Origin: Devosia nitrariae
GTDB lineage: Bacteria > Pseudomonadota > Alphaproteobacteria > Rhizobiales > Devosiaceae
Reading direction: 5' to 3'
DNA length: 64,000 bases
Assembly: GCF_030160115.1 (NCBI RefSeq)
Contig: NZ_BSNS01000009.1
Location: 62,001 to 126,000 of the forward strand
The position numbers and the translations under genes are program-made. Below, piece by piece: positions 1 to 64,000 of the stretch. Within the stretch, counting starts at the first letter, position 1. Each line of letters starts with the position of its first letter. The notes under the pieces are model-generated. The model was not told the origin of the DNA. It did no database searches and worked only from the letters and a program-made list of their open reading frames with translations.

Positions 1-54
1 TTCCCTCCGCAAGAGTTCACTCGTAAGTGTCTCGGCTCGCGGCAGCCACCTGGC

Positions 55-1959
55 CTACCGGTAGCCGGCGGCCTGCAGCTCGAAGAGCTCGGCATAGAGG
101 CCGCCCCTGGCGACGAGTTCGGCATGGCTGCCATCCTCGATGATGCGGCCGTTGTCGAGCACCAGAATGCGATCGGCCATGCGCACCGTCGAGAAGCGGT
201 GCGAGATCAAAAGCGTCGTCTTGCCCTGGGCGAGGCCGATGAAGCGGGCGAACACCTCGGCCTCGGCCTTCGCGTCGAGCGCGGCCGTCGGCTCGTCGAG
301 GATCATCACCTGTGCATCGCGCATATAGGCGCGGGCAATGGCGATCTTCTGCCATTCGCCGCCGGAAAGATCGCGTCCCTTGCTGAACATGCGCCCGAGG
401 ACCTGCGTGTATCTGCCCGGCAGCTTCTCGATGACTGCCGCGGCGAGGCTGCGCTCGGCTGCCTCGCGGATGCGCGCCTCGTCGTCGACGGCCGTGACGT
501 CGCCGATGCCGATGTTCTCGCCCGCCGTAAAGCTGAAGCGCATGAAGTCCTGGAAGATGACTCCCATGTGCCGGGCGAGGTCGGCAAGCCCGATGTCGCG
601 GATGTCGGTGCCATCGATGGTGATGCGTCCTTCCACCGGGTCGTAGAGCCGTGTCATCAGCTTGACGATCGTCGTCTTGCCTGCCCCGTTCTCGCCGACC
701 AGCGCCACCGTCTCTCCCGCCTTGATCTCGAAGGAGAGATCGCGAATCGTCCAGGTCTCGCTTTCGGGATAGCGAAAGCCCACCTTCTCGAACCGGATGC
801 CCTTGGCGAGCGGATCGGGGAACGATTGAGGCTTGGCAGGATCCAGAATGGTCGGCTTGATCTCGAAGAACGAAAAGAGGTCGTCGAGATAGAGCGATTG
901 GCCGGCGACCTGGGTAAAGCCGATCATGATCTGGTGGAAAAGCCCGTTGAGGCGCAGGAACGAGCCGGAGAGGAACGCGAGGTCACCTATGGAAAAGTCG
1001 CCCGAGATCGTCTTCCAGACGATGTAGGCATAGGCACCGTAATAGGTGAGGGTCGAAACTGCGGCGAGAATCCCGCCGAACACCGTGCGCTCGATAGCGA
1101 GTTTGCGGTTGTCGAGGAAGATGGCTGTGGCGAGCGTGCGGAAGCGCTCGACGAGGAAATCGCCGAGCCCGAAGAGCTTGACCTCCTTGGCTGTCTCGGG
1201 CCGCGCCCCGACCCAGCGTACATACTCGAGCTGGCGCCGCTCGGGCGTGCGCCCGCGGTTGAGATAGTAACCCCTGAGGTTGAAGCGCTGCTCGCCCCAG
1301 ACGGCCGGGAACATCGAAACGAAGAGCAGCACGATGAGCCAGGGCGCGTAGACGGCGAGGCCCGCGGCCAGGGTGGCGACCGTGATGATGTCCTGCGCCT
1401 GGCCGAAGATCTGGGCAAGCACCGTATTCCGGCTCGCCGCCTGCCGGCGGGCGCGCTCCAGCCTGTCTTGATAGTCGGCCGACTCGAAATGCATGAGGTC
1501 GAGCCGCGCCGCGTGCTGCAACAGCTCGACGCTGACCGTGTTGGAGTGCATCTCGCCGAGCACTGTATCGACCAGGTTGACCGAACGGGTCAGGAGGTCG
1601 TTGACGAGCACCAGAAGGAGCTCGATGCCGAGATAGAAGGTGATGGTCGAGAGCGCTCCACTTTCCCACCAGGCCCAGACGTCCTCGCCGGGCGATGCGA
1701 TGCCGGAAAGACGCACCACTTCGTCGATGATGAGCTTGCCGACATAGAGCATGGCGATGGGCTGCAGCGCCTTGACCAGGCGCAGCCCGATGCTTGCCAG
1801 CGTTAGGAACCGGCTGGTGCGCCAGATCTGCGCAAACAGCCGCCCGAGATGGCGAAGATTCGCCATGCGCTGGCTAAAGGTCAGTTCGTCGGGCGCGCGG
1901 GCGCCGGGGCCGATATCTCTCATTGTGTGAATGATATGAGGAAGGGTGTGAGCCGTCAC
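55..1959 (-). CDS. ABC transporter, fused permease and ATPase (exporter type)
   Basis: A 634-residue half-transporter of the exporter type: a membrane domain (about residues 45-340) followed by a nucleotide-binding domain. The ATPase shows Walker A GENGAGKTT near residue 420, the signature LSGGEW near 530 and Walker B VMILDEPTAALD near 550, with the His switch at LLISHRFSTV. Such proteins work as homodimers or heterodimers in the inner membrane. No partner half-transporter lies beside it, so a homodimer is the simpler guess. The substrate cannot be read from the sequence; lipids, peptides and drugs are all possible. Its 3' end is 54 bases from the window edge and nothing codes there. The gene runs in the same direction as the aldo/keto reductase 47 bases upstream. 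Confidence 0.93.
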   Translation of the reverse strand: MTAHTLPHIIHTMRDIGPGARAPDELTFSQRMANLRHLGRLFAQIWRTSRFLTLASIGLRLVKALQPIAMLYVGKLIIDEVVRLSGIASPGEDVWAWWESGALSTITFYLGIELLLVLVNDLLTRSVNLVDTVLGEMHSNTVSVELLQHAARLDLMHFESADYQDRLERARRQAASRNTVLAQIFGQAQDIITVATLAAGLAVYAPWLIVLLFVSMFPAVWGEQRFNLRGYYLNRGRTPERRQLEYVRWVGARPETAKEVKLFGLGDFLVERFRTLATAIFLDNRKLAIERTVFGGILAAVSTLTYYGAYAYIVWKTISGDFSIGDLAFLSGSFLRLNGLFHQIMIGFTQVAGQSLYLDDLFSFFEIKPTILDPAKPQSFPDPLAKGIRFEKVGFRYPESETWTIRDLSFEIKAGETVALVGENGAGKTTIVKLMTRLYDPVEGRITIDGTDIRDIGLADLARHMGVIFQDFMRFSFTAGENIGIGDVTAVDDEARIREAAERSLAAAVIEKLPGRYTQVLGRMFSKGRDLSGGEWQKIAIARAYMRDAQVMILDEPTAALDAKAEAEVFARFIGLAQGKTTLLISHRFSTVRMADRILVLDNGRIIEDGSHAELVARGGLYAELFELQAAGYR

Positions 1960-2006
1960 TGCCCGATAGAGGTGCCGTGACGGCTCAGATGTGATGCCAG
2001 GCAGTC

Positions 2007-2996
2007 TCAGAACCGCTTAGGACCTTCGGGCTTGTTGCCCATGATCTGCTCGATGCGCTCGAGGACATCGGGGGTCAGCTTGTCCTTGGACTCTAGGGCC
2101 GAGAGGTTGTCTTCGAGCTGGCTCTTCTTGGAGGCACCGAGGATCACGGTCGAGACATTGGGAGTAACGAGGCACCAGAGCAGCGCCAGGTGGTGGATCG
2201 GCAGGCCGATTTCCGAGGCGAGCGCGGCGAGCTGCTTGACCTTTTCGAGTTTGGCCTTGCCCTCTTCGCTCTCCCACTGCTTCTTCAGCCATTCATAGCC
2301 CGGCAGGTTGAGCCGGCTGTCGGCCGGGATGCCGTCATTGTACTTGCCGGTAAGTACGCCCGAGGCCAGCGGCGACCAGATGGTGGTGCCGAGCCCCATC
2401 AGGTCGTAGAGCGGCAGATAATCGCCCTCGACCTTCTGGCGCACGAAGAGGTTGTATTGCGGCTGCTCCATCACCGGCGGGCTGATGCCGAGCGAACGGG
2501 CGACCGCATAGGCTTCGGTCAACTGCTGGGCATTCCATTCCGACGTGCCCCAATAGAGGATCTTGCCTTGCGTGATGAGGTTGTGCATGGCCCAGACCGT
2601 CTCCTCGACCGGCGTGTCGACGTCCGGCCGATGGCAGAAGTAGAGGTCGAGATAGTCGACCTGCAGACGCTTGAGCGCCGCGTGGCACGCATCCGTGACG
2701 TGCTTGCGTGACAGGCCGCGCTGCGTCGGCTTGTCGCCGCCCCAGAAGACTTTCGAGGAGACCGCGTAGGTGTCGCGGCCCCAGGCTAGTTTCTTCAGCG
2801 CTTCGCCCATGAGGGTTTCCGACACGCCTCTCTCATAGCCCTCGGCATTGTCGAAGAAGTTGATGCCCTCGTCGTAGGCGAGCGTCATGATGTCCATGGC
2901 ATCCTTCTGGTCGACCTGCTTGCCGAAGGTGACCCAGGAGCCGAGCGAGAACTCGCTGACCTTGAGGCCGGATTTTCCGAGACGACGGTATTCCAT
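2007..2996 (-). CDS. Aldo/keto reductase (Kv-beta/YghZ-like)
   Basis: A 329-residue NADPH-dependent aldo/keto reductase of the group related to potassium-channel beta subunits and YghZ. The catalytic tetrad is visible: D49, Y54 in AEGYERG, K82 in SSKVFW and H122 in FCHRPD. The length is normal for the family and the product should be a soluble TIM barrel reducing aldehydes such as methylglyoxal. The start ATG follows GAAGGGAATGACAG, which gives a usable ribosome site. A perfect LacI-type palindrome lies about 190 bases upstream, so the gene may be controlled by a sugar-responsive repressor encoded elsewhere. The natural substrate is not evident. Confidence 0.93.
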   Translation of the reverse strand: MEYRRLGKSGLKVSEFSLGSWVTFGKQVDQKDAMDIMTLAYDEGINFFDNAEGYERGVSETLMGEALKKLAWGRDTYAVSSKVFWGGDKPTQRGLSRKHVTDACHAALKRLQVDYLDLYFCHRPDVDTPVEETVWAMHNLITQGKILYWGTSEWNAQQLTEAYAVARSLGISPPVMEQPQYNLFVRQKVEGDYLPLYDLMGLGTTIWSPLASGVLTGKYNDGIPADSRLNLPGYEWLKKQWESEEGKAKLEKVKQLAALASEIGLPIHHLALLWCLVTPNVSTVILGASKKSQLEDNLSALESKDKLTPDVLERIEQIMGNKPEGPKRF

Positions 2997-3580
2997 CTGT
3001 CATTCCCTTCTTGTGCCTGGCGCCATTGGGCCGGCCGCGCGTCCATGCAACGCGCCGATGGCCGCTGGCATTGCGCCGAGCGATTGGGTGGTGGATGCGG
3101 TGCGCCGAACCGGCCGGTGCATCCGGTTGTGCGGGAGCGATGCGCATGGCTTGCCACGGCAGGCGATGCGATCGTGGGATCGTGTGAACGTTCACACGGG
3201 GGTGATGCTAGAACAGGCGGGGCCGCTTCGCCAAGCCCCAGCCCACCTTCCCGTCGCGCGAGTGGGCCTTGAAAGCACCGCAATCAGCCACTAGATACTC
3301 GCGATGCACCGTTGAAGGACTCTGGTCCATCCGTTGCGCGGCTGTCACGAACTCCCCTTATCCTGACGGTGATTTGCTCCTTGTCGAGGAGCTGCATCGT
3401 GCGCGGAGGCAGATGACGCCGATTTCAATCGGTCCACGAGGACATGGTGTCCCGGACCGCTCCGCAATTCACGCAGAGCCCGCCGCCTCACGCGTGCCGC
3501 CGGTCATCCCGTTGGGGGAGCCGGCGCCCAAGGCGCGGCATATGCAAGAGGCGCCCCGTCGGCGCCAAGAGACCAAAGAC
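2997..3580. other. Intergenic region with a LacI-type palindrome, no gene
   Basis: No convincing coding sequence is seen between the divergent aldo/keto reductase and the small protein at 3581. It holds the perfect 18-base palindrome at 3181-3198 and a GGCGCC hairpin (3550-3566) just before the small gene. Open frames here have no recognisable protein features. Confidence 0.6.
3181..3198. promoter_or_regulatory. Perfect 18-bp palindrome, LacI/GalR-type operator
   Basis: CGTGTGAACGTTCACACG is its own reverse complement. The core TGTGAACGTTCACA with a central CG is the usual form of LacI/GalR-family operators. It lies about 190 bases upstream of the minus-strand aldo/keto reductase and about 390 bases upstream of the plus-strand small gene. 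No LacI-family gene is present in the window, so the regulator would be encoded elsewhere. Confidence 0.55.
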
Positions 3581-3862
3581 ATGACCAAAGATATGAAGAC
3601 CGTCGATCTGACGAGACCTGCCGACCTCTATCTCGGCACCGACCACATGACCGCCAGGGCCCAGGGCCATCGGCACTTTTCCAATGCACTTGCCGCCATC
3701 CGCTTCGCCATGGAGCAGGCAGCACCCGTGAGCCTGCGCGGCGCCATGCTCCGCCTGGGCAACGAGTGGCTCGACGGCGACGACATCCGCGCCCTCTACG
3801 GCAACGACCGGCGCTTTGCCCGCCGCTACATGCCGGAGGTGTCCGCGCTCAACGCCGCCTGA
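3581..3862 (+). CDS. Small hypothetical protein
   Basis: Encodes about 93 residues from ATG 3581, or 89 from ATG 3593. The frame is open further upstream to 3269, but that part is low in protein-like character, so the later starts are preferred. The product has no signal peptide or membrane segment and ends in an Arg-rich, basic stretch (residues about 70-86, GNDRRFARRYMPEV). I do not recognise the family. Codon use in the last 80 codons, rich in third-position G/C, fits the neighbours and supports real coding. A dispersed intergenic repeat begins about 10 bases after its stop. Confidence 0.5.
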   Translation: MTKDMKTVDLTRPADLYLGTDHMTARAQGHRHFSNALAAIRFAMEQAAPVSLRGAMLRLGNEWLDGDDIRALYGNDRRFARRYMPEVSALNAA

Positions 3863-3871
3863 GGCTCAAGC

Positions 3872-3916
3872 CCTTTCAGCAAAAGTGGACGCCAATTTTG
3901 CGTTTCGAAAGCGCGA
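3872..3916 (+). repeat. Dispersed intergenic repeat, copy A
   Basis: A segment starting CCTTTCAGCAAAAGTGGAC and running through TTTTGCGTTTCG to GCGCGACA. It is clearly related to a second copy at 17043-17088, which has the same order of blocks (CAGCAAAA/CTGGAC, TGCGGTTCGC, CCGCGACA). Both begin within about 10 bases of a stop codon on the same strand. This looks like one of the short intergenic repeats typical of Rhizobiales genomes. Confidence 0.6.
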
Positions 3917-4033
3917 CAACCAATAATCCAGGGCTCCCACTCCGATTCTGTCGGAACGGGAAAGCCCCCTGAACCTTGCCTTTCGAGCCGCGTTGTCCTC
4001 GACTGCCGACGCGACGGAACAGGGAGGTTCGTC

Positions 4034-4414
4034 ATGCTCAACACCAAGACATCGAAAGCCATCGTCGCCGTCAGTGACCCGGACCGCGCGCGCGACTTCT
4101 ACCAGAACGTTCTTGGCCTTGAACTGATCGGCGACGGCATGGGCGGCGTCATGGCCTTCCGCACGGGAGAGAGCGAACTGATCGTCTATCCCTCGCGCTT
4201 TGCCGGCACCAACCAGGCCAACGCCGTGGTATGGGGCGTCGACGGCGACATGGACGCGATCGTCGCCGATCTCAAGGCCAAGGGCGTCGTCTTCGAGCAC
4301 TATCCGGACGACGAGTGGATGCAGCGCGATGGCGACATCCACATGGCGGGCAACGCCAAGCTCGTCTGGTTCAAGGACCCGGACGGCAACATCCTTCATC
4401 TCAACAGCATGTAG
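4034..4414 (+). CDS. VOC-family (glyoxalase/bleomycin-resistance fold) protein
   Basis: A 126-residue single VOC domain made of two beta-alpha-beta-beta-beta repeats. Typical landmarks are DPDRARDFYQNVLGLEL near the N-terminus and WFKDPDGNILHL at the C-terminus, the latter carrying the usual metal-ligand Glu/Asn region. A good ribosome site (GGGAGG) precedes the ATG. These proteins include metal-dependent lyases, dioxygenases and binding proteins, and the sequence alone does not say which. It is monocistronic and convergent with the nucleotidase at 4425, with a 10-base gap. Confidence 0.88.
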   Translation: MLNTKTSKAIVAVSDPDRARDFYQNVLGLELIGDGMGGVMAFRTGESELIVYPSRFAGTNQANAVVWGVDGDMDAIVADLKAKGVVFEHYPDDEWMQRDGDIHMAGNAKLVWFKDPDGNILHLNSM

Positions 4415-4424
4415 CACGATCAGA

Positions 4425-5141
4425 TCACGGCAGCGCCTTGAGGAAGGTCGCGAGGTCCTCGGTCACGTGATGGACGTGAGTGCCGCTCGCACGACCGAGC
4501 TCCCAGGCGTCGACTTGTTCGTGGGCAAAATCTTCGTCGGCAACGACCTGCACGGTGACCATGCCCACTTCGTGCGGCACCAAGAGGTTCTTTTCCAAAT
4601 CGTCGAACATCACGGCGCGCATCGGATCTATGCCGTGGCGGGTAAGGAACCCGTCATAGGCCTGCCGGTGCGGCTTCGGGACGAACGCCATGTCACGGAT
4701 ATCGAAGATGTGCTCGAAGAGATGTTCGCCCCCGAGCCGGGCAAGTACGGCCATAGCATGCCCGAGATCGCCATTGGTCAGGATGAACTTGCGCCCCGGC
4801 AGCGCGGCGATCGCCGCCACCAGCTCCGGGTGCGGCACCACCGACGCATAGTCGATGGCGTGCACAGTCGTCAGGAAATGGTCGGGATCGATCCTGTGCC
4901 GGGTCATCAGGCCGTTGAGGGTCGTGCCGTAGTCCCTGTAGTAGCTCTTTTGCAGCGCACGCGCCTCTTCGAACCCGAGCGCGGTCAGCTCCATGACGTA
5001 GTACGTCATGTTGAGGTCGATCTGGGCGAAGAGGTTACAGGTGCGCGGATAGAGGGTGTTGTCGAGGTCGAACACCCAGTCGCAGACATGGGCGAGCGAG
5101 CGGACGGTGGGCGCGGTAGTCAAAGACAGATCGTTCATCAT
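4425..5141 (-). CDS. Pyrimidine 5'-nucleotidase (HAD family, Sdt1-like)
   Basis: A 238-residue HAD hydrolase of the pyrimidine 5'-nucleotidase group. Motif I is FDLDNTLYP with nucleophile D25 and acid D27; motif II is ILTNGD; motif III is the Lys in VPKPHRQAY; motif IV is MFDDLEKN. These are the hallmarks of the Sdt1/PHM8-like branch, which dephosphorylates UMP, CMP and related compounds in the cytoplasm. The gene runs parallel to the periplasmic protein gene 32 bases upstream and to argB. Association with argB is common in related genomes, although here other genes intervene. Confidence 0.88.
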   Translation of the reverse strand: MMNDLSLTTAPTVRSLAHVCDWVFDLDNTLYPRTCNLFAQIDLNMTYYVMELTALGFEEARALQKSYYRDYGTTLNGLMTRHRIDPDHFLTTVHAIDYASVVPHPELVAAIAALPGRKFILTNGDLGHAMAVLARLGGEHLFEHIFDIRDMAFVPKPHRQAYDGFLTRHGIDPMRAVMFDDLEKNLLVPHEVGMVTVQVVADEDFAHEQVDAWELGRASGTHVHHVTEDLATFLKALP

Positions 5142-5173
5142 GCCATTCTGGCAGATATTGGTGAAAGCTTCAT

Positions 5174-6412
5174 CTAGGTACCGTCATCGTTATTTTCATC
5201 CCCTGCATTGGCGATAACCGACAGCCCGAGCATGTTCGCGAGTCCTGCCGGATTGACCGCCGCCGAAACGACCGTGATGAGCCGCAGCGGCGAGGCGGGC
5301 GCCACCGCGACCTCGAAGCTGCCGGGATCGGCGAGAAACCGGCGCGCTTCCCCGACGATACGATCGGCCAGTTCCGGTGCGCGGGCGTTCGCGAGCGTCA
5401 GCGACAGCTGCTCGAGCAAGCCTTCGGCATAGGCCGAAACGTCCTGGCCCTCCTGCCGCGTGAGATGGGCGAGGAGCCGGCTGGCGAGCGCAGCGTCGTC
5501 GTAGCGGATGCGGGCACCGACGAAATGCAGTTTCTCGATGATTGCGAGGCCGGCCTGCATCTCGACCTCGTCGGCGGTCTGCGTCTTGCCCTTGCTCCTC
5601 ATCTCCGCTGCGCGCCGCTCGGTCTCGTAGATCATCTGCATCACGTCGGGCGTCAATCCATCGAGGGTGAAGGCCAACTCAAGCGCGCCTTGTTCGTCAA
5701 AATCCAGCCGCAGGGGCTCGACCGAAACGAGCCCGTCCATCGCCCATGTTGCTGTCGCTTCCATCCGACCTTCGAGGCGTGGTGCGCCGAAGATGACCAT
5801 ACTGGTCTTGGCGTCGTCCTTTTCCGGCCCGATATGGACCGTGATGCCCTCGACGACGAGATGCGAGGAAAGGTCCACAAGCGCGCCTGTGCCCGGCGGC
5901 GGGCTGAAGCTCGAGGTCGCCCGCACCGCCTCGAGAGAAAACACCTCCATGCCATCCTGGCGAAAGCGCATGGGCCCGGTCTCGAGGTCGGAAAAGAGGA
6001 CGACGCTGTCGACGGCGCGCACCTCGCCCGGCGGCAGATAGAAGCCGGCCATCCGCACATCGTCGACGGTGAAGGCGAAGAGCTCGAAGCCGGTATCGTG
6101 CTCGAAGGCGATGCGCTCGACGCTCAGCGTCTCGGCGGTATAGGTGCCGTCCTTGGCCTCCGCCACTCCCTCGAAGCGCAGCTCGATATCAAGGCCGACG
6201 GGACCGAGCAGCCCTTCCGGCTGCACGATGGCGACCGTTGCGCCCTCGACGACGATGGCGTCGCCTTCGGTCCGCGCCGGTCCGAATTCGAACTCGTAGC
6301 CCATGAACGCATAGGCGGCAGCGAGCCGCTCGAGGAAAGCCTCCGGCTCCACCGCCGCAGCCGGCGCCGCTGCAAGAAGTGCCAGACTCGTTCCGATGCC
6401 GATCACACGCAT
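5174..6412 (-). CDS. Predicted periplasmic protein of unknown function
   Basis: A 412-residue protein with a clear Sec signal peptide (residues 1-20, ending APAAA-VE). The mature part is rich in beta-prone segments and alternates short charged strands, with a helical region around residues 255-330 (MIYETERRAAEMRSKGK). It has no recognised catalytic motif and no cysteines that stand out. It resembles the large class of alphaproteobacterial periplasmic proteins annotated only as DUF, but I cannot name the family. It sits between the nucleotidase and argB on the same strand. The start ATG is the first residue of a well-formed signal peptide, so the start is secure. Confidence 0.75.
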   Translation of the reverse strand: MRVIGIGTSLALLAAAPAAAVEPEAFLERLAAAYAFMGYEFEFGPARTEGDAIVVEGATVAIVQPEGLLGPVGLDIELRFEGVAEAKDGTYTAETLSVERIAFEHDTGFELFAFTVDDVRMAGFYLPPGEVRAVDSVVLFSDLETGPMRFRQDGMEVFSLEAVRATSSFSPPPGTGALVDLSSHLVVEGITVHIGPEKDDAKTSMVIFGAPRLEGRMEATATWAMDGLVSVEPLRLDFDEQGALELAFTLDGLTPDVMQMIYETERRAAEMRSKGKTQTADEVEMQAGLAIIEKLHFVGARIRYDDAALASRLLAHLTRQEGQDVSAYAEGLLEQLSLTLANARAPELADRIVGEARRFLADPGSFEVAVAPASPLRLITVVSAAVNPAGLANMLGLSVIANAGDENNDDGT

Positions 6413-6573
6413 AGTCGCCTCCAGAGCCGGATCTTGGTGCTCTCGCTATCAGGCCTGCACGACGCCGGTGTGGCAAGGCATATCGCGGCACAGGCGGCCC
6501 GTACCGAGCGTGCGCGTCGTCCCGTCAGCTCCGGGCTCGATGGCCGGATCGGCACGAAGCCGCGCCTGCCAAT

Positions 6574-7479
6574 CTACCTTACGATCAGCGTGCCGGCGCC
6601 GTGCTCGGTAAAGAGCTCGACCAGTACCACGTGCGGCATCTTTCCACTGAGGATGACGACGCCCTCGACGCCCTGGTCGAGCGCCTCGAGGCAGGTTTCG
6701 ACCTTGGGGATCATGCCGCCCGAAATGACACCGTCGGCGATGAGTTGCTTGGCATCACTCACCGAGAGCTCGGGAATGAGCTTGCCGTCCTTGTCGAGAA
6801 CGCCCGGGACGTCGGTGAGGAACAGCAAGCGCTTGGCGCCGAGCGAGCCGGCAATGGCGCCGGCGAACGTATCGGCGTTGATGTTGTAGGTCGCTCCGTC
6901 CCGCCCCGGTGCGACCGGCGCGATCACCGGGATCATCTCCGAACGGGCGAGAAGATCGAGCAGCGTGCGGTCGACCTCGACCGGCTCGCCCACGAACCCG
7001 AGATCAAGCACCCGCTCGATATTGGACGTCGGGTCCTTGTATTTCTTCTCGGCTTTCTTGGCGAAGACCATGTTGCCGTCCTTGCCGCAGAGGCCGATGG
7101 CCCACTCGCCCTCGGCGTTGATCAGCGCCACGATTTCCTTGTTGATCGAGCCGGCAAGCACCATTTCGACGATTTCGACCGTGCGCTGGTCGGTGACGCG
7201 CAGGCCCCCCTCGAACTTGCTCTCGATGCCCATGCTGGCCAGCATCCTGCCGATCTGCGGTCCGCCGCCATGGACGACGATCGGGTTGACCTTGGACTGC
7301 TTCAGGAGCGCGATGTCGCGAGCAAACGCCTGGCCGAGCGCCGCATCGCCCATGGCGTGGCCGCCATATTTGACGACGACGGTCTTGCCCTCGTAGCGCT
7401 GCATGTGGGGCAGGGCTTGGGCGAGGATGCCCGCATCGTGGGAAAACCGGTCGTTCTTGGAGGCGGTCTGGTCGGACAT
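6574..7479 (-). CDS. argB: Acetylglutamate kinase
   Basis: N-acetyl-L-glutamate kinase, second step of arginine biosynthesis in the cytoplasm. From ATG 7479 the protein is 301 residues, the standard length; the frame stays open upstream to 7623 but that extension is Arg/Pro-rich and not conserved in type. Landmarks: KYGGHAM near residue 37, the glycine-rich VHGGGPQIG at about 69-77 that binds ATP, and the NAG-binding [18 protein letters not shown] segment. The C-terminal [14 protein letters not shown] is also typical. The enzyme is usually feedback-inhibited by arginine; the sequence does not settle which allosteric class this is. Confidence 0.96.
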
Positions 7480-7759
7480 GACGGGCGGATCCCTTCGCGG
7501 CGGACAAACAGTCAGACGGTCTACTGGATTCTCGGGCGAAGCGAAATCGCCTCTGCCGATAAATCTTGCCTGCCTCGACATCGGCTCGATGCGGGGCTCG
7601 CCCCGAAGTCTGCGATGTAACAAACGCGCCGGCGGCGCGAATGCGCGGCGCCGCAGTCACCAAGGCCAGTCACCAAGGATTGACATGCCCGTGCCTTCGA
7701 TAGCGGGCTAGATTGCACCATGTTTCGGAGGCTGGATCGGTCCGGCCGAGGAGGAAGCG

Positions 7760-8260
7760 ATGAAGACGTCCCGCAGGTCCATTGTTCTCGGCGGCACTGC
7801 CGCCGTCGCAGTTGCCGCCGTTGGCCTCGCCCTGCGCCCGATGTCGGCGCCGGCAACGGCCGCCGAGGGCGAGTTCGAGTTCACCCTGACCGATGCCGAA
7901 TGGCAGGCGAGGCTCTCCCCCGAGGCCTACCAGGTGCTGCGTCACGAGGCGACCGAGCGCCCCTGGACCTCCCCGCTGCTCGAGGAAAAGCGCGCCGGCA
8001 CGTTCCTCTGCGCCGGCTGCGACCTGCCGCTCTTTGCCTCCGAAACCAAATACGACAGCGGCACGGGCTGGCCGAGCTTTTATGACTACCTGCCCGGCGC
8101 CATCGGCACGACACAGGATACCTCGCTCTTCATGGTGCGCACCGAAGTCCACTGCGCCCGCTGCGGCGGCCACCAGGGTCACGTGTTCGAGGACGGTCCG
8201 GAGCCGACTGGCCTGCGCTACTGCATCAACGGCCTTTCTCTCAAGTTCGAGGAAGCCTAG
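7760..8260 (+). CDS. msrB: Peptide-methionine (R)-S-oxide reductase MsrB, exported
   Basis: A 166-residue MsrB that reduces methionine-R-sulfoxide. Zinc ligands are C84/C87 (CAGC) and C132/C135 (CARC); the catalytic cysteine is C155 in RYCIN. The N-terminus (SRRSIVLGG, hydrophobic to about residue 22, then AATA-A) resembles a Tat signal, so the enzyme probably works in the periplasm. Ordinary cytoplasmic MsrB proteins are about 130-145 residues, which fits the extra leader here. The ATG is preceded by GAGGAAG. The deaminase gene follows after 10 bases, so the two are probably cotranscribed. Confidence 0.94.
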   Translation: MKTSRRSIVLGGTAAVAVAAVGLALRPMSAPATAAEGEFEFTLTDAEWQARLSPEAYQVLRHEATERPWTSPLLEEKRAGTFLCAGCDLPLFASETKYDSGTGWPSFYDYLPGAIGTTQDTSLFMVRTEVHCARCGGHQGHVFEDGPEPTGLRYCINGLSLKFEEA

Positions 8261-8270
8261 ATTAGAGCCT

Positions 8271-8762
8271 ATGATTCATGGCCACACCCACTACATGTCC
8301 CTCGCCCTTGAGCAGGCGAGGCTCGGGCTTGAGCGCGGGGAATTGCCGATCGGTGCCGTGGTGGTCAATGACGGTATCGTCATCGCCGGTGGCTACACCA
8401 AAGAGGTGGCTGAACGTCGTCGTCTGGTGCATGCCGAGCTGCTGGCGCTCGAGGAAGCTGACCGGTTGCAGCCGTTCCCCGGCCGGCGGGGGACGACCGT
8501 GCTCTATACAACCCTGGAGCCGTGCATGATGTGTCTCGGCGCCGGCATATCGTTTGGTTTGGGTGCAATCCATTTCGCGCTCGAGGCCCCGTCGGACGGA
8601 GCAGTGGCGCGCGGCCTGGCGGCTGCGCCTGACGCGAATTTCTTTCCCGCGCCCGACGTAAGCTCCGGATTGCTGCGAGAGGAGAGCCGGGCATTGTTCC
8701 GTCTCTATTGTGAAGATCAGCCCGCCGGGCCTGATGCGGGAATGGGCGGAAACGCTGGCTAG
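8271..8762 (+). CDS. Cytidine/deoxycytidylate-deaminase-fold nucleoside deaminase
   Basis: A 163-residue zinc deaminase of the TadA/guanine-deaminase fold. The motif H54-A-E56 supplies the zinc His and the catalytic Glu, and P84-C85-x-x-C88 supplies the two zinc Cys. The frame is open back to 7893, but that part overlaps msrB, so ATG 8271 is taken as the start. The canonical tRNA adenosine deaminase tends to be encoded elsewhere, so this may be a paralogue acting on free bases or nucleosides. It ends in a Gly-rich tail without known motifs. The gene directly follows msrB. Confidence 0.85.
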   Translation: MIHGHTHYMSLALEQARLGLERGELPIGAVVVNDGIVIAGGYTKEVAERRRLVHAELLALEEADRLQPFPGRRGTTVLYTTLEPCMMCLGAGISFGLGAIHFALEAPSDGAVARGLAAAPDANFFPAPDVSSGLLREESRALFRLYCEDQPAGPDAGMGGNAG

Positions 8763-8821
8763 CCCCTAGCCGGCAAGGCGCCGCTGGCCCGTTGCTCGCG
8801 TCCAATGGCGCTATCGAGTCT

Positions 8822-9661
8822 TCAGAACCTACGACGATCCGCCGAGCGGGAGGAGGCGACCCGTCGCTCCTCGTAGATATCCCCCTCCCTGGCCGCACGT
8901 CGCCAGGGCCGGGCCTTTTCGAGTGCAATCGTAAAGCGCTCATCGGAAGCATCCAGCCGGGCAGCGGCGATCCCCGCCTTGTCCTCCGGCCGGCAGCGGT
9001 CGATCCACTGTCCATCGGGACCGACGATGCCCGAAGCACCCGCTGCGGCCTCAGTGGCAGGGACCGATACGCCGAACCACAGGCAGTTGCTGGTGGCGTG
9101 GGCTTGTATCAACACATTGCCGGCTAACCCGAGCCCATAGGACGAGAACAGGACGCAATCGACGCCGAGCGCCTCGTATTCCATGAAGAGTTCCGGAAAC
9201 TGCATCTCGATGCAGACGGCCAACCCGAAGCGGAAGCCCGCGATCTCGAAGGTGACAGGCTCGAAGCCCGGCGTGTACCACCCGGTCACCTCGGTGTGCG
9301 AGAGACGCCGCTTGTCGTAGCGGGTTTCGAGAACGCCCTTGTCGGAAATGATATAGAGGCTGTTATGCGGCCTGTTTGTCTCTCCAAGTGGGTGGGCTGA
9401 ACCGATGACGGCGTATATCCCGCTTTCGGCGCATTGGGCGCAGATGAGATCGAGCTCGCGCCGCAACAGCGGCCAATCGAAGCCGGACCACGTCCTGATC
9501 TGCGACTTGGCATAGCCGGAAAGCGCGCCTTCGGGGAAGAGAACGAGATCCGCACCCGCCTGCGCCGCCTGGTCGATGAGCATGCGGATATGGCGGCCGT
9601 TCTCGGCGATGTCCGGCGTGATCGTGCTTTGCGCGGCCGCGATGGTGAAGGTTTCGGCCAT
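8822..9661 (-). CDS. Carbon-nitrogen hydrolase (nitrilase superfamily)
   Basis: A 279-residue amidase of the nitrilase superfamily with the full catalytic triad: E44 (FPEGALSGY), K117 (YDKRRLSH) and C150 (LAVCIEMQFPEL). Members hydrolyse amides, ureido compounds or nitriles in the cytoplasm. The branch here (short, no fused domain) includes N-carbamoyl-amino-acid and omega-amidase types, and I cannot choose among them. Start ATG 9661 opens directly into the first beta-strand (FTIAAAQ), as usual for the family. It is divergent from the glutamine amidotransferase and convergent with the deaminase, so it is probably monocistronic. Confidence 0.9.
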   Translation of the reverse strand: MAETFTIAAAQSTITPDIAENGRHIRMLIDQAAQAGADLVLFPEGALSGYAKSQIRTWSGFDWPLLRRELDLICAQCAESGIYAVIGSAHPLGETNRPHNSLYIISDKGVLETRYDKRRLSHTEVTGWYTPGFEPVTFEIAGFRFGLAVCIEMQFPELFMEYEALGVDCVLFSSYGLGLAGNVLIQAHATSNCLWFGVSVPATEAAAGASGIVGPDGQWIDRCRPEDKAGIAAARLDASDERFTIALEKARPWRRAAREGDIYEERRVASSRSADRRRF

Positions 9662-9821
9662 GGAATCGGTCGCTGTTCTTGGCAGGCAAGCCTAGCGGCT
9701 CACCGGTAGGATGCCACTCCATTCATCGCTGAATGGCGGCCCTGCCGGCTTTGCATGTTGAAACAGGGCGGCCATTGCCGATATGCGATAGTTAGAGCAT
9801 GCCCAATTTCGATCGTTTCTC

Positions 9822-10538
9822 ATGAAGCTGACCATTATCCAGACCGGCGAAGTCCCCGAGCCCTTGCGGCCGCGTTTCGGGCCCTATGCCAGGATGTTCG
9901 AGCGCATGTTCGACCTGACCTGCAACGGCTTTGCATACGAGACCGTCAGGATTACCGAGGGCGAGCCCGTTCCTGAGGCGGCAAGCCTCGACGGCATCGT
10001 CATCACCGGTTCGGCCGCCGGCGTCTACGACGACTATGACTGGCTCGATCCGCTGCGCACGTTCATCCGCTCGGCCTATGCGGCAAGGACGCCGATGCTC
10101 GGCGTCTGTTTCGGTCACCAGATCATGGCTGATGCGCTGGGCGGTGACGTCAGGAAGTCCGAAAAGGGCTGGGGCTTGGGGCGGCATACCTACGCGGTCA
10201 AAGGCCGCCCCGCCTTCATGGACACGGCTCCGGAGGCGCTTGCCGTCGCCTGCTCGCACCAGGACCAGGTGATCGTGGCGCCTCGCGAGGCTGAAGTGAT
10301 CCTGTCTTCCGACTTCACTCCCAATGCCGGCCTCGCCTACCGCAACGGCGTCGCGCTGAGTTTCCAGCCGCACCCGGAATTCCTCGACGACTATACCGTT
10401 CACCTTGCCGAACTGCGGCGCGGCAGGGCGCCGGACGAGGTGGTCGACGCCGCCGTGGCCTCGATTGCAACACCGTCCGACAGCGCGGCGGTGGCAGGTT
10501 ATATCGGGCGGTTCTTCAAGGGCGAGGGCGCTTTTTAG
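9822..10538 (+). CDS. Class I glutamine amidotransferase-like protein
   Basis: A 238-residue stand-alone class I glutamine amidotransferase domain, similar to the GMP-synthase amidotransferase half. The nucleophile elbow is GVCFGHQ with C96, and the His-Glu pair is FQPHPEF with H184 and E186, so the triad is intact. Free-standing proteins of this type include gamma-glutamyl hydrolases that act on glutamylated amines or peptides; the true substrate is open. It ends 4 bases inside the convergent engB gene (stop codons overlap at 10535-10538). Confidence 0.88.
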
Positions 10539-11179
10539 GCCTCGACCAGCATCGCGATCTCGGCCCGCAGTTCAGCAAGCCCCGAGCCTTTCTCGCTCGA
10601 GGTCACCATCGCCTCGGGATGCGCCGCCGGGCGCTTGGCGATGGCCGCACGGGTTGCCGCGATCACGGCGTCGAGATCCTTGCCCAAGGGCTTGTCGGCC
10701 TTGGTTAGCACCACCTGATAGCTGACCGCCGCCCGGTCGAGCTCGTTCATCACTGACTGGTCATTGGCCTTGATCCCGTGCCGGGCATCCACAAGCACAT
10801 AGACGCGCCGCAGGGTCGGACGTCCGGTGAGATAAGCGTGGATGAGCCGCGTCCACGCCTTCACCTTGTCTTCGGGCGCCTGCGCAAAGCCGTAGCCGGG
10901 CATGTCGACGATCCGCAGGGGCGCCGACTGGCTCTCGAAGATATTGAGCTCCTGCGTGCGGCCGGGCGTGTTGGACGTGCGCGCCAGCCCCGAGGTGCCG
11001 CAGAGCGCGTTGATCAGCGAGGACTTGCCGACGTTGGAACGCCCGGCAAAGGCGATCTCCACCCGATCGGCCGCCGGCAGGTCGGCAATCGCCACGCACC
11101 CTTTGATGAAAACGAACGGCCGCGCAAAGAGCAGCCGGCCGGCTTCCAGGATTTCGGCAGAGTAGGTGTCATCGGACAT
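10535..11179 (-). CDS. engB: Ribosome-biogenesis GTPase EngB (YihA/YsxC)
   Basis: A 214-residue TRAFAC GTPase needed for assembly of the large ribosomal subunit. G1 is [10 protein letters not shown] (about 45-54), G3 is DMPGYG (92-97) and G4 is TKAD (159-162). ATG 11179 (MSDDTYSAE) gives the normal family length; the 18-codon upstream extension runs into the palindromic repeat and is rejected. It lies downstream of yidC in the conserved order rpmH-rnpA-yidC-engB, separated here by an intergenic repeat of about 180 bases. Confidence 0.95.
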
Positions 11180-11205
11180 GATCGGCGGAATCTCGGCTCT
11201 TGCAT

Positions 11206-11348
11206 CTCCCTCCCCCTTGTGGGGAGGGATCAAGGGTGGGGGCGGTCTGTCGTCACGCCGCGAGCCGGAGCTGTGCCCTCAACCCTGTTCGCTCGAAAAT
11301 CTGGCCGGAGCTGCCATCCATCCCCCTTCCAGCGGGAAGGAGAAGAGA
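11206..11348. repeat. Paired GC-rich palindromic intergenic repeat
   Basis: Between engB and yidC. The first part is a hairpin of CCCTCCCC, loop CTTGT, GGGGAGGG (11208-11228). The second part near 11325-11345 carries CCCCCTTCCAGCGGGAAGG, the other half commonly seen with it. Pairs of this look are frequent in Rhizobiales intergenic DNA and can fold into a long stem in RNA. It lies in the transcript between yidC and engB. Confidence 0.6.
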
Positions 11349-11359
11349 TCGTGGCAGCC

Positions 11360-13201
11360 TCAGGCCTTGGGTGGCTCGACTGGCTTGGGCTTGCGCCGGA
11401 AGGTGGCGAGGATGTTGCCGAACAGATCGACCTCCACCCCGTGCCGCTTCATGATCACCCATTGCTGGACGATCGACAGGAAGTTGTTCCACGCCCAGTA
11501 GATGACGAGACCGGCCGGGAAGGTGCCGAGCATGAAGGTGAAGATGATCGGCATCAGCCCGAAGATCATCGCCTGGGTCGGGTCGGGTGGGGGCGGATTG
11601 AGTTTCATCTGCACCCACATGGTAATGCCCATGATCACCGGCCAGATCCCGAGGTGCAGGAACGCACCGAAGATGGGGATGAGGGTCGGATCCCAGGGGA
11701 TCAGCCCGAATAGGGTGAAGATGTTGGTCGGGTCCGGCGCCGCCAGGTCCCGGATCCAGCCGAAGAACGGCGCATGCCGCATTTCGAGGCTGATGAAGAT
11801 GACCGTATAGAGCGAGAAGAACACCGGGATCTGGATGAGGATCGGCCAACAGCCCGAAAGCGGGTTGATCTTCTCTTTCTTGTAGAGCTCCATCATCGCC
11901 TGCTGCTGGGCGGCCCGGTCTTCCTTGAACCGCTCCTGGATGGCCTTCATCTCCGGCGCCACGCGCCGCATGGCGGCCATCGAGGCATAGGAGCGGTTGG
12001 CGAGCGGGAAGAAGATCGCCTTGATGATGATAGTCAGCGCGAGGATCGCGAGGCCGAAATTACCGAGGATCCCGTAAAGGAACGTCAGCGCCCAGTGCAT
12101 TGGCCGGGTCAGGAAGAAGAACCAGCCCCAGTCGATGAGCAGTTCCAGCCTGTCGAAGCCGTATTCCTGCTCGTACGAAGCGATGACCGCCTCCTCCTTG
12201 GCGCCGGCAAAGGCATAGCTCTCATTGGTCGCCGAGCCGCCGGCCGGCACGACCAAGGGCTGTGTCTCGACGAAGTTCGTCTGGTAGACGTCGACGCCCT
12301 GCGCGCTGGTATAGGAGAAGCGGGCATTGATGCTCGCCGTCGGCGACGGCAACACGGCGGTCGCCCAATACTTGTCGGTGATGCCGAGCCACCCGGAGGT
12401 GTCGTTGAAATCGACCTGTCGGTCGTTGCGAATGTCCTGGTACTTGCGCGCGACCCAGTTGTTGGAGCCGAGCACGCCCAGGAGCCCTTCGTGCTGGATG
12501 AAGAAGTTCTGTACCGGGGGCGTGCCCTGCCGCAGAACGCGCGCGTAGGGGAAGAGCGCGACGTCGCCGGTTCCCTGGTTTTCAACGCTTTGGGTGACGG
12601 TGAAGAGATAGTGCTCGTCGACCGCAAAAGTGCGGCGGAAAACCAGCCCTTCGCCGTTGTCCCAGACCAGCGTCACCGGGGTCTCGGCGGTCAGTGTCGT
12701 TGCCTCTCCCTCGACTGACCACGTCGTGTCGCCGTTCGGCAGAGCAATGTCGGCACCGCCCGCCGCCACGAAACCCTGTTCGACATAATAGCCGCCGGGC
12801 GCGCCTGAAGGCGAAAGCAGTGTGATGATCGGTGAATCAGGATCGACCGTCTCGCGATAGTCTTTGAGCTGCAGGTCGTCGAGCCGGGCGCCACTCAGGT
12901 TGATGGAGCCGGAAAGCTCGTCGGTGTTGATGCGGATACGCTCACTGGCGGCAATCGCGCTCGCCCGGTCGGCATAGGTCTCGGCGCCCGTTGCGGCCGC
13001 AGCCGCCGCTGCCGGCTGGCCTTCGGCCGTCGGCGAGGGCGTTGCCAGCGCGGAGTCCGGCTCGCTCTGCTGCTGCTGCTGAGAAAGCTCCGCCTCGCGC
13101 ATGGAGCGCTCGAGCTGCGGTCCGGCGATGAAGTACTGCCAGCCGAACAGTACGACCATGCTCAGGACGATGGCGAGGATGACGTTGCGATTGTCGTTCA
13201 T
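11360..13201 (-). CDS. yidC: Membrane protein insertase YidC
   Basis: A 613-residue YidC/Oxa1 insertase of the Gram-negative type. Residues 7-27 are the first membrane helix, followed by a low-complexity Gln/Ala-rich linker, a large beta-rich periplasmic domain (about 85-350), and the conserved five-helix insertase core from about residue 365 (WGWFFFLTRPMHWAL) to 585. The tail is basic (FRRKPKPVE). It inserts and folds inner-membrane proteins alone or with SecYEG. The start codon shares one base with the rnpA stop, showing tight cotranscription with rpmH-rnpA. Confidence 0.97.
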   Translation of the reverse strand: MNDNRNVILAIVLSMVVLFGWQYFIAGPQLERSMREAELSQQQQQSEPDSALATPSPTAEGQPAAAAAAATGAETYADRASAIAASERIRINTDELSGSINLSGARLDDLQLKDYRETVDPDSPIITLLSPSGAPGGYYVEQGFVAAGGADIALPNGDTTWSVEGEATTLTAETPVTLVWDNGEGLVFRRTFAVDEHYLFTVTQSVENQGTGDVALFPYARVLRQGTPPVQNFFIQHEGLLGVLGSNNWVARKYQDIRNDRQVDFNDTSGWLGITDKYWATAVLPSPTASINARFSYTSAQGVDVYQTNFVETQPLVVPAGGSATNESYAFAGAKEEAVIASYEQEYGFDRLELLIDWGWFFFLTRPMHWALTFLYGILGNFGLAILALTIIIKAIFFPLANRSYASMAAMRRVAPEMKAIQERFKEDRAAQQQAMMELYKKEKINPLSGCWPILIQIPVFFSLYTVIFISLEMRHAPFFGWIRDLAAPDPTNIFTLFGLIPWDPTLIPIFGAFLHLGIWPVIMGITMWVQMKLNPPPPDPTQAMIFGLMPIIFTFMLGTFPAGLVIYWAWNNFLSIVQQWVIMKRHGVEVDLFGNILATFRRKPKPVEPPKA

Positions 13202-13605
13202 TATTCAGCATTCCGATCGCCGCCCGCTCTGGCGCGGTCGCGTTGTGGTGAAGGCCCGGGGTCCCCGACGCGCTTCAGCGCGCGACGCAAATTCCCGACG
13301 AGGTCCGCAAAAGGTTCCGCCAGCGCCTCGCGCCGGCCAATCAGGACATAATCATGACCGGGCGCAAAGTCACGCGCGCACGCTGTCACAGCTGCGCGCA
13401 GCCGTCGTTTGATGCGGTTGCGCTCTGTGGCCGTGCCGGTTTTCTTGGTCACGGTGAAGCCGACGCCGGCATCGTCGGTCGCGATGGGCGCCGCCTGAAG
13501 CCCAAACGAAAGCCGCCCGACGCGCTTGCCCCGGGCAGCCCTCACGAACTCGGATCGTTTCTTGAGACGGCGCAAGGCACCTGTCCCTGGTTCTGCGGCC
13601 GTCAT
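13201..13605 (-). CDS. rnpA: Ribonuclease P protein component
   Basis: A 134-residue basic protein that binds the RNase P RNA and aids removal of tRNA 5' leaders. The RNR signature ERNRIKRRLR is present, preceded by GVGFTVTKKTGTA. The C-terminal 20 residues are an Arg/Pro-rich tail beyond the usual fold. It sits 14 bases after rpmH and abuts yidC, the classical arrangement. Confidence 0.95.
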   Translation of the reverse strand: MTAAEPGTGALRRLKKRSEFVRAARGKRVGRLSFGLQAAPIATDDAGVGFTVTKKTGTATERNRIKRRLRAAVTACARDFAPGHDYVLIGRREALAEPFADLVGNLRRALKRVGDPGPSPQRDRARAGGDRNAE

Positions 13606-13619
13606 CCGGCCCCAAGCAC

Positions 13620-13754
13620 TCAGGCGGTGAGCTTCTTGCGGCCAACACGCCGGCGACGGTTGATCACCGCACGGCCGTCCTTGGTAGCCATGCGGGCGCG
13701 GAAACCATGGCGACGGGCACGCACGAGCTTGCTGGGCTGGTATGTACGCTTCAT
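13620..13754 (-). CDS. rpmH: Large ribosomal subunit protein bL34
   Basis: A 44-residue protein starting [18 protein letters not shown] and ending [10 protein letters not shown]. This is the complete, highly conserved bL34, very basic, buried in the 50S subunit. The start ATG is at 13754 and the stop at 13620-13622. It is the first gene of rpmH-rnpA-yidC, so the promoter should lie in the roughly 260 bases upstream that separate it from the divergent oxidoreductase. Confidence 0.98.
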
Positions 13755-14018
13755 GACATCAGACCGCGCCGGGCACGGTTCCTCTCGTTCGTCTGCTTTC
13801 GCATGAAAATGTCAGGCCGTCGGGCACTCCGGCAGCCTGTGAGTTGTGCGGCTCTATAGGCAAACGAGGGGGTGAAGTCAACGCCGGCGGCAGGGATTCC
13901 CGCTTGATAAAGCCGGCAGCTGCAATTTGCGCCGCCCCGTTGTCTTGGGCTCTGCGTCGGCCCATAAGAAACCGTCTCATTTGCTCCAAAAGTCACCCGC
14001 CCCAAGAGCCGCAACGAT

Positions 14019-15461
14019 ATGGCCGACATCCTCAAGCCCGACCTCTGCATCATTGGCGCCGGCTCGAGCGGGTTGGCCGCGGCGGAAGCCGCTCGCGCGC
14101 TCGGGGCCCGCGTCGTCGTTATCGAAAGGGCAAGGATGGGCGGCGACGGCCTCAATGCCGGCGGTGTCCCGACCCGGGCGCTCGCCGCCGCCGGACGTAC
14201 CGCCCACACAATGCGCACGGCCGCGCGCTTCGGACTTGCCGAAAGGGAGCCCCATGTCGACATCGCCGCCGTCAATGCCCGTGTACGCTCCGTCGTTGCC
14301 GGCATTGCCCCGGAGGTGGCGCGTGAGCGTCTTGCCGCGCTCGGCGTCGAGGTGATTGCCGCCGAAGCCAGGTTCCTCGACCGCCGCACTGTCGGGGCTG
14401 GCGAGAAGCTGGTGCGGGCCCGCCGCTTCATCATTGCCACCGGCTCGCGCCCGACCATTCCCGCGATACCGGGCCTCGCCGACGTGCCGTTTCTCACCAC
14501 CGAAACGATTTTCCATCTCACCGAGCGGCCCAGGCGCCTTGCCATTGTCGGGGGCACGTCGGCTGGCCTCGAGATTGCCCAAGCCTATAGGCGGCTGGGC
14601 GCGCCCGTGGTTGTCATCGATGCCGGCCGGGCGCTCGCCGAGATCGATCCGGAACTGACCTCTGTCGCCCTGACCGCCTTGCGGACCCAGGGTGTCGACA
14701 TCCGCGAGCAAACCCGGATCACCGAGATCGTCGGCGGCGAGGGCGGAGCGATCGGCGTGCGGGTCGCGGGAGCCGAGGGGCAGCCGCAAACGCTTGAGGC
14801 ATCGCACCTGCTGATCGCCAGCGACCGCCACGCCAATATCGATGGTCTCGATCTCGCCAAGGCTGGCATCCGCATCGACCCCCGCGATGCCAGCCGGCTG
14901 CGCCTGTCTGCCGGTTTGCGCACGAGCAACCGCCGGTTCTACGCGATAGGCGATGCGACCGGCGGATCCCAGTCCACCCACGCCGCCCGCTACCAGGCCC
15001 AAAGCCTGGTGCGCCGTGTGCTCCTCGGCCCGCCCGCGCGCTACCAGCCATCGCTGGTGCCACGCGTCGTGTGGACCGATCCAGAGCTCGCCGAGGTGGG
15101 CCTGACAGAGCCGCAGGTGCGCGCGCGCCGCGGCACCGCCTACCGGGTGACGCGCCTGTCCCTGGCCGAGGTCGACCGGGCCTCGGCGCAGGGCGAGGGG
15201 CGCGGGGTTGCCCGTATGATCACCGATCCCTCCGGACGGATTCTGGGCGTCGGCATTGCCGGCCCGCAGGCCGGCGAATTGATTTCGCTGTTCGCTCTCG
15301 CCCTCGCCAATCGGCTGAGCGCACGTGATCTGGCAGGGTTCGTGGCGCCCTATCCGGCTCTCGGGGAGATCGCGCAGCGCCTGGGCCAGGAGCATTTGCG
15401 CAGCGCCGATACCGATCCCTGGCAAGCGCGGCGTCTCGCGCTCAACCGCCTGCTGCCCTGA
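14019..15461 (+). CDS. Pyridine-nucleotide-disulfide oxidoreductase homologue lacking the redox cysteines
   Basis: A 480-residue protein with the full architecture of dihydrolipoamide dehydrogenase or mercuric reductase: FAD-binding GAGSSG (about 13-18), NAD-binding GGTSAGLEIA, second FAD motif YAIGDATGG, and a dimerisation domain. The redox motif, normally GGTCLNxGC, reads GGDGLNAGG, so both cysteines are Gly (G44, G49). At the C-terminus the catalytic His of HPT is Tyr (Y445) while the Glu is kept (E450). A dithiol mechanism is therefore impossible, and it may be an NADH or quinone oxidoreductase or a sensor. An orphan histidine kinase follows 144 bases downstream. Confidence 0.88.
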   Translation: MADILKPDLCIIGAGSSGLAAAEAARALGARVVVIERARMGGDGLNAGGVPTRALAAAGRTAHTMRTAARFGLAEREPHVDIAAVNARVRSVVAGIAPEVARERLAALGVEVIAAEARFLDRRTVGAGEKLVRARRFIIATGSRPTIPAIPGLADVPFLTTETIFHLTERPRRLAIVGGTSAGLEIAQAYRRLGAPVVVIDAGRALAEIDPELTSVALTALRTQGVDIREQTRITEIVGGEGGAIGVRVAGAEGQPQTLEASHLLIASDRHANIDGLDLAKAGIRIDPRDASRLRLSAGLRTSNRRFYAIGDATGGSQSTHAARYQAQSLVRRVLLGPPARYQPSLVPRVVWTDPELAEVGLTEPQVRARRGTAYRVTRLSLAEVDRASAQGEGRGVARMITDPSGRILGVGIAGPQAGELISLFALALANRLSARDLAGFVAPYPALGEIAQRLGQEHLRSADTDPWQARRLALNRLLP

Positions 15462-15605
15462 CAGAAAGTTGTAAGGGAACTCGGACAAGATCGTGCGGCA
15501 ACAGGCGCTTGCGGCGTGATCCGATGCGGTCGGAGCGTACCCGGCGCAGAATGTAAAACTGTCGCGATGCGAGGGGGTTAGCCAAGTTCCGGCCAAGCCT
15601 CTATA

Positions 15606-17042
15606 TTGGATGCGATGCGTGCTGACCCCCAAGTCCTGCCCGGCCGGTTCCGCGGTCTCTCGGTCAAGCTGATCGCCACCATCGTCGTGGTGATTCTGGC
15701 GGCCGGAATCGCCATCTACGTGCCTTCGATCGCCACTTTCCGCGTCAATTGGCTCGACGACCGGCTGCGCGTAGGGGTGGTGGCCGCGCGCGTGCTCGAC
15801 GCTGTGCCGGACGTCATGTCCCTGCCACGCAACCTCACCGATCGGTTGCTGACGGCGGCGGGGGCGGACGCGATCGTCTACCGGCGCGAAGGCCAGAGCC
15901 AGCTCATCGAGCTTGCCGATGCGCCGACGCCTCGCGAGGCGGTGACCGCCGACATGCGCCAGCGCGATCCCTTCACGGTTATCATTGGCGCATTCGATAC
16001 GCTCTTGTCCGGGGGCGGAAGGACCCTGCGGATCGTCGGCGCCGGCGATGCCGAGGAGAGCCTTGTCGAACTGCTGATGCCCGAGCGCCCGCTCTATGTC
16101 GAGATGGTCGCCTACTCGCGCAACATCCTTGTCCTTTCCTTCATAATCGCCGGCATTACCGCCTTTGTCCTTTATGTTTTCGTCTCGCAGCTCTTCATCC
16201 AGCCGGTCGAGCGGCTGACGCGCAACATCCTCGCCTTCCGCCAGGCGCCCGAGGACGGCACGCTCATCATCACGCCATCCAGCCGGCGCGACGAGATCGG
16301 GATCCTCGAGCGTGAACTCGCCGCCATGGAAGCCGAGATCTATTCGATGCTCCGTCAGCGCCGGCACCTGGCCGATCTCGGCCTTGCCGTCGCCAAGATC
16401 AATCACGACTTGAGGAATACCCTGACCTCGGCGCAACTGCTCTCCGACCAGGTGGTTGCGCTCGACGATCCCAAGATCCAGCGTCTCGCCCCCCGCCTCG
16501 TCAACACGCTGGACAAGGCCATCGGTTTTGCCCAGTCCGTGCTCGACTACGGCCGCGAGAGCGCCACGCCCCCGAGGCCTGCGCCCGTCGACCTCAACGC
16601 GCTCGTCGACGATGCCGCGTTCGATGCCGGCCTTGCCGGCCATCCCTCGATCGTTTTTACCAACGACGTGCCGCCCGACATGCAGGCCAATGTCGATGCC
16701 GCGCAGATGACGCGCGTCCTCGTCAACCTCGTCAAGAACGCCCGCGAGGCGCTGGAGGCAGCCGGCAGCCGCGTTTCCTCTCCGCGGATCGCCGTTGCGG
16801 CCGAAGAGATGTCAGAGGGCATGACGATTTCGGTTACGGACAATGGTCCTGGCCTCCCGCCGCGGGCGCGCGCCAACCTCTTCGTTGCCTTCGAAGGCTC
16901 GGCCCGCGCCGGCGGCACCGGCCTGGGCCTCGCCATCGCCCGCGAATTGACCGAAGGCCATGGCGGTCGCCTCCTGCTCGCCGACGCACCCGAAGGCACG
17001 CGGTTCGACATCATCCTGCCGGCAGGGGCGCTGGTGCGCTAG
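15606..17042 (+). CDS. Sensor histidine kinase (orphan)
   Basis: A 478-residue inner-membrane kinase. Two membrane helices (about residues 20-42 and 178-198) flank a periplasmic domain of roughly 130 residues, followed by a HAMP-like segment. The phospho-acceptor region reads KINHDLRNTLTSAQ with H267. The ATPase has the N box LVKNAREAL, G1 VTDNGPGLP and G2 GGTGLGLAIA. No response regulator is adjacent. The start is ATG 15606 or ATG 15615; both precede the first helix. Only the cysteine-free oxidoreductase upstream is near enough to be a partner. Confidence 0.9.
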   Translation: MDAMRADPQVLPGRFRGLSVKLIATIVVVILAAGIAIYVPSIATFRVNWLDDRLRVGVVAARVLDAVPDVMSLPRNLTDRLLTAAGADAIVYRREGQSQLIELADAPTPREAVTADMRQRDPFTVIIGAFDTLLSGGGRTLRIVGAGDAEESLVELLMPERPLYVEMVAYSRNILVLSFIIAGITAFVLYVFVSQLFIQPVERLTRNILAFRQAPEDGTLIITPSSRRDEIGILERELAAMEAEIYSMLRQRRHLADLGLAVAKINHDLRNTLTSAQLLSDQVVALDDPKIQRLAPRLVNTLDKAIGFAQSVLDYGRESATPPRPAPVDLNALVDDAAFDAGLAGHPSIVFTNDVPPDMQANVDAAQMTRVLVNLVKNAREALEAAGSRVSSPRIAVAAEEMSEGMTISVTDNGPGLPPRARANLFVAFEGSARAGGTGLGLAIARELTEGHGGRLLLADAPEGTRFDIILPAGALVR

Positions 17043-17088
17043 CGTTTCCAGCAAAACTGGACACCACTATGCGGTTCGCAACCGCGAC
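17043..17088 (+). repeat. Dispersed intergenic repeat, copy B
   Basis: Starts directly after the kinase stop with CGTTTCCAGCAAAACTGGAC and continues through TATGCGGTTCGC to CCGCGACAT. It matches copy A at 3872-3916 in block order, with scattered mismatches and one single-base gap. Confidence 0.6.
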
Positions 17089-17208
17089 ATCTCCAGCCCG
17101 CTCGCCCGTCCGCACTGGCGGCACTCGGCCAACGCACAATTCTTGACGCAGGGCGCTTGCATATCGCCAAATGGCCATGTATGGGTTTGCCCGCTTCGCG
17201 AATGCGGC

Positions 17209-17247
17209 ACTTGTGCCGTATCGAACACGGTACTTGTGCCGCATCGA
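17209..17247 (+). repeat. Near-perfect 16-bp direct repeat ahead of tRNA-Arg
   Basis: ACTTGTGCCGTATCGA at 17209-17224 recurs as ACTTGTGCCGCATCGA at 17232-17247, a period of 23 bases with one mismatch. It lies 31 bases upstream of the tRNA gene, so it may belong to the tRNA promoter region. Confidence 0.5.
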
Positions 17248-17278
17248 TCGCGACCCCGCCGGGCCAGTCCCGGCTTGC

Positions 17279-17355
17279 GCGCCCGTAGCTCAGCTGGATA
17301 GAGCACCAGACTACGAATCTGGGGGTCAGGAGTTCGAATCTCTTCGGGCGCGCCA
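17279..17355 (+). tRNA. tRNA-Arg (anticodon ACG)
   Basis: A complete cloverleaf of 77 bases including encoded CCA. The acceptor stem is GCGCCCG with CGGGCGC and discriminator G. The anticodon arm is CCAGA, loop CTACGAA, TCTGG, giving anticodon ACG (read as ICG after deamination). The T arm contains the GTTCGAATC signature. It stands at the left edge of the catabolic island, a common place for genomic-island insertion, but I found no repeated copy of its 3' end further right. Confidence 0.95.
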
Positions 17356-17771
17356 CTCCATCTCATCATCATTGATATTGTTGGCCTTTCGGATAATCCG
17401 AGCGGTTTCGCACCGGCTTGGTTTTCGAAATTCAGCCGGTTTTTCAGCCGGTTTTGGAAGAATGGATATTCCTTCGCGTTAAGTGGTAGCTCGGCGTGGA
17501 TGCGACCCGCAGAGGAAGTGTAGTCTGTTCTGCAAAGCAATCAGCACCGAGGGTGCGTGTCGCGGGGCACCGTCCAGTGATGGATTGGACGGATAGAGTA
17601 ATCGAGACAAGCGATTAGGTTGCAGTGTGCACACGCCGTGCACACGAAGGGTTCACCATTCTGTTCGCTTCTGTTTCGATGAGAGTTCGCCTGTATCGGG
17701 GATCGGGACGGCGACCCGGTTGCGGGTTCCCGCTTGCCCGGCACATGCCTGATGGCGCAATGGAGTGCTAG
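17356..17771. other. Intergenic region downstream of tRNA-Arg, no gene
   Basis: No coding sequence is convincing here. It holds a perfect 12-base tandem duplication of TTCAGCCGGTTT (17431-17454) and the inverted repeat at 17625-17645. It is the transition from housekeeping genes to the catabolic island. Confidence 0.6.
17625..17645. promoter_or_regulatory. Inverted repeat, candidate operator
   Basis: GTGTGCAC and GTGCACAC form perfect 8-base arms around ACGCC. It lies about 125 bases before the PanE-like gene that opens the island. The regulator is unknown; it does not match the island's 19-bp motif. Confidence 0.45.
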
Positions 17772-18671
17772 ATGACCACGATTGCCCTGATCGGTCCCGG
17801 TGCTATTGGCGGCACGGTAGCTGCCTGGTTGGCCCAAAACCCAGCGCTAGAGCTGACCGTTTGCACGCGCACACGATTCGAGAATCTACAGGTGGACACG
17901 CCGACGGGCGTGATCACGGCCAACCCAAAAGTCCTTACAAACCCAGCTGATGCCGAAGGTGTCGATTGGGTCCTGGTGGCTACCAAGACCTACGACTCCG
18001 GCGCTGCCAAGCCATGGTTGGAGCGGTTGATGCGCGAGCACACGCGAGTGGCCATCATTCAGAATGGGGTGGAACACGTGCGACTCTTTGCAAATCTCGT
18101 GCCCAGAGAAAGGCTTGTACCCGTCATCATCGATCTACCAGCGGCACGAAGTGCCCCGGGCAGGATGGTGCAGCACCGGCACGGGATCATTTCCGTGCCG
18201 CAGGGGCAGAACGGTCAGGATCTGGTTGACCTGTTCGCCCATACCGAGATCGAGGCTGCAACGCACGAGGATTTCCTCTCCCGGGCGTGGATCAAGCTTT
18301 GTGGCAACAGCGCTGCCATCATCCCAGCGCTTACCCTGCGAGCGACGGGCCCAACGTGGAACGCTGACCTCGAGGAGATCGTTCGCGGCATCGTCGAGGA
18401 GTGCGCTGCTGTGGGAAGAGCCGAGGGCGCGATCATACCGGATCAGGTGGTAGAGAGGACGATTGAGAACGCCCGTACCATGCCTGAAGGCGCTTCCGCC
18501 GGTTCGATCCATGTCGACCGACTGGCGGGCAATCCAATGGAAGTTGATGCGCGCAACGGCGTCATTGTGAGGTTGGGCCGCGAGCACGGCATTCCCACAC
18601 CGCTGAACCGGGTGCTGGTGACCCTGCTGACGGCGTCAGGAACTCCTTGGTTCATCAGGTCGCACGGGTAG
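17772..18671 (+). CDS. Ketopantoate-reductase-family (PanE/ApbA-like) dehydrogenase
   Basis: A 299-residue NADP-dependent reductase of the 2-dehydropantoate 2-reductase family. It starts with the Rossmann motif GPGAIGG (residues 8-14) and keeps the catalytic K175 and N179 in WIKLCGNSAAI, plus K72 in VATKTYD. Island context (sugar-acid catabolism, not vitamin synthesis) suggests a paralogue acting on another 2-keto acid rather than on ketopantoate. The closest downstream gene is the enolase-superfamily dehydratase, 600 bases away, so it may be transcribed alone. Its own candidate operator is the inverted repeat about 125 bases upstream. Confidence 0.85.
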   Translation: MTTIALIGPGAIGGTVAAWLAQNPALELTVCTRTRFENLQVDTPTGVITANPKVLTNPADAEGVDWVLVATKTYDSGAAKPWLERLMREHTRVAIIQNGVEHVRLFANLVPRERLVPVIIDLPAARSAPGRMVQHRHGIISVPQGQNGQDLVDLFAHTEIEAATHEDFLSRAWIKLCGNSAAIIPALTLRATGPTWNADLEEIVRGIVEECAAVGRAEGAIIPDQVVERTIENARTMPEGASAGSIHVDRLAGNPMEVDARNGVIVRLGREHGIPTPLNRVLVTLLTASGTPWFIRSHG

Positions 18672-19278
18672 AGACGAAGCCACGTCCCTGGGAATCATCG
18701 ACTGAATGATCCTCTGCTTGAGCAACGTGCGAAAGGTGGATGCGGCTTTCGCAAGAAACGTTGCGACAATAAACAACGAGAGCCGGCGCTCTGAGTCCAT
18801 CAAGCGCATAGGGGCTCCTAGGGCACCACGCAGTGCCAGGGGCTGCCGACGCACCTGGCTTGCATAGCCAAAGGCTGACCGACTGCCGGTCAGCTACGTC
18901 CACGTCGTCCTCAGGCAACCCGCCAAGGTCGCCGACACCCCCTTCTGGAACAAGGTGCAGATGCCGACGATCAGGGCCGATGCGGGTACTTCCCGGCTAA
19001 GATCGGTATGCGGTCGGGCGGCAGGGAAGCCACTTTTGAAGGAGGCGAGGTCCGCCAGCCGCCGTTCGGTCTACGTACGGACGGTATCGGCCAGCGGCAG
19101 ATCGGTGGCCAACGGAGCGGACACGACCGGCAGTGCGGGTCTGCGTTCGATGCGATTGCTGACTTGCATATTTGTGTCCAAACTTGTAAAGACTTGTCAT
19201 GTCACGTTCGGTGTGCTTTGACATGTGCTCGCTGGACGAGCGCCCATGTAGTGGGGCAACTGAGTGACCGGAGCCGAT
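18672..19278. other. Long intergenic region with operator motif, no clear gene
   Basis: About 600 bases without a gene I can support. All frames are broken or lack protein character. The right end holds the first copy of the 19-bp island motif (19184-19202), preceded by a looser similar stretch (GACTTGCATATTTGTGTCC at 19161-19179). The left part may be decayed coding DNA, but I cannot identify a family. Confidence 0.5.
19184..19202 (+). promoter_or_regulatory. Island 19-bp operator motif, copy 1
   Basis: TTGTAAAGACTTGTCATGT, 76 bases before the dehydratase ATG. It agrees at 17 of 19 positions with copy 3 at 30385-30403. The core AAGACTTG is imperfectly palindromic, as expected for a GntR-family dimer. 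Confidence 0.6.
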
Positions 19279-20514
19279 ATGAAGATAACCGCAGTTCGCA
19301 CGTTCTTGATGCAGGCGGGGCCGTCCAACTCAGGAAAGCCGCCGAGGCAGATTATACCGGTCGTTGATGAAAGCCAGCCAAGGCTTCCCGGCAGCAGGAA
19401 CTGGCTCTTCGTTAAGGTCGAAACCGATGCCGGGATCACTGGGATCGGCGAGTGCTCCGGCTGGCCACGAGTCATCGAACGCGCCATCGAAGATCTTTCA
19501 TCTCTGCTGATCGGCGAGGACCCAACTCATATCGAGCGGATCGCCCAGAAGCTGCAGGTTGCCATGATGGGGCACGGCATGCTTGGGACTGTTGGAGGCG
19601 GCGCGCTCACCGGGATTGATATCGCCCTGTGGGACATCAAGGGTAAGGCGCTCGGAACGCCGGTATGGAATCTGTTGGGCGGGCGGGTCCGCGATCGCGT
19701 GCAGATCTATACGCATGCGAACAACAAGGAGTTCGCGCTCTCCGCCAAGACCCGCGGCTTCAAGGCGATCAAGTGCAGCGGTGGCAGCGGGCTGCAGGAT
19801 CCGGTCCGCAAGGTTGCCACGATGCGTGAGCTTCTCGGGTCGGATGTGGACATTGCCGTAGATGTGCACGGTCCCCCGTGGTTGACTCCCATCGATGCCG
19901 CCCGGCTGGCTCGGGCCCTGGAGCCCTACGACATCCTCTGGCTCGAGGATCCGATCGCGCCGGACAATCTTGATGGCTACAAGCGCATCAGGGATGCGTC
20001 CACTGTCCCTCTGGCTGCGGGCGAGCGAGTGAGCGGGATATTCGGTGAGCGCGAGCTCATCGAAAAGGAACTCGTCGACATCATTCAGCCCGATGCCGGC
20101 CGCGCAGGCGGCATTACCCAGATGAAAAAGATCGCCGCCATGGCCGAGGCGCACCACATTGCGGTGGCGCCGCATTCCGGCTCGCTTGGGCCGGTGGCTG
20201 AGTACGCGGCGCTGCATCTGATGGCCTCAATTCCAAACGCGTTGATGCTCGAGCGCATGGAGGACGATTGGGAAGGGCGTCGACAGACAATCGTTCCCCA
20301 CCCCGAGCAGGCAGACGGGTTCCTTACCGTGCCGGATGCCCCGGGCCTGGGTTGTGACATCGTCGAGGCCTTCATCGCTGGTTTCCCCAGCCAAGGGAAC
20401 GTTTCGGTCCCGTCCAAAACGCTCGACGATCGCGATCGGATTGGCGGCGAGGGGAGACTCTATGTCCAAACCCGCCTGCGTCGCGGCAAGTACTTCAATG
20501 CGGGAGACGAGTGA
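19279..20514 (+). CDS. Mandelate racemase/enolase-superfamily acid-sugar dehydratase
   Basis: A 411-residue enolase-superfamily enzyme of the mandelate racemase subgroup. Metal ligands are D195 (DVHG), E223 (LEDP) and E249 (AGERV). The His-Asp dyad is H299 (VAPHS) with D272 (QPDAGRAGG), and K162/K165 lie on the opposite strand (FKAIK). This layout removes water from acid sugars such as galactonate, galactarate or glucarate. ATG 19279 (MKITAVRTF) is preferred to GTG 19264. With uronate dehydrogenase and a lactonase in the same island, an aldarate substrate is the best guess. The stop overlaps the next gene's start, so they are cotranscribed. Confidence 0.9.
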   Translation: MKITAVRTFLMQAGPSNSGKPPRQIIPVVDESQPRLPGSRNWLFVKVETDAGITGIGECSGWPRVIERAIEDLSSLLIGEDPTHIERIAQKLQVAMMGHGMLGTVGGGALTGIDIALWDIKGKALGTPVWNLLGGRVRDRVQIYTHANNKEFALSAKTRGFKAIKCSGGSGLQDPVRKVATMRELLGSDVDIAVDVHGPPWLTPIDAARLARALEPYDILWLEDPIAPDNLDGYKRIRDASTVPLAAGERVSGIFGERELIEKELVDIIQPDAGRAGGITQMKKIAAMAEAHHIAVAPHSGSLGPVAEYAALHLMASIPNALMLERMEDDWEGRRQTIVPHPEQADGFLTVPDAPGLGCDIVEAFIAGFPSQGNVSVPSKTLDDRDRIGGEGRLYVQTRLRRGKYFNAGDE

Positions 20515-21530
20515 TGATGGCCGTCGCTGATCGTGATGTGCGCACCATCGAACGCGTCCTCTGCACGTTACCATTCGACGATGAATTCATCGAGCAGGTT
20601 AGGCAGGCCTGCGCTCCCGCCGAATTCATCCTCTGTGCGCCCGACGACAATCAGGCGATCGAGGCTGCACTGGGCAAGGTGGATGTCGCGGTGATCTCGG
20701 GGGACCTCGATGATCGCTACATCGACGCACCATACCTGACGTGGGTGCATTGCAATCATTCCGGGCTGACTCGCTCTGCGCGCCCGGAAGTGTTCAGCAA
20801 AGGCATGATCGTGACCGGTGCCGCCGGACGTTCTGCGGCGGCCCTGGCGCAGCATGGTTTCTATTTCGCCCTGGCGCTGACGTTTGACAGCCGCGCGCTG
20901 TTCGCCAGCCAAGCCGCCCACGTCTGGCGTGGTATTCCCGGATATGGCGACAGGCTCGGCTTGGCCGGCAAGACTCTCGGCATTGTCGGTCTCGGGCACA
21001 CCGGCCGGGAAATGGCGCGCGTGGGGAAGGCCTTTCATATGAAAGTGGTCGCCTTCACCCGCAGCATTCAGCCCGAGCATCCGGACGTAGATGTCTTGCT
21101 TTGCTCTGAACGGAGCGACTCCCTCAGCACGCTGATCGACCAGGCGGACGTCATCATGCTGGCGACGAAGTTGACGGATGAAACCTACCACATGTTCTCA
21201 CAGCGTGAGTTCGCCCGCATGCGCAGCTCCGCCTACATCATCAACATGGCGCGCGGTCCGGTCATTGACGAAGCGGCGCTCATCAACGCGCTCCATGCAG
21301 GTGAGATCGCAGGCGCGGGCCTCGACGTCTTCAGCAAGGAGCCGCTGCCGGCTGACTCGCCCTTATGGGATGTACCCAACGTCATCATCACACCGCATAT
21401 GACGCCCGCACTTCCCGACCGGACGCAGCGGTCGATCGACATGATCATAGAGAATGTCGCGCGCTACCGCTCCGGGCAGCCCATGCTCAACGCACTCACC
21501 GACAAGGACGTATTCTCGCAGCGCCCATAG
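20514..21530 (+). CDS. D-2-hydroxyacid dehydrogenase (NAD-binding)
   Basis: A 338-residue member of the D-isomer-specific 2-hydroxyacid dehydrogenase family. The NAD motif is GIVGLGHTGREMA; the catalytic Arg is in MARGPVID and the His in ITPHMT, with the acidic partner before it. Three start codons in a row (GTG 20511, ATG 20514, ATG 20517) overlap the dehydratase stop. In this pathway it could reduce tartronate semialdehyde, hydroxypyruvate or glyoxylate, as GhrA/GhrB-type enzymes do; this is inference from context. The ABC importer genes follow after 78 bases containing a hairpin. Confidence 0.9.
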   Translation: MMAVADRDVRTIERVLCTLPFDDEFIEQVRQACAPAEFILCAPDDNQAIEAALGKVDVAVISGDLDDRYIDAPYLTWVHCNHSGLTRSARPEVFSKGMIVTGAAGRSAAALAQHGFYFALALTFDSRALFASQAAHVWRGIPGYGDRLGLAGKTLGIVGLGHTGREMARVGKAFHMKVVAFTRSIQPEHPDVDVLLCSERSDSLSTLIDQADVIMLATKLTDETYHMFSQREFARMRSSAYIINMARGPVIDEAALINALHAGEIAGAGLDVFSKEPLPADSPLWDVPNVIITPHMTPALPDRTQRSIDMIIENVARYRSGQPMLNALTDKDVFSQRP

Positions 21531-21550
21531 TGGAATCGACGGGCGGGGTT

Positions 21551-21587
21551 TCTCCTGCACCATGCCCGTCTTCTCAGATGCAGGAGA
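21551..21587 (+). promoter_or_regulatory. Leader hairpin before the first solute-binding-protein gene
   Basis: TCTCCTGCA and TGCAGGAGA form perfect 9-base arms around a 19-base loop. It is followed by GGAGATCGAC repeated twice (21583-21592 and 21599-21608), the second copy carrying the ribosome site for the ATG at 21609. The hairpin overlaps the first GGAGATCGAC copy, so folding could influence translation or mRNA stability. Confidence 0.45.
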
Positions 21588-21608
21588 TCGACTGAGGAGG
21601 AGATCGAC

Positions 21609-23162
21609 ATGAACATATCTGCAGGGCTCAAGGCTCTGGGACTGGCCGCTCTGATGAGTACCGCCGTTGCACAAACGGCGATGGCGGAGCCCACCGACAG
21701 GGCCATTACGGTTGCACTTGCTGTCGAGTTGGATTCGCTCGACGCATGCGATACCCAGCCGGCCCAGAATGCCAATATCGCACGCGGCAATATCTATGAG
21801 TCCCTGACTCATGTGAGCCCCGTCGACGGCAAGGTCGAACCCTTGCTCGCCTTGTCCTGGGAACAGATCGATGATCTGACCTGGGAGTTCAAGCTGCGGC
21901 CCGACGTCAAGTTCCACGATGGGTCGTCCTTCACGGCCGAAGTGGCCGCGGCAAATATCAACCGCAGCCAGCCGGGTGCCATGATCGAAGGTCAGGAGAT
22001 TGCCTGTCTGAACCTCACGCAATTTCCCGAGGCCGTCAAAGCAGAAGCCGTGGACGAACTGACGCTGCGCGTCACCACGCCCAAAGTGGATCCCATTCTG
22101 CCGCTGCGTCTGTCCTACGCCGACATCGGCAATCTTGCCACGCAGCAGACTGCCGAGAAGACCACCAATCCCGTCGGCACTGGTCCCTACCAGTTCGTCG
22201 AGCGTATCCAGGGCCAACACGTGAAACTGACCCGTTTTGACGGATACTGGGGAGAGAGTCCTGAGGTCAGGGATGTCACCTACGTCTATCGTGCCGAGCC
22301 CTCCGTGCGCGCCGGAATGATCCAGACCGGTGAAGCCCAGCTGGCGACAGCCATCAGTGCGCAGGATGCCACCGACGATGGACGCACGGTGACCTACAAG
22401 GACAATCGCATCGTCATTGCCCGGCCCAACTCCTTTAAGGAACCCTTCAAGGATCCGCGCGTGCGCCAGGCGGTTTCACATGCGATCGATCGCGAAACCA
22501 TCGTGCCGGCACTGATGGGGATCGGCGGAAACCCCTGGTATCAGATGCTTGGTCCGCAGGTGAACGGATACATCCCGGGCTTCGATGAAACCGAGGCGCT
22601 TCGGTATGATCCCGAGAAAGCCAAGGAACTCATCGCCGCTGCCAAGGCAGACGGCGCCCCCGTGGACCAGGAATTCGTCCTTGTAACCCGTCCCGACCTT
22701 TTCCCGGGTTCTGACGAAGTGGTGCAGGCGATCGCCCAGGGCCTTCAGGCTGTCGGCCTCAATCCGCGAATCTTGAGCCTGGAGAACACCGCCTGGCGCG
22801 TTTACCTCCGTCAGCCTTTCCCCGAGGATCAGGAAGGCAGCATCATAATGATCTCGCACGATAACACCTCGGGCGATGCCACTTTCAGCTTCTCGGGCAA
22901 CTACGCGACCTGTGAAGGCCGCAACTCCGCGACGTGCAACCCCGAAATCGACCGGCTCGTATTCGAGGCCGATGCCGCGCAGGGAGAAGAGCGGGCACGC
23001 CTGTATCAGGAAGCCGCGCGCATCATGTACGTTGAAGAGAGCACCATGATCGGCATCGCCGAACAGGTTCGGCTGATGATGCTGGGCGAAGGCATCGAAT
23101 ACGAACCGAACCCGCTGTCCGGTATCGAGATCCGGATCGCCGACATCACGTTCAGCGACTGA
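21609..23162 (+). CDS. ABC importer solute-binding protein, family 5 (Opp/Dpp type), importer 1
   Basis: A 517-residue periplasmic binding protein of the peptide/nickel/oligosaccharide family. The signal peptide covers residues 1-26 (ending TAMA-EP). The body has the family pattern: IYESLTHVSPVDGKVEPLLA near the N-terminus, WEFKLRPDVKFHDGSSFTA, then NPVGTGPYQF. Proteins of this family bind peptides but also oligosaccharides and uronic-acid sugars, and the island context favours a sugar. It heads the set SBP, two permeases and two ATPases, followed by a stem-loop before the first permease. Confidence 0.93.
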   Translation: MNISAGLKALGLAALMSTAVAQTAMAEPTDRAITVALAVELDSLDACDTQPAQNANIARGNIYESLTHVSPVDGKVEPLLALSWEQIDDLTWEFKLRPDVKFHDGSSFTAEVAAANINRSQPGAMIEGQEIACLNLTQFPEAVKAEAVDELTLRVTTPKVDPILPLRLSYADIGNLATQQTAEKTTNPVGTGPYQFVERIQGQHVKLTRFDGYWGESPEVRDVTYVYRAEPSVRAGMIQTGEAQLATAISAQDATDDGRTVTYKDNRIVIARPNSFKEPFKDPRVRQAVSHAIDRETIVPALMGIGGNPWYQMLGPQVNGYIPGFDETEALRYDPEKAKELIAAAKADGAPVDQEFVLVTRPDLFPGSDEVVQAIAQGLQAVGLNPRILSLENTAWRVYLRQPFPEDQEGSIIMISHDNTSGDATFSFSGNYATCEGRNSATCNPEIDRLVFEADAAQGEERARLYQEAARIMYVEESTMIGIAEQVRLMMLGEGIEYEPNPLSGIEIRIADITFSD

Positions 23163-23177
23163 CCGATTCCGGCTCTT

Positions 23178-23201
23178 GGGTGTCCGGTATGCCGGGCACC
23201 C
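23178..23201 (+). promoter_or_regulatory. Stem-loop between binding-protein and permease genes, importer 1
   Basis: GGGTGTCCGG, loop TATG, CCGGGCACCC: ten pairs with one G-U. It starts 16 bases after the binding-protein stop and is not followed by a T-run, so it is more likely an mRNA-end stabiliser or partial attenuator than a full terminator. Confidence 0.6.
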
Positions 23202-23222
23202 TTCCAACCAGGAGTAGAAGCC

Positions 23223-24140
23223 GTGCTTGCCTTCATTCGTGGTCGCCTCTTGTCGGGCCTCCTGACCATTTTCGGGGTGGTGGTCCTCGTTTTCTTCCTG
23301 GCCAGGCTCACCGGATCCCCCATTGACCTGTTCTTTCCCGAAGGCGCCACGCAGGCTCAACTGGAGTCCTTCAGTCGAGCCCATGGCCTGGATCGTCCGC
23401 TGCTCGAACAGTTCTGGGTGTTCTTGTCCAACGCAGCTCGGGGCGATTTTGGCATGTCCATCTGGCAACAGCGCCCTGCCCTGCAGGCTGCTCTCAGCGA
23501 AATGCCCGCAACACTGATGCTGACATTCCTCGCTATGACCGTTTCGGTGATCATCGCTGTCGTTCTGGGGACTATTGCGGCCGCTTTCCGCTTCCGGCTT
23601 GTGGACCGCATCATCACCATCCTGACGCTGGCCACCGGCAGCATCCCGCACTTCTGGTTTGCGCTGGTCAGTATCCTGGTCTTTGCCATCATCCTTCGTC
23701 TCGTGCCCACCTCGGGGGCCGGAAACTGGCAATCCTGGATCCTGCCTGTCGCGACCGTGAGCCTTGGGCCGATCGGCATACTCACCCAGGTCACCCGTGG
23801 CGCAATGATCGAGGTCTTGAGTTCAGGCTTCGTGCGCAATGCGCGGGCGCGTGGCTTCGGCTCTACCCGCATTCTCTACCGGCACGCGCTGCGCAATGCT
23901 GCATTGCCGATTATCGCCGTTGCGGGCGACATCGCCGCGGGCATGGTCAACGGCGCCATCATTGTGAGCGTGGTCTTTGCTTTCCCAGGGATCGGCAAGG
24001 CGATTATCGGAGCGGTTCTGGCGCGTGACTTTCCGGTGCTGCAGGCCTGCATCGTCGTGGTCGGCATTGCGGTCGTGCTGCTCAATCTCATCATCGACCT
24101 GATCTACGTCGTCGTGGATCCGCGGGTCCGCCTGTCATGA
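23223..24140 (+). CDS. ABC importer permease 1 (DppB/OppB type), importer 1
   Basis: A 305-residue inner-membrane permease with about six helices and a cytoplasmic EAA-type loop (near GFVRNARARGFGSTRILYRHA cut short, residues about 200-220) that docks the ATPase. It starts with GTG 23223 after AGGAG. The N-terminal RGRLLSGLLTIFGVVVLVFF is the usual first helix of DppB. Its stop overlaps the ATG of the second permease. Together the two permeases form the translocation channel of importer 1. Confidence 0.92.
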   Translation: MLAFIRGRLLSGLLTIFGVVVLVFFLARLTGSPIDLFFPEGATQAQLESFSRAHGLDRPLLEQFWVFLSNAARGDFGMSIWQQRPALQAALSEMPATLMLTFLAMTVSVIIAVVLGTIAAAFRFRLVDRIITILTLATGSIPHFWFALVSILVFAIILRLVPTSGAGNWQSWILPVATVSLGPIGILTQVTRGAMIEVLSSGFVRNARARGFGSTRILYRHALRNAALPIIAVAGDIAAGMVNGAIIVSVVFAFPGIGKAIIGAVLARDFPVLQACIVVVGIAVVLLNLIIDLIYVVVDPRVRLS

Positions 24141-25084
24141 AAGGCGAAGATGTCATGCCGCAATCCTCGGGCCAGCAGCGGCTGTCCTGGTTCCAGCGCA
24201 GCGAGCGCTGGCAGATGTTCACCGCCTCACCGATGGTCGTCGCCTCGGCTGTCTGGCTCGCTTTCATTGTCCTGGTCGCCGTTCTTGCCCCGGCCCTGGT
24301 CGCCGAGCGTGCCAATTTCCAGAACCTGAGCCTGCGCTTCTTCCCGCCCTTCCAGATAGAGCAGGGGATCGAGTTTATCCTGGGAGGCGACAGCCTCGGA
24401 CGACCCATCCTGCTGCAATTGGCCATGGGCGCCCAGACCTCGATGATCATTGCCTTCTTTGCGGTCGGGATATCCTCTCTGATCGGCTATGCCATCGGTC
24501 TCGTCGCCGGGTATTTCGGCGGTTGGGTGGACAATTCCCTGCTGCGCATCGCCGATATTCTGCACACTGTCCCGTCGATGCTGCTGGCACTGGTCGTGCT
24601 CTTCATCCTCGAGCCGAGCATTTTCAATGTGATCATCGTATTGGGCATTACCCGTATACCGGTCTACCTGCGCACCGCGCGTGCGCAGACCGTGGAGATC
24701 AGGGAGCGTACTTTCGTGGAGGTCGCCCGGTCCATGGGCGCGTCGCACTGGCGCATCATGACCCGTGAAATTGCGCCGCTGGTCTTTCCGACGATCCGCA
24801 CGCTGGCCGTGCTGGAGGTCGCTATGGTTATCCTGGCTGCGGCGAGCCTGACGTTCCTCGGCATCGGCCTGCAACGGCCGGACGTTGACTGGGGTATGAT
24901 GGTTGCCGACGGCAAGACTTACCTCAAGACGGCCTGGTTCGTCGCCGTATTCCCCGGCGTGGTCATCGTGCTCACTGCCCTGTCGGCCAGCATACTTTCG
25001 AACTGGCTTCGCGCCGTTGAGGACCCCACACAGAACATTCTCTTTGCACGCAAGCCCAAGCCCAGCCGAGGCAAGGCCCCATGA
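24137..25084 (+). CDS. ABC importer permease 2 (DppC/OppC type), importer 1
   Basis: A 315-residue DppC-type permease with a cytoplasmic N-terminus, a first helix around residue 35-55 (VVASAVWLAFIVLVAVLAPA), then five more. The EAA loop is in RTFVEVARSMGASHWRIM. The ATG at 24137 overlaps the previous stop (ATGA), a translational coupling sign. A later ATG at 24152 is possible but less coupled. The gene overlaps the next one by 4 bases in the same way. Confidence 0.92.
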   Translation: MKGEDVMPQSSGQQRLSWFQRSERWQMFTASPMVVASAVWLAFIVLVAVLAPALVAERANFQNLSLRFFPPFQIEQGIEFILGGDSLGRPILLQLAMGAQTSMIIAFFAVGISSLIGYAIGLVAGYFGGWVDNSLLRIADILHTVPSMLLALVVLFILEPSIFNVIIVLGITRIPVYLRTARAQTVEIRERTFVEVARSMGASHWRIMTREIAPLVFPTIRTLAVLEVAMVILAAASLTFLGIGLQRPDVDWGMMVADGKTYLKTAWFVAVFPGVVIVLTALSASILSNWLRAVEDPTQNILFARKPKPSRGKAP

Positions 25085-25971
25085 GCTATCTCCTTGAGAT
25101 TTCGGATCTGAACGTCACCTTCGAGACCCGGTTCCGAACAGTGCCCGCAGTTCGCAACGTCTCGCTTGCAGTGGGGCAGGGGGAGTCCGTGGCGCTCGTC
25201 GGGGCAAGCGGCTCGGGAAAGACGGTGTTGGGGCGTTCTGTACTGGGTCTCGTCGACGAACCTGGGGTGGTGCGCGGCAGCATCCTCTTCGACGGCAGGC
25301 AGGTCGTGGGGCGGACTGAAGAAGAGCTACGGGAGATCCGCGGCGTTGGCGTAGCGATGGTGTTTCAGGATGCCCTGGATGGCCTCAACCCCGTCTATTC
25401 GGTGGGGTCCCAGCTCAGCGAAGTCTTGACCGTCCGACTGGGACATTCGCGAGCCGAGGCAAAAGAGCGCGCCATCGAGCTCATGCGTCAGGTGGGCATT
25501 CGCGAGCCGGAGAGTCGGTTCAACAACTTCCCGCACCAGTTCTCCGGCGGTATGCGGCAGCGCATCTGTATCGCGCTGGCCGTTGGCATGCGGCCCAAAC
25601 TGCTCATTGCAGACGAGCCGACCACGGCTCTCGATGTGACGGTGCAGGCCGGAATTCTGCGCCTCATCAAGACGCTGCAACGGGAGACCGGCATGGGTTT
25701 GATCTTCATCACCCACGACCTTGCTGTGGCCCGCGAGGTCTCAGAGCGTATGGCGGTGATGTACAACGGACAGATCGTCGAGGAAGGCGCAACGGAAGAA
25801 ATCTTCTCTCGCCCTCAGCATCCCTACACCCGCGCTTTGCTGTTGGCGCATCCGGCCCGCGCCAAGAGCTGGCGCGATCTTGAACCGATACCCGACGAAT
25901 TCGTCACGGATGAGCCGTCATCGGACAACCAGACAGTCTCCGCGCCGGCACCGACAGCCTCCATTGGTTGA
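25081..25971 (+). CDS. ABC importer ATPase (DppD/OppD type), importer 1
   Basis: A 296-residue ATPase of the DppD kind. Walker A is GASGSGKT (near residue 40), the signature is FSGGMRQR and Walker B is LLIADEPTTALD; the His switch is in FITHDLAVA. The C-terminal oligopeptide-transporter extension (PYTRALLLAHPA) is present. It powers importer 1 with the following gene as a heterodimeric ATPase. The tail past residue 270 is acidic and Ser/Pro-rich, slightly unusual. Confidence 0.92.
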   Translation: MSYLLEISDLNVTFETRFRTVPAVRNVSLAVGQGESVALVGASGSGKTVLGRSVLGLVDEPGVVRGSILFDGRQVVGRTEEELREIRGVGVAMVFQDALDGLNPVYSVGSQLSEVLTVRLGHSRAEAKERAIELMRQVGIREPESRFNNFPHQFSGGMRQRICIALAVGMRPKLLIADEPTTALDVTVQAGILRLIKTLQRETGMGLIFITHDLAVAREVSERMAVMYNGQIVEEGATEEIFSRPQHPYTRALLLAHPARAKSWRDLEPIPDEFVTDEPSSDNQTVSAPAPTASIG

Positions 25972-25987
25972 TGGATTGGATACCAAT

Positions 25988-26809
25988 ATGAACACTGCTG
26001 CGCCACCTTCGGCACTTCTTGAGGTTCGTGACCTCTTTAAGTCATTCGGCCCGCGGGGAAAAGGAAAGCACGGTCCGATAGTGGCCGTCGGCGGTATAAG
26101 CTTTTCGCTCAATGTGGGCGAGTGCCTGGCAATCGTGGGGGAATCCGGATCGGGCAAATCAACGCTGGCTCGCACTCTGCTGCGCCTGGTTCAGCCTGAC
26201 AGTGGGTCGGTGTTTTTTGAGGGGCTGGACCTCCTCCAGCTCACCGGCGGCCAGATGCGTCAGCAACGTCGGCATCTGGCCATGGTGTTTCAGGATCCCT
26301 ATGCCTCGCTGCATCCTCGCAAGACCGTGGCCACCCTCATCGGCGAGCCTTGGGAAGTCCACCCGGAAATCGTCAACAAGGCGGAGCGACCCGCCCGGAT
26401 CTTCGAACTGCTCAAGCAGGTCAACCTGCCGCAGCATTTCGCCGACTATTACCCCAATCAGCTTTCCGGCGGCCAGCGTCAGCGCGTTGCCATTGCGCGC
26501 GCCCTTGCCCTTCAGCCACGTATCCTGATCCTGGACGAGCCGGTGTCAGCACTGGACGTATCTGTGCAGGCCCAGGTCATCAACGTGCTGATGTCCCTGC
26601 AGGAACGTCTGGGTCTCGCCTATATCTTCATCTCTCACGACCTGGCGCTGGTTCGGCTGGTTGCCAGCAAGGTTGCGGTGATGAACAAGGGGGTCTTCGT
26701 CGAGGCTGGAGACACTGAAGAAATCTTCAGCAACCCCCAGCACGAATACACGCGCACCCTTCTGGCGTCGTCTCCAGCACTGCACGAGACTCCCTCACCG
26801 ACGGCCTAA
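25988..26809 (+). CDS. ABC importer ATPase (DppF/OppF type), importer 1
   Basis: A 273-residue ATPase of the DppF kind: Walker A GESGSGKST, signature LSGGQRQRVAIA, Walker B ILILDEPVSALD, His switch FISHDLALV. ATG 25988 (MNTAAPPSALLEVRDLF) lies 16 bases after the previous stop; the frame is open upstream but that part overlaps the previous gene. It is shorter than many DppF proteins (about 320), the C-terminal extension being brief. It closes the importer 1 operon; the next gene is convergent. Confidence 0.92.
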   Translation: MNTAAPPSALLEVRDLFKSFGPRGKGKHGPIVAVGGISFSLNVGECLAIVGESGSGKSTLARTLLRLVQPDSGSVFFEGLDLLQLTGGQMRQQRRHLAMVFQDPYASLHPRKTVATLIGEPWEVHPEIVNKAERPARIFELLKQVNLPQHFADYYPNQLSGGQRQRVAIARALALQPRILILDEPVSALDVSVQAQVINVLMSLQERLGLAYIFISHDLALVRLVASKVAVMNKGVFVEAGDTEEIFSNPQHEYTRTLLASSPALHETPSPTA

Positions 26810-26844
26810 TCGGCACCCGGCACAGTGCCCTGGCCGCGCAGCTT

Positions 26845-27666
26845 CTACCGCTTCCGAATTCTGCCGACATGGTTGACGGCTGCGAAGCGCCCGCCCTGGT
26901 AGAAGAGGGCCACCTCGCTCTCGTCTTCGGTGCTCAGCTCCGGGGCGGCATGTTCTGCGATGATATCCTTGGGTTCGTATCCGAGCTTGGTGGCGCTCGA
27001 ATTATCCCACCACGTACCCCCGCCGCCCGATACGCCGAACACGGTTGTCGCGTCGACGTCGGGATGGGTCAAGCCGATCAAGGTGAGCTGGCATAGATCC
27101 CTCGGGCTGACCCAAATTTCCAGCGAACGAACCGTCTTCGGCTGTTTGCCGGCATTGCCGATGCGGATGATCAGGCTGCGGATCCCATATTTGTCGTAGT
27201 AGAGGCCGGCAACGAGCTCGGTCCAGCATTTGGACAAGCCATAGAGCCCGTCGGGTCGCATCTGAGACGTGCCCGACACGACGACGTCGCGCGGATAGTA
27301 GCCGACCGCATGATTGCTCGAGCCCAGGACGACCCGAGGAACGCCGGCGAGTCTGGCCGCTTCGTAAACGTTGCTGGTCCCAACCACGTTTACGCGGATG
27401 ATGTCCTCGAGGGGCGCTTCCTTGGGGATTCCGGCCATGTGGATGATGCCGTCCATCCCTTCGAATGCGGCGCGCATCTTGTCCACTTCCGACATATCCA
27501 CCTCGAGATAGCGCTCGTTGGGTGCAAGATCGTCAGGCTGGGTCCGGCCGAGGACGAGAATTGAATGGACAAGGGGTGCCAACTCCTTGCGGAGGGCCGT
27601 GCCGACCCGCCCTGTACCACCCACGATCGCCAGTTTCAGTATTCCGTAAGTGGGCTCTGCCGACAT
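26845..27666 (-). CDS. udh: Uronate dehydrogenase-like SDR
   Basis: A 273-residue extended SDR with NAD motif GGTGRVG (16-22) and catalytic Y142-x-x-x-K146 (LYGLSKCW) and S117. The stretch GSSNHAVGYYPRD is typical of uronate dehydrogenases (compare SSNHVIGFY in characterised ones), which oxidise D-glucuronate or D-galacturonate at C1 to the aldarolactone. That is the entry step of the oxidative hexuronate pathway. The start ATG 27666 follows GGAGATTTTTT. It is divergent from galM, and the shared spacer holds the 19-bp operator motif. Confidence 0.85.
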   Translation of the reverse strand: MSAEPTYGILKLAIVGGTGRVGTALRKELAPLVHSILVLGRTQPDDLAPNERYLEVDMSEVDKMRAAFEGMDGIIHMAGIPKEAPLEDIIRVNVVGTSNVYEAARLAGVPRVVLGSSNHAVGYYPRDVVVSGTSQMRPDGLYGLSKCWTELVAGLYYDKYGIRSLIIRIGNAGKQPKTVRSLEIWVSPRDLCQLTLIGLTHPDVDATTVFGVSGGGGTWWDNSSATKLGYEPKDIIAEHAAPELSTEDESEVALFYQGGRFAAVNHVGRIRKR

Positions 27667-27715
27667 AAAAAATCTCCACCATCAGTCCTACCCTGTGTGT
27701 GGCATCACGCATAAT

Positions 27716-27734
27716 ATGTCAACAATTGTAAAGT
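27716..27734 (+). promoter_or_regulatory. Island 19-bp operator motif, copy 2
   Basis: ATGTCAACAATTGTAAAGT, in the spacer between the divergent udh and galM-like genes. It agrees at 14 of 19 positions with copy 3 (30385-30403). It is placed to control both genes at once. Confidence 0.55.
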
Positions 27735-27792
27735 ATCGATGCGTCATCCGGCTCGAATCGACATCGTGCCGTCGGAGCTGAAAGCGAAGCCC

Positions 27793-28815
27793 ATGCACGA
27801 CGAGAAGGTGTTCAGGATTGCTCGAGCCGGGGTCGCCATCGACGTGATCGAATACGGTGCGCGTCTCCAACGGTGTCTTGTGCCGGACCGTCACGGTGTC
27901 ATCGCCGATGTAGTTCCGGGCGTCGAAAGATCTTCCGACTATGTCGAACGCGGAGGCACGATGGGGGCGGTGCTGGGACGCTACGGCAACCGGATTGGCT
28001 ATGGCCGGATCCGAATTCATGACGCCACTTACCAGCTGTCGAGGAATGACGGCGATCACACAATGCATGGTGGCGCTGGGCACTTTGGCACCCGATGGTG
28101 GCGCGGCGCCGTCCACGGTCCAGATTCGGTGGTGCTGGAACTGACGAGCGAGAATGGAGACCAGGGGTGGCCGGGTGAGATGCGGGCGCGAGTTGTGTAC
28201 ACTCTGACGGATCAAGCGGACCTGGTCATCGAGATGTCGGCCGTTTGCGACCAGGACACTTACGTCAACATGCTGTTTCACGGGTACTGGAACCTCGGCG
28301 GTCACGCGAGCGGTTCGGTGGCGGAACACCTGCTAAAAGTGGCAGCCGATCGCTACACGCCCAAGGGTGACAACGGGCTGCCGACAGGAGAACTGCATAA
28401 TGTGGCTGACAGTCCGTTCGACTTCCGAGCCCCAAAGCGCGTGGGGACCGACCTGGCCGCCACCGGTCGAGGCTATGCGCACAACCTGTGTTTGCGAGAC
28501 CACCAGGAAGGACATTGTCGGCCCGCTGCCTGGTTGCTGGATCCCGTTAGCGGTCGGGCCCTAATTCTAGAGACCGATCAGCCCGGCCTGCAGATTTTCA
28601 CCGCAAATTCCTGGTCGAATCTCTCCGGCAAGGACGGGGCAGTCTATCAAGCCCACAGCGGGCTGGCGCTTGAAAGCCAGCAGCATCCCAATACCCCGAA
28701 CACGCCCTCGTTTGCCCCCAAGCTGGTGCGCGCCGGCGAGATGTATGCTCACCGTATGGTGGTGAGGTTTCGTGCTCTTGGCGCTGAGGGTGCGGGCGCC
28801 TTCTTCAACGATTGA
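27793..28815 (+). CDS. galM: Aldose 1-epimerase (mutarotase)
   Basis: A 340-residue GalM-type mutarotase that interconverts alpha and beta anomers of sugars. It shows LGRYGNRI near residue 62, the MHGG motif with H92, the NMLFHGYWNL region around the second active His, and the C-terminal LESQQHPNTPN containing the catalytic Glu. ATG 27793 gives the family length; ATG 27739 is also open but lies immediately after the operator motif. Neither has a strong ribosome site. Uronate dehydrogenase prefers one anomer, so a mutarotase beside it makes sense. Confidence 0.88.
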   Translation: MHDEKVFRIARAGVAIDVIEYGARLQRCLVPDRHGVIADVVPGVERSSDYVERGGTMGAVLGRYGNRIGYGRIRIHDATYQLSRNDGDHTMHGGAGHFGTRWWRGAVHGPDSVVLELTSENGDQGWPGEMRARVVYTLTDQADLVIEMSAVCDQDTYVNMLFHGYWNLGGHASGSVAEHLLKVAADRYTPKGDNGLPTGELHNVADSPFDFRAPKRVGTDLAATGRGYAHNLCLRDHQEGHCRPAAWLLDPVSGRALILETDQPGLQIFTANSWSNLSGKDGAVYQAHSGLALESQQHPNTPNTPSFAPKLVRAGEMYAHRMVVRFRALGAEGAGAFFND

Positions 28816-28839
28816 TCCGGCACCTGATGCTCCGAAATG

Positions 28840-29559
28840 TCAGATGCCTTCGAACATGCGATTGCGGGCGTTGAGAATATGCGCCTTCATGGCAGCATAC
28901 GCGGCGTCGGCGTCCTGCGAGCGGATCGCTTCGACAATCTTTTCGTGCTCGTCCTGGACAGCGCGCAACTGAGCCTGTGAGCGACGCAGGCTCAGACTGC
29001 GCGTCACGTTCATGCCTGCGATGACGTGCGAGCGCAAAGAAGCCTGAACCGAGACATGGTACTGGTTATGGGTAGCTCGTGCGATCTCGTCGTGAAGGTT
29101 GCTGTCTTCCTCCACCCCCAGATGCCCCTCAGCAAGGCAGTTCTCAAGGGCCTGCATCGCAGCGGCCAAGCGATCGAGATCGGGATCGTCGCGCCGCTGA
29201 GCGGCCAAGGCCGCGGTGGCCGGTTCCAAGCCCGCCCGGAACTCGAAGCACCTCTGGACATCGGCCAGCGATCCTACCGGCACCAACTGCAGCACATCGG
29301 CCTCAGGCCTCCGCTTCACGTACGACCCGGAGCCCTGCCGCGAGACGATCAGACCGTCGTCACGCAGACGCTGCAAGGCCTCCCGCACCACTGGGCGCGA
29401 GGCATCGAAGCGCTCTGAGAGCTCCATCTCCGTTGGCAGGCGGCTGTTCAACGGAAACGCGCCGCTGGCGATCATGTCAACGATGCGGTCGTAGACGACA
29501 CCGCTCAGGCGACCTGAGATAGCATCTCGCGTCGTCGTTTCGGCACCAACTGTCGACAT
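28840..29559 (-). CDS. GntR-family regulator, FadR subfamily
   Basis: A 239-residue transcription factor. Residues about 20-85 form the winged helix (SRLPTEMELSERFDASRPVV), and residues about 95-235 form the all-helical FCD ligand domain, with the metal-binding Asp/His pattern visible in DSNLHDEIARATHN. Many FadR-subfamily members next to uronate genes respond to a hexuronate or its pathway intermediates (UxuR, ExuR type). It is encoded 12 bases after the RraA-like gene on the same strand. The 19-bp motif occurring three times in this island is the best candidate for its binding site. Confidence 0.9.
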   Translation of the reverse strand: MSTVGAETTTRDAISGRLSGVVYDRIVDMIASGAFPLNSRLPTEMELSERFDASRPVVREALQRLRDDGLIVSRQGSGSYVKRRPEADVLQLVPVGSLADVQRCFEFRAGLEPATAALAAQRRDDPDLDRLAAAMQALENCLAEGHLGVEEDSNLHDEIARATHNQYHVSVQASLRSHVIAGMNVTRSLSLRRSQAQLRAVQDEHEKIVEAIRSQDADAAYAAMKAHILNARNRMFEGI

Positions 29560-29571
29560 CTTCGCTCCTCG

Positions 29572-30288
29572 TCAACGACCTACTTTTCGCCTCCAGGCGT
29601 CGAACTCCTGCAACGCCTCCGGGTCTGGAGGATAAATGCCAAAAATTGACGACCCTTCAACAACTTTATCATAAACGAAGTCCTCGAAAACAGTTTGTTC
29701 GAAGGCCTCCTCGGCAATTTCACGGGCCAGGTACAGCGGTATCACGACCACGCCCTCGCCATCGCCGACGACGATGTCGCCCGGAAACACGGGCACGTCA
29801 CCGCATCCGATCGGGACATTGACGTCGATCGCATGGTGCCGGATGAGGTTAGTCGGCGCGGACGGTGCGGCGTGGTACGCGGGGAAGGGCAACTTTCCAA
29901 TGTCCGGCGTATCGCGGAAGCCACCATCTGTGACTATGCCTGCTGCTCCGCGCTTGAAGAGGCGGGTCACCAGAATGCCGCCGGCCGAAGCTGCCGAGTG
30001 GTCCTTGCGGCTGTCGATGACAAAAACATGCCCGGGTGGGCATTCCTCTACGCCTTTGCGTTGCGGATGCTCCCGATCCTCGAAGACGCGAATGTGGTCA
30101 AGGTCCTCGCGCGCCGGGATGTAGCGAAGCGTGTATGCTGGACCCACCATCCGCGGTGCATTGGCGTTGATGATGCTGATGCCGCAAATGAATGTGTTGC
30201 GGAAGCCGCGCTTGAACAATGCCGTCGTCAACGTCGCCGTTGAGATCGACATCAGCTTGGCGCGAACGCCCTCATCATAGGGTGGCAT
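29572..30288 (-). CDS. RraA-family protein, predicted class II aldolase
   Basis: A 238-residue RraA-like protein of the HMG/CHA-aldolase group. The active-site signature of the aldolases is present: GGILVTRLFKRGAAGIV followed by DGGFRD, where the Arg and Asp bind pyruvate and the metal. A second acidic cluster VVGDGEGVVVIP is also conserved. Such enzymes cleave 4-hydroxy-2-oxo acids to pyruvate plus a keto or aldehyde acid. In this island it could cleave 5-keto-4-deoxy-glucarate to pyruvate and tartronate semialdehyde, the job of GarL in E. coli, which is absent here. That role is inference. Confidence 0.85.
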   Translation of the reverse strand: MPPYDEGVRAKLMSISTATLTTALFKRGFRNTFICGISIINANAPRMVGPAYTLRYIPAREDLDHIRVFEDREHPQRKGVEECPPGHVFVIDSRKDHSAASAGGILVTRLFKRGAAGIVTDGGFRDTPDIGKLPFPAYHAAPSAPTNLIRHHAIDVNVPIGCGDVPVFPGDIVVGDGEGVVVIPLYLAREIAEEAFEQTVFEDFVYDKVVEGSSIFGIYPPDPEALQEFDAWRRKVGR

Positions 30289-30384
30289 CAGAAGCTCCTT
30301 ACCGCAGTTTGCTCGACCGACCTTACCGCCCTATCGACTGCAGGCAGCACTAAACACTTCGCTTTGAACCGCAGCTGTCCGGAT

Positions 30385-30403
30385 TTGTCAAGACTTGTAA
30401 TGT
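30385..30403 (+). promoter_or_regulatory. Island 19-bp operator motif, copy 3
   Basis: TTGTCAAGACTTGTAATGT, in the 212-base spacer between the divergent RraA-GntR pair and the tartronate-semialdehyde-reductase-like gene. This copy is closest to the consensus of the three. Its position would allow autoregulation of the GntR gene. Confidence 0.6.
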
Positions 30404-30500
30404 TGATGCTGTATGCTAAGCCGGCCGCTTCACAGATTCGGAAAGTGGGTTCCGCATCGCGAATTACGGAACAACGCCTGAGGCGAAGTAGGAGAGATAT

Positions 30501-31379
30501 ATGTCTGTAGCATTCATCGGGCTGGGCACCATGGGACGCCCAATGGCGGAACGCATCCTTCGTTCGGGCGAGCAGGTCAACTGCCATCGTGTGAAGGACG
30601 CCTCCAGATACCTGCTCGAGCTTGGCGGCAATGAAGCCGCTACGGCAGCCGATGCCGTGCCAGATACCGAGTTCGTGGTGCTCATGCTCCCCGACACGCC
30701 GCAGGTAGAGGGTGTGCTTTTCGGCGAGGATGGCGTCATCGATGCACTTAGGCCCGGCAGCGTCGTCATCGACATGAGCTCGATCTCGCCGGTCGCCACC
30801 CGGCAGTTCGCAGAGCGGGTCGAGGCAGTGGGCGCGTCCTATCTGGATGCTCCAGTCTCGGGTGGCGAGATCGGAGCACGCGAAGGCACGCTCTCCATCA
30901 TGGTCGGAGGACCAGAAGCTGTGTTCGAGCGCGCCCTGCCGCTACTGCAGAAGATGGGCAAGAACATCACACGCGTCGGTGAGGTAGGTGCCGGTCAAGT
31001 GTGCAAAGTGGCCAATCAAGTTATTGTTGGCCTCACCATCGAGGCGGTCTCGGAAGCCTTCCTCCTGGCGCGGCGGGCGGGAGTCGATCTCGGCAAGGTG
31101 CGAGATGCTCTCATGGGAGGCTTCGCTTCGTCGCGCATTCTGGAAATCCACGGCAAGCGGATGATCGACGGTGTGTTCGATCCGGTTTTCACCCTCAGGC
31201 TGCACCGCAAGGACCTGAATATCGCCACCGACGCCGCGCGCTCCCTTGAGATCGCTCTGCCGAACACCGCAGCGACGGCCCAATTGATGAATGCAGCCCT
31301 TGCACAAGGGCTGGGGGAAAAGGACCACTCAGCGCTGTTCGCAGCGCTTAGCGCCTGGTCACCTGTAACAGGCGACTGA
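30501..31379 (+). CDS. 3-hydroxyisobutyrate-dehydrogenase-family reductase (tartronate semialdehyde reductase-like)
   Basis: A 292-residue beta-hydroxyacid dehydrogenase. The NAD motif is GLGTMGRPMA (7-16), the substrate loop is DAPVSGGEIGAREGTL (117-132) and the catalytic Lys is K169 in GAGQVCKVANQ. The family contains GarR/GlxR, which reduces tartronate semialdehyde to D-glycerate. Position next to an RraA-type aldolase and an acid-sugar dehydratase supports that role. The ATG follows AGGAGAG. It is divergent from the RraA-GntR pair, with the operator motif between. Confidence 0.88.
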   Translation: MSVAFIGLGTMGRPMAERILRSGEQVNCHRVKDASRYLLELGGNEAATAADAVPDTEFVVLMLPDTPQVEGVLFGEDGVIDALRPGSVVIDMSSISPVATRQFAERVEAVGASYLDAPVSGGEIGAREGTLSIMVGGPEAVFERALPLLQKMGKNITRVGEVGAGQVCKVANQVIVGLTIEAVSEAFLLARRAGVDLGKVRDALMGGFASSRILEIHGKRMIDGVFDPVFTLRLHRKDLNIATDAARSLEIALPNTAATAQLMNAALAQGLGEKDHSALFAALSAWSPVTGD

Positions 31380-31723
31380 GCTAGAGCTGCGCCACGCAGG
31401 CGGGCTTCGCCTCGGTGTGACCCATCCCTTGTCTGCTGTCGCAATGGTGGAACCACGGTGCTGGTTCTTTGTGGCGCGATATGGTTCGGCCGAAGTGCCC
31501 GAAGTTGATTGCTGAAATAATGCTGACTACGGGCGTCGCCGGCGTTTCGGTGGGCACTGCTTCCGTCCCGTATCGTGGAAAAAATTGTCCACTCGCTGAA
31601 GGCGGGCGGGCGCGAACGGGCAATCTTTGGGCGACTTTTGGTGGGGCGAGGGCGCTGACCAGGATATGGAGTTGACAATTCGCCAATATTAGTAAAAAGC
31701 TGTAAGCGAATATGGAGGAGGAA
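31380..31723. other. Intergenic region before importer 2, no gene
   Basis: No coding sequence is supported. It includes an inverted repeat GAACCA/TGGTTC with a 6-base spacer (31450-31467), and TTGACA at 31672-31677 followed by an AT-rich stretch, a plausible promoter for importer 2, although no clean -10 at 17 bases is seen. A strong ribosome site (GGAGGAGGAA) ends it. Confidence 0.5.
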
Positions 31724-33634
31724 ATGAACAAATTCACAACTGCCCTTATGGGCGGAGCATTGGCGTGCTCGATGTTTGTCGTGGGCGTGCATGCCCAGGA
31801 ATTCAACGAGGCGCCCGAATTTGACACGCAGGTGGCCGCGGGCGAACTGCCGCCCGTAGAAGAGCGGTTGCCCGATCAACCGGAAGTGGTCACTCCGCTG
31901 CGCGAGATCGGCACCTATGGCGGCACCCTGAGGTTCGGGCTGCGCGGCAGCTCCGATCACAACCATATCCTCAGGCTCGTCGGCCCGCAGGGGCTGGTGC
32001 GCTGGGATCCGGTCTTCTCCGGAGTGGTTCCGAACCTGGCTGAAAGCTACGAGGTCAATGACAACGCGACGGAATTCACCTTCCGGCTGCGCTCGGGGCT
32101 GAAATGGTCGGACGGCGAACCCTTCACTGTCGAGGACGTCCTGTTCAACGTGAACGACCTTCTCCTCAACCAGGATTTCGCACCGACGCCTCCGCGCTAT
32201 ACTGCGGATGGCCAGCCGATGTCGGTGGAAAAGATCGACGATCTGACCGTTCGCTTCACCTTCCCGGCTCCGGCGGGAAGTTTCCTCTACGACCTCGCCA
32301 TGCCGTTGGGCCAGCACCCGGTGCTCTACGCGAAGCACTATTGCTCGCAGTTCCACCCGGGATACAACGACGACGTTGAGACTCTCGTGACGCAGTCGGG
32401 CGTCGGCGATTGGCAGAGCCTCTTCCGGCAGCAGTGCGGTGACATCGAGATTCCTGCGCGGTGGGGTAATCCGGACCGGCCGACGATGGATCCGTGGATC
32501 ATCAGTTCCCCCTATACCGGCGGCGCCACCCAGGTGACGCTGGTCCGCAACCCTTATTTCTGGCAGGTCGATACTGAAGGCAACCAGCTTCCCTATATTG
32601 ATGAACTTTCGGCCGATGTGGCCCAGGACGTCGAGAGCCTGATCCTCGCTGTGATCGGCGGCAATATCGACCTCGGCCTGCGCCATATCGACTCGATCTC
32701 CAATCGACCCGTCCTCGCCGAGAACCAGGAGCGCGGCAACTACCGCATGTTTGCCGCCAATCCCGGTGGCGGCCAGTACATGACCATCGACCTCAACCTG
32801 ACGCACAAGGATCCCGAACTGCGGGAGCTCTTCGACCAGAAGGATTTCCGCATCGCACTGTCGCTGGGCATGGACCGGCAGGAGATCATCGACACGGTCC
32901 TGCTGGGCCAGAGCGAACCTTGGCAGCTGGGCGACTTTCCGGGATCACCCTACTACAACGAGCAGCTTTCCACGCAGTACCTTGAGCACGATCCTGATCG
33001 GGCGAACGAATTGCTCGACACGCTGGGCTATGAACGTGGTTCGGACGGCATCCGCACATTGCCGAGCGGCAGGAAGATCAGCTTCCAGATCGACGTGATC
33101 CCGACAAACACGCCCGACCATGTCGACATACTCGGGCTGATCGAAGCGCAGTGGCGTGAGATCGGAGTGGAAATGAAGGTCAATCCCCTGGAGCGCAGTT
33201 TCTTCTTCGATCGCATCACGGTCGCCAACGCTCACGATGCCGCGGTCTGGCCGAACAATGGCGGCGCCCTCGTGAATTACCCGACCAAGCTCGTCCCGCT
33301 GCATCAGGACAGCCGGTGGGGCATCGCATGGATGCAGTGGTACACCACCCAGGGAGAGTCGGGCGAAGAGCCTCCCGAGGACATCAACGAACGCCTGGAT
33401 CTGTGGGAGCAGATTCGCGCGACCGCCGTACCAGCCGAACGTGAGGCACTCTACGCCGAATTGAACCAGCGCGCTGCCGATGCCTTCGAGGTGCTCGGCG
33501 TGGCCAAGTCCATCACCACCTACGGCATCGCGAACAAGGACCTCGTCAACGTCCCCGACGAGATGCCGAACAGTTGGGAATGGCCGACACCGGCCCCAAC
33601 TCTCCTGCAGACCTGGTTCTACAAGACGAACTGA
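31724..33634 (+). CDS. ABC importer solute-binding protein, family 5, importer 2
   Basis: A 636-residue periplasmic binding protein, on the long side for family 5 and like those that bind larger ligands. The signal peptide is residues 1-24 or so (ALACSMFVVGVHA-QE). Family features include EFTFRLRSGLKWSDGEPFTVEDV near residue 110, cut short here, and LPYIDELSADVAQD. ATG 31724 is chosen over ATG 31712 because the latter's first codons are the ribosome site itself. It heads importer 2. A 17-base-pair perfect hairpin follows its stop. Confidence 0.93.
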   Translation: MNKFTTALMGGALACSMFVVGVHAQEFNEAPEFDTQVAAGELPPVEERLPDQPEVVTPLREIGTYGGTLRFGLRGSSDHNHILRLVGPQGLVRWDPVFSGVVPNLAESYEVNDNATEFTFRLRSGLKWSDGEPFTVEDVLFNVNDLLLNQDFAPTPPRYTADGQPMSVEKIDDLTVRFTFPAPAGSFLYDLAMPLGQHPVLYAKHYCSQFHPGYNDDVETLVTQSGVGDWQSLFRQQCGDIEIPARWGNPDRPTMDPWIISSPYTGGATQVTLVRNPYFWQVDTEGNQLPYIDELSADVAQDVESLILAVIGGNIDLGLRHIDSISNRPVLAENQERGNYRMFAANPGGGQYMTIDLNLTHKDPELRELFDQKDFRIALSLGMDRQEIIDTVLLGQSEPWQLGDFPGSPYYNEQLSTQYLEHDPDRANELLDTLGYERGSDGIRTLPSGRKISFQIDVIPTNTPDHVDILGLIEAQWREIGVEMKVNPLERSFFFDRITVANAHDAAVWPNNGGALVNYPTKLVPLHQDSRWGIAWMQWYTTQGESGEEPPEDINERLDLWEQIRATAVPAEREALYAELNQRAADAFEVLGVAKSITTYGIANKDLVNVPDEMPNSWEWPTPAPTLLQTWFYKTN

Positions 33635-33636
33635 CA

Positions 33637-33673
33637 TCTCGGCTTGCGCGGGCGGGGCCCGCGCAAGCCGAGA
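33637..33673 (+). promoter_or_regulatory. Perfect 17-bp stem-loop between binding-protein and permease genes, importer 2
   Basis: TCTCGGCTTGCGCGGGC, loop GGG, and its exact complement ending GCCGAGA. It begins 2 bases after the binding-protein stop codon and ends 17 bases before the permease ATG. No T-run follows. This is the strongest hairpin seen in the window. Confidence 0.75.
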
Positions 33674-33690
33674 CAACCGGTGACCACGCA

Positions 33691-34674
33691 ATGATAACCT
33701 ATGTCATCCGCCGCTTGATCTGGGCGATACCATTTCTTTTCGCGGCATCCTTGGTCGCCTTTGCGCTGATCACCCTGCCGCCGGGCGATTATGTAACGAC
33801 CATGGCGCAGACCCTGGCGGAGTCGGGCGATCAGGTCGATCAGGCCCGCCTCGCTGCTCTTCGCGCCCGGTACGGTCTCGATCAGCCCCTCATCGTTCAG
33901 TACTTCATGTGGATCGGCGGCGTATTGCAGGGCGATTTCGGGATGTCCTTCGAATGGAACCAGCCCGTTGCCGACCTGATCTGGGAAAGGCTCGGCCTGT
34001 CCTTCATCCTCGAATTCTCCACGCTGATTTTCGCCTGGGGCGTTGCCTTGCCCATTGGCGTCTATTCGGCGGTGCGGAAGTACTCCGTGGGCGACTACGT
34101 CGCTTCCGTCCTCGGCTTCCTGGGCCTTGCCCTGCCGAACTTCCTGATTGCGCTGGTGCTCATGTACATCGCGGTGGTGCATTTCGGCACTGACGTCACT
34201 GGCCTGTTTTCTCCGCAATATCGGGATGCACCCTGGTCGTGGGCAAAGTTCACCAACCTTCTCGCGCACCTCTGGATCCCGGTGATCATCCTGGGCACCA
34301 GCACAACCGCCAGCCTCATCCGAATTATGCGGGCCAATCTGCTGGACGAGCTGAGCAAACCCTACGTGGTCACCGCGCGCGCCAAGGGACTCTCGGAGTG
34401 GAAGCTCATTCTGAAGTACCCCGTGCGCCTGGCGCTCAACCCCTTCGTTTCGACGATCGGCTGGGCGTTCCCCCAATTGATTTCCGGCGCGGTGATCACA
34501 GCTTACGTGCTCTCCCTGCCAACCGCCGGTCCGTTGATGCTGCAGGCCTTGCTGGCCCAGGACATGTACCTGGCCGGCGCATTCATCCTGCTGCTCTGCT
34601 GTTTCTCGATCGTTGGCATGCTGATTTCCGACATCCTGCTGGCGCTCGTCGATCCAAGAATTCGGTTCCGGTGA
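33691..34674 (+). CDS. ABC importer permease 1 (DppB type), importer 2
   Basis: A 327-residue permease with about six helices beginning MITYVIRRLIWAIPFLFAAS. The EAA loop lies in PYVVTARAKGLSEWKLILKY. A periplasmic stretch of about 60 residues after the first helix carries the family motif LRARYGLDQPLIVQYFMW. The start ATG 33691 comes directly after the hairpin; the upstream open frame overlaps the binding-protein gene and is not used. It pairs with the next gene. Confidence 0.92.
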   Translation: MITYVIRRLIWAIPFLFAASLVAFALITLPPGDYVTTMAQTLAESGDQVDQARLAALRARYGLDQPLIVQYFMWIGGVLQGDFGMSFEWNQPVADLIWERLGLSFILEFSTLIFAWGVALPIGVYSAVRKYSVGDYVASVLGFLGLALPNFLIALVLMYIAVVHFGTDVTGLFSPQYRDAPWSWAKFTNLLAHLWIPVIILGTSTTASLIRIMRANLLDELSKPYVVTARAKGLSEWKLILKYPVRLALNPFVSTIGWAFPQLISGAVITAYVLSLPTAGPLMLQALLAQDMYLAGAFILLLCCFSIVGMLISDILLALVDPRIRFR

Positions 34675-34678
34675 TCCA

Positions 34679-35818
34679 ATGAACACCCTCGTAGACCCAC
34701 GCGCCATCGCAATGAATCCAGACGCGCAGGCGTCACAATGGAAACTGACATGGAGAGCGTTTCGTAAGCACAAGCTCGCACTGGCAAGCCTCGTCATCGT
34801 GGTGCTTTTCTACCTGATCGGCGCATTCGCCGAGTTCGTGGCGCCGTTCGACCCGGAGTCCACGTCCTCGCGCAATATCTATCACCCGCCTCAGGGGATA
34901 CATCTCATCGACTGGGGCGAGGATGGCAGCTGGGCAATACGACCCTACGTCCAGGGCATGACGATCAAACGCGATCCGATCTCGTTGAGCGCCACATATG
35001 AGCCCGACCCGAACCGGAAGATCTACCTCTCGCTTTTCGGACAGGGCCAGCCCTACACCATGTGGGGTCTGATCCAATCCGATCGGCATCTGCTCACGTC
35101 CGCCGACCTTGATGAGGCTTTCTTTCTGCTTGGAACCGACCGCCTCGGCCGGGACGTGCTGAGCCGTACCATCCACGGCGCCCGCATTTCCATGTCCATC
35201 GGCCTGATGGGCGTTACGCTCAGTCTGTTGATCGGCGTCTTTCTCGGCGGCGTTTCAGGCTATTATGGTGGAACGATCGACATGGTCGTCCAGCGTGTCG
35301 TGGAACTCATCCTTTCGCTGCCGACCATCCCCATCTGGCTCGGCCTCAGCGCTGCCCTGCCGCAGGACTGGTCCCCTCTCACGCGCTATTTCGCGATCAC
35401 TGTGATCCTGTCGCTGGTTGGGTGGACCGAACTGGCGAGGGTCGTCAGAGGTCGATTCCTGTCGCTGCGAATGGAGGATTTCGTCATCGCCGCTCGTCTT
35501 GACGGTGGTAGTCAGGGGCGGGTGATCTTCCGACATATGCTGCCTTCGATGGCCAGCCACATCATTGCGTCGGTGACGCTCGCGATTCCTGCCATGATCA
35601 TTGCCGAGACGGCCCTCTCCTTCATCGGCCTCGGACTTACGCCGCCCATCATTTCCTGGGGGGTCCTCCTCAAGGAAGCTCAGAACATCCGCTCGATTGC
35701 ACAGGCGCCCTGGTTGTTCGCGCCTGGCGTCGCGGTTTGCATTGCGGTGCTGGCCTTCAACTTTCTCGGCGACGGCCTGCGTGATGCGGCCGATCCCTAC
35801 ACGAACGAAAGACACTGA
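34679..35818 (+). CDS. ABC importer permease 2 (DppC type), importer 2
   Basis: A 379-residue DppC-type permease, longer than usual (about 300) because of an extended periplasmic loop of roughly 80 residues between helix 1 (about 38-60) and the conserved FLLGTDRLGRDVLSR. Long loops like this occur in permeases whose substrates are large sugars. The EAA loop is in DFVIAARLDGGSQGRVIFRH. It begins 4 bases after the previous gene's stop. Confidence 0.92.
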   Translation: MNTLVDPRAIAMNPDAQASQWKLTWRAFRKHKLALASLVIVVLFYLIGAFAEFVAPFDPESTSSRNIYHPPQGIHLIDWGEDGSWAIRPYVQGMTIKRDPISLSATYEPDPNRKIYLSLFGQGQPYTMWGLIQSDRHLLTSADLDEAFFLLGTDRLGRDVLSRTIHGARISMSIGLMGVTLSLLIGVFLGGVSGYYGGTIDMVVQRVVELILSLPTIPIWLGLSAALPQDWSPLTRYFAITVILSLVGWTELARVVRGRFLSLRMEDFVIAARLDGGSQGRVIFRHMLPSMASHIIASVTLAIPAMIIAETALSFIGLGLTPPIISWGVLLKEAQNIRSIAQAPWLFAPGVAVCIAVLAFNFLGDGLRDAADPYTNERH

Positions 35819-35819
35819 C

Positions 35820-37553
35820 ATGGCCAACGAATCCGAAGCGGCCGCGTTGCCGATCCTCGAGATCGACGGTCTCGTCACCGAGTTCGCCACGTCAAGAGGC
35901 GCCTTCCGCGCCGTCGATGGTATCAGCCTGACGCTCCATCGCGGCAAGACCCTCTGCGTCGTTGGGGAAAGCGGGTCGGGCAAGAGCGTGATGGCGCGGT
36001 CCATCCTGCAGATCGTCGATCAGCCGGGACGCATCGTTGAAGGATCCATCGAGTTCAATGCCGTTCGCGGATCTGACCGGGTGATCGATCTGGCCAAGCT
36101 CGACCCCAGATCGAAGATCATGCGTGGGATACGCGGGCGCGACATTGCCATGATCTTCCAGGAGCCAATGAGCTCCCTATCCCCCGTCCATAAGATTGGG
36201 GATCAGGTGGGCGAGGTCATCCGCCTTCACGAGCGGCTCTCCAAGAAACAGGCCAAGGAGAAAACCGTCGAATTGCTCCGGAAGGTAGAAATCGCCAACC
36301 CCGAGTCAGCGGTCGACCGATACCCTTTCGAGTTTTCCGGTGGCATGCGCCAGCGCGCGATGATCGCCATGGCGCTCGCCTGCAATCCCAGCATCCTCAT
36401 CGCCGATGAACCCACGACCGCGCTCGACGTTACAATCCAGGCCGAGATCCTTGCCTTGATCCGGTCGCTGCAGACGTCCAGCGACATGGCGGTGCTGTTC
36501 ATCACTCATGATATGGGTGTCGTCGCCGAAATTGCCGATGAGATCGCAGTGATGCGCTTCGGCAAGGTTGTGGAGCAGGGCAACGTCTTCGAGGTGTTCG
36601 CCGAGCCAAAGCACCCCTACACACAAGGACTGCTGCAGTCGGTGCGCGACCTAGATCGTCCGTCTCCACGTCGCTTGGAGATGCGGCAAAGTAAACCGCT
36701 CGGGGAAGCGCGGCTGATCTCGCAGAAGGTGCGCAAGGAGTTTCCGTTGTCGTCGGGGTTCCTGGGTCGCAAGAAGGACGTGCTGATTGCCGTCAACGAT
36801 GCCGACCTGGAACTCCTCTCCGGAGAAAATTTTGGCATCGTGGGCGAGAGCGGGTCCGGGAAGACCACCTTGGGGCGTTGCCTCCAGCGCATCTATAACG
36901 TCACATCCGGCAGCATTCTTTATCAGGACGAGACCGGCCAATCGATCGACCTCGCACCCCTGAAGGACCGCGAACTCAAGCAGCCGTGGCGCGACATCCG
37001 CATGGTCTTCCAGGACCCCTTCGCCTCGCTCAATCCTCGCATGACGGTGGGCCAGATCATTGCCGAGCCGCTGGTTACCGCCGGCGGCATGAGCGGCAAG
37101 GACATCGATGCGCGCGTTCGTGAACTGCTCGACCTGGTCGGGCTGCCATCGTCGGCCGCGTCGCGATATCCGCACGCTTTCTCCGGCGGTCAGCGCCAGC
37201 GCATCTCGATTGCGAGGGCAATCGCACCGAACCCGCGTGTGATCATCGCCGACGAAGCCACGTCGGCATTGGACGTAAGCTTGCGAACGCAGGTTTTGGA
37301 CCTGTTGCTGGATCTTCAGGAGAAGCTCGATCTCAGCTTCATCCTGATCAGCCACGATATCTCGGTGATCCGCTACTTCTGCGACCGCATCGCAGTGATG
37401 TATCGGGGGCGGATCGTCGAGACCGGCCCCACGGAAGAGGTCTGCTCCAATCCGAGCCACGACTACACTCGATCCTTGCTCTCCGCTGTTCCGGTGGCCG
37501 ATCCCACCAAGCGCGGAACGATGCAGCGGCTGCGCTATCGTGAGCAGGCCTGA
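35820..37553 (+). CDS. ABC importer double ATPase (DppD-DppF fusion), importer 2
   Basis: A 577-residue protein with two complete ABC ATPase domains. The first has Walker A GESGSGKS (about 49-56), signature FSGGMRQR and Walker B ILIADEPTTALD. The second starts near residue 315 with Walker A GESGSGKTT (about 341), signature FSGGQRQR and Walker B VIIADEATSALD, where Ala replaces the Pro after DE. In importer 1 the two ATPases are separate genes, so the systems are not simple duplicates. The start ATG overlaps no gene but follows the permease stop by one base. Confidence 0.93.
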   Translation: MANESEAAALPILEIDGLVTEFATSRGAFRAVDGISLTLHRGKTLCVVGESGSGKSVMARSILQIVDQPGRIVEGSIEFNAVRGSDRVIDLAKLDPRSKIMRGIRGRDIAMIFQEPMSSLSPVHKIGDQVGEVIRLHERLSKKQAKEKTVELLRKVEIANPESAVDRYPFEFSGGMRQRAMIAMALACNPSILIADEPTTALDVTIQAEILALIRSLQTSSDMAVLFITHDMGVVAEIADEIAVMRFGKVVEQGNVFEVFAEPKHPYTQGLLQSVRDLDRPSPRRLEMRQSKPLGEARLISQKVRKEFPLSSGFLGRKKDVLIAVNDADLELLSGENFGIVGESGSGKTTLGRCLQRIYNVTSGSILYQDETGQSIDLAPLKDRELKQPWRDIRMVFQDPFASLNPRMTVGQIIAEPLVTAGGMSGKDIDARVRELLDLVGLPSSAASRYPHAFSGGQRQRISIARAIAPNPRVIIADEATSALDVSLRTQVLDLLLDLQEKLDLSFILISHDISVIRYFCDRIAVMYRGRIVETGPTEEVCSNPSHDYTRSLLSAVPVADPTKRGTMQRLRYREQA

Positions 37554-37596
37554 TTGTAGGACGTCAGTGAAATGGTAGCTCTCCGGAAGCGGGACC

Positions 37597-38478
37597 ATGC
37601 GCGCGTTCGATAAGGTCGCAGCCACCCATTGCCGGGTCGGGGAGAGCCTGGTTTGGGATGGGGAAACGGAGGGCCTGCTGTGGTGCGATATCCATGCAGG
37701 CCGCATCTACCGACTGGATACCCGTACCCACGCGCTTGAGGAGTGGCAGCTTCCAGAGCGGATCGGATCGTTCGGATTGGCGGACGACGGCCGCTTGATC
37801 GTGGCTATGGTGTCTGGCGTCCATCTGTATGATCCGGCGAATGGCGTGCTGACTTTCCTTGTCGATCCCGAACCGGAACAGTCCGGCTTGCGACCGACGA
37901 ACCGGCTCAACGATGGCAAGGTCGGTCCTGACGGCGCCTTCTGGGTGGGCAGTATGCATAGCGACGGGTTCACAGCCGCATTGTACCGGGTAACTGCGGA
38001 TGGCCGGTCGGAGCGCAAAGTTTCCGGCCTCGGGACTTCCAATGGCCTGGCATTTTCGGCCGACGGCACAACGATGTTCCACTCGGACTCCAAGCAGTGC
38101 TGGATCGATCGCTACGATTTCGATGTGAGGACTGGCGACCTGTCGAACCGCACCCGGATCGCGTCTCCTGGAGAAGCCGAAGGGCGTCCCGATGGAGGAG
38201 CGACGGATATAGAAGGGCGCTATTGGAGTGCGGGCGTTTCGGCGCGCCGCATCAACTGCTTTGCTCCGGACGGAGCGTTGCTCACAAGCATGGTAGTTCC
38301 CCCGAAGCGTCCGACCATGCCGTGCTTTGGCGGCAATGACATGCGCACGCTCTATTTCACCAGCCTTCGCAACCCCAACGACGCGTCCGAGGATTGCGGT
38401 GATGTCTTCAGGACCAGAGTGGAGGTGCCGGGGGTCCCAGTGCCGAGGTTCCGCACGCGCGCCCATTCCGTAGGTTGA
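37597..38478 (+). CDS. SMP-30/gluconolactonase-family lactonase
   Basis: A 293-residue six-bladed beta-propeller of the SMP-30/regucalcin family. Calcium or zinc ligands expected are E16 (VGESLVW), the Asn in SNGLAFSADG and the Asp in GATDIEGRYW. Enzymes of this family hydrolyse sugar lactones, including the glucaro- and galactaro-lactones made by uronate dehydrogenase. It is the last gene of the importer 2 operon. The final residues (RTRAHSVG) pass beyond the usual end and overlap the remnant of an IclR gene on the other strand, suggesting a rearrangement junction at the 3' end. Confidence 0.88.
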   Translation: MRAFDKVAATHCRVGESLVWDGETEGLLWCDIHAGRIYRLDTRTHALEEWQLPERIGSFGLADDGRLIVAMVSGVHLYDPANGVLTFLVDPEPEQSGLRPTNRLNDGKVGPDGAFWVGSMHSDGFTAALYRVTADGRSERKVSGLGTSNGLAFSADGTTMFHSDSKQCWIDRYDFDVRTGDLSNRTRIASPGEAEGRPDGGATDIEGRYWSAGVSARRINCFAPDGALLTSMVVPPKRPTMPCFGGNDMRTLYFTSLRNPNDASEDCGDVFRTRVEVPGVPVPRFRTRAHSVG

Positions 38479-38890
38479 GATGATCGCGGTAATATCGGCC
38501 GGTGAATAGGTCGACAGCAGAGCCTTGCCCATGCCGGAGTTCACCATGAGCGTGCTGCCGCCTACGCGCGTGATCGCCCTCATGATCTCGCGGCTCTCCA
38601 CTTGCGCCAGGAAGACCATTCGGCCGTCGATTGCGACTCCAAGATTGGCGCTTCGCGAGTCTGGTCGCGCAGACGGCGTAGGTACGGAAGCGAAGGGGCG
38701 ACGAAGTTGCGTTGCTGCGAGAACGCCGAGCCGACCTGAAAAGCCTTGCGGCCCACGTGCCACAGCCCGTCGGTCTCTGGTCGAACTGCACGAATTGCCG
38801 CTTTTCGAGCGTCGTGAGGAGACGGTGCACGGTCGAAGGCGACAGCCCTGAGCGCGCTGCGAGACAGTGGGAGCGAAATTTCCCAATGAT
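38460..38890 (-). pseudogene. IclR-family regulator remnant, two frameshifts and truncated
   Basis: Read on the minus strand, the HTH part (LAARSGLSPSTVHRLLTTLE) occupies the first frame near 38770-38865. The continuation LWHVGRKAFQVGSAFSQQ is in another frame (about 38655-38765). The effector-domain part (NLGVAIDGRMVFLAQVES, then VNSGMGKALLSTY) is in a third frame (about 38465-38655). The N-terminal arm is not recognisable and the C-terminal third of the effector domain is missing. Two one-base-type frameshifts and two truncations make it a clear pseudogene. It probably once regulated the adjacent lactonase/importer genes or a neighbour now lost. Confidence 0.8.
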
Positions 38891-38990
38891 TACAGTGACC
38901 ACCTATATCGCAATAGGCGCGCCACTTATTCCCGACATGCCGCGCTCAACTCGACCACGCGTTAGGGCCGAGTCGCAGCCTCCGGGCCGA

Positions 38991-39470
38991 CTATTCCTCG
39001 TCCTCGATCGGCTCGCCCGAGGGGGTGAGAAGATACCAGCCGCCCCACTCGTCGTGGACGCCTTGGCCCTCCGTGTCTCCAGGGGCCCGGTCGTCATGGT
39101 AATAGTGGAGTGGCCAGCCGTTGTAGGTCACTTGCATGGTGCCGTCATCGCGCTCGATGGTTGACAGCAGTGAGGCATCAAGCTCATCGCCGGCCATAGG
39201 CTCGCCCGTAGCGGTCATGACCGGCCACTCCTCGATGCATTCGCCGGTGCAGGTACTGACGGCCTCGGCACCGTCGCCGCCCTGGGTGTCAGCCTCGAGC
39301 ATATAGAGGCTCATGCCCTCGCCATCGACCACGTATTGACCAAATGGCTCCTTTTCGGAGATGGCGATCGTCGCGGTGCCGTCGTCTTGTGCGAGAGCCG
39401 CCAAGGGAACCGCGGCCGCCAGTGCAAGGCCGGCTGCGGCGCTCCAGGTTATGAAGTTGCGGTGTGTCAT
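38991..39470 (-). CDS. Secreted COG4315-type repeat protein
   Basis: A 159-residue exported protein with signal peptide 1-27 (ending ALA-QDD). The mature part is acidic and has two copies of the short beta motif of the COG4315 family: QYVVDGEGMSLYMLEAD and TYNGWPLHYYHDD. Family members are annotated as predicted lipoproteins with a Y-x-[FWY]-x-x-D pattern; no lipobox Cys is present here, so it is probably soluble in the periplasm. The function is unknown. An exceptionally strong ribosome site (AAAAAAGGAGGAG) precedes ATG 39470, suggesting high expression. Confidence 0.85.
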   Translation of the reverse strand: MTHRNFITWSAAAGLALAAAVPLAALAQDDGTATIAISEKEPFGQYVVDGEGMSLYMLEADTQGGDGAEAVSTCTGECIEEWPVMTATGEPMAGDELDASLLSTIERDDGTMQVTYNGWPLHYYHDDRAPGDTEGQGVHDEWGGWYLLTPSGEPIEDEE

Positions 39471-39726
39471 GATCTCCTCCTTTTTTGAGGTTGTCGGCGA
39501 CCCCGCGGCAACAGTTGATAACGCGCAACATCCGGGCACAGTTGCGACTTGAGGGCATCAGCAACTCGCCGAGACCGGCTCGTCTCCAGGCGGACTCGGA
39601 TGAACCACACGAGCAGCGGACGCGGCGCTTCTAAACCTTCTTAAGTCCCGGGAACTCCCGATCATTCCGACCTTCCGAAAACAGCCGCACTCGCGGCGTG
39701 ACGTGAATCTGAGAAGGAGGACTGAA

Positions 39727-40472
39727 ATGGCAGACGATCGATGGAGGGACGAGGGCTGGCGTCGCCGGGACGAGGGTTCTGACCGCTATCGGGAGGCGAG
39801 CGACTTCAACCGACGCCGCTACGGGCGAGGTTTTGGCGAAGGCGGGTACGGATACGAAGGTCGCGACTATGGGCGCTTCGGCGACATCGACTACGGCCCC
39901 GATTACGACCGCCGCTACGGCGATGATCGTCCCTACGGGAGCATGGGCGGGTACGGCCCTCCGTACGGGCGGGACTGGGCTGGCGGCCTGGGATACGGCC
40001 CCTATGGCCTCGGTTATGGAGAGCGCTACCGGGGTGGCCCCTATGGACAAGGATACGGGCGTGAAGGCTACGGTTGGCGGGGACGCGACTGGATGGACCG
40101 CGCTGGAGACGAAGTATCGTCATGGTTCGGCGATGACGAGGCGGCCCGTCGCCGCGAAATCGACCGGCGCCGCGGGGGCCATTACGGTCGCGGGCCAAGC
40201 GGCTACCGGCGCTCGGACGACCGTATCGCCGAAGCGTCAATGACCGGCTGACGGACGACTGGCGCCTGGATGCGAGCGCCATCTCGGTCAATGTCAGGGA
40301 CGGCGAGGTGACGCTCAACGGCTCCGTCCACAGTCGCGAGGACAAGCGGCGAGCCGAAGATCTTGCCGACGATGTCTCCGGCGTCAGGAACGTGCAGAAC
40401 AATCTGCGCGTTGAGATGTCTGGGCAGATGGAAGATCGTCAGGCCCGTTCTGGCACGGTGAGCACGCACTGA
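39727..40472 (+). pseudogene. SWFGD/BON-domain protein with Tyr/Gly/Arg-rich region, frameshifted
   Basis: The first frame (39727-40251) gives about 174 residues: a low-complexity region rich in Tyr, Gly, Arg and Asp with many YG steps, then the SWFGDDEAARRRE motif. It stops early at 40249-40251. In the +1 frame the sequence continues without a break from about 40236 to TGA 40470-40472 as VNDRLTDDWRLDAS, then VRDGEVTLNGSVHSREDKRR, which is a BON domain. One missing base near 40234 (GAA GC-GTC instead of GAA GAC GTC) explains it. AGGAGG precedes the ATG. A GC hairpin follows. Confidence 0.8.
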
Positions 40473-40481
40473 TCGCGCCGA

Positions 40482-40501
40482 GCCCGGGCTTCGGCCCGGG
40501 C
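40482..40501 (+). terminator. Stem-loop after the BON gene
   Basis: GCCCGGGC, loop TTCG, GCCCGGGC, eight perfect pairs with a stable UUCG loop, followed by CTTCCT. It starts 10 bases after the BON-frame stop. The T-run is poor, so termination may be partial. Confidence 0.5.
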
Positions 40502-40556
40502 CTTCCTGCCTCGGTCGCCGGAGTGTTCCTGAGCGGGGGTCACTGATGGTGATGAG

Positions 40557-41600
40557 ATGGAAAGGCAAAACGAGGCGGGACTAGTCGTTACGTCCATCCC
40601 GCGGGCAGAGCCGGCGTGGGAGCTCTTTCACTCCAACCGGACCGCCTGGACGGCGGCTTTCGGCTTGTGCGAGTCCGCAAGGCACAGCATCGCGATCGAG
40701 CAGTACATCTTCTCGCGCAAGGGCGTGGGTGACGACCTTCTTGACCTGCTCGCTTCAAGGGCGCGCGAGGGCCTGCGGGTTCGCGTGCTTGCCGATGCCT
40801 TCGGCAGCCAGCACCTTATCGACAGCGCACCGGCCAAGGCTTTGCGCAAAGCCGGTGGCGAGGTCGTGCACTTCCACGGCCTGCGCGATTTCGTGCGGGA
40901 TCCCAGAACGCTCATGCACCGGCTGCACCGCAAGGCCGTGATCTGCGACGACGACAGCCTGCTGACCGGCGGCTCGTGCTTCTCGCCGCGCATGGTCGAC
41001 TGGCGAGACACGATGGTGAGGGTCGATGGGCTGCTGGCGCGCGAGGCGCTGGCGGCTTTCGACGCGACCTGGTCCGCGGCCGAAGGGGGCAGGGGTCTGC
41101 CGCAAATTCCGGTTCGGGAACTGGATCCCCGCGCCTGGTCCTATCTGGTCAGTTGGCCCAAGTCGCCTGCCGGCAACGAGTATTACCGCCTGCTTCTCGA
41201 GCAGATCGGGGCGGCCCAGGCGAGCGTCGTGCTGACGACGCCCTATTTCCTGCCGGACAAGATCTTCGTGCAGTGCCTCCTGGACGCCGCTGCGAGAGGC
41301 GTGCGGGTCCGGCTTCTCCTTCCGGCCCACAGCGATCACCCGATGGTCGATCGGATCAGCAGCATCTTCACCCGAAAGCTGACGCAGGGGGGCGTCGAGG
41401 TGCACGGATATCTACCGGCGATGATGCACGCCAAGCTGGTCATCATCGACGCCGGCTTTGCTGCCGTCGGCAGCTTCAATCTCGGCTTAGACAGCTTCAG
41501 GATGAATTTGGAGGGTGCCGTCGCAACGGCCTCGCCCGATTTCATCTATGCCCTGACGGATCAGCTCGAACTGGATTTTTCCGTGTCCAAACGCATGTAG
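40557..41600 (+). CDS. Phospholipase D-family protein, cardiolipin synthase-like
   Basis: A 347-residue protein with two HKD motifs: H124-x-K126-x4-D131 (HRKAVICD) and H291-x-K293-x4-D298 (HAKLVIID), each followed by the Gly-Ser pair (GGSCFS and VGSFNL). This two-motif layout is that of bacterial cardiolipin synthases, here without the N-terminal membrane helices of ClsA, thus nearer to ClsB. It would condense phosphatidylglycerol or related lipids at the inner membrane. It is convergent with the endonuclease/exonuclease/phosphatase gene, one base between stops. That pairing of families recurs in other genomes and suggests a shared lipid job. Confidence 0.88.
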   Translation: MERQNEAGLVVTSIPRAEPAWELFHSNRTAWTAAFGLCESARHSIAIEQYIFSRKGVGDDLLDLLASRAREGLRVRVLADAFGSQHLIDSAPAKALRKAGGEVVHFHGLRDFVRDPRTLMHRLHRKAVICDDDSLLTGGSCFSPRMVDWRDTMVRVDGLLAREALAAFDATWSAAEGGRGLPQIPVRELDPRAWSYLVSWPKSPAGNEYYRLLLEQIGAAQASVVLTTPYFLPDKIFVQCLLDAAARGVRVRLLLPAHSDHPMVDRISSIFTRKLTQGGVEVHGYLPAMMHAKLVIIDAGFAAVGSFNLGLDSFRMNLEGAVATASPDFIYALTDQLELDFSVSKRM

Positions 41601-41601
41601 A

Positions 41602-42297
41602 TCAGGCGATCGGGATCTCGACATCCGCCCATACCGGCAGGTGGTCGGATGCGAGCCGCGCCAGCTCCGTGTTGTGCACGCCCGCTCCCATGATGGTGAC
41701 CTCCGGGCTGGTGATGATCCGGTCGAGGGGAAGGAGCGGCCACTTGGAATGAAAGCTCGGACCAGGCGCAACGACGTGGTGTTTGGCCTCGAAGCGACCG
41801 AGGCACCCCCAGCGCGTGTTCCACTCGTTGAGGTCTCCCATCATCACCAGGGACTTCTGCCGCTCGAGCGCGGAGATGTGCGCGAGGACCGTATCGGCCT
41901 GCCAATTCCGCCACAGCCCGACGAGGCCCAGATGCATGGCCACCACCCGAAAGTCGACGCCGTCGCAGGTGAGCTCCACAACGATCGCACCCCGCGGCTC
42001 TTCGAGGGCAGGCAGCGAGATGCACGTTGCCTGGTAGACGGTCACGTCCTCGCGCACCAGGACCATGTTGCCGCGCCACATGTACTGGCTCGGCCCCAAG
42101 AGAACCGCGTCATAGGAAAGCTGCGCGGCGTCGATTGCTTGCTCATGCGCGGCGAGCGAGGGCACGTCAGGATCGGTCTCCTGCACGGCAACGACGGCCG
42201 CATCGATCTCGCGCATGACCGCCAGGTTGCGCGAGAGATCCTTGCGTCGATCGGTGCCGACACCGCGGCGGATGTTGTAGGACGCAAAACGAAGCAT
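41602..42297 (-). CDS. Endonuclease/exonuclease/phosphatase-family protein
   Basis: A 231-residue EEP-fold protein starting MLRFASYNIRRG. Landmarks are the metal Glu in VVAVQETD, VVAMHLGLVG, the active Asp-Asn in MMGDLNEWN and the final SDHLPVWADV with the catalytic Asp-His. The frame is open upstream to 42903 but this part has no family similarity; ATG 42297 is the natural start. Members cleave phosphodiesters in DNA, RNA or phosphoinositide and sphingolipid heads. Proximity to a phospholipase D protein favours a lipid substrate. Confidence 0.87.
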   Translation of the reverse strand: MLRFASYNIRRGVGTDRRKDLSRNLAVMREIDAAVVAVQETDPDVPSLAAHEQAIDAAQLSYDAVLLGPSQYMWRGNMVLVREDVTVYQATCISLPALEEPRGAIVVELTCDGVDFRVVAMHLGLVGLWRNWQADTVLAHISALERQKSLVMMGDLNEWNTRWGCLGRFEAKHHVVAPGPSFHSKWPLLPLDRIITSPEVTIMGAGVHNTELARLASDHLPVWADVEIPIA

Positions 42298-42564
42298 GGC
42301 CTTTAAACACCGCCTCCGGTCGGCAGTTCCGCCCGCTGCCCAAACCTGCGTGGCCGTGACGTGATGTCGGACGACGTCCGTAACTGCGTCAAGGATGCCG
42401 ACACGGAGGAGGCGGGCAGCACCCTCGGTACTCCATTGAGCACCCGGCAGGACTTCGCGTTGCTTCAGATTAGCGCGAGCAACCCCAGGGATTGCGATCG
42501 AGTTCGGGCAAGGCGAGGCGCGATGACGGAAAGCGTCCGTGTACGCAAGTGTTGGAGGCTGGAG

Positions 42565-42918
42565 ATGGCCAAGGCCACCTATGAGATCGTCGAGCATAAT
42601 GGCGGCTTCGCCTACCGAGTGGGCGACGTCTATTCTGAAACCTTCGCCACCCATCGGGCGGCGCACGAGGCCGCCGAGAGCGCAGCGCAGCGCCAGCAAT
42701 TGGGCGGGAGCGACGAACAGATCCTTTACCAGGACGAAGACGGACGTTGGCGCGAGGAATTCGCACCGGGTGACCAGCGTCCGGACGCTGGCGTCGACGA
42801 TCGCCTGCCGGCCGATAATGAGGCGCGCGACGCGCGGGGCCGGATCCTGGACGAAGACGAGGTGCCGAATCCCGACCGGGCGCCTCTGGGAGACCTCAAC
42901 CACACCAAGCCACGCTGA
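42565..42918 (+). CDS. DUF2188-like small protein
   Basis: A 117-residue acidic protein. The N-terminal half (YEIVEHNGGFAYRVGDVYSE, then THRAAHEAAESAAQRQ) is typical of the DUF2188 family, in which a short beta-hairpin is followed by an Ala-rich helix. The C-terminal half is Asp/Arg-rich and probably disordered. ATG 42565 follows GGAGGCTGGAG. The function is unknown. Such proteins tend to occur near stress-related genes. Confidence 0.75.
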   Translation: MAKATYEIVEHNGGFAYRVGDVYSETFATHRAAHEAAESAAQRQQLGGSDEQILYQDEDGRWREEFAPGDQRPDAGVDDRLPADNEARDARGRILDEDEVPNPDRAPLGDLNHTKPR

Positions 42919-43064
42919 ACCCGGAGTCCGATGGCCGCTGGTGGCGACATCGGCGCAGCGATGCGTGGGCGTCCTCTACACCAAGGGATCGATTTGTTTG
43001 ACTCGGGCGTTCGGACCAGGAACGACAGCACTGTCTGGCTGACACGCAAACTAAGGCGAAGAGT

Positions 43065-45614
43065 TTGGCCGCAGGCGACAAGGACACCGTCATCGTCACT
43101 GGCAGCGCGGGCTATATCGGCTCCAAGCTGGTTCTGGCGCTTGCGCGCAAGTACCGGGTCGTCGGGTTCGACCGCGATGTACCGCCGCATCCGCCACCCA
43201 ACGCGGAATGCGTGTGCATCGATCTCACGCTGGACGACAGCGTCGAAGCCGCTTTTGCGCGAGTGCGGACCGCCTATGGGAAACGCATCGCCTCGGTCGT
43301 CCACCTTGCCGCCTATTTCGACCTCAGCGGCAAGGAGCACCCCCTCTATGACGCGGTGACCGTCGGGGGAACCCGACGGCTGCTGAAGGCGCTGCAGGGT
43401 TTCGACGTCGAGCAGTTCATCTTCGTCAGCACCATGCTGGTCCATGCTCCCGGGACACCCGGCCATCCGATCAACGAGGATTGGCCGCTTGATCCGAAGC
43501 TTCCCTATCGGGCCTCGAAGGCGCGTACCGAGGCGGCCATCGGTGAAGACCGGGGCGGCATCCCGGCGGTGATGTTGCGACCGGCCGGTGTCTACGACGA
43601 CATGTGCCATTCGGCCTTTCTGTCGCAGCAGATTGCCCGCATTTACGAGAAAGAGCTGATCAGCCACGTCTACCCCGGCGATCTCGACACAGGGCAGCCT
43701 TTCCTCCACCTCGACGACCTGACGGACGCGGTGCTGCGCACGATCGCGCGACGCGCCGACTTGCCTCCCGAAGTGCCGATCCTTCTGGGGGAGAGCCGGG
43801 CCCTTACGTTCCAGCAACTCCAGGACCGGATCGGACAGCTGATCTATGGTGAGGGCTGGCAGACCCTCTCGATTCCCAAGCCTCTCGCGCGCGCCGGTGT
43901 CTGGGTCGAGAACGAGGTTCTGGAGGAAGACACGTTCATCCAGCCGTGGATGGTCGACACCTCCGACGACCACTACGAACTCGACATCTCCCGCGCAAAG
44001 GAAACGCTGGGCTGGAAGCCCAAACATTTCGTGGGCGAGCGTCTGCCGGTGATGATCGAGGCGCTCAAGGCCGATCCGGTGGGCTGGTACAAGGCCAATG
44101 GCCTGAATTCCGCCCCCATCACCGATCAGGCACTGACGCAGGATGATGGGCAAGAGGAGCAAGCGGAGGCAGACCCGGTCACTCATCATCGCATGATGCA
44201 TGAGCATGATGCCGAGATGGAGCGAATGCACTTCGGCATGCTCTGGGTGCACTTTCTCAATATGCTCCTGGGGCTGTGGCTCGCGACCAGCCCGTTCGTG
44301 TTCGACACCTTCGATCCGCCGGCCTTTTCGGATGCCGTCATGCGGGTGACCGAGGAGCGCGGGCTGTGGGATCCGGCGCTGCGAAGCTCCATGAACGCCT
44401 GGAGCGATGTCGTCAGCGGCCTGCTGATCATCGGCTTCGCCACACTTTCCCTCTCGCGCAAACTCGCATGGGCGCAGTGGGGCACGGCGGCCGTCGGGAC
44501 ATGGCTGCTGTTCGCGCCGCTGATCTTCTGGACGCCGAGCGCGGCGACCTATGCCAACGACACCCTGATCGGAGCGCTGGTCATCGCCTTCTCCATCCTC
44601 GTGCCGATGATGCCCGGCATGGCCATGGAAGGCATGATGGACGATAGCGACATGCCTCCGGGTTGGACCTATTCCCCCTCGACCTATCTGCAGCGGCTGC
44701 CGATCATTGCCCTCGGTGCCATCGGATTCGTGCTGGCGCGGGTGCTTGCGGCGTACCAGCTCGGCCATGTCGATGGCGTGTGGGAGCCGTTCTTCGGCGG
44801 GGAAGGCGGGCTCAACGGCACCGAAGAGATCATCACCTCCGACGTCTCCAAGGCTTGGCCGATCGCCGATGGCGGACTGGGGGCGACCACATACATGATC
44901 GAGATCCTGATGGGCGTCATGGGCGGCCGCTCGCGCTGGCGAACCATGCCCTGGATGGTGCTGTTGTTCGGCATCGTCGTCGTCCCGCTCGGCGTCGTCT
45001 CGATCTACTTCATCATCATCCAGCCGATCGTCATCGGCACCTATTGCACCATCTGCCTGTTGGCGGCCGTCGCGATGCTGATCATGATCCCCTATGCCCT
45101 CGACGAGCTCGTCGCCATGGGACAATTCCTGATGCAAAGCCATCGGCGCGGTGAACCGTTCGTCAGGACCTTCCTGATGGGCGGTGCCGACCCCAATGGC
45201 GGCAAGGAATTCCAGGCGAGTTTTGGCGATGGCGCCGGTCCGGCGGCAATCTCTGCCATGCGCGGTGTGACACTGCCCTGGACACTGGTTGCATCGTGCC
45301 TGGTCGGCGTCTGGCTGATGTTCAGCCCGCTGACATTGGGAACATCGGGGCCGATGGCCGACAGCGACCATTTGACCGGTGCGCTGGTCATCACCGTCGC
45401 GGTGATCGCCATGGCTGAAGTCGCGCGGCCGCTACGCTTCATCAACCTGGCCTTCGGCCTTTGGCTACTCGTCGCCCCATGGATCCTCGCCGGTGAGAGC
45501 ATGATCGCGGCAGTTGTCGGTGTCCTGGCCGGCCTGATTCTGATCGGCCTGTCACTGCCGCGCGGAACCCGCAGCCGAGAGCATTATGGGAGCTGGGACC
45601 GGTTCATTGTCTGA
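43065..45614 (+). CDS. SDR epimerase - SPW-type membrane - VKOR-like fusion protein
   Basis: An 849-residue multidomain protein, start TTG 43065 after AAGGCGAAGAG. Residues 1-345 are an extended SDR with GSAGYIG, VSTMLVH and the catalytic Y-x-x-x-K (YRASK). A His/Met-rich linker (about 372-392) leads to SPW-type membrane segments (WLATSPF near 405, WLLFAPL near 480). Residues about 542-700 are VKOR-like, with the C661-x-x-C664 redox motif (YCTICLLA) in a membrane helix. A second SPW-type pair follows (WLMFSPL near 755, WLLVAPW near 800). The VKOR-like part has no other cysteine, so the loop pair of classical VKOR is missing. It should sit in the inner membrane with a cytoplasmic SDR domain. 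Confidence 0.85.
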   Translation: MAAGDKDTVIVTGSAGYIGSKLVLALARKYRVVGFDRDVPPHPPPNAECVCIDLTLDDSVEAAFARVRTAYGKRIASVVHLAAYFDLSGKEHPLYDAVTVGGTRRLLKALQGFDVEQFIFVSTMLVHAPGTPGHPINEDWPLDPKLPYRASKARTEAAIGEDRGGIPAVMLRPAGVYDDMCHSAFLSQQIARIYEKELISHVYPGDLDTGQPFLHLDDLTDAVLRTIARRADLPPEVPILLGESRALTFQQLQDRIGQLIYGEGWQTLSIPKPLARAGVWVENEVLEEDTFIQPWMVDTSDDHYELDISRAKETLGWKPKHFVGERLPVMIEALKADPVGWYKANGLNSAPITDQALTQDDGQEEQAEADPVTHHRMMHEHDAEMERMHFGMLWVHFLNMLLGLWLATSPFVFDTFDPPAFSDAVMRVTEERGLWDPALRSSMNAWSDVVSGLLIIGFATLSLSRKLAWAQWGTAAVGTWLLFAPLIFWTPSAATYANDTLIGALVIAFSILVPMMPGMAMEGMMDDSDMPPGWTYSPSTYLQRLPIIALGAIGFVLARVLAAYQLGHVDGVWEPFFGGEGGLNGTEEIITSDVSKAWPIADGGLGATTYMIEILMGVMGGRSRWRTMPWMVLLFGIVVVPLGVVSIYFIIIQPIVIGTYCTICLLAAVAMLIMIPYALDELVAMGQFLMQSHRRGEPFVRTFLMGGADPNGGKEFQASFGDGAGPAAISAMRGVTLPWTLVASCLVGVWLMFSPLTLGTSGPMADSDHLTGALVITVAVIAMAEVARPLRFINLAFGLWLLVAPWILAGESMIAAVVGVLAGLILIGLSLPRGTRSREHYGSWDRFIV

Positions 45615-45671
45615 GGTTCGGTCGTTTTGGCTTTGCGTCCGCTGATAATCGCGCTCCAGGACGCGTCGCGT

Positions 45672-45784
45672 TCAACGCAGGTGTCTTATCCACGCGGCGA
45701 TCCCGAGCGCGACAAGTGCGAGAATGAGCAACCAGAACAGGCCATTCCCCACATCATGCCGCCCATGCCGGACGCGGCATCCAT
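45672..45784 (-). pseudogene. Small single-helix membrane protein, frameshifted
   Basis: On the minus strand an AGGAG-preceded ATG at 45784 gives MDAASGMGGMMWGM. With one added base near 45741 the frame continues GLFWLLILALVALGIAAW to a stop at 45672-45674, a 37-residue protein with one membrane helix and a basic tail. As it stands the first frame leaves the helix for an unrelated Ser-rich stretch. Either the gene is broken or the base call is wrong. The rest of the 45615-45974 gap holds nothing else I can support. Confidence 0.6.
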
Positions 45785-45974
45785 CTCACCTGCTCCTGGC
45801 CGCTTAATCGATAGGTTCGTTGGACAGGGCCGGAGCTCTAGCCCTGTCGCGCCGCAGCCGGTCGGCGCGCTCAGTCCCGCATGCCACCGGACTGGCCGGG
45901 TAGCATCCGCCAGCCGCAAGGCCGATTGCAGATTGACTCTCCGTGCTTTCGGCGTCTGCATGTCCTAAAAAGCG

Positions 45975-47810
45975 TTGGGCCGCTCAGGGAGGAGTACGCA
46001 GCTGTTCGGTTCGGCAGCACGCAATAGTCGCAGCCTGATGCTCGTGGGCCTGATCGGGCTCGCGGTCGCTTTGCTCTGCATCCCAGTTTGGCTTCTTGCT
46101 ATCCGCAACGGAACCCTCCGAGCCGAACGTGAGCTGCAGGACCGCCTGACGATCAGCCTGCGCGCTGTGGAAAGCGAGATCGAACGCTTCCGTTACCTGC
46201 CGGGGGTCGTTGGCCAGGACGGGCGTATCCGCGCGCACTTGCGTGGCAGCGACCCTCCCGGTGAGGCCAACCGCTATCTTCAGGCCGTTCGGGAAATGTC
46301 GGGCGCCGACGAGATTTATGTTCTCGATACGAACGGGCTGACGCTTGCCGCCAGCAACTGGTCGGAGCCAGGCAGCTTCGTTGGCAACAACTACAGTTTC
46401 CGCCCCTATTTCAGCCAGGCCATCGCGAGTGGGGAGGGGCGCTATTACGCCGTGGGCGTGACCACGGGGATACCCGGCTATTTCCTTTCGGAAAGGGTCG
46501 ACGACGCTGGGGAACCGATCGGCGTGGTGGTCGTCAAGGTCGATATGTCCCCACTCGAGCAGGCCTGGGCGAAGGCCGGCGAGATGACGGGCATCGCCGA
46601 CGGTTCGGGTATCGTTTTCCTCGCCGGCAACCCCACTTGGCGCTATCGGCCGCTCTATCCGCTCTCGGCTGAAGCCGGGGCCGTCATCGCCGAGGAGCGC
46701 ACCTACGAGGGCATCGACGTCGTCAATCGCCCGCCGCTCGCCTCCGCGCCTTTGCCGGACGTCGGCGCCACGGGGATTTCCATGGAGGACGGCGACCTGT
46801 TGGTCGATGCCGTCGCTGTCGAGCCGGACGGCTGGCTGGTCTTCTCGGCCCTGCCGTTGCATCCCGTCAACGAGGAGGCACGCCTGGTCACGACGCTGGC
46901 GGCACTCACGGCCATGCTCGTCTCGGCCGTCGCCCTCTTCCTTTGGCAGCGCCGGCAACTCACGCGCATCAAGCTCGAGCAGAACGCCGTGCTCGAACGT
47001 CGGGTCGCCGAGCGCACCCGCGAACTCGCCCACGAGATCGAGGTGCGCAAGCGCGCCGAGACGGAGCTGCGCGAAACCCACGATAGCCTCATTCACGCCG
47101 CGCGCCTTGCCGCGCTCGGACGCATGTCGACAGCCATCGTCCACGAGGTCAGCCAGCCGCTCGCCGCGCTCGACAGCAGGCTTGCAGCCGCCGGTCTTCA
47201 CGCAGAACGCAACGCCATGCCCGAGGTGCGCAAGAACCTGCAGTCCGGCCGCGATCTCTTGAAGCGCATGAAGCGCACCGTCACGCATCTCAAGACATTC
47301 TCTTCGCGGCAGGACCCGGTGCGACCCGAGCCGGTCGACATCGCCCAGGTGGTCGAGGCGGTTTGCGATATCGTCGAACCCAAGGCGAGGGAAGCCGGTA
47401 TTGCGCTCGATGTGGGGGCTATGGCAGGGCTTCCGGCGGTCGCCGGCAACCCGATCCGGCTCGAACAGGTGTTCATCAACCTCATGCTCAACGCCATCGA
47501 CGCGACACGCGCTGCCGGAAACGATCACGTGAGCATTGCGGCATCGTCGAAGGGCACGTGTGTCGCGGTCGAGATCGCCGACACCGGCGCCGGCATACCC
47601 GAGGACGTGCGCGAGCGGATTTTCGAGCCGTTCTTTACCACCAAGACCACGGGGGAAGGTCTTGGCCTCGGCCTCTCGATCACCCGCACCATCATCGAGG
47701 AATATGGCGCAACGCTTTCCTTTGCGTCGAGGCAAGAAGGCGGCGGTACCCTGACCACCGTCGAGCTGCCCGTTCACGTGTCGAAACGGCAGGCGGAGCC
47801 GGTCGCGTGA
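45975..47810 (+). CDS. DctB-type sensor histidine kinase
   Basis: A 611-residue inner-membrane kinase with two membrane helices (about 22-42 and 308-328) around a periplasmic double-PAS (dCache) domain. The segment [17 protein letters not shown] is the ligand-pocket signature of C4-dicarboxylate sensors of the DctB type. After a coiled-coil ([19 protein letters not shown]) comes the acceptor H390 in [12 protein letters not shown], then N box [11 protein letters not shown]1 IADTGAGIP and G2 [10 protein letters not shown]. The start is taken as TTG 45975. The regulator gene overlaps its stop. Because it controls a TAXI transporter here, its ligand may not be a C4-dicarboxylate. Confidence 0.9.
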
Positions 47811-49156
47811 CGGACCGCGGGGTGATCGCCTTCATCGATGACGAGCCCGAACTCTGCGAGGCCGCAAGCGAGTGGCTGAGCGTCTCGGGATTTGCCGTCG
47901 AAACCTTCAGCGACTCCGGCGAGGCGCTGAGGCGCATTGATCCGCGCCAGTGCGATTGCGTCGTGACCGATCTGCGGATGCCGGGCGCTGGTGGCCTCGA
48001 TGTGCTGGCACGCATGCAGAAGGCGGACCGCGACCTGCCAGTCATCCTCCTGACCGGCCATGGCGACGTGCAGATGGCCGTCGAGGCCATGCAGGCCGGC
48101 GCCTACGATTTCATCGAAAAGCCCTACGACGCCGAGCGGCTGGTGGCCGTGCTCGACCGGGCGGTCGAGCGGCGACGCTTGCGGGGCGAGGTTCACCGGC
48201 TGCAATCGGCCCTGGGCGGCGAGGCGGCGCTGGAGGACCGGTTGGTCGGCATCTCGCCGGCCATCGTCGATGTCCGCCGCCGCATCGCCCAGCTCGCAGA
48301 CGTCGATGTCGACCTGTTGATCCGCGGCGAAACCGGCACCGGCAAGGAGGTGGTGGCGCGTGCACTGCACGATCTCGGTCGCCGGGCCAAGGGCAATTTC
48401 GTCGCCATAAACTGCGCCGCCATACCCGAGACGATCTTCGAAAGCGAGATATTCGGCCACGAGCGCGGCGCTTTCACCGGCGCGGGTGCCGAGCGGATCG
48501 GCAAGTTCGAGTTCGCGTTGGGCGGCACGATCTTTCTCGACGAGATCGAGTCCATGCCACTGGCCCTGCAGGCCAAGGTGCTGCGCGCCATCCAGGAGCG
48601 CAGCATCGAGCGCCTGGGCTCCAACCGCGCCATTCCGCTCGACGTGCGCTTCATCGCTGCGAGCAAGCTCGACCTCAAGGCCGAAAGCGATGCCGGCCGC
48701 TTTCGCGCCGACCTCTACTTTCGCCTCGGCACCGTCGAGATCGATCTGCCGCCGCTGCGCGAGCGGCGGGAGGACGTTGCGCTGCTCTTTACCCTCTTTG
48801 CCGCCGAAGCCGCCCGGCGGTTCTCCCGCGAGGCGCCCGAGTTCGGCCACGCGTTGCTCGCCGACCTGCGAGCTGCACCCTGGCCGGGCAATGTGCGCGA
48901 ACTCAAGGCCGCAGCCGATCGCGCCGTTCTGGGGCTTGCCGAGAACGTGGCAAGCACCGCCTCCGGCATCGAGCGTGGTGAGGGGACCCTCGCCGAGAAA
49001 GTCGCGCACTTTGAAGCCGAGCTGATCGCCGAGGCCCTGCGCACCGCTAACGGTTCCACCGCTGAAGCTGCCGAAATCCTCGGCCTGCCGCGCCGCACGC
49101 TGAACGAGAAGATCGCCCGCTATAGCCTGCGCGATATGGCCGAAACCGGACGGTGA
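47807..49156 (+). CDS. DctD-type sigma-54-dependent response regulator
   Basis: A 449-residue NtrC-family activator. The receiver domain has the phospho-acceptor D55 (VVTDLRMPG). The AAA+ domain carries Walker A GETGTGKE (about 174), the sigma-54-contacting GAFTGA loop (about 221) and Walker B IFLDEIESM. The C-terminal helix-turn-helix reads GSTAEAAEILGLPRRTLNEK. GTG 47807 overlaps the kinase stop, so translation is coupled. A consensus sigma-54 promoter and a perfect palindrome lie directly downstream, before the TAXI transporter genes, which are therefore the likely targets. Confidence 0.93.
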   Translation: MTDRGVIAFIDDEPELCEAASEWLSVSGFAVETFSDSGEALRRIDPRQCDCVVTDLRMPGAGGLDVLARMQKADRDLPVILLTGHGDVQMAVEAMQAGAYDFIEKPYDAERLVAVLDRAVERRRLRGEVHRLQSALGGEAALEDRLVGISPAIVDVRRRIAQLADVDVDLLIRGETGTGKEVVARALHDLGRRAKGNFVAINCAAIPETIFESEIFGHERGAFTGAGAERIGKFEFALGGTIFLDEIESMPLALQAKVLRAIQERSIERLGSNRAIPLDVRFIAASKLDLKAESDAGRFRADLYFRLGTVEIDLPPLRERREDVALLFTLFAAEAARRFSREAPEFGHALLADLRAAPWPGNVRELKAAADRAVLGLAENVASTASGIERGEGTLAEKVAHFEAELIAEALRTANGSTAEAAEILGLPRRTLNEKIARYSLRDMAETGR

Positions 49157-49178
49157 TCCTGGCGGAATTCCGCCAGGA
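49157..49178. promoter_or_regulatory. Perfect 22-bp palindrome, candidate upstream activator site
   Basis: Core CCTGGCGGAATTCCGCCAGG with one more matching base on each side. It begins directly after the dctD-type stop codon and centres about 115-120 bases upstream of the sigma-54 promoter, a normal distance for an NtrC-family binding site. Related half-sites (TTTGGCGGATT at about 49188-49198 and TTTCCGCCAGGCG at about 49266-49279) lie nearer. It could also act as a hairpin ending the dctBD transcript. Confidence 0.65.
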
Positions 49179-49280
49179 GGCTGCCGGTTTGGCGGATTCT
49201 TGCCCGAAAACAGCGGGACATTTTGTCGAGTGCGTCAGCAACCTATTGTGAAAAGGCGACTTTTGTTTCCGCCAGGCGCT

Positions 49281-49296
49281 TGGCACGCGCCTTGCT
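49281..49296 (+). promoter_or_regulatory. Sigma-54 promoter (-24/-12)
   Basis: TGGCACGCGCCTTGCT matches the consensus TGGCAC-N5-TTGCW exactly, with GG and GC separated by 10 bases. It lies 68 bases before the ATG of the TAXI binding-protein gene. The adjacent DctD-type activator makes the assignment strong. Confidence 0.85.
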
Positions 49297-49363
49297 GGAC
49301 AGAAGCGACCGGCTCGCCGAGGAAGCGGCCGGCAGTCAACTTGCATGCAAGGGAGGAAATTGC

Positions 49364-50329
49364 ATGACCTTCAAATCCGCTAAAACCTATGCCGGCCTGC
49401 TCGTCGGCGCCACCATGGCGCTCGGCGCGATGGCGGGCGGTGCCCAGGCCCAGCAGCAGTTCATCAACGTGCTGACCGGCGGCACATCCGGCGTCTACTA
49501 TCCGCTCGGCGTCGCTCTTTCGGAAATTTATGCCGAAAACATCGAGGGCGTACGCACGCAGGTGCAAGCGACCAAGGCCTCGGTCGAGAACCTCAACCTG
49601 CTGCAGGATGAGCGGGGCGAGATCGCGTTTGCGCTCGGCGATTCCGTCAAGCTCGCCTGGGACGGCGACGCGGAAGCCGGGTTCAGCGAGCCGCTGTCGG
49701 AACTGCGCGCCATTGCCGCCATCTATCCCAACTACATCCAGATCGTCGCCTCGGCCGAGTCGGGCATCGAGACGCTGGCCGACCTTGCCGGCAAGCGTGT
49801 CTCGGTCGGCGCGCCCAAATCCGGTACCGAACTCAACGCGCGCGCCATCCTTGCGGCGGCCGGCATGAGCTATGAGGACTTTGCTCAGACCGAATATCTG
49901 CCCTATGCGGAGTCCGCCGAGCTCATCAAGAACCGTCAGCTCGACGCAACGCTGCAGTCCTCGGGCCTCGGCGTGGCCTTCATCAAGGATCTGGCCGCTT
50001 CGCTCGACATCAACATCGTCGAAATCCCCGCGTCGGTCGTGGAATCCATCGGCGCGCCCTATGTGCCGAGCGTCATTCCCGCCGGCACCTATAGCGGCCA
50101 GGACGCGGACGTCAGCACAGCCGCCATCGGCAACGTGCTGGTGACGCATGCCGGCGTCGACGAGGAGACGGCTTATCAGATGACCAAGCTCCTCTTCGAA
50201 AACCTCGACTCGATGACCGCTGCCCATAGTGCAGCCGCCGGAATCACGCCCGAGGGGGCACAGACCGGCCTCACCATTCCGCTGCATCCGGGTGCCGAGC
50301 GCTACTACAAGGAAGCCGGCTTGATGTAG
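49364..50329 (+). CDS. TAXI-family TRAP transporter solute-binding protein
   Basis: A 321-residue periplasmic receptor of the TAXI family. Signal peptide residues 1-29 (GGAQA-QQQ). The mature protein starts FINVLTGGTSGVYYPLGVAL, the typical first strand and ligand loop. Related proteins bind glutamate, alpha-ketoglutarate or other organic acids; the ligand here is unknown. A good ribosome site (GGGAGGAA) precedes ATG 49364. It is followed by a 10-base-pair hairpin and then the permease gene. Control by the DctBD-type pair through sigma-54 is likely. Confidence 0.93.
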   Translation: MTFKSAKTYAGLLVGATMALGAMAGGAQAQQQFINVLTGGTSGVYYPLGVALSEIYAENIEGVRTQVQATKASVENLNLLQDERGEIAFALGDSVKLAWDGDAEAGFSEPLSELRAIAAIYPNYIQIVASAESGIETLADLAGKRVSVGAPKSGTELNARAILAAAGMSYEDFAQTEYLPYAESAELIKNRQLDATLQSSGLGVAFIKDLAASLDINIVEIPASVVESIGAPYVPSVIPAGTYSGQDADVSTAAIGNVLVTHAGVDEETAYQMTKLLFENLDSMTAAHSAAAGITPEGAQTGLTIPLHPGAERYYKEAGLM

Positions 50330-50344
50330 TCTGCCGGAAAGTCC

Positions 50345-50369
50345 GGCGTCCGGGCTTGTCCCGGACGCC
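50345..50369 (+). promoter_or_regulatory. Perfect 10-bp stem-loop between TAXI binding-protein and permease genes
   Basis: GGCGTCCGGG, loop CTTGT, CCCGGACGCC. It starts 15 bases after the binding-protein stop, with no T-run after it. Confidence 0.65.
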
Positions 50370-50407
50370 ACGCTGTTTCGCGCTGCCGTGCTTTGGGAGG
50401 ACTTGGA

Positions 50408-52522
50408 ATGACGCGCGACGACACCGGCTCAGCGGCTGTGCCGCTGGAGGCCGTAACCTTTCACGATCCCCTGGCCAGGGGTTTCCCGTCGACCCGAGAG
50501 GGCAGGGTGCTGTTCTGGCTGGCCGTGGTCTTCTCGATCTTCCAGATCGTCACCGCGATGCATCTCGTGGCCCTGCCCAGCATCGTCGTGCGGGCCTTCC
50601 ACGTCGGCTTCCTGCTGGCGCTGGCCTTCCCACTGATCGCGGCAAGCCGCGATGCCGGGCCGGTGATGAAAGCCATCGCCTGGGCCTTCGCCGTCGCCGG
50701 TTTCGGTGTCGCCGTCTATCAGTTCGTCGAATATGGGCCGCTGATCGTGCGGGCCGGCGACCCGACGAGCCTCGATCTTGTTGTCGGGGTCATCGCGCTG
50801 GTGACGCTCTTTGCCGCCGCCTGGCTCATCATGGGGCCGGCGCTGCCGATCATCTGCGGGGTGTTCCTCCTCTACTGCCTCTTCGGACAGTACCTGCCCT
50901 CGCCGATCAACCACCGCGGTTACGACTTCGAGCAAGTGATCGACCACATGGCCTTCGGGACCGAAGGCATCTACGGCATTCCGACCCTTGTTTCCTCGAC
51001 CTACATCTTCCTCTTCATCCTCTTCGGCTCGTTCCTCGAGCGCGCGGGGATGATCAAGCTCTTCACCGATGTCTCGCTCGGCCTCGTCGGCCATTCCCAG
51101 GGTGGGGCGGCCAAGGTCGCAGTGATCTCCTCAGGGCTGATGGGTACCATTTCCGGCTCGGGCGTCGCCAATGTCGTCACCACCGGTCAGTTCACGATTC
51201 CCTTGATGAAACGCTTCGGCTATCGCCCCGCCTTTGCCGGCGGGGTCGAGGCGACGTCGTCGATGGGCGCGCAGTTGATGCCGCCGGTGATGGGCGCCGT
51301 CGCCTTCATCATGGCCGAGACGCTTGGCGTCGAATACATCGAGGTGGTCAAGGCCGCCATCATTCCGGCCATTCTCTATTTTCTTTCCGCGTTCTGGATG
51401 GTGCATCTGGAAGCGGGCCGGCGTGCGCTCTACGGCCTGCCGCGCAGCGAACTGCCCTCGCCGCTCGCCGCTCTCAAGGCTCAGTGGTATCTGGTGCTGC
51501 CGCTCGCAGCGCTGATCTTCCTGCTGTTTTCGGGCTACACCCCGCTCTACGCCGGCACCATCGGCCTGGCGCTGACCGTGCTGCTGATCCTCGGCGGATC
51601 GGTGGCGCTGCGCCTGCCCGGCCGGGTCATCCGGCTGATCTTCTGGATCGGGCTTGGCCTGATCGCCGCCGCGCTTTTGCGTTTCGGCACCTATGTCATC
51701 GTTGCGGCGGTGCTGGCGCTGATCGCCCTCAACGTGTTCTCCAGGAGCGGCCGGGAGACATTGGCGATCTGCCGGGATTCGCTGGCCGAGGGCGCCCGCA
51801 CAGCGCTCCCGGTCGGCATTGCCTGCGCCATCGTCGGTATCATCGTCGGCACCATGACGCTGACCGGCATGGCCAACACATTCGGCCAGTTTATCGTCCA
51901 TGTCGGCGAGACCAACCTCTTCCTGTCGCTGGTGTTGACCATGGTCACCTGCCTGCTGCTCGGCATGGGTATTCCGACGGTTCCCAACTACATCATTACC
52001 GCGACCATTGCCGGTCCGGCGCTGTTGCAGCTGGGCGTGCCGCTGCTCGTCAGCCACATGTTCGTCTTCTACTTCGGTATCCTGGCCGATCTCACCCCGC
52101 CAGTGGCGCTGGCCTGCTTTGCGGCCGCGCCCATCGCCAAGGAGAACGGGCTCCGGATTTCGCTCGAGGCGGTCAAGATCGCTGCGGCCGGCTTCGTCAT
52201 TCCCTATATGGCCGTGTTCACTCCGGCGCTGATGCTCCAGGACGGCGGCGAGCTGACGACCGCCATCGGCTTCGTGCCGGCGGTAGTCTATATCGTCCTC
52301 AAGACGATGCTGGCCGTCGGCCTTTGGGGCATCGCCGTCGTCGGCTTCCTCTATCGCCGGATCGGCTGGCCCGAACGCGCCGTGGCGATGGTCGCCGCCT
52401 TTCTCCTCGTCACCGCGTTGCCGGTGACCGACGGCCTCGGTTTCGTTCTGGCCGCCGCGTTCCTTGGCTGGCAGGTTGTCGGGGCGAGGCGCAGCCAAGC
52501 GGCGCCGGCCGGCCCCAAATGA
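50408..52522 (+). CDS. TRAP transporter fused permease (4TM-12TM), TAXI type
   Basis: A 704-residue inner-membrane protein with about 17-18 helices. It combines the small and large TRAP permease subunits, as is normal for TAXI systems. Family motifs include the large-subunit loop AKVAVISSGLMGTISGSGVA and the repeat LLGMGIPTVPNYIITA later in the protein. It uses an ion gradient rather than ATP to take up the substrate delivered by the TAXI protein. ATG 50408 lies after GGGAGGACTTGGA. The stop overlaps the DUF1850 start. Confidence 0.93.
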   Translation: MTRDDTGSAAVPLEAVTFHDPLARGFPSTREGRVLFWLAVVFSIFQIVTAMHLVALPSIVVRAFHVGFLLALAFPLIAASRDAGPVMKAIAWAFAVAGFGVAVYQFVEYGPLIVRAGDPTSLDLVVGVIALVTLFAAAWLIMGPALPIICGVFLLYCLFGQYLPSPINHRGYDFEQVIDHMAFGTEGIYGIPTLVSSTYIFLFILFGSFLERAGMIKLFTDVSLGLVGHSQGGAAKVAVISSGLMGTISGSGVANVVTTGQFTIPLMKRFGYRPAFAGGVEATSSMGAQLMPPVMGAVAFIMAETLGVEYIEVVKAAIIPAILYFLSAFWMVHLEAGRRALYGLPRSELPSPLAALKAQWYLVLPLAALIFLLFSGYTPLYAGTIGLALTVLLILGGSVALRLPGRVIRLIFWIGLGLIAAALLRFGTYVIVAAVLALIALNVFSRSGRETLAICRDSLAEGARTALPVGIACAIVGIIVGTMTLTGMANTFGQFIVHVGETNLFLSLVLTMVTCLLLGMGIPTVPNYIITATIAGPALLQLGVPLLVSHMFVFYFGILADLTPPVALACFAAAPIAKENGLRISLEAVKIAAAGFVIPYMAVFTPALMLQDGGELTTAIGFVPAVVYIVLKTMLAVGLWGIAVVGFLYRRIGWPERAVAMVAAFLLVTALPVTDGLGFVLAAAFLGWQVVGARRSQAAPAGPK

Positions 52523-52914
52523 GTGAGCCGCTTTGCATTCTGACGGCGGGCAAAGTCCTCACCCTCGCCGTCAGCGCGTTCACCCTGTCCTGGACCCACA
52601 CGGTCGAGCGCACGCAGTGGTGGGAACAATGGCAGGTTCTCGAGGGCGGGTTGAAGGTGACGCAGGCAAAAGTGCAAGGCTCCGGGGCGGGTATCGAACC
52701 GCCCGAGAATGCGACGTCCACAGGGGATGGCTGGATCTACGAGCCAACCGTGCCCCCGGTCGAGCAGCTCGTTCTTGCCGCGTCCGGCGCGGGTCATTCC
52801 GTTTGGCGCCTGTGCGCGGACAACCAGTGCCTGACACTCGGCGCGCAAAGCTCAGACCCGATCAAGCTATGGACTGGCGAAAACGGCGCGTGCGCTGCTC
52901 GACAGCGGTCGTAA
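52519..52914 (+). CDS. DUF1850-family protein
   Basis: A 131-residue protein with an N-terminal hydrophobic segment (residues about 5-24, possibly a signal peptide or anchor) and a body with FTLSWTHTVERTQWWEQW and GDGWIYEPTVPP, which are typical of DUF1850. Members of this family are nearly always encoded next to TAXI-type TRAP permeases, and the gene overlaps the permease stop by 4 bases. Its job in the transporter is not known. The C-terminus is Cys/Arg-containing (ACAARQRS) and irregular. Confidence 0.85.
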   Translation: MSEPLCILTAGKVLTLAVSAFTLSWTHTVERTQWWEQWQVLEGGLKVTQAKVQGSGAGIEPPENATSTGDGWIYEPTVPPVEQLVLAASGAGHSVWRLCADNQCLTLGAQSSDPIKLWTGENGACAARQRS

Positions 52915-52920
52915 GTGTTC

Positions 52921-53571
52921 TCAGATCCTCTTGGACTGGACGAAAAGGTACTCCATCAACTCCCTCATGGCCGCTGAGGCTCTCTCGGGATCGCCGGAGA
53001 CGATGGCCTTGCAGGCCGCGACATGATGCTCGGCGCATTCGACCACGCCATCGGCGCCATGATAGTGGTACCAGAAGCGCCGCGAGTGGGCCTCGAGCGG
53101 AGACAGGGCCCGGGGCAGGAACGAGTTTGCCGCTGCGCTGCTGATGGCGGCATCGAGAACCTTGTCTTCCCAAAGAAACGCGCTGACGTCATTGCGCTGT
53201 GCAGCGTCGACCATGCGTTGAGCGCTTGCCGTTATGATCTCGCGATCGTGGGGCCCCGCATAACGGGCGGCCGAGCGCGCCAGCAGCGGCTCGAGGGTCA
53301 GCCGCGGTTCGATGGCGCGCGGATAGTCCTCGGGTCGAATCTCGGCGATCTTGATGCCGAGACGTGGGTGGATTTCCACCAGGCCCTCCAGATGCAGGCG
53401 CTGCAACGCTTCGCGCACTGGGGTGCGCCCGAAGCCGACGGCTTCGATGATGGTCTTCTCGGTCAGCATCGCGCCCGGGCGAAACTCCAAGAGGACGATC
53501 TTGGCTTCGATGGCCAGATACGCGTTTCGCAACTGAGGCAGGGAAGGTTGAGTGTTCAAGACCGTGCTCAT
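52921..53571 (-). CDS. GntR-family regulator, FadR subfamily (hydroxyproline locus)
   Basis: A 216-residue regulator with an N-terminal winged helix (MLTEKTIIEAVGFGRTPVRE) and a helical FCD ligand domain. GntR regulators of this group commonly sit beside hydroxyproline and amino-acid catabolic operons. ATG 53571 is preferred over an upstream start at 53598. It is divergent from the binding-protein gene at 54061 and convergent with DUF1850, so the spacer 53572-54060 should contain its operator and the promoter it controls. Confidence 0.88.
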   Translation of the reverse strand: MSTVLNTQPSLPQLRNAYLAIEAKIVLLEFRPGAMLTEKTIIEAVGFGRTPVREALQRLHLEGLVEIHPRLGIKIAEIRPEDYPRAIEPRLTLEPLLARSAARYAGPHDREIITASAQRMVDAAQRNDVSAFLWEDKVLDAAISSAAANSFLPRALSPLEAHSRRFWYHYHGADGVVECAEHHVAACKAIVSGDPERASAAMRELMEYLFVQSKRI

Positions 53572-54060
53572 GAAATTGCGCCGACCCGGCAGCAACATAT
53601 CCGCGCCGGTGGCTTGCTTGAGAAGGCGTGCTCGTCATCCGCCGCGGACAGACAACCTGGTGCCTTGAACCTGTCTTGAAGGAGATCAGGCCGGGCGACG
53701 CAGCCGGTAGAATCCTGTCGGGTGACTGAACCAGTTCCTAGCATACTTAAAATATATCCAACGCGCGAGCACCCTGCCTCCAGCAGTATGACCCTTTCCG
53801 CAGCTAGATTCAATCTTGATATATCTCAAATGCATCACTAGTCTGATCAGGCTGGAGGGGCGAGAACGAACGTCCTCTAGGCAGATGTGACGGCCGGCGC
53901 GCCGATGAGTCATCGGGCGCGCGAAAAAAGGGATTGCCATTCGACGGCACCAAGCGGTCCTATGGGCTTGGTGAAGCGCTGGAGGTAGTCGACAAACCCG
54001 GCGTCGGGCTCGACCGAGCCGGGTTCCCATTCAAATGAGCAGGGAACGAGAGGGATCCAC
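53572..54060. other. Regulatory spacer between GntR and livK-type genes, no gene
   Basis: No coding sequence is supported. The middle is AT-rich against the surrounding DNA (ACTTAAAATATATCC at about 53745-53760, and a near-palindrome TTGATATATCTCAA at 53816-53829). Both are candidate operator or promoter elements for the liv-type operon. The segment 53930-54060 has no recognised element except the ribosome site before ATG 54061. Confidence 0.5.
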
Positions 54061-55170
54061 ATGCAAATCATAAAGAAAGCCGCAGCGGCCGGCGTCTTGG
54101 CGCTGGCATTCGGTTCGCCGGCTTTGGCTCAGGACGCCATAGCCATCGGCGTGCAGGTGCCGACGACCGGGTCCGAGGCAACCTACGGTCAGGACATGGC
54201 CAATGCCATTGCTATCGCGCAGGGCGAGATCAACGCCAACGGTGGCGTCCTTGGTCAGCAATTATCGATGGTGGTTGGCGACTCGGCCTGCGATCCGCAG
54301 CAGTCGGTCAATGCAGCAAGCAAGCTGGTTTCGCTCAATGTCGTCGGCGTCGTCGGCGGCTATTGCTCGGGGGCGACGCTTCCGACCCTCAAGATCTACG
54401 GCGATGCCAATGTGCCCTTCGTGATCGCGGCGGCCAATTCGACGCAGCTTATTCCGGCAAACCCGGGCAACGCCTTCATGATCAATTCGACGGGCGACCA
54501 GCAGGCGACCCGCGCGGTCGAGTTCCTGTCTTCCAAGGGCGCAACGACCCTTGCCATCGTCAACCAGGGCGACGCCTATTCTCAGGATCTTGCCAACCTC
54601 ACCCGCGACGCGTGGACCGAGGCCGGTCACACCGTGGCCGCGTTTGAAACCGCCAACAAGGGCGAGCAGGACTTCTCGGCCATTGTCACCGCCATTCGCG
54701 GCGCCAACCCGGATGCTGTATTCTGGACCGCCTATTTCGCCGATGGCGGCCTCCTGATCCGTCAGCTTCGCCAGGGCGGTTATCAGGGCATCATCGCCGT
54801 CGGCGACGGCTCGAACTCGCCCAATCTTTTCGATATTGCCGGGCGCGCCGCCGAAGGCGTCTTCGCCTTCTCCAACCCGACCGCCGATTTCCTTCCCGCG
54901 GCCCAGGACTTCGCCGAGACCTATACCCAGCAGTACAACGCTGCGCCCGGTCCCTATGCGCCGCTGGCCTATGACGGCATGCGCCTTCTGGCCTGGGCGA
55001 TAGAAAAGGCCGGCTCGACCGATGCCGATGCGATCATCGAGGCACTTGCGACTGCCGACGGCGAGGAGTGGCTCGCTGGACCGATCTCGTTCACCGAGCA
55101 GAACACGCTTGCACGGTCCAACTTCATCGTTCTCGAAGGCAAGGATGGCGCCTGGACGCGCGCCGACTGA
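54061..55170 (+). CDS. Branched-chain amino acid-type ABC solute-binding protein
   Basis: A 369-residue periplasmic binding protein of the LivK/HAAT family. The signal peptide is residues 1-23 (ALA-QDA). The mature part begins IAIGVQVPTTGSEATYGQDM, the ligand-loop region typical of the family, and contains VVGDSACDPQQSVNAA with the first Cys of the usual disulfide. Given the enzymes encoded downstream, the likely ligand is hydroxyproline or a betaine-like proline derivative rather than leucine. Two stem-loops follow before the livH-type gene. Confidence 0.92.
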   Translation: MQIIKKAAAAGVLALAFGSPALAQDAIAIGVQVPTTGSEATYGQDMANAIAIAQGEINANGGVLGQQLSMVVGDSACDPQQSVNAASKLVSLNVVGVVGGYCSGATLPTLKIYGDANVPFVIAAANSTQLIPANPGNAFMINSTGDQQATRAVEFLSSKGATTLAIVNQGDAYSQDLANLTRDAWTEAGHTVAAFETANKGEQDFSAIVTAIRGANPDAVFWTAYFADGGLLIRQLRQGGYQGIIAVGDGSNSPNLFDIAGRAAEGVFAFSNPTADFLPAAQDFAETYTQQYNAAPGPYAPLAYDGMRLLAWAIEKAGSTDADAIIEALATADGEEWLAGPISFTEQNTLARSNFIVLEGKDGAWTRAD

Positions 55171-55193
55171 CCGCCGTAGATTGACCAACGGTG

Positions 55194-55265
55194 CCGGTGG
55201 CCTCCAGAGGCCGCCGGTCCTGTCGGTCAACGGTCCAGGCACGTCCCGCCGCCTTGAGAGGCGGC
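55194..55265 (+). promoter_or_regulatory. Two stem-loops between livK- and livH-type genes
   Basis: First: CCGGTGGCCT, loop CCAG, AGGCCGCCGG (55194-55217), ten pairs with one G-U. It is enclosed by TTGACC (from 55181) and GGTCAA (to about 55230), which could extend the stem. Second: GCCGCCT, loop TGAG, AGGCGGC (55248-55265). Neither has a T-run. Confidence 0.6.
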
Positions 55266-55294
55266 CTGCGTGCCGCCTTGCCGGAAGGACGGAC

Positions 55295-56209
55295 ATGAAC
55301 CTTTCTGACATTGTTGCCCAGCAACTGGTGAACGGCCTGGTGCTCGGCTCCTTTTATGCCCTGGTCGCACTTGGCTACACGATGATCTTCGGGGTCATCA
55401 AACTTCTCAACTTCGCCCATGGCGACCTCTACATGGTCGGTGGTTTCGTCGGCTTTCTTGCGCTCTCGGCCATATCGGGTGTCGTGGGGGGCGACTGGCC
55501 GGGGGTGTTCATCGCCATGCTGTTCGCCATGATCGCGGTGGGGTGCCTCGGCGTCGTCATCGAGCGGGTGGCCTACCACCCGATGCTGGCGGCCCCGCGC
55601 CTTTCGATCCTGATCACCGCGCTGGCGGTCTCGCTGGTCCTCCAGAACGCCGTGCTCGGGCTGACCGGCGGGCAATATCAGGCGTTCCGCGCCGATCTCG
55701 GCTTCGGCGGGTTCGATATCGGCAGCCTGTTCATCCAGCACAATCAGATGGTGCTGGTGGGCACAGCCGCACTGCTGATGGTCGCTCTGCAGCTGTTCGT
55801 CACCCGGACCCAGTTTGGGCGGGCGATGCGGGCGGTTTCGATCGACAAGGACATGTGCCAGCTCATGGGCATCAACGTGCCAGTCGTGATCGCGGTCACC
55901 TTCTTCATCGGCTCGGCGCTGGCGGCAGCAGCGGGTACGATGGCGGGCGCCTATTATGGCTCGATCTGGTATTTCATGGGCTTCCTCATCGGCCTCAAAG
56001 CCTTTACCGCCGCCGTGATCGGGGGCATCGGCTCCATTCCCGGCGCCATGCTCGGCGGACTGGTGCTCGGTCTTCTCGAAGCCTTCGGCACGCAGATCCC
56101 CGGCATCGGCAGCGAATGGAAGGATGTCTTCTCTTTCGCCGTGCTGATCCTGGTTCTTGTCCTGAAGCCCACTGGGCTTCTCGGCAAACCCGAACAGGAG
56201 CGGATGTGA
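55295..56209 (+). CDS. livH: Branched-chain-type ABC permease LivH
   Basis: A 304-residue permease with about eight helices. It starts MNLSDIVAQQLVNGLVLGSF and carries LGYTMIFGVIKLLNFAHGD, the LivH signature, then ERVAYHPML. The EAA-like region lies in the cytoplasmic loop MRAVSIDKDMCQLMGINV. ATG 55295 follows GGAAGGACGG. The stop overlaps the ATG of livM. Confidence 0.93.
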   Translation: MNLSDIVAQQLVNGLVLGSFYALVALGYTMIFGVIKLLNFAHGDLYMVGGFVGFLALSAISGVVGGDWPGVFIAMLFAMIAVGCLGVVIERVAYHPMLAAPRLSILITALAVSLVLQNAVLGLTGGQYQAFRADLGFGGFDIGSLFIQHNQMVLVGTAALLMVALQLFVTRTQFGRAMRAVSIDKDMCQLMGINVPVVIAVTFFIGSALAAAAGTMAGAYYGSIWYFMGFLIGLKAFTAAVIGGIGSIPGAMLGGLVLGLLEAFGTQIPGIGSEWKDVFSFAVLILVLVLKPTGLLGKPEQERM

Positions 56210-57186
56210 TGAGCGAGAAGAACGTTGTCGCCTCCCGGCTCTATGGGCCGCTGTCGGGCGTGCTGGTCGATCCGCGGGCTAAGTGGACGGCGATCGTCGC
56301 CATCCTCGTGCTGATGGCCGTGGCGCCGATGATCTTTGGCCAGTACGCCACCGTGATCCTGACCAATGCGCTGCTCTATGTGGTGCTGGCGCTGGGGCTC
56401 AACGTGGTGGTCGGCTATGCCGGGCTTCTCGACCTCGGTTATGCGGCGTTCTTTGCCGTCGGAGCCTATACGGTCGGCATCCTGACCCTCGATTTCGGCC
56501 TCAATTTCTGGCTGGCGCTGCCTTTTGCGATGGTCGCGGCCGCGATCGCGGGCGTGATCATCGGTGGTCCGACGCTGCGTCTGCGTTCGGATTATCTTGC
56601 CATCGTCACACTGGGCTTTGGCGAGATCGTGCGCTTTTCGGCACGCAATCTGGAAATCACCGGCAAAGCCAGCGGGCTTTCCGGCATCGAACAGCCCTGG
56701 ATATTCGGCTGGCAGATCCGCTCGGCGACCGACTTCTACTACGTCTTCTGCGTGCTTGCGATCATCGCCGTGGTCGCTGCGGCCCGGCTCGCCAATTCAC
56801 GGCTCGGCCGCGCCTGGCTCTATGTGCGCCATGACGAGGACGCGGCCGAGGCCATGGGCATAGACCGGGTCAAGGTGAAGCTCGCCGCCTATATCATCGG
56901 CGCGATCTACGGCTCGATTGCCGGCGCGTTCTTCGCGGTCAATCTCGGGGCCATTTCTCCCGAGAGCTTCTCGTTCACCCAATCCGTGCTGATCCTGATG
57001 GCCGTCATTCTCGGCGGCATGGGCAAGATCCCCGGCGTGATCCTGGGCGCCTTCATCGTCATCCTCGGGCCCGAGCTGCTGCGCGATCTCGGCCCGCTGC
57101 GACTGCTGGTCTTCGCGGTGGGACTGTTGTTGATCATGCTGTTCCGCCCCAGCGGCATATGGCCCGGACGGAGTGCGGCCAAATGA
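56209..57186 (+). CDS. livM: Branched-chain-type ABC permease LivM
   Basis: A 325-residue permease with eight to ten helices, starting at ATG 56209 which overlaps the livH stop. The motifs ALGLNVVVGYAGLLDLGYAA and YLAIVTLGFGEI are the family hallmarks. The cytoplasmic coupling loop is HDEDAAEAMGIDRVKVK. It forms the channel with LivH for uptake by the locus's binding protein. Its stop overlaps the livG start. Confidence 0.93.
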   Translation: MSEKNVVASRLYGPLSGVLVDPRAKWTAIVAILVLMAVAPMIFGQYATVILTNALLYVVLALGLNVVVGYAGLLDLGYAAFFAVGAYTVGILTLDFGLNFWLALPFAMVAAAIAGVIIGGPTLRLRSDYLAIVTLGFGEIVRFSARNLEITGKASGLSGIEQPWIFGWQIRSATDFYYVFCVLAIIAVVAAARLANSRLGRAWLYVRHDEDAAEAMGIDRVKVKLAAYIIGAIYGSIAGAFFAVNLGAISPESFSFTQSVLILMAVILGGMGKIPGVILGAFIVILGPELLRDLGPLRLLVFAVGLLLIMLFRPSGIWPGRSAAK

Positions 57187-57974
57187 GCGACATGCTTCTT
57201 GAACTCTCTGGCATAGAGCTCGCCTTCGGCGCCTATACGGTGCTCGAAGATGCCAGCTTTTCCGTCCCCAAAGGCGCGATCGTCAGCCTGATCGGGCCGA
57301 ACGGGGCCGGCAAGACGTCGCTCTTCAATTGCATCACGGGTTTCTATCGGCCGCGAAAGGGCTCGATACGGTTCGATGGTCGCGAAATCAGGGGACTGAA
57401 ACCGCACCACGTGACAGCGGCGGGCATTGCTCGCACGTTCCAGAACCTGCGGCTCTTCCGGGAGATGACCGTCCTCGAGAACGTCATGTCGGGCATGCAT
57501 TGCCGCACACGCGCCGGTGCATTCGCGGCGATCCTGCGCACGCCCATGCAGCGTGCCGAGGAGGCCGAGATCCAGGAGTTCTCGCGCGAGTGTCTCGAGT
57601 TCGTTGGCGTCAGGGAGGGTTTCGATCGCGAGGCGACCACCCTTGCCTATGGCCATCAGCGGCGGGTCGAGATTGCCCGTGCGCTCGCCACCAAGCCGAA
57701 GCTCCTGCTGCTCGACGAGCCGGCTGCCGGCCTCAATGCCGGCGAAAAGCAGCAACTTATCGAGCTGATCGGGCGCATCCGCGACGAGCGGGGCGTTTCG
57801 GTGCTGCTGATCGAGCACGATACCGGGCTCGTAATGAAGGTTTCCGAGCGCATCAGCGTGCTCGACCACGGGGTGATGATCGCCGAGGGCAAGCCAAAGG
57901 AAATCCAGAGCAATCCCAAGGTGATTGAAGCCTATCTCGGCCAGGAAGACGCGGAGGCCGGCCTTGACCTCTGA
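57183..57974 (+). CDS. livG: Branched-chain-type ABC ATPase LivG
   Basis: A 263-residue ATPase. Walker A is GPNGAGKTS, the signature region is AYGHQRRVEIAR in place of the common LSGGQ, as often in LivG, and Walker B is LLLLDEPAAGLN. The LivG-type insertion GIARTFQNLRLF is present. ATG 57183 overlaps the livM stop. It forms a heterodimer with LivF. Confidence 0.92.
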   Translation: MSDMLLELSGIELAFGAYTVLEDASFSVPKGAIVSLIGPNGAGKTSLFNCITGFYRPRKGSIRFDGREIRGLKPHHVTAAGIARTFQNLRLFREMTVLENVMSGMHCRTRAGAFAAILRTPMQRAEEAEIQEFSRECLEFVGVREGFDREATTLAYGHQRRVEIARALATKPKLLLLDEPAAGLNAGEKQQLIELIGRIRDERGVSVLLIEHDTGLVMKVSERISVLDHGVMIAEGKPKEIQSNPKVIEAYLGQEDAEAGLDL

Positions 57975-57978
57975 GACG

Positions 57979-58698
57979 ATGAACAACGACGTCGTGCTGC
58001 GCCTGAAGGGCGTCGAAGCCGGTTATGGCCGCATCCAGGCACTCAACGGGGTCGATCTCGAGGTGCGGCGGGGGCAGATCGTTGCGCTACTTGGCGCCAA
58101 CGGGGCCGGCAAGACCACGACCCTCAAGACCATTTCGGGCCTCGTGCGTGCGACCTCCGGAACGGTGGAGTTCGAAGGAGAGGATATCACCGGCCGCAGG
58201 GCCAGCGACATCGCCCGCCTCGGTCTCGTCCACGTGCCGGAAGGAAGGCATATCCTCAAGGGTCTTTCGGTGCGCGAGAACCTCGAGCTCGGAGCCTTCA
58301 CCGTGCGCGATGCCAATCTGCGGCGGCAGCGTATGGGCGAGGTCTTCCGGCTTTTTCCCATTCTCGAACGGCGCCAGCACCAGGATGGCTCGCTGCTTTC
58401 CGGGGGCGAGCAGCAAATGCTGGCCATTGGACGCGCGCTGATGCACGGCCACAGGGTGCTGCTGCTCGACGAGCCCTCGATGGGCCTTGCGCCCAAGCTC
58501 GTGCTCGACACCATGCGGATCATCAAGCGCCTCAACCAGGAGGGGACCACCATCCTTCTGGTCGAGCAGAATGCCCGGCTCGCCCTCAAGCTTGCCCACT
58601 ACGGCTATGTTCTCGAAGGCGGACACGTGCGGATGCAAAACGATGCGGCAGTCCTGCGCGCCGATACCTCGATCGTCCAGGCCTATCTCGGAGACTGA
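57979..58698 (+). CDS. livF: Branched-chain-type ABC ATPase LivF
   Basis: A 239-residue ATPase with Walker A GANGAGKTT, signature LSGGEQQMLAIGRAL, Walker B LLLDEPSMGLAP and the LivF-type HVPEGRHIL. ATG 57979 is used; a TTG at 57964 overlapping the livG stop would add five residues and is a realistic alternative. It completes the five-gene importer, with a 128-base gap before the catabolic genes. Confidence 0.92.
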   Translation: MNNDVVLRLKGVEAGYGRIQALNGVDLEVRRGQIVALLGANGAGKTTTLKTISGLVRATSGTVEFEGEDITGRRASDIARLGLVHVPEGRHILKGLSVRENLELGAFTVRDANLRRQRMGEVFRLFPILERRQHQDGSLLSGGEQQMLAIGRALMHGHRVLLLDEPSMGLAPKLVLDTMRIIKRLNQEGTTILLVEQNARLALKLAHYGYVLEGGHVRMQNDAAVLRADTSIVQAYLGD

Positions 58699-58826
58699 CC
58701 GACCAGCCGGGCGATGCTTCAATCAAACCGGGGCAAGGCGGGGCAAAGGTCGCTCCGCCACCCATTCCTGACAATCGCCGGCGGCTAAACGCCAGCACCA
58801 ACGACCAACGCTGAGGACGAAAACAG

Positions 58827-59735
58827 ATGACTGTGACCTGGAAGGGCGTGATCCCGGCCCTGATGACCGAAATGCACAAGGATGGCCGGCTTGATCTCGA
58901 AGCCACTGCCCGGCACGCCGAGAGCTGCATAGCAGCAGGGTGCGAAGGCCTGGTGATGCTCGGGACGCTGGGCGAAAATTCCTCGCTCAGCCTCGACGAG
59001 AAGGAACAGGTGGTGAGGACTGCCGTCGAAGCAGCCAATGGCCGGGTGCCGGTTCTGGCGGGCATTGCCGAATATACCACCGATCTTGCCATCGCCACCT
59101 CGAAGCGTATGGGCGCGGCTGGTGCGGCCGGCCTGATGGTGCTGCCGGCGATGGTCTACCAGCAGGACTCCCGCGAAGCGATCACGCATTTCCGCGCCGT
59201 CGCCCGCGCCGTCGACCTGCCGGTCATGATCTACAACAACCACGTGGCCTACAAAGTCGATCTCAGCCCCGAGGATTTTGCCGAGCTCGCCGACGAGAAG
59301 ACCATCGTCGCCGTCAAGGAATCGAGCCATGACAGCCGCCGCATGACGGACATGGTCAATGTCCTCGGCGATCGTTACAAGCTCTTCTGCGGCGTCGATG
59401 ACCTGGCGCTTGAGAACATCCTTTTCGGCGCTGTCGGCTGGGTCTCCGGCCTCGTCAATTCCTTCCCGCGCGAAGGCGTTGCGCTCTTCCGCGCGGCAAG
59501 CGAAGGCCGGCTCGAGGAAGCACTTGCCCTCTATCGCTGGTTCATGCCGTTGCTTCACCTCGACACCGAAGTGAAGCTTGTCCAGTACATCAAGCTCGTC
59601 AACCAGATGACCGGTGAGGGTGCCGAATGGGTGCGCGCGCCGCGCCTGACCCTGATCGGCGAGGAACGCGCCCGGGTCGAAGCCCTCGTCAATAAGGCGC
59701 TGGAAACCCGCCCCACGCTCAAGGCTGCGGCCTGA
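58827..59735 (+). CDS. lhpC: DapA-family lyase, predicted pyrroline-4-hydroxy-2-carboxylate deaminase
   Basis: A 302-residue class I aldolase-type barrel of the dihydrodipicolinate synthase family. The Schiff-base Lys is K164 in VAVKESSHD and the catalytic Tyr is Y136 in MIYNN; the substrate loop reads LGTLGENSS instead of GTTGE. In hydroxyproline operons, the family member deaminates delta1-pyrroline-4-hydroxy-2-carboxylate to alpha-ketoglutarate semialdehyde. Neighbours (epimerase and FAD oxidase) strongly favour this over lysine biosynthesis. A small hairpin (59746-59761) lies between it and the next gene. Confidence 0.87.
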   Translation: MTVTWKGVIPALMTEMHKDGRLDLEATARHAESCIAAGCEGLVMLGTLGENSSLSLDEKEQVVRTAVEAANGRVPVLAGIAEYTTDLAIATSKRMGAAGAAGLMVLPAMVYQQDSREAITHFRAVARAVDLPVMIYNNHVAYKVDLSPEDFAELADEKTIVAVKESSHDSRRMTDMVNVLGDRYKLFCGVDDLALENILFGAVGWVSGLVNSFPREGVALFRAASEGRLEEALALYRWFMPLLHLDTEVKLVQYIKLVNQMTGEGAEWVRAPRLTLIGEERARVEALVNKALETRPTLKAAA

Positions 59736-59745
59736 ACGTCGCGAC

Positions 59746-59761
59746 GCGGGCATTTGCCCGC
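59746..59761 (+). promoter_or_regulatory. Small intercistronic hairpin
   Basis: GCGGGC, loop ATTT, GCCCGC between the deaminase and FAD-oxidase genes. Six pairs, no T-run; a processing or stability element is possible. Confidence 0.35.
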
Positions 59762-59785
59762 TGACCCCCACCACGGACTGCGTGA

Positions 59786-61060
59786 ATGACCTGCGTCCAC
59801 CTCGAAACCGACCTGCCAGCCGGCCCCAACGACGTGATCGTCGTCGGGGCCGGCATTGTCGGCCTCGCCACAGCCCAGAAGCTGATCGAGGCGGGGCGAC
59901 AGGTCACGCTGATCGACCGCAAGGGCATCGCCGAGGAGACGAGCCGCGGCAACGCAGCCGCCTTCGCCTTCTCGGACATCCTGCCGCTCGCAAGCAAGGG
60001 CATGCTGGCCAAGGTGCCGGGATGGCTGATGGACCCGCTTGGCCCCTTGAGCATTCCGCCGGCCTATTTCCCGCGCATCCTGCCCTGGCTCATCCGCTTC
60101 TGGCGGGCTGGTTGGCCGGACCGGACCGCCAGCAGCATCGCGGCGCAGACGGCGCTGATGCAGCTGGCCAGAGCCGAAATGGCGATGATGGTCGAGGCGG
60201 CGGGACTGACTGCCATGGTCCGGCACGACGGTTCGCTCGAACTCTATGAAAGCGATGCCGAACTTGCCGCCGCCGAGCCAGGCTGGCGCGCGCGGGCCGA
60301 GGCGGGCATTGGCTTCGAGCATCTGCGCGGCGAGAGGCTGGCCGAACTGCAGCCTGGGCTTTCGCCGCAAATCGTTGCCGGAACGTTCGTCCCGCAATGG
60401 CAGTCGGTCGAAGAGCCTTACCAGTTCGCTCTCGCCCTTGCGCAGCATGTCAAAGCGCGTGGCGCCCGGCTCTTGCGCGCCGAAGCCGCGGCGGTCCGGC
60501 CGCGAGAAAGCGGCGTGCAGGTCGTGCTCGCGGACGGGCGGTCGCTCGACGCGGTGGCCGCCGTAATCGCGGGCGGCGCCTGGTCGCACCGGCTGACCGA
60601 GCCTCTGGGCGACCGCATTCCGCTCGAAACCGAGCGCGGCTACAACACCACGCTTCCGCCAGGCGCCTTCGACGTTAAGCGGCAACTCATCTTCGGCGGG
60701 CATGGCTTCGTCATCACGCCGCTTGCGACCGGCTTGCGGGTGGGGGGCGCGGTCGAGCTTGGCGGACTCGACCTCGATGCAAACTTCGCCCGCGCCGATG
60801 CGATGCTCAAGAAAGCCGCGCGCTTTCTGCCCGGCCTCAGGATCGAGGGCGGAACGCAATGGATGGGGTTCCGCCCTTCGCTCCCCGACAGCCTGCCGGC
60901 CATCGGCGCCTCGCGCGCCTCGGACCGGATCGTCTACGCTTTCGGGCACGGCCATCTCGGGTTGACGCAGTCGGCCGCGACCGGGCGGCTGGTGGCCGAC
61001 CTTGTTTGCGCCCGCACCCCCGCCATCGACATTGCCCCGTTCAATCCGCAAAGGTTCTAG
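59786..61060 (+). CDS. lhpB: FAD-dependent D-amino-acid oxidoreductase, predicted D-hydroxyproline oxidase
   Basis: A 424-residue DadA/DAO-type flavoprotein. The FAD motif is VVGAGIVGLATAQ (about 19-31), followed by TSRGNAAAFAFSDI. The C-terminal substrate and FAD loop has GTQWMGFRPSLPDSLPAIG and FGHGHLGLTQS, typical of D-amino acid dehydrogenases. In this operon the expected substrate is cis-4-hydroxy-D-proline, the product of the epimerase encoded next, giving delta1-pyrroline-4-hydroxy-2-carboxylate and feeding electrons to the respiratory chain. It is a single-subunit type, unlike multi-subunit LhpBEF oxidases of some bacteria. The epimerase follows after 8 bases. Confidence 0.88.
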   Translation: MTCVHLETDLPAGPNDVIVVGAGIVGLATAQKLIEAGRQVTLIDRKGIAEETSRGNAAAFAFSDILPLASKGMLAKVPGWLMDPLGPLSIPPAYFPRILPWLIRFWRAGWPDRTASSIAAQTALMQLARAEMAMMVEAAGLTAMVRHDGSLELYESDAELAAAEPGWRARAEAGIGFEHLRGERLAELQPGLSPQIVAGTFVPQWQSVEEPYQFALALAQHVKARGARLLRAEAAAVRPRESGVQVVLADGRSLDAVAAVIAGGAWSHRLTEPLGDRIPLETERGYNTTLPPGAFDVKRQLIFGGHGFVITPLATGLRVGGAVELGGLDLDANFARADAMLKKAARFLPGLRIEGGTQWMGFRPSLPDSLPAIGASRASDRIVYAFGHGHLGLTQSAATGRLVADLVCARTPAIDIAPFNPQRF

Positions 61061-61068
61061 AAGACAAG

Positions 61069-62070
61069 ATGGCACGCCACACCTTCACCTGCATCGATGG
61101 ACACACCTGCGGCAATCCGGTGCGGCTGGTCGCGGGTGGCGGCCCGAGCCTCGAGGGTGCGACCATGCTCGAAAAGCGGGCGCACTTTCTTGCCGAATAC
61201 GACTGGATTCGCACCGGGCTGATGTTCGAACCGCGTGGGCACGACATGATGTCGGGCTCCATCCTCTATCCGCCGACGCGCGAGGACTGCGACACCGCCA
61301 TCCTCTTCATCGAAACCTCGGGGTGCCTGCCCATGTGCGGGCACGGCACCATCGGCACCGTCACCATGGCGCTCGAGAACGGGCTGATCCGGCCCAAAAC
61401 GCCGGGTGTCGTGCGGCTCGATACGCCCGCCGGGCTTGTTACCGCCACCTACCGGGAGGAGGGGCAATATGTCGAGGAGGTGCGGATCACCAACGTGCCG
61501 GCATTCCTCCATGCCCGCGATCTCGAGGCCGAGGTGCCCGGATTGGGCACGATCAAGGTCGATGTCGCCTATGGCGGCAATTTCTACGCTATCGTCGAGC
61601 CCCAGGAGAACTTCTCCGATATCGCCGACGTGACTGCGGGCGACCTTGTCCGCTGGAGTCCCATGCTCCGCCGGGCCCTCAATGCCAGATACGAGTTCGT
61701 ACACCCCGAAACGCCCGACATTCGCGGCCTCAGCCACATTCTCTGGACCGGGGCACCGCAGACCGAAGGCGCGACGGCCCGAAATGCCGTGTTCTATGGC
61801 GACAAGGCCATCGACCGCTCGCCCTGCGGCACGGGGACCTCGGCGCGCATGGCGCAATGGGCCGCCCTCGACAGACTGCAGGTCGGCGAGGAATTCATCC
61901 ACGAAAGCATCATCGGCTCGCTGTTTTCGGGGCGCGTCGAGGAGGTCGTCAAGGTCGGCGAGCGCGATGGCATCGTCCCCTCCGTCGGTGGCTGGGCGCG
62001 TCAGACCGGGTTCAACACCATCTTCATCGACGATCGCGACCCGTTCGCCCACGGCTTCCAGGTGATCTGA
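61069..62070 (+). CDS. lhpA: 4-hydroxyproline 2-epimerase (proline racemase family)
   Basis: A 333-residue proline-racemase-family enzyme with both active-site cysteines: C90 in PMCGHGTIG and C253 in DRSPCGTGTSARM. The Cys/Cys pair and the GHG-T motif are those of 4-hydroxyproline 2-epimerases, which convert trans-4-hydroxy-L-proline to cis-4-hydroxy-D-proline without cofactor. It is the first step of the pathway in this operon. ATG 61069 follows the FAD gene; the longer frame overlaps it and is rejected. The next gene is a divergent paralogue. Confidence 0.92.
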   Translation: MARHTFTCIDGHTCGNPVRLVAGGGPSLEGATMLEKRAHFLAEYDWIRTGLMFEPRGHDMMSGSILYPPTREDCDTAILFIETSGCLPMCGHGTIGTVTMALENGLIRPKTPGVVRLDTPAGLVTATYREEGQYVEEVRITNVPAFLHARDLEAEVPGLGTIKVDVAYGGNFYAIVEPQENFSDIADVTAGDLVRWSPMLRRALNARYEFVHPETPDIRGLSHILWTGAPQTEGATARNAVFYGDKAIDRSPCGTGTSARMAQWAALDRLQVGEEFIHESIIGSLFSGRVEEVVKVGERDGIVPSVGGWARQTGFNTIFIDDRDPFAHGFQVI

Positions 62071-62082
62071 GAGGGGGCGAAG

Positions 62083-63117
62083 ATGCGCACGACCAGGACC
62101 ATCCACATCGTCGGCTGCCACGCCGAAGGAGAGGTCGGCGATGTGATCGTCGGGGGCGTCGCGCCGCCGCCGGGCGAGACGCTCTGGGAGCAGTCGCGGT
62201 TCATCGCCAAGGACCAGACCCTGCGCCAGTTCGTCCTCAATGAACCGCGCGGTGGCGTCTTCCGGCATATCAACCTCCTGGTGCCGCCAAAGGACAAGCG
62301 GGCGCAGATGGGCTTCATCATCATGGAGCCCGAGGACACGCCGCCTATGTCCGGATCCAACTCCATCTGCGTTTCGACGGTGTTGCTCGATACCGGCATC
62401 ATCGAAATGCAGGAGCCGCAGACCCGCATGGTGCTCGAAGCGCCGGGCGGGCTGATCGAGGTCACCGCCGATTGCCGCAATGGCAAGGCCGAGCGCATCA
62501 CCGTGACTAATGTGCCGAGCTTTGCCGGCAAACTCGGGGCCACGATAGAGGTCGAGCGCCTTGGCACTTTGACTGTCGACACCGCCTATGGCGGTGACAG
62601 TTTCGTCATTGCCGACGCAGCCGCCCTCGGCTTCGCCGTCACCCCGGACGAAGCGCGCGACATCGCCGAAACCGGCATCCGGATCACCCGCGCGGCCAAT
62701 GAGCAATTGGGCTTCAGGCACCCGACCAATGCCGACTGGAACCACATCTCCTTCTGTCAGATCGCCGCGCCCGTCACCGAAGAAGAGGGTGTCCTGACAG
62801 GTCGCAACGCTGTCGTTATCCAGCCGGGAAAAATCGACCGCTCGCCGACCGGTACGGGCTGTTCGGCCCGGATGGCGGTCCTGGCGGCGCGCGGGCAGAT
62901 GAAGGTCGGCGACCGCTTCATCGGCCGCTCGATCATCGGTTCGGAGTTTTCCTGTCGTATCGCCGCCGAGACCGAGCTCGACGGGCTGAAGGCCATCGTA
63001 CCGGAAATCTCTGGCCGCGCCTGGGTCACCGGCACACGCCAGGAGCTGCTCGATCCAGATGACCCCTGGCCGCACGGCTACACGCTTTCGGACACCTGGC
63101 CCCGGATCGGGCGATGA
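62083..63117 (+). CDS. Proline-racemase-family protein with Ser/Thr active-site pair
   Basis: A 344-residue paralogue of the preceding epimerase. At the position of the first catalytic Cys it has S90 ([11 protein letters not shown]) and at the second T256 ([13 protein letters not shown]). Known trans-3-hydroxy-L-proline dehydratases use Cys plus Thr, and some epimerases Ser plus Cys, so Ser/Thr is unusual and excludes two-thiol racemisation. Dehydration of trans-3-hydroxy-L-proline to pyrroline-2-carboxylate is the best guess, because a reductase for that product follows with overlapping start. Cys95 and Cys259 are close by in sequence and could be noticed in a structure. The ATG follows GAGGGGGCGAAG. 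Confidence 0.8.
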
Positions 63118-64000
63118 GCGGCACCGTACATATCGCCTTCGAGGAGTTGTCGGCCCTCCTGCGTGATATCCTCGCCGCCCATGGGTGCCGACCCGAAGTC
63201 GCAGCCTGTATCGCCGAAACCTGCGCGATCGCCGAGCGCGACGGCGCCCATAGCCACGGCGTTTTCCGCATCGACGGTTATATCGCCTCGCTTGAGGCCG
63301 GCTGGGTCGATGGCCAGGCCGTGCCGGTGGTCGAGGACGTCGCGCCCGGCCAGGTGCGCGTGGATGCGATGAATGGCTTCACCCTGCCGGCGACGGCTGC
63401 GGCAAGGGAGCTTTTCGTCGCCAAGGCCCGCCGAACCGGGCTCGCCACCCTGCTTGTGCGTAATTCGCACCATTTGAGTGCGGTCTGGCCGGATGTGGAG
63501 CCCTTCGCCCGCGAGGGGTTCGTTGCGCTTTCGATGATCAATTCCATGGCCTATGTGGTCCCGCACGGTGGGCGCGACGCTGTGTACGGCACCAATCCGA
63601 TCGCGTTTGCAGCGCCGCGCAGCGGCCAGAACCCGCTGGTCTTCGATTTTGCCACCAGTGCCCTCTCGCATGGTGACGTGCAGATTGCCGCGCGGGAGGG
63701 AAAGGACCTGCCTGCCGGTTCGGGAGTCGATGCGCAAGGTCAGCCGACGACCGATCCACAGGCCGTGCTCGATGGGGGCGCGCTGCTCACCTTTGGAGGC
63801 CACAAGGGCTCGGCGCTCGCCCTGATGATCGAGGTCATGGGAGCGGCGCTGACGGGTGGCAAATTTTCGTTCGAAGTCGACTGGAGCGATCACCCAGGCG
63901 CGGCGACCCCGCATACGGGCCAGTTCTTCCTGCTCATAGATCCCGACCGCGGCGCGACGCGTCCATTCGCGGAGCGGGTCGAAACATTGGTCCGGCAGCT
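63114..64000 (+). CDS. Malate/L-lactate dehydrogenase-family reductase, partial (predicted pyrroline-2-carboxylate reductase)
   Basis: Open to the window end, at least 295 residues from ATG 63114, which overlaps the previous stop. It belongs to the LdhA/YbiC-type family, with the early [12 protein letters not shown] motif that carries the active His, [22 protein letters not shown] and [15 protein letters not shown]. Family members in proline-derivative operons reduce delta1-pyrroline-2-carboxylate or piperideine-2-carboxylate with NADPH. It would turn the product of the preceding dehydratase-like enzyme into L-proline. Only the last few dozen residues are likely to be missing. Confidence 0.88.

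Follow-up and report, generated by a model that had tools for sequence, protein, structure and literature searches.

The 849-residue protein encoded at positions 43065-45614 of the window, the 64,000-nucleotide (64-kb) stretch of the Devosia nitrariae genome analysed here, belongs on the reading that we favour with moderate confidence to an accessory, horizontally spread family of inner-membrane proteins that acts in copper/envelope stress and combines an SDR domain with a methionine-rich VKOR core that probably binds Cu(I). For the methionine-rich type of the family a role in copper stress is quite probable and binding of Cu(I) by its methionine sites is likely, while the path and direction of electrons through the protein can be drawn with low confidence only. 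An initial annotation of the window had described the fusion, seen that the VKOR loop cysteines are missing and guessed at a metal-binding linker, all of which stands, but it also held that the remaining cysteine pair must use another electron route, which does not, and it overlooked the copper context of the family.

The fusion protein and its relatives

The features referred to below are, in window coordinates:

43065..45614, + strand: gene for the 849-residue SDR-linker-SPW-VKOR-SPW protein, TTG start, AAGG upstream at 43053-43056
43077..44099, + strand: extended SDR domain, residues 5-345, with TG-x-x-G-x-x-G at 12-19 and S122/Y148/K152 kept
44106..44240, + strand: His/Met-rich linker, residues 348-392, H381 and M385 conserved, predicted to be cytosolic
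44241..44600, + strand: first SPW block, four predicted helices, residues 393-512, from Pfam and the model; the N-terminal SPW in separate-gene homologues
44604..44642, + strand: Met-rich segment, residues 514-526 (M515, M516, M519, M524, M525), marker of the copper-associated type
44685..45146, + strand: four-helix bundle of the VKOR fold, residues 541-694, from Pfam and the model (4nv2, Z 12.8 over 140 residues)
44760..44867, + strand: cysteine-free VKOR loop, residues 566-601, with S592, S595 and, just after it, D602 invariant
45045..45056, + strand: CxxC pair C661/C664, at the predicted periplasmic end of the last VKOR helix
45279..45557, + strand: second SPW block, residues 739-831, from Pfam and the model

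The frame on the plus strand runs through all 849 residues without an internal stop, and the AAGG lies eight bases 5' of the TTG start. On the minus strand the same stretch holds an open frame of 881 residues, which we take to be the usual antisense frame of GC-rich DNA. The gene is the single full-length match in the 5.5-Mb genome (35 contigs), and PLD, EEP and DUF2188 genes and a two-component system are its neighbours. From the N- to the C-terminus the chain consists of an extended SDR domain of the GalE fold, the His/Met-rich linker, one SPW block, the VKOR bundle and a second SPW block. Pfam assigns Epimerase to residues 9-231 (E 4.5e-24, above the gathering score), SPW (PF03779) to three stretches, the best at 739-831 (E 5.8e-24; 84.8 bits against a gathering score of 31.5), and VKOR (PF07884) to residues 546-678, covering profile positions 2-133 of 134 (E 7.2e-23; 81.6 bits against 27.5). 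The helices that had been read as VKOR-like thus do match the VKOR profile above its gathering score, and the two membrane blocks of SPW type, likewise proposed at the outset, are borne out by the Pfam stretches together with the helix model.

Prediction of the whole chain, which the initial annotation had suggested, gave a GalE-fold SDR domain and membrane helices (mean pLDDT 86, pTM 0.56). Because fold searches with the whole chain were filled by SDR structures and silent on the membrane part, this part was modelled and searched alone (mean pLDDT 87, pTM 0.81). VKOR chains then occupied the first nine VIA rows (Z 11.7-12.8, best 4nv2 over 140 residues), a range in which, by the tool's own warning for Z below about 13, helical bundles can often score; on the first SPW block a VIA Z of 11.1 is attained by unrelated helical chains. 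Foldseek also placed VKOR on top for the membrane model, at E 0.1 or worse, and a search of the PDB with a sequence profile built on the VKOR part gave zero VKOR chains. The structure alignments covered 63 of the 80 related loci introduced below (A1), 46 of the 80 (A2), and 20 of the 80 with four separate-gene homologues (A3).

The model predicts twelve long membrane helices, four before the VKOR bundle, four within it and four after it, which would leave both termini in the cytosol. Given an internal NAD(P) domain, the linker, the Met segment 514-526, an Arg-rich turn at 622-626 and the C-terminus would face the cytosol; the outer side would have the CxxC pair, the loop 566-601 and the SPW-like motifs. 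A published model of SPW, in the portion of PMC8078820 that describes it, agrees in placing the SPW motifs near the outer side.

A tblastn scan of GTDB genomes returned 502 matching stretches, the best 80 of which were kept as loci. A single open frame of 827-977 residues holds the match in 75 of them; the five exceptions are L013 (frame of 337, interrupted), L052 and L068 (782 and 657, at contig ends), L064 (739, with a masked stretch) and L079 (770, the match ending at residue 748). Since one frame of at least 827 residues recurs in 75 of the 80 loci, the fusion is no local artefact, and this together with the Pfam domains confirms that a single chain joins the four parts, as had been claimed. 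Plasmids carry the gene as well: in 118 of 246 matching plasmid records a single place accounts for 80% or more of the query, and Sinorhizobium strains are the biggest group among the matching records (73 of 246). The whole protein or its membrane part was found in 5 of 386 other genomes of the class, 7 of 396 others of the phylum and 6 of 135 others of the bacterial family, a sparse distribution that is the pattern of a mobile accessory gene.

The initial annotation had allowed that the domains might prove to be separate genes. This applies to the membrane module: SPW-VKOR-SPW occurs as a gene of its own in Halocatena, Natrinema and Halalkalicoccus (Halobacteria), in two Manganitrophus records (Nitrospirota) and in Stutzerimonas. 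It does not extend to the fusion, which is genuine, nor is the SDR beside the separate module the one found in the fused chain. These module genes adjoin, or lie one gene away from, a GH15 gene and a classical SDR. In one of the GH15 proteins Pfam identifies an N-terminal domain of trehalase-like type, and two GH15 proteins match NCBIfam trehalase models below the cut-offs. None of seven neighbouring SDRs tested by blastp at E 1e-3 matched the fused SDR, and the two that were scanned are classical (PRK07109 subfamily), so that an origin of the fusion by simple joining of an adjacent SDR was dropped. Near the fusion itself, 13 of 80 loci have GH15 and 10 of 80 a glucose-1-dehydrogenase-like SDR. 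The membrane module is thus accompanied by one or another NAD(P) dehydrogenase, and the two would work jointly. Split annotations in Jiella and Croceicoccus were also considered as truly separate genes and set aside; with matched lengths of 2533 and 2522 bases, which are not multiples of three, they are most likely frameshifts arising from sequencing error or decay.

Cysteines of the VKOR core

C661 and C664 stand where they had first been placed, and the reported absence of cysteines from the VKOR loop extends to the family as a whole, as the loop 566-601 is free of cysteine in 106 of 106 aligned sequences. S592 and S595 are invariant in the same 106 sequences, and either is a candidate counterpart of the conserved loop Ser/Thr of VKOR (human VKOR Ser57). 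The family thus forms a VKOR branch that breaks a rule, since the loop pair, Cys43/Cys51 of human VKOR, is termed absolutely conserved among VKOR homologues in the relevant passage of PMC7895805. The 2015 phylogeny of VKOR, by the part of its text that deals with sequence selection, discarded sequences without known conserved residues (PMC4555120), and proteins of the present kind were therefore probably left out of it. Within the open-licence PMC literature we found nothing on a VKOR branch without loop cysteines.

The CxxC pair itself is retained in 95 of 105 scorable sequences (L064 is masked there and was excluded) and replaced in ten, nine times by SxxA and once by AxxT, with three changes on the tree and with both Met subtypes affected. 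Hence a redox step at CxxC cannot be the function shared by all members, and the assertion that the pair must use another route finds no support.

The same replacements bear on a somewhat unlikely alternative, that these proteins are thiol-quinone oxidoreductases of the VKOR kind whose CxxC reacts directly with a soluble partner (a DsbA/DsbE-type protein or glutathione) with no relay pair in cis, the copper linkage then reflecting repair of copper-damaged disulfides. The VKOR fold and the frequent retention of CxxC are in line with it, but the ten members that have replaced the pair retain the remainder of the protein. Genes of the Dsb type do lie near the fusion (DsbE in 23, CcdA in 18 and DsbA in 14 of 80 loci), each of them being absent, however, near most members. 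Human VKOR offers a precedent in both directions: in the mutant data excerpted from PMC7895805, the Cys51Ala mutant retains 77.5% of activity and glutathione is proposed to bypass the loop pair, whereas Cys43Ala keeps only 8.4%. Finally, this explanation leaves the methionine difference between the two types of the family unaccounted for.

Copper genes, methionine types and the SDR domain

Copper genes surround the fusion in much of the family. Within 8 kb, at least one of CopA, DUF411, MCO, CopB, PCuAC, Csp and CueR was found in 54 of 80 loci, a count in which the CueR, CopA and MCO queries can also match other MerR regulators, P-type ATPases and multicopper oxidases; at least two kinds of marker were found in 31 of 80 and at least one besides CueR in 45 of 80. 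The search was made by tblastn with reference proteins from annotated plasmids and repeated with more queries and a coverage limit. No copper marker was seen in 26 of 80 loci, with contig ends shortening the flanks in 25 of 80. RND pumps were excluded from the markers because they may export other metals or drugs; an RND permease is present in 26 of 80 loci. As a control, DUF411 was located at 77 places in 30 whole genomes (about 150 Mb), from which 0.24 would be expected in the 459 kb of flanks of the 30 loci; 17 of these 30 have it near the fusion. On annotated plasmids, genes for cueR, a P-type ATPase, DUF411, MCO, SCO, PCuAC, copK and copB surround the gene, and the separate module genes lie near a four-helix copper protein, a P-type ATPase, CopB or MCO in 5 of 6 records, the Halocatena module having zero annotated copper genes within 7 kb.

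The family falls into two types according to the segment before the VKOR bundle. The comparison covers 106 sequences, namely 100 of 101 fused loci (L013, with a frame below 600, being left out), the window protein and five separate-gene homologues. The Met type, with at least four of M515, M516, M519, M524 and M525, accounts for 83 of the 100 fused loci. The selection of the 80 loci favours this type, as they are the best of 502 stretches and as type-specific methionines occur in either two or three of the six peptides used for the search. Copper markers lie beside 56 of 83 loci of the Met type and 0 of 17 Met-poor loci (Fisher 1e-7, kinship ignored), the Met-poor rows including the near-duplicates L085 with L090 and L123 with L142. 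Weak RND matches at 22-24% occur in 2 of the 17 Met-poor loci, and an annotated plastocyanin-type protein lies near one of them (L127). The types differ also elsewhere in the chain. His plus Met make up 18% of the linker in the Met type as opposed to 7% in the Met-poor type, and of 207 positions conserved in the membrane part of the Met type 13 are methionines; the Met-poor type has lost 10 of these 13, as compared with 23 of the 194 other positions (Fisher 6e-7, kinship ignored). This comparison leaves out L064; another drew on 75 of the 80 loci, without L013, L052, L064, L068 and L079. As a fact of sequence the methionine difference is real. On a quick tree, built with the Met sites omitted and with SH-aLRT support only and long-branch warnings, the Met trait changes 2 times and the copper label 23 times, and an independent-pairs test had no power; the tie between methionine and copper thus rests on two changes. 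Among the separate-gene homologues, M515, M619, M631, M674 and M685 are present in all five and M616 in four. All five segment methionines are present in Stutzerimonas; the three archaeal and the one Nitrospirota homologues have only two of the five each, yet 3 of these 4 have a copper context, which counts against the copper reading.

The window copy is itself of the Met type, as are its five nearest rows on the tree, three of which lie beside copper markers, and it is therefore expected to share the copper role despite its PLD, EEP and DUF2188 neighbours. Its own surroundings count against the copper reading, since reference copper proteins gave zero matches in the 64-kb window; the HMA-domain matches of the genome lie on contigs other than that of the window. 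No general-stress promoter of the EcfG type was found upstream of the window gene, and matches to this type occur in 15 of 86 upstream stretches against 2.1 in mononucleotide shuffles. A CueR-type box occurs in 1 of 86 against 0.3.

An alternative is that the protein is an enzyme of general envelope stress or of lipid modification that stress and metal islands carry as cargo, with copper as a hitch-hiking association and methionine as a packing residue. We regard this as unlikely, even though several observations agree with it: the non-copper setting of the window copy, a GGAAC-N-GTT site upstream of the Sinorhizobium copies, and the location of some Met-poor members near LigD, Ku, catalase or cytochrome oxidase genes (in part from a scan of 80 of 124 neighbour ORFs). 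Two annotated copper islands hold mer or ars genes too, and a Glaciecola record has mer genes and zero listed copper genes, so that part of the copper linkage may indeed be hitch-hiking. No copper-resistance cluster was found in the stretches examined of S. medicae, Mesorhizobium 131-2-1 and Alteromonas, where Mesorhizobium has one plastocyanin-type gene and Alteromonas cytochrome oxidase genes. However, the linkage recurs with differing sets of copper genes, archaea included, methionine differs between the types beyond its share, and one relative carries metal-binding domains in its linker.

This relative, L136, is from the same bacterial family as the window genome. Its linker contains three repeats of a CPMHPE-type motif, found in 1 of 106 sequences, which Pfam recognises as HMBD (heavy metal binding domain, E 2e-30) in one chain with Epimerase, SPW and VKOR. 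A cytochrome c and an FtsH-type protease are encoded nearby, and zero copper genes were recognised there by the marker search and among the ten of 16 listed proteins that were scanned. A His-Glu run occupies the linker of L089, from a Cupriavidus plasmid, and of the near-identical L137. The initial suggestion of a metal-binding linker has thus gained in plausibility, as the HMBD domains of L136 and the copper-gene context of the family both point to it.

The SDR domain retains its NAD(P) motif and catalytic residues: T12 and G13 are conserved in 74 of 76 sequences, S122 in 74 of 76, and Y148 and K152 in 76 of 76. Its fold is that of GalE, with the best structural neighbours reaching a VIA Z of about 30; weak profile matches are to HpnA, OleD-like and 3beta-HSD proteins, which would suit a lipid-modifying cargo enzyme, and the NCBIfam scores are 45 bits for galE (cut-off 262) and 39 for HpnA (cut-off 368). 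That the SDR is an NDP-sugar enzyme for envelope glycan and the membrane part its anchor is very unlikely, since, although NDP-sugar epimerases and dehydratases make up most of its top structural neighbours and its catalytic residues are kept, it reaches none of the NCBIfam equivalog cut-offs among the models shown, zero glycosyltransferases are found among the annotated neighbours of the records examined, and relatives are closer to the window protein in the membrane part than in the SDR (median difference 7 points; for L089 and L137, 66% and 39% identity, respectively).

Proposed role and known systems

For the role in copper/envelope stress that we favour, a mechanism may be sketched. The SDR at the cytosolic face would use NAD(P)(H), and Cu(I) would be held by the linker, by the Met segment that precedes the first VKOR helix and by Met616, Met619, Met631, Met674 and Met685 within the bundle. 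Where the CxxC is retained, this pair, predicted to lie at the periplasmic end of the bundle, could carry out a quinone- or small-thiol-linked redox step. The VKOR bundle would thus bind or move copper, and the SDR would supply or sense reducing power. A more specific form of this proposal, which we put forward as doubtful, is that the methionines pass Cu(I) from the cytosolic side through the bundle to the periplasmic CxxC and quinone, making the protein a copper conduit or a quinone-linked cuprous oxidase coupled to NAD(P)H by the fused or neighbouring SDR. To our knowledge, it would then be the first VKOR-fold protein to handle metal in place of a disulfide relay.

Cu(I) sites made of methionine only are usually extracytoplasmic. 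The predicted topology places most methionines of the proposed sites on the cytosolic side, which counts against them.

Our work proposes a testable role for an uncharacterised family present in dozens of genomes and for the SPW repeat. If the copper role holds, many copper islands contain an unrecognised membrane component that ties metal handling to NAD(P) and perhaps to quinones. In the open-licence PMC literature we found nothing on this fusion or on VKOR/SPW proteins acting in copper resistance, and no experiment on any family member. A VKOR gene is mentioned in a plasmid-like region of Sulfobacillus with metal-resistance genes, the available section of that paper giving no architecture (PMC6803676).

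With the SPW repeat proteins (PF03779) the window protein has the membrane repeat units in common. Pfam architectures of SPW with VKOR and of SPW with epimerase have been noted in print, in an account whose accessible part gives neither a function nor a link to copper (PMC8078820). It shares its fold, NAD motif and S-Y-K residues with the extended SDRs and UDP-glucose 4-epimerases (PF01370), from which it differs by scoring below every NCBIfam cut-off shown and by its fusion to a membrane module. The four-helix bundle and a CxxC where the last helix begins are common to it and the VKOR family, as represented by the Synechococcus and human structures; different from these, the present family is without the loop cysteine pair, is flanked by SPW blocks, has a methionine-rich bundle and has lost CxxC in some members. 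Finally, we know of no named copper protein with the SDR-linker-SPW-VKOR-SPW architecture, but with the copper-resistance clusters, which comprise cueR, copA, DUF411, MCO and HMBD-bearing proteins, the family shares loci, Met/His-rich segments and, in one relative, the HMBD domain itself.

Genes around the fusion and elsewhere in the window

The genes that adjoin the fusion may form a stress island, and the long open frame on the opposite strand is probably a side effect of GC-rich codon use. The window also encodes a flavoprotein disulfide reductase, which is perhaps a dihydrolipoamide dehydrogenase.

Window 38991-42918, next to the fusion: genes for a protein with Lipoprotein_15 repeats, for PLD-type and EEP-type proteins and for a DUF2188 protein
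Window 42726-45371, minus strand: 881-residue open frame, antisense to the fusion gene
Window 14019-15461, plus strand: flavoprotein disulfide reductase, 34% identity to the MerA query

Neighbourhoods of fusion relatives

Two Sinorhizobium copies of the fusion (L085 and L090) are preceded by GGAAC-N-GTT sites, located 46 and 34 bases 5' of the gene, and have ZIP, DNA ligase and catalase genes close by; together, the sites and these genes look like general stress control. Met-poor fusions have fewer than four of the five methionines of segment 514-526. In the vicinity of some of them we found cytochrome oxidase genes (L123, and COX2 at L130), and in the vicinity of one, LigD and Ku (L139). Caa3_CtaG was matched by three of the 80 neighbour proteins scanned. 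A further relative carries metal-binding domains in its linker, and its adjoining genes include those for a cytochrome c and an FtsH-type protease.

L136 8611-11721, minus strand: fusion relative, linker with three heavy-metal-binding domains

The module as a separate gene

In Halobacteria, Nitrospirota and Stutzerimonas the same cassette recurs, consisting of GH15 (trehalase-like), the SPW-VKOR-SPW membrane module and a classical SDR, and copper genes lie close to most of the cassettes listed here.

GH15 / SPW-VKOR-SPW / classical SDR cassettes:
L120 4935-9319
L121 4815-9304
L122 6863-11181
L124 6893-11234
L126 4863-9229
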